Source: Spirochaetales bacterium
GTDB taxonomy: Bacteria > Spirochaetota > Spirochaetia > DSM-27196 > SKKC01
Assembly: GCA_007126865.1 (NCBI GenBank)
Contig: SLAN01000097.1
Coordinates: 1-9,427 of the forward strand
Length of the DNA stretch: 9,427 nucleotides
Reading direction: 5' to 3'
The translations under genes were made by a program, and so were the position numbers. The notes beneath the pieces were generated by a model. That model had not been told where the DNA came from. It did not search any database and saw only the letters and a program-made list of their open reading frames with translations. Of this stretch, positions 1 through 9,427 are shown piece after piece (positions within the stretch are counted from its first letter, which is position 1; every line of letters begins with the position of its first letter).

Positions 1-884
1 TCGAGGCTCATCGAGAAGAGTGATGCTCCGTAGCGACCGAGCGTATCGGTGAAGATTTCGAGATTGAACGCCGTTGGTCCGACGAGAAGCACGAACCCCA
101 TGAGAATCAGCGCGACGAGCACGTTTGTTCTGCTGAGGATCTGAATCCCCTTATCCAGACCGGTGGCGCTGGAGAGCATGTAGAGTACCGTCACGACCGC
201 GATAATCGTCAACGTGACCGTCAATGTATGGGTAATGCCGAATACCGCCGTGAGTCCCCCTCCGATCTGCAGGGCACCGAGGCCGAGTGAGGTAGCTACA
301 CCGAATACGGTCGCGAAAACGGCCAGAACGTCTATAGACTTGCCGATCGAACCGTAAATCCGATCGCCGATCAACGGATAGAAGCAGCTGGAAATCAGCG
401 GAGGCATGCCGCGGCGAAAGGAAAAATAGGCGATAGCCAGACTCATGACGATATAGATAGCCCACGGATGGATACCCCAGTGAAAGAAGCTTCGCGTCAT
501 GGCGAACGTGGCCGCCGATGCTGAGCGAGGCTCGAGATACGCGGGAGGGGCGGCAAAATGGGATAGCGGCTCTGCGACTCCCCAGAATATCAGCCCGATT
601 CCCATTCCGGCTGCGAACAGCATGCTGAACCATCCGAAGTAGCCGTATTGCGGTTTTTCATCGTCGCGGCCGAGCTTCAACGAACCGAAACGACTGAATG
701 CGACATAGAGACAGAACACCAGAAAGAGGAGCGCGGAGAGTAGATACGCCCATCCGGTGGACTCGATAACTGCCTCGTGAGCCCGGGTAGCGAGACGGTC
801 GAGTTGGTCCGGCGCGACGATGCCGAGCACTACCAGGACGGCCACTATCAACAGCGATGCGACGAAAACGATCTGTCCTTTCAC
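1..884 (-). CDS. BCCT-family betaine/carnitine/choline transporter, N-terminal part (runs off left edge)
   Basis: Secondary transporter of the betaine/choline/carnitine (BCCT) family, in the inner membrane, predicted to import a quaternary-ammonium osmolyte with Na+ or H+. I read 294 codons from a GTG at 884-882; the C-terminal part lies beyond position 1. What I see: a first membrane segment at residues 5-23, a second near 45-63, then the family signature GMGIG at 93-97 followed by FWGVAEP, and the conserved FFHWGIHPWAIY at 133-144. More hydrophobic segments follow near 185-215, 221-240 and 252-270. The GMGIG stretch is the substrate/ion-coupling helix of BetP-like members. The aromatic substrate box lies mostly in the missing part, so substrate cannot be named. 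GTG was chosen because GGAGG sits 4 nt upstream and no in-frame ATG occurs before residue 88, inside the membrane core. The gene starts 22 nt after the universal stress protein gene and is probably co-transcribed with it. Confidence 0.93.
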   Translation of the reverse strand, partial: MKGQIVFVASLLIVAVLVVLGIVAPDQLDRLATRAHEAVIESTGWAYLLSALLFLVFCLYVAFSRFGSLKLGRDDEKPQYGYFGWFSMLFAAGMGIGLIFWGVAEPLSHFAAPPAYLEPRSASAATFAMTRSFFHWGIHPWAIYIVMSLAIAYFSFRRGMPPLISSCFYPLIGDRIYGSIGKSIDVLAVFATVFGVATSLGLGALQIGGGLTAVFGITHTLTVTLTIIAVVTVLYMLSSATGLDKGIQILSRTNVLVALILMGFVLLVGPTAFNLEIFTDTLGRYGASLFSMSL

Positions 885-888
885 CTTT

Positions 889-893
889 CCTCC
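889..893 (-). promoter_or_regulatory. Ribosome binding site of the BCCT gene
   Basis: GGAGG on the minus strand, 4 nt before the GTG at 884-882, in the 22-nt gap after the stress-protein stop codon. It decides the GTG start, because no ATG is available upstream of the conserved core. Confidence 0.7.
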
Positions 894-906
894 GTCTTCT
901 CTTCTC

Positions 907-1734
907 TCAGTCGTCGGTATCCGGCGGAGCGAGCTCCGCCGGCACAATCAGAACCGAGGTGGACGCACTGTATGCAACCCGCTCCGCGGTGGAACCGAGT
1001 ATCGTCGATACATCGTGCTGACTGGACTTACCGATTACGATCAGGTGGGCGCCGATGCGGCGGGCGGTACGCGCGATTGTGGCCGGAACGCTCGCGCTCT
1101 CCACCTGGTGTATCTGGGAGGGCCCTTTGTATTCCCGTGCGAGTCGTTTGAGTCCGCGCTCGGCACGACGCCTGCGCTCCGCCTCGGCGACCGGATCGGG
1201 GGCACGCTCGGCGACATGCAACAGATCGAGTCGATGTTTTGTCAGCGGCGGATCGTTCAGGAGCCGCAGCACTGCGGCGTCGGCGGCGTGGAATCCCGTT
1301 GCGTAGAGTATCGGGGACTCCTCCATCGTATCGGCCACCGTACGTTGCGGCTCTTTGTTGACGAAGACGGCACTGTCACTGAGTCGGATTGCATCGAGCG
1401 TCGTGCTGCCCGTCAACGCACGTTGAATCCAGCTCTTGCGTTTCCAGGAGAACGCGATCAGTTCGCACTCCTTCTGTCTTGCGAGACGGCTGATGGTCAG
1501 CGCCGCCGATCCGTGTGTGAGCTGGTACTCGACACGAAGACCGACATCAGTGAAGCTCGAGCCGAGAGACTTGATTCGCTCGCTCCTGGCTGCCGAATTG
1601 CCCTTGTCGGGAGCATCCGCGATATGTACGAGAACCGCGGTACTGACTCCGAACGAGCAGAGCACGAGCGGAATCGAGTCGAAACGGTTGCGGTTCTCGT
1701 TGAAATGTACCGGTACCAACGCCCTTTTTATCAT
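907..1734 (-). CDS. Tandem universal stress protein (two UspA domains)
   Basis: Cytoplasmic UspA-superfamily protein of 275 residues, about twice the single-domain length, so two USP domains in tandem (about 1-128 and 140-266). Each starts with the typical first strand (RALVPVHF at 4-11; SPILYATGF at 140-148) and ends with a strand of the VFVNK / VLIVP type. In ATP-binding members the nucleotide loop is Gly-x2-Gly-x9-Gly-(Ser/Thr). Here the second domain has GKSS at 235-238 and GST at 247-249, with the second Gly replaced by Ser and one residue fewer between. The first domain keeps only GST at 109-111 and lacks the first glycines. ATP binding is therefore uncertain in domain 2 and doubtful in domain 1. 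It lies 20 nt after the PfkB gene and 22 nt before the BCCT transporter gene. USPs are known to sit next to and control osmolyte transporters (TeaD with the ectoine TRAP transporter), so a regulatory role is a reasonable inference. The ATG at 1734 has only a distant purine stretch upstream. Confidence 0.9.
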   Translation of the reverse strand: MIKRALVPVHFNENRNRFDSIPLVLCSFGVSTAVLVHIADAPDKGNSAARSERIKSLGSSFTDVGLRVEYQLTHGSAALTISRLARQKECELIAFSWKRKSWIQRALTGSTTLDAIRLSDSAVFVNKEPQRTVADTMEESPILYATGFHAADAAVLRLLNDPPLTKHRLDLLHVAERAPDPVAEAERRRRAERGLKRLAREYKGPSQIHQVESASVPATIARTARRIGAHLIVIGKSSQHDVSTILGSTAERVAYSASTSVLIVPAELAPPDTDD

Positions 1735-1754
1735 ATGTTTGGTGAGACTTCCTT

Positions 1755-2693
1755 TTACAGGTCGATTTCGTTGTCGGTCGGTGGCTCGGCGCCCGCTCGT
1801 GAACAGGTGATTGCCGCCGCTCTTGCAGCGAACCGGAGGGACCGTTCCATTGTTTCAGCATCGAGCGTGGCCAGCGACTCTTTCGACATACATCCGTTTC
1901 GATCCAGCCACGTAAGGAGCGCTCCGTGAAACGAATCGCCGGCCCCTACGGTGTCCTTAATCCCTCCCGGCGGGGGCTCTGCCGGAACGTGGACACTTCC
2001 ATTGCGGTTACGTGCCGTTGCTCCGTCGGCTCCCGCCGTAACGACGACAATCGGCACGCCGAGCGCGGCGATCTCCTCCATTGCGTTTTCTCTGGAGGTT
2101 CCCGGGAAAAGCCAATCGAGGTCTACGTCGCTGACTTTGACGAGCCCGGAAACCGACATGAATCGGAGGACTCGCTTTCTATGAGCATCGTCATCGCTTA
2201 TGAGTGACACGCGGATGTTCGGATCATACGCTACCACGACCTTCTCGGCTCGCTCGAAAACGTATTCTTCGATGGTGGTTCCGCACGGCTCCATCTGCGT
2301 CGAAATCGATCCGCACTGAATGCAGGTAAGCTCGCGGGGAAGATCGGCGGGAAGGTCCGGACGGCGAATACGCCGGTCGGCGGAGTCGTTGGCGAAAAAG
2401 GCATATTCAGCGTCACCGGACGGCGAGGTGCGAACAAATGCAAGGGTGGTGGGATCCGAGGTGAGATGAACGTATGACGAGTCGACATTATTCTTCTTCA
2501 GGTTCGCGACCAGGTCGGTGCCGAAGCAATCGGTGGAAAGTCTTGCCAGGAATAGTACCGGCTGTTTCAGGCGACCGCATGCTATGGCGGTATTATACGG
2601 GCTGCCGCCCGGTCTCGGGGCGAAAACGCGAGTCCCGTCGGGCATATCAACCGGTATGAAATCGATCAGCGCTTCTCCGATAGTAGCTATCAT
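1755..2693 (-). CDS. PfkB-family carbohydrate kinase (fructokinase-like)
   Basis: ATP-dependent sugar kinase of the ribokinase/PfkB family, 312 residues, normal full length for the family. The N-terminal signature PGGSPYNTA (28-36) is the sugar-binding glycine pair region. DPNIR (157-161) is a conserved core motif. The C-terminal PfkB signature DTVGAGDSF (247-255) supplies the anion hole and the catalytic base Asp253. The small lid around residues 12-25 and 95-110 resembles fructokinases, as does the GEALID start, so fructose to fructose-6-phosphate is the best guess. Other hexoses or 2-keto-3-deoxygluconate cannot be excluded. It starts 10 nt after the stop of the dihydrolipoamide dehydrogenase gene and ends 20 nt before the stress-protein gene, which suggests a shared transcript. 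The Shine-Dalgarno is weak (AAGAGA about 3 nt before ATG), in line with translation being fed from the upstream gene. No sugar transporter or glycosidase gene lies nearby to name the substrate. Confidence 0.92.
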   Translation of the reverse strand: MIATIGEALIDFIPVDMPDGTRVFAPRPGGSPYNTAIACGRLKQPVLFLARLSTDCFGTDLVANLKKNNVDSSYVHLTSDPTTLAFVRTSPSGDAEYAFFANDSADRRIRRPDLPADLPRELTCIQCGSISTQMEPCGTTIEEYVFERAEKVVVAYDPNIRVSLISDDDAHRKRVLRFMSVSGLVKVSDVDLDWLFPGTSRENAMEEIAALGVPIVVVTAGADGATARNRNGSVHVPAEPPPGGIKDTVGAGDSFHGALLTWLDRNGCMSKESLATLDAETMERSLRFAARAAAITCSRAGAEPPTDNEIDL

Positions 2694-2703
2694 TTTCTCT
2701 TAC

Positions 2704-4431
2704 TCACAGGTGTGGGTTACTCAAATGGTCTGCTGCCATCACCTTCGAGATGTGGCTTGCCGAGTCGGCAGCATCTCTGAATGCTTCCGACATCGTCGGG
2801 TGTGGAGCGACGATCTTTGAGATCTCGTGCACCGACATGCCGGTATCGATAGCCATTGCCGCCTGTGCTATGAGCTCGGAAACTCCGTGGCCCATCATAA
2901 ACGCTCCGACGAGCTTACCCGACCTCACTTCCGATACGAGCCGGCACCAACCGCGAGCATCGGCGTGCTCGGCGAGGTAGCGATTGTTCGAGGCGAGGGG
3001 CAGGAGGTTCACTTCGACCTCAAGTCCATCCGCCTCCGCTTGAACCTGATTTCGCCCGCATCCGGCCAGCTCCGGCATAGTATAAACGATCCACGGCATT
3101 GCATTCATGTTCACTGTATCGGTGCCGTCACCGAACATGTTGTTCACCGCGACGTCGGCCATACGATACGCCGCATGAGCCAACATGAGTTTCCCGGTAA
3201 CATCGCCGGCGGCATACACCCCTTCGAGGTTCGTCCGCATATATCCATCGACCGTTATGCCGTGCTCGTTAACTTCGATGCCGTGCTCGTCTACACCTCC
3301 GATCCGCGGGCGACGCCCGACCACCTGAATAACGCAATCTGTCTCGAGCGACTGTTCGCCTCGTTCATCAGCGTAATGGACCGTATTCCCGCTCACCCTG
3401 CGTGCTTGTGCGTTGACGATGAATCGGGTTGTATCCATTGCCAGACGCATCTGCCGACCTATATCGGATCCCGCAAAACTCAACACGTCGGACTCGCTTT
3501 CCATGACAGTCACACGCGACCCGAGGGCGGCGAACAATCCGGCGATCTCCAGTCCGATATATCCCCCTCCGAGAATCAACATACGATCGGGGACTTCGTT
3601 CAGATCAAAGGCAGCCGCACTACCGAGCACCGGTATGGATGCATCGGATATATCGACATTAAAGGGGGTCCCCTGCGCACCGTTGGCGATGAGTATATAC
3701 CGCGTGCGGTATTCCGTCCCTCCCGCGAGGACCTTTCCCGGACCGAGAAAGTGCGCACCGGCATGGACGACCCGGACCCCGGCTCGTTTCAGCTGTCCCT
3801 CGATTCCGCGCCGCAATCGTTCAACGGAACGATTCTTCCAATCGAGCGCGGTCTTGTGATTGTAGCTCAGTCGACCGGTTTCGATGCCCATAGCTGCCGA
3901 ATCGGCTGCTCCGCGATACACTCGGGCTATATGTATGAGGGTTTTCGCCGGCACGCAGCCGAAGTTCAGACATGTCCCGCCGAGAAGATTCTCCTCGGCG
4001 AGAACGACGTTCGCTCCGTGTCTCGCAGCACGCAGCGCAGCTCTATACCCGGCCGGCCCGCCCCCGATTACAAAGAGGTCGATATCGGAGCCACTCCCGA
4101 CCGGCGAGGTGGGAATGCCTCCCGCTTCGCGCAGCATGTCATCCGGATCGGCACTTACCCCCGGTGTCGAAAGGTCGTCGGAAAGGGCCTCGCCCGGCTC
4201 TCCGACGAGGGCGAGCGCAGTCCCGCTCTGAACCTCGTCTCCGGGAGCGTAGAAGAGCTGAAGGACCTTCCCGTCAACCTTCGACGTGATCTCGATCGTG
4301 CCCCCCGGCGATTCGAGGGTACACAGCGTCTCACCACGCTCGACCACCGAGCCGACCGAAACCGACCAGTCGAGCAGGACCGCGCTCTCTGTCTGATACT
4401 CTTCACCTTCGAATGTGATTTCCTGGACCAT
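2704..4431 (-). CDS. lpdA: Dihydrolipoamide dehydrogenase with N-terminal lipoyl-like domain lacking the lipoyl lysine
   Basis: FAD-dependent pyridine-nucleotide disulfide oxidoreductase (E3) that reoxidises dihydrolipoyl groups with NAD+ in 2-oxoacid dehydrogenase or glycine-cleavage complexes. Domains: a lipoyl/biotinyl-like domain at 1-80; an acidic, Ser/Gly/Pro-containing linker at about 80-115; FAD-binding GGGPAG (123-128); the redox-active pair Cys154-Cys159 in GGTCLNFGCVPAK; NAD-binding GGGYIGLEIAG (288-298); the FAD motif YAAGD (406-410); and a C-terminal dimerisation domain with the His544-Pro-x3-Glu549 catalytic dyad. The E3 part is thus intact. In the N-terminal domain the usual Glu-x-Asp-Lys-Ala hairpin reads LESPGGTIEI, with Gly43 where the lipoylated Lys belongs, so this domain should not carry lipoate. 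The total of 575 residues fits E3 (about 465) plus one such domain. First gene of a four-gene minus-strand set. No E1, E2 or H-protein gene is in the window, so its parent complex is unknown. The ATG at 4431 is preceded by a weak AGTAGG; no alternative start upstream is convincing. Confidence 0.93.
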   Translation of the reverse strand: MVQEITFEGEEYQTESAVLLDWSVSVGSVVERGETLCTLESPGGTIEITSKVDGKVLQLFYAPGDEVQSGTALALVGEPGEALSDDLSTPGVSADPDDMLREAGGIPTSPVGSGSDIDLFVIGGGPAGYRAALRAARHGANVVLAEENLLGGTCLNFGCVPAKTLIHIARVYRGAADSAAMGIETGRLSYNHKTALDWKNRSVERLRRGIEGQLKRAGVRVVHAGAHFLGPGKVLAGGTEYRTRYILIANGAQGTPFNVDISDASIPVLGSAAAFDLNEVPDRMLILGGGYIGLEIAGLFAALGSRVTVMESESDVLSFAGSDIGRQMRLAMDTTRFIVNAQARRVSGNTVHYADERGEQSLETDCVIQVVGRRPRIGGVDEHGIEVNEHGITVDGYMRTNLEGVYAAGDVTGKLMLAHAAYRMADVAVNNMFGDGTDTVNMNAMPWIVYTMPELAGCGRNQVQAEADGLEVEVNLLPLASNNRYLAEHADARGWCRLVSEVRSGKLVGAFMMGHGVSELIAQAAMAIDTGMSVHEISKIVAPHPTMSEAFRDAADSASHISKVMAADHLSNPHL

Positions 4432-4598
4432 ACGCCTACTCTACGGCGGAGAAGCGGTATCGCGCAATGTGAATCGTCTTACGCAGAACGTGTCTTGATC
4501 AAATTTCGGTTAAATGGGTACGCTCACCCAGTCCGCCGATTCAGCGGTCAAAGCGGGCCGAGTTCTCCCATCGGCAGAAACACAGGCAGGTTATATTC
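4432..4598. promoter_or_regulatory. Divergent intergenic region between the lpd cluster and the glutamine-kinase cluster
   Basis: This 167-nt gap separates the start codons of two divergent clusters, so it must hold promoters for both. It is locally more AT-rich around 4495-4516. It contains a perfect 8-bp palindrome TTGATCAA (4495-4502), which could be an operator half or the core of a promoter. A short possible hairpin has arms GCCGA at 4557-4561 and TCGGC at 4571-4575, in what would be the plus-strand leader. I find no convincing paired -35/-10 elements on either strand: the best pieces are TTGATC with poor -10 partners, and TTAAAT at 4510-4515 with no good -35. No riboswitch-like structure was recognised. 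Confidence 0.5.
4588..4590 (+). promoter_or_regulatory. Ribosome binding site of the glutamine-kinase fusion gene
   Basis: AGG within CAGGCAGG, 8 nt before the ATG at 4599. Modest strength, but well spaced, and it supports that start over a later one. Confidence 0.5.
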
Positions 4599-7500
4599 AT
4601 GAGCTCGTATGATCGTACGGAAGCAGATTCGCACTCTCGTGATCAGGTCGTGACCGAAAGCCGTCTGATTATTCTCGGTGCGGGCATGCCGTTTCGTGGA
4701 GAGCAGCATTCGGCGCTGCGCGATACAGCCCACAACGGGCTCGTATTCGACTGGCTTCTGCACGCCTTCAGCTCAGTTCGACCGTCGGTACACTTCATCG
4801 GTGGATACCGGATTGAAGATGTCGTGCGTCGCTATCCCTCGATTCATTACACGGTGAATCCGGAGTGGGATCGCACAGGCCCGGCCGACTCACTGTTGCG
4901 AGCACCGTTCGACGACGCGGCTGAGCACTTTGTCTCGTATGCCGACGTTCTCATTCGCGAATCGCTTGTCGGGGCGCTTACGGAGGTGAGCTCGGATATC
5001 GTCGTAGCGGTCGATACCTCCTGGCGTCATCGCTTTGCCGGCAGATCGAAGGCTGACGTTGAGCGGTGTGAAAAAGTTACTCTGCATGGCGATTCGGTTA
5101 CGCGAATCGGTACTGACATAATCTCAAGCGTCGCCGATGCTGAGTTCCTCGGTGTGTGTCTGCTCCGGCCCGCGGTTTCGCGCGAGCTCGCCCATGCCTG
5201 GGACACGTTGCCGGCGGAGATCCGGAAATCGAAGGTCGGTGACCTGCTCGAGATTCTTCGTACCCGCGGATTCTCGGTTCGAGCGGTCGACGTGCAAGGA
5301 GACTGGGCGGAGCTCAACGAACCGAAGGATCTCGCGCATTTCATCTTCGGAACAAAAGCGCAAACACTCGATCGCCTCCAACGACTGGTGCGGCGCAGCC
5401 GCATTCTGGAACAAGTAAGCTGCACGGTATCGGAGTGGCAAGCTGATTGCGCCGCAATCCTGAGGTCGGTCGGGGAGGCGTTCGCGCGTACGAACATTGT
5501 TGTGCGCAGTAGTGCACTTACGGAAGACGGTTTTTCCAGCGCGAACGCCGGCGCGTTCACAAGCGTGCTGAACGTGGATGGGAGCGACGAAGAGGCGGTT
5601 CGTAGCGCTATCGATGAGGTGATAGAGAGCTATCCGGACGACAACCCGCATAATCAGGTGCTGATTCAACCGATGGTGGAGCGCGTGCGAGCGAGCGGCG
5701 TGGTTTTCACGAGAACGCTCGCCCACGGGGCGCCGTATTATGTCGTAAACTACGACGATGTCACGAGGAGCACCGAATCGATCACAAGCGGATCGAGCAG
5801 GGAGCATAAGACGCTCGTCATGCATCGCAGCATATCGAGCGACGACCCGAGTATCCCGCCGAGCATCGAGCGGCTGTTGCCGGCAGTGCGCGAGATCGAG
5901 GACCTGATCGGTTACGATGCGCTCGATATCGAGTTCGCGGTGGACGTTGACGGTCATGTTCACGTTCTCCAGGTTCGGCCGATTGCCGTCGATCACGGCT
6001 CCTACGGCAACTCGGATCGTCGCGTGGACGCAATGCTGGAACAGGCTGTCGAGCTGTTCCGCGCCCGTCAGGAACCCGGTGCCAGTCAGGTAGGCCGACA
6101 TGCGTACTTCGGTATTATGCCCGACTGGAATCCGGCGGAGATCATCGGTACGAGACCCGGCCGCCTCGCGGTGACCCTATACCGATATCTCATTATGGAC
6201 GAAATCTGGGCCACACAACGCGCCGAATACGGCTATCGCGATGTCCGTCCGGCTCCGTTGCTGGTATCGTTCGCCGGCCATCCGTATGTCGACATCCGGG
6301 CGAGCTTCAACTCATTCGTACCGGCGGTCCTCGACGACGGACTGGCAGAACGCCTCGTAGACTTCTATCTCGAGCGGCTGCGAAAGCACCCCGAGTACCA
6401 TGACAAGGTCGAGTTCGAAGTCGTTCCGACCTGCTACGGGCTGAACTTCGATCGGTGGCGGGCGCTCCTGGAGGAGGAGGGCGGTTTCGACTCCGCTGAG
6501 ATCGATGAGCTCGCCGATGCCTTGCGCTCGTTGACTGCATCGGCGTTCGATCGATGCCCCGGCGACCTCGAGAGCATTCGTACTCTCGAGAGCCGTTACG
6601 AACGCATAATGCTCTCCGGACTGCCCCCGTTGCAACGAGCGCTCTGCCTCCTGGAGGACTGCAAACGGTACGGAACGCTCGCGTTCTCGCATCTCGCTCG
6701 CAGTGCGTTCGTCGCGGTGACGTTGCTGCGAACCGCGGTGTCCATCGGCGCCATATCGAGCGAGGCATCGGAGGCGTTCATGGAGTCGATCCGTACGGTA
6801 ACTCACCAGTTCACCGAGGATGCGCGGCTAGCGGCAGACGGCCGCATGGAGCGCGATAGCTTCTACCGCCGCTATGGGCATCTCCGGCCCGGTACCTATG
6901 ACATCACTTCTCACAGTTACGGTGAGGACCCGGAGCGTTATCTGGCGCCGATGCTCGCGAAGGCCCACGCACTTTCGGTCGGACGTGAAGAGACGCAGTC
7001 CGTCACGCACTCGCAGAAAGGAACGGGGCCGGAGGCAGACGGTTTTGTGGAGTCGACCGACGGCTCACCGGCGGCTTGGGTCCGCGAACGCGAGGCGTTT
7101 GCCTCCGCGCTGGCGAATGCAGGGCTTTCCGGCGATATCGGCCGTGTCGAGAACTTCATGCGTGAGGCGATCGAAGGGAGGGAGTACGCGAAGTTTGCTT
7201 TTTCTCGCAACCTCTCCTCGGCGATCGACGCCATCGCCGAGTACGGCAGGGATCTCGGCCTCTCGCGTCATACGCTCTCGAATGTCCCGCTCGAGGTCTT
7301 CGAGGCGTTGCGAAGCGGCGATGCACCGAGAAGCGATGCCGCCGACTGGATTCGCTCGGTCTCCGAGGAGTACGAGTCTGCGCGTGAGATTGCGAATGCG
7401 GTTGAGCTCCCTCCACTGATTTTCGACGAGCGCGATATTCACGTATTCGTGTATCCGGGGAATACCCCCAATTTCATCGGGAGTGGCCGGATTACCGCCG

Positions 7501-7784
7501 ATTGTGTCGATCTGTCCGAAGTCGAAGACGACAGCGAGGTCGATATCTCGGGTAAGATCGTACTGATACCGCAGGCCGACCCCGGCTACGACTGGCTGTT
7601 CGGCCAGGAGATAGCGGGGCTTATCACGACTTACGGCGGAGCAAACTCTCATATGGCGATCCGCTCCGCTGAGTTCGGTCTGCCGGCGGCGATCGGTGTC
7701 GGCGAGCAGGAGTATCGCCGGGTATCGGGGGCGCGTTGTCTCGAGCTGGATGCCGGCAATCATCACATACGGGTCGTTCGCTGA
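4599..7784 (+). CDS. Nucleotidyltransferase-like domain fused to PEP-synthase-like L-glutamine kinase (Cj1418 type)
   Basis: Large cytoplasmic fusion of 1061 residues. Residues about 22-255 form a sugar-nucleotidyltransferase-like GT-A domain: strand LIILGAG (23-29), then PFRGEQHSAL in place of the usual R-x-x-P-K loop, a probable metal site in YADVLI (114-119) and an end motif WAELNEPKDL (236-245). Residues about 265-463 are a PPDK/PEP-synthase ATP-grasp domain, with VVRSSALTEDG (301-311) and the closing LQVRPIA (457-463). Residues about 500-790 match the middle region of glutamine kinases (FGIMPDWNPAEIIG at 504-517, EYGYRDVRPAPL at 543-554). A linker at about 795-825 looks disordered. Residues about 940-1061 are the swivelling phosphohistidine domain with GGANSH; His1018 (codon 7650-7652) is the predicted phosphorylated residue. 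The PEP/pyruvate barrel of true PEP synthase is absent. In Campylobacter, Cj1418 uses ATP to phosphorylate the amide nitrogen of L-glutamine; the same role is inferred here from sequence type and from the next two genes. Its stop overlaps the next start (TGATG). Confidence 0.85.
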   Translation: MSSYDRTEADSHSRDQVVTESRLIILGAGMPFRGEQHSALRDTAHNGLVFDWLLHAFSSVRPSVHFIGGYRIEDVVRRYPSIHYTVNPEWDRTGPADSLLRAPFDDAAEHFVSYADVLIRESLVGALTEVSSDIVVAVDTSWRHRFAGRSKADVERCEKVTLHGDSVTRIGTDIISSVADAEFLGVCLLRPAVSRELAHAWDTLPAEIRKSKVGDLLEILRTRGFSVRAVDVQGDWAELNEPKDLAHFIFGTKAQTLDRLQRLVRRSRILEQVSCTVSEWQADCAAILRSVGEAFARTNIVVRSSALTEDGFSSANAGAFTSVLNVDGSDEEAVRSAIDEVIESYPDDNPHNQVLIQPMVERVRASGVVFTRTLAHGAPYYVVNYDDVTRSTESITSGSSREHKTLVMHRSISSDDPSIPPSIERLLPAVREIEDLIGYDALDIEFAVDVDGHVHVLQVRPIAVDHGSYGNSDRRVDAMLEQAVELFRARQEPGASQVGRHAYFGIMPDWNPAEIIGTRPGRLAVTLYRYLIMDEIWATQRAEYGYRDVRPAPLLVSFAGHPYVDIRASFNSFVPAVLDDGLAERLVDFYLERLRKHPEYHDKVEFEVVPTCYGLNFDRWRALLEEEGGFDSAEIDELADALRSLTASAFDRCPGDLESIRTLESRYERIMLSGLPPLQRALCLLEDCKRYGTLAFSHLARSAFVAVTLLRTAVSIGAISSEASEAFMESIRTVTHQFTEDARLAADGRMERDSFYRRYGHLRPGTYDITSHSYGEDPERYLAPMLAKAHALSVGREETQSVTHSQKGTGPEADGFVESTDGSPAAWVREREAFASALANAGLSGDIGRVENFMREAIEGREYAKFAFSRNLSSAIDAIAEYGRDLGLSRHTLSNVPLEVFEALRSGDAPRSDAADWIRSVSEEYESAREIANAVELPPLIFDERDIHVFVYPGNTPNFIGSGRITADCVDLSEVEDDSEVDISGKIVLIPQADPGYDWLFGQEIAGLITTYGGANSHMAIRSAEFGLPAAIGVGEQEYRRVSGARCLELDAGNHHIRVVR

Positions 7785-8476
7785 TGCACCTGCGGAGAAT
7801 CGCCGTTACACAGCGAGTCGACGAGGTGGCTTCCTACCGCGAACGCCGGGACTGCATCGATCAGCGTTGGGCTGTACTCCTGGGGCGATGCGGATTCCTA
7901 CCGGTTTACGTTCCGAATACATTGTCCGATATCGAGGCGTGGGTCTCATCGTTGAATGTCGAGGGATGTATCCTGACCGGCGGAAACGATCTCTCATCGA
8001 TACCCGGTGCAGGCTCGCCCGCGCCGGAGCGCGATCGCACCGAGGCGGCGCTGCTCGATATGGCATATGCCGACGCTCTTCCCGTTCTCGGCGTTTGCCG
8101 CGGCCTTCAGATGCTCAATTACTACTTCGGTGGCTCATTGACACCGGTGGGCGGTCATGTGGCGGTGCGTCACACCGTGTCTCCGATCGGTTCGGCCGAG
8201 GAGCACGAGGGGGCGCCGTCAGCACATCTGATACGAAACGCCCCGCTCGAGGTGAACAGCTTCCACGATTACGGCTTTTCCGCCGAGGACACCTCGCGCC
8301 GGCTCGTACCACTGCTTGCAAGCGACGACGGCTGCGTGGAAGCGGTCGTCCATCGAGAGTTGCCGTGGGTCGGGATAATGTGGCACCCGGAACGCGAAGA
8401 GCCGTTCCGTGACCCCGATATCGGTTTGATCGGGATGCTGTTCGGAGATACAAGCGACGAAAAGGAGTACCAATGA
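7784..8476 (+). CDS. Class I glutamine-amidotransferase-like hydrolase (peptidase C26; Cj1417-type gamma-glutamyl-CDP-amidate hydrolase)
   Basis: Cytoplasmic hydrolase of 230 residues with the class I glutamine amidotransferase fold. The nucleophile elbow LGVCRGLQMLN places Cys105 as the nucleophile. His201 and Glu203 in MWHPERE complete the triad. TGGNDL (65-70) is the oxyanion-loop region of the gamma-glutamyl hydrolase group. On sequence alone it could be a PuuD-like gamma-glutamyl-GABA hydrolase. Lying between a glutamine kinase and a cytidylyltransferase, it instead matches Cj1417, which cleaves CDP-linked glutamine to cytidine diphosphoramidate and glutamate. I chose the ATG at 7784 over the in-frame ATG at 7736: it makes a TGATG overlap with the previous stop, avoids a 48-nt overlap, and the extra residues are not family-like. 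There is no clear Shine-Dalgarno, so translation is probably coupled to the upstream gene. Its stop overlaps the next gene by 4 nt (ATGA). Confidence 0.87.
   Translation: MHLRRIAVTQRVDEVASYRERRDCIDQRWAVLLGRCGFLPVYVPNTLSDIEAWVSSLNVEGCILTGGNDLSSIPGAGSPAPERDRTEAALLDMAYADALPVLGVCRGLQMLNYYFGGSLTPVGGHVAVRHTVSPIGSAEEHEGAPSAHLIRNAPLEVNSFHDYGFSAEDTSRRLVPLLASDDGCVEAVVHRELPWVGIMWHPEREEPFRDPDIGLIGMLFGDTSDEKEYQ
8461..8467 (+). promoter_or_regulatory. Ribosome binding site of the cytidylyltransferase gene
   Basis: AAAGGAG inside the end of the hydrolase gene, 5 nt before the ATG at 8473. It is the strongest Shine-Dalgarno of the plus-strand cluster and fixes this start; with the ATGA overlap it indicates both coupled and independent initiation. 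Confidence 0.8.
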
Positions 8477-9252
8477 CCTCGATTATCCTCGCGGCAGGGC
8501 AGGGGACGCGGTTACGACCATACACCGACGAAGTACCGAAGTGCATGGTGCCGTTGGCCGGGAAACCGCTTCTGCACCATCAGATGGAAACGCTCGCCGC
8601 CTCCGGGGCGGATGCCGATATGGTAGTGGTCGGCGGATATCGCTCGGAGCGACTCGACCTGCGCAACGCGGATCTGGTCACTAATCCGGCCTACGATACG
8701 ACGAACATGGTCGCCACACTTTTCCGTGCCCGAGACCGAATGCGCGACGGTGAAGACCTTCTCATCAGCTACGGCGATATCGTGTTCGAACCGAGGGTAT
8801 TACGGGCACTGATCGACGCCGTCGGCGGCATCCGTCTGGCTGCCGACCGGCAATGGAAGCGACTGTGGAGCACTCGCATGGATAATCCGCTCGATGACGC
8901 GGAAACGTTCCGTATGGACGAGAACGGGAGAGTGATCGAGCTGGGAAAGAAACCGGAGGGCTACGCGACGGTGCAGGCGCAATATATGGGGCTCATCTTC
9001 GTTCGCGGTGACCGGGTAGCCGATTTCAAGCGTGCATACGACGAGCTCGATCGCGACGCAATGTACGACGGCAAGGATTTTGACAACATGTATATGACAA
9101 GCTTTCTCCAGTATCTCATCGATACCGGCCGTGTTGTGCACGCATGCCTGGTCGATTCCGGGTGGCTGGAGGTGGATACCGCCGAGGAGCTCGAGCGTTT
9201 CGAGACGATGGCCTCCAACGGCACGCTCGACGATTACTGTCGACTATCATAG
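8473..9252 (+). CDS. LicC/Cj1416-type nucleotidyltransferase, probable CTP:phosphoglutamine cytidylyltransferase
   Basis: Cytoplasmic nucleotidyltransferase of 259 residues, one GT-A-type domain. The N-terminal signature ILAAGQGTRL (5-14) with Pro22-Lys23 binds the nucleoside triphosphate. SYGDIVF (99-105) gives the metal-binding Asp102. NPAYDTTNMVATLF (71-84) resembles the choline-phosphate cytidylyltransferase LicC and Cj1416 group. SGWLEVDTAEEL (229-240) is the C-terminal metal/ligand motif of the family, with Asp235. The region at 127-162 (KRLWSTRMDNPLDDAE, then IELGKKP) also fits that subgroup. In Campylobacter, Cj1416 couples L-glutamine phosphate to CTP, giving CDP-L-glutamine and pyrophosphate; this is the inferred reaction. 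A phosphocholine or phosphonate cytidylyltransferase is the main alternative, but no choline kinase or PEP mutase is present. Last gene of the plus-strand cluster; the next gene is convergent. Confidence 0.88.
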   Translation: MTSIILAAGQGTRLRPYTDEVPKCMVPLAGKPLLHHQMETLAASGADADMVVVGGYRSERLDLRNADLVTNPAYDTTNMVATLFRARDRMRDGEDLLISYGDIVFEPRVLRALIDAVGGIRLAADRQWKRLWSTRMDNPLDDAETFRMDENGRVIELGKKPEGYATVQAQYMGLIFVRGDRVADFKRAYDELDRDAMYDGKDFDNMYMTSFLQYLIDTGRVVHACLVDSGWLEVDTAEELERFETMASNGTLDDYCRLS

Positions 9253-9311
9253 CCCCTTGGCGCGCGCCCGATGTATGGCCACCACTCGGAACGGATTGCC
9301 CGGGGATACCG
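9253..9311. other. Short convergent intergenic gap
   Basis: 59 nt between the cytidylyltransferase stop and the probable stop of the convergent gene. It holds a 10-bp GC palindrome (9259-9268, GGCGCGCGCC). A weak inverted repeat, GCCCG ... CGGGC, starts near 9298 and runs into the end of the next gene. Neither has a following T tract, so no intrinsic terminator can be called. Confidence 0.4.
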
Positions 9312-9427
9312 TCACTCGGGCGGTTCGGTGCTGAGCCGCAGAAGCTGGATCGAGCGGGCGGCCACCGTGCCGGACGCGCATCTCTCCTCGCTTGCCGGCT
9401 CTCCGCGCTCGTAGACGGTATCGAGCA
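9312..9427 (-). CDS. C-terminal end of an unidentified minus-strand protein (runs off right edge)
   Basis: A reading frame open from the right edge to a TGA at 9314-9312 encodes the last 37 residues of a protein, beginning LDTVYERGEPASEERC and ending RLSTEPPE. I prefer this frame because its codons have the G/C-rich third positions of the neighbouring genes and its composition (Glu, Ala, Leu, Ser) is protein-like. The other minus frames here are Arg-rich and look like shadows. The fragment is too short to recognise a family. If real, it is convergent with the cytidylyltransferase gene, so that operon ends at 9252 and no CDP-amidate kinase gene follows directly. Confidence 0.5.
   Translation of the reverse strand, partial: LDTVYERGEPASEERCASGTVAARSIQLLRLSTEPPE

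Follow-up and report, generated by a model that had tools for sequence, protein, structure and literature searches.

Does a three-gene operon of a Spirochaetales bacterium encode a CDP-activated phosphoramidate donor, and how would such a donor be used? Phosphorus-nitrogen bonds are described as rare in biology (PMC6429109), a passage of a 2022 review calls glutamine kinase C. jejuni-specific (PMC9561416), and the Campylobacter proteins Cj1415-Cj1418 are reported to make CDP-phosphoramidate 3′-phosphate (PMC11800397). Our analysis of a stretch of 9,427 nucleotides (the window) makes it quite probable that a closed operon of three homologues of the CDP-amidate enzymes produces CDP-amidate from glutamine, ATP and CTP, that an extra domain of its kinase likely binds an intermediate, and that the long-form family to which this kinase belongs mostly uses CDP-amidate itself. 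We predict a known pathway in a new form, with a cytidylyltransferase-fold domain fused to the kinase.

Three coupled open reading frames lie on the + strand at 4599-7784, 7784-8476 and 8473-9252 and are, judged by their sequences, homologues of the Campylobacter CDP-amidate enzymes. The first encodes a long-form glutamine-kinase-like protein of 1061 aa with an N-terminal cytidylyltransferase-fold domain (KN, approximately residues 1-240, 4599-5318), an ATP-binding domain, a central region and a phospho-histidine domain; its glutamine-kinase-like core (KC) spans 5319-7784. The second gene overlaps the first by TGATG (stop/start, 7782-7786, + strand) and encodes a class I amidotransferase-fold hydrolase, by family match and triad a candidate gamma-glutamyl-CDP-amidate hydrolase, of 230 aa when counted from the ATG of that overlap, a longer frame being possible from an upstream TTG. 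The third, which begins in an ATGA start/stop overlap (8473-8476, + strand), encodes a LicC-like nucleotidyltransferase of 259 aa (NTase), a candidate CTP:phosphoglutamine cytidylyltransferase by its domain matches, LicC likeness and conserved residues.

Genes on the opposite strand close the three-gene operon off on both sides. On its left stands a divergent lipoamide-dehydrogenase-like gene with an N-terminal lipoyl domain (lpd, assigned by family matches; 2704-4431, - strand, beginning at 4431), and on its right the C-terminal end of a convergent glgX (9312-9427, - strand), GlgX having been identified in a contig of the same genus (L034). The neighbours within the window are lpd, pfkB, usp, BCCT and glgX, and neither an adjacent methyltransferase nor a capsule cluster was found among them. 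The original prediction of three reading frames joined by TGATG and ATGA, with no capsule or glycosyltransferase genes next to them, agrees with the coordinates, the junction sequences and the visible borders; that both borders lie in the window had been overlooked. Scans for promoters and terminators found one of each, compared with 1.2 and 3.2 in shuffled sequences. GC content gave no signal of recent transfer (0.59-0.61 in the operon genes, 0.57-0.61 in the neighbours).

From residue 243 onwards the kinase matches NCBIfam PRK05849 (NF004508) with 879 bits (curated cut-off 501), a family that is described only as 'hypothetical protein' and to which we infer that Cj1418 belongs; the other listed families give at most 52 bits. 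Because of this score, and because 50 of the 52 long-form loci carry the hydrolase and 49 a canonical NTase, either on its own or fused (tblastn recount), the match of the operon goes beyond chance. The label 'glutamine kinase' rests on gene context and on the names that some relatives carry in their source records. PPDK_N and PEP-utilizers (PF00391) domains were found in the kinase and no PEP-barrel family was listed among its domain matches. The earlier description of a PEP-synthase-like kinase lacking the barrel held for the family assignment but missed the predicted N-terminal pseudo-cytidylyltransferase domain in residues 1-240. The predicted phospho-histidine, H1018, lies in TYGGANSHMAIR, and this His is kept in 80 of 82 long and short kinases.

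The two partner proteins were also described accurately. The hydrolase triad C105/H201/E203 was found at exactly the predicted positions and is invariant in 64/64 aligned rows. For the nucleotidyltransferase, predicted to be LicC-like, the nearest solved structure by sequence is LicC (1jyk), and G9, G11, R13, P22, K23, D102, E144, W231, E233 and D235 are invariant in 74/74 rows. The homology and conserved residues of all three enzymes support the proposed P-N bonded, CDP-activated donor, for which KC would phosphorylate the amide nitrogen of glutamine via phospho-H1018, the NTase would join N-phosphoglutamine to CTP, and the hydrolase would free glutamate so that CDP-NH2 remains.

KN is a second cytidylyltransferase-fold domain that is paralogous to the operon NTase (hhalign, E 1.6e-43), and its predicted fold is of the LicC/PntC/inositol-1-phosphate cytidylyltransferase type, with GlmU-type folds tied. 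In the window protein a loop Gly is replaced by Pro, the conserved Lys by Ser and the second metal Asp by Asn240; a cytidylyltransferase-fold domain at the N-terminus that has lost the conserved Lys is the feature by which we assign a kinase, including this one, to the long form. Across 55 KN rows the Lys is retained in two, the second loop Gly in five and the second Asp in seven, and the loop Arg in three of 55 by gapped alignment or in 16/55, the window's among them, by an ungapped count. Since the lysine and the second metal aspartate are missing, KN is probably an inactive pseudoenzyme whose role is likely limited to binding an intermediate of the pathway; it may hold phosphoglutamine or CDP-glutamine beside the kinase, for hand-over or feedback. 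We think it unlikely that KN is instead still active as a nucleotidyltransferase, though of altered chemistry. The LGAGxPxxG motif of the domain and its residues D116, E158, W236 and E238 are strongly conserved (the equivalents of NTase D102, E144, W231 and E233 are retained in 53, 54, 53 and 51 of 55 rows), Lys persists in the early-branching L032 and L080, the second Asp in seven members and an alignable Arg in 16, all of which would suit an active enzyme; yet Arg, Lys and both Asp equivalents occur together in 0/55 rows, and a canonical NTase is present as well in 49/52 loci of the long form. All three loci that lack it (L047, L071 and L083) lie close to an end of the available DNA. One protein, L058, has the order NT-KN-KC, with an extra NTase fused.

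We compared the neighbourhoods of kinase relatives in 80 fetched loci, of which 52 long-form and 25 short-form loci entered the counts. For the sequence comparison with Cj1416-Cj1418 an Arcobacteraceae cluster (L113) served as substitute; no C. jejuni name occurs among the 120 matches listed in a search with the Arcobacteraceae kinase. Long-form kinases occur in many phyla, and the fetched relatives include haloarchaea. In the spirochaete, the pathway was probably acquired horizontally. No kinase relatives were found among 52 pattern matches in viral contigs, and a search of phage records with the third gene only gave 14 matching records, all below 60% identity.

The two classes differ in their neighbours. 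Short-form kinases lie near an APS-kinase-like gene (16/25 versus 4/52 for the long form, namely L061, L063, L094 and L095), a methyltransferase (14/25 versus 0/52) and a weakly matching sulfotransferase-like protein (F87; 10/25 versus 0/52), a combination that fits the published Campylobacter set to which Cj1415-Cj1418 belong. By profile, some sulfotransferase-like gene lies near 10/52 long-form loci, seven of which (five Marinobacter, L054 and L092) have no APS-kinase-like gene; a further profile match, L038_03, was dropped as Pfam calls the protein a heparinase. Because most fetched long-form members have no Campylobacter-type finishing enzymes nearby, this branch likely puts the building block to another use than Campylobacter does, and we infer that the donor would mostly be spent directly as CDP-amidate itself, unmethylated.

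A complete Campylobacter-type pathway to O-methyl phosphoramidate (MeOPN), with 3′-kinase, methyltransferase and transferase elsewhere in the genome, seems to us improbable. The three available genomes from the genus are 64.7, 81 and 89% complete and one of them, G002, has an APS-kinase match, which leaves room for such genes; this match lies in a 660-aa frame rather than a stand-alone gene of ~170 aa, G000 and G001 gave none, and the APS-kinase-like gene is absent nearby in 48/52 long-form loci. A frame of this kind occurs in the CysNC fusions of sulfate assimilation. A stand-alone CDP-amidate 3′-kinase (APS-kinase-like) was found neither in the operon nor in the three incomplete genomes, and a sulfotransferase-like relative in 0/3 of them, by a search that had no positive control.

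We likewise see little chance that the long form takes another amide or nucleotide and makes a P-N donor other than CDP-amidate. The kinase core of the window is just 37-41% identical to short-form kinases, KN could signal an altered specificity, and the hydrolase reaches 115.5 bits against its best NCBIfam family, NF045546, below the equivalog cut-off of 250, a threshold that all eight further hydrolases we scored, including four from canonical clusters, miss too (111-190 bits). Against this, the alignment of 82 kinases of both forms has 88 columns that are at least 97% invariant, and long and short classes share the same invariant NTase residues. The least probable reading by far takes the first gene for a rifampin phosphotransferase or a PEP synthase, an identity named in the original prediction as its refutation, and sees no link of the operon to P-N chemistry. 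It draws on the best whole-model Foldseek match (5hv1, a rifampin phosphotransferase; E 1e-17, TM 0.33 and 0.40) and was rejected on family scores, since the corresponding models give just 22-52 bits against cut-offs of 598-1063, in addition to which no PEP barrel is listed and the operon is conserved with hydrolase and NTase.

For CDP-amidate itself as the donor, a candidate acceptor step comes from the long-form neighbourhoods, in which the Campylobacter finishing genes are mostly absent while 19/52 loci have a different transferase family. One subfamily of PF04464 transferases lies near these 19/52 long-form and 1/25 short-form kinases, a contrast that varies with the definition of the subfamily: loose clustering gives 19/52 versus 6/25 (p 0.31, such p-values overstating because the rows are related), and a profile whose training sequences came from the same set 29/52 versus 7/25. 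In 10/80 loci (eight long, two cut) the PF04464 gene immediately follows the NTase gene in the same orientation. In many long-form members this CDP-glycerol-type phosphotransferase may put unmethylated phosphoramidate on a surface glycan. A search of five genomes, including the three incomplete ones of the window's genus, found PF04464 in none, and the same search was positive in 3/14 controls.

Unmethylated phosphoramidate is described in the LPS of Xanthomonas campestris and Shewanella (PMC3907429). Among the matches listed, two Shewanella proteins have lengths (990 and 997 aa) that suit the long form, judged by length only; among the 120 matches listed, S. pealeana and Shewanella sp. 10N.286.45.A1 are present, and Shewanella sp. 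MR-4, which has phosphoramidate LPS, is absent. For C. jejuni NCTC12662, PMC8949473 describes gene 06875 of the capsule locus as coding for a CDP-glycerol phosphotransferase, and it ascribes MeOPN to 06875 in one sentence and to 06810 elsewhere; we counted this neither for nor against.

As a tentative extension, conceivable though short of probable, a second and much wider phosphoramidate branch may extend across numerous bacterial phyla and into some archaea, in which the KN-fused kinase, carrying a decayed copy of its partner cytidylyltransferase, traps labile phosphoglutamine, and CDP-amidate, with neither 3′-phosphate nor methyl group, serves teichoic-acid-type PF04464 transferases that place plain phosphoramidate on surface glycans; the spirochaete would then hold the donor module alone, with an unrecognised acceptor. 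If the reading of the long-form branch is right, it would offer a way to approach genetically the unmethylated phosphoramidate of Xanthomonas and Shewanella LPS (PMC3907429) and add to phosphoramidate biology a pseudoenzyme fusion that can be tested in vitro.

Compared with known systems, the window kinase shares ATP-binding and swivelling phospho-histidine domains with rifampin phosphotransferase and PEP synthase but has no listed PEP barrel and stays far under their family cut-offs. The NTase by sequence and KN by fold resemble the LicC/PntC/inositol-1-phosphate cytidylyltransferases, from which KN differs in having no second loop Gly, Lys or second metal Asp. The PF04464 proteins near 19/52 long-form kinases form a divergent subfamily of the CDP-glycerol:poly(glycerophosphate) glycerophosphotransferases (TagF type) and would likewise use a CDP-linked donor, although this would be CDP-amidate and none was found in the window's genus. 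In C. jejuni, where the pathway serves the MeOPN modification of the capsule, Cj1418 acts as glutamine kinase, Cj1417 as gamma-glutamyl-CDP-amidate hydrolase and Cj1416 as phosphoglutamine cytidylyltransferase. Unlike C. jejuni Cj1415-Cj1418, the window has an extra N-terminal pseudo-cytidylyltransferase domain on its kinase and no adjacent Cj1415-like kinase, methyltransferase, MeOPN transferase or capsule genes, whereas the three homologous enzyme types, their order of kinase, hydrolase and cytidylyltransferase, their tight coupling and their conserved catalytic residues are common to both.

The window kinase (4599-7784) scored 879 bits against the NCBIfam model NF004508 (cut-off 501; described only as 'hypothetical protein'), with the match starting at residue 243, whereas the remaining models listed, PEP synthase and rifamycin phosphotransferase among them, gave at most 52 bits against cut-offs of at least 456. 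These scores set the kinase apart from true PEP synthases and rifampin phosphotransferases, and 'glutamine kinase' is the source name of some of its relatives. The residues ahead of the match form KN, an N-terminal cytidylyltransferase-fold domain that is well supported by sequence as a predicted pseudoenzyme and is present in long-form kinases and missing from short-form ones. An alignment of 82 relatives of both forms contains 88 columns that are at least 97% identical, one of which is the predicted phospho-histidine of the swivelling domain, H1018 (kept in 80 of the 82). The long-form relatives P0003, P0005 and others are labelled Pfam PF27448 in the protein database; this family was not among the matches when P0003, P0005 and P0119 were scanned with the Pfam copy used here.

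For the hydrolase (7784-8476), the best family was NF045546, gamma-glutamyl-CDP-amidate hydrolase, at 115.5 bits against a cut-off of 250. Because four hydrolases of short-form canonical clusters (L113, L108, L087 and L106) and four of long-form loci (L080, L038, L040 and L057) score 111-190, this cut-off leaves out all eight hydrolases compared. The residues that are invariant across the family (all 74 rows aligned), which include positions G-x-G-x-R, P-K and D, are all retained in the LicC-like nucleotidyltransferase (NTase, 8473-9252). PMC11800397 describes how Cj1415-Cj1418 of Campylobacter jejuni jointly convert glutamine, ATP and CTP to CDP-phosphoramidate 3'-phosphate, and PMC6429109 describes the glutamine kinase reaction. 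Synthesis of the CDP-amidate donor by the operon is a well-supported prediction from homology.

The coupling overlaps that were first noted are both present, TGATG at 7782-7786 and ATGA at 8473-8476. Because a lipoamide-dehydrogenase-like gene diverges upstream and the C-terminus of glgX converges downstream (stop at 9312; recognized by a relative in contig L034 of the congeneric genome G001, TIGR02100, 654 bits), the operon comprises three genes with no glycan genes alongside, as first proposed. The window is the entire contig G000:C208 of a spirochaete genome that is 64.7% complete. Contigs of this genome (window 9253-9427) and of its congener G002 (L031, 11625-11799) both stop exactly 175 bases past the NTase, within glgX, perhaps at a common assembly break.

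A protein search with the kinase yielded at least 5165 relatives at E ≤0.001 among the 7997 best-sharing candidates scored; two close sequences aside, the best among the matches listed, including Natronospira, were ~61% identical. Class-wide, 6 of 297 genomes hold a relative at E ≤1e-40, three of them from the window's genus, and none was found in the other genomes of its family (0/4). Of 489 loci confirmed in a scan of genome contigs, 80 were kept, comprising 52 long-form, 25 short-form and three cut at a contig end. Their genes were called by a simple longest-ORF routine that missed or overextended some; a tblastn recount located the hydrolase in 50/52, 24/25 and 3/3 and the canonical NTase in 49/52, 25/25 and 3/3, respectively.

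A tree of the kinase core, built from 81 rows by a quick method with SH-aLRT as its only support measure, gathers 24 of the 25 short-form rows into a single clade (support 100); the remaining one, L098, is a long branch. The window and its genus fall among Legionella, Halomonas, Saccharospirillum and Marinobacter, with support of 95 and 98 for the starred sets, which hold 11 and 29 rows, and the order-mate genome G029 lies distant from the window. The operon was likely acquired horizontally from a gammaproteobacterium-like source; its GC content bears no trace of such an event.

Relatives also occur in haloarchaea and a Woesearchaeota MAG (L056 and L095, long form; L098, short form). A Maricaulaceae MAG encodes NTase, KN and kinase core, in that order, as one 1312-aa protein (L058:9794-13732). 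The early-branching KN domains of L032 (from G029) and L080 retain the conserved Lys and second Asp, which suggests that KN derived from an active enzyme. In G054:C149:8584-9138, a KN-like sequence (32% over residues 13-194) with a canonical-looking loop lies in a 255-aa frame away from a kinase match, with one TGA counted within.

By BLAST (>150 bits), a subfamily of PF04464, the CDP-glycerol-type (TagF type) transferases, lies near 19 of 52 long but 1 of 25 short loci; loose clustering gives 19 versus 6 and an in-sample profile 29 versus 7. Most members scanned pass the Pfam cut-off; L074 fails. At ten loci (eight long, two cut) the gene directly follows the NTase on the same strand, several with formyltransferase-like, YidC-like, sulfatase-like and small membrane proteins nearby. 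From these neighbourhoods in relatives, we infer that PF04464 enzymes may use CDP-amidate directly. The portion of the CDP-amidate and glutamine kinase literature covered describes neither the fused kinase form nor a PF04464 enzyme using CDP-amidate. PMC8949473, weighed neither way here, links O-methyl phosphoramidate in one sentence to a CDP-glycerol phosphotransferase gene (06875) of the C. jejuni NCTC12662 capsule locus and in other places to 06810.

One long-form cluster with PF04464, YidC-like PF02096 and formyltransferase-like PF00551 proteins recurs (L046:14498-18964; L064, L067, L069, L072). Several of these loci also hold a small membrane protein of 70-95 aa that carries Y(L/I)DPG(S/T)GS, and a membrane protein resembling sulfatases lies close by. 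In a Treponema MAG (L114:4571-13691), a short-form operon adjoins a PF04464 protein and genes resembling, by eye, phosphonate biosynthesis (phosphonopyruvate decarboxylase, AEP transaminase, PEP mutase-like, cytidylyltransferase).

The three genomes of the window's genus are 65, 81 and 89% complete. PF04464 was found in none of them, APS kinase matched only within a 660-aa frame of G002, and a sulfotransferase-like query, run without a positive control, had no match.

Within eight genes upstream and nine downstream, an APS-kinase-like gene (PF01583) accompanies 4/52 long versus 16/25 short loci, a 250-aa methyltransferase 0/52 versus 14/25, and the sulfotransferase-like protein F87 (24.0 bits against PF13469, below the cut-off of 27) 0/52 versus 10/25; under a looser profile one long locus, L094, does have an F87-like gene. 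The long loci with an APS-kinase-like gene are L061, L063, L094 and L095, three of which also hold a sulfotransferase-like gene (L063 weakly). A sulfotransferase-like gene without an APS-kinase-like one nearby occurs at L054, at L092 and at five Marinobacter loci. A Pfam scan confirmed the sulfotransferase-like call in L042 and L061. In Marinobacter L041-L044, a sulfotransferase-family gene (~14470-15400, minus strand) is convergent with the NTase, and no APS-kinase-like gene was found nearby. Because of these exceptions, the finishing route seems to track the transferase type rather than strictly KN. The set of APS-kinase-like, methyltransferase and F87 neighbours fits the finishing steps of Campylobacter.
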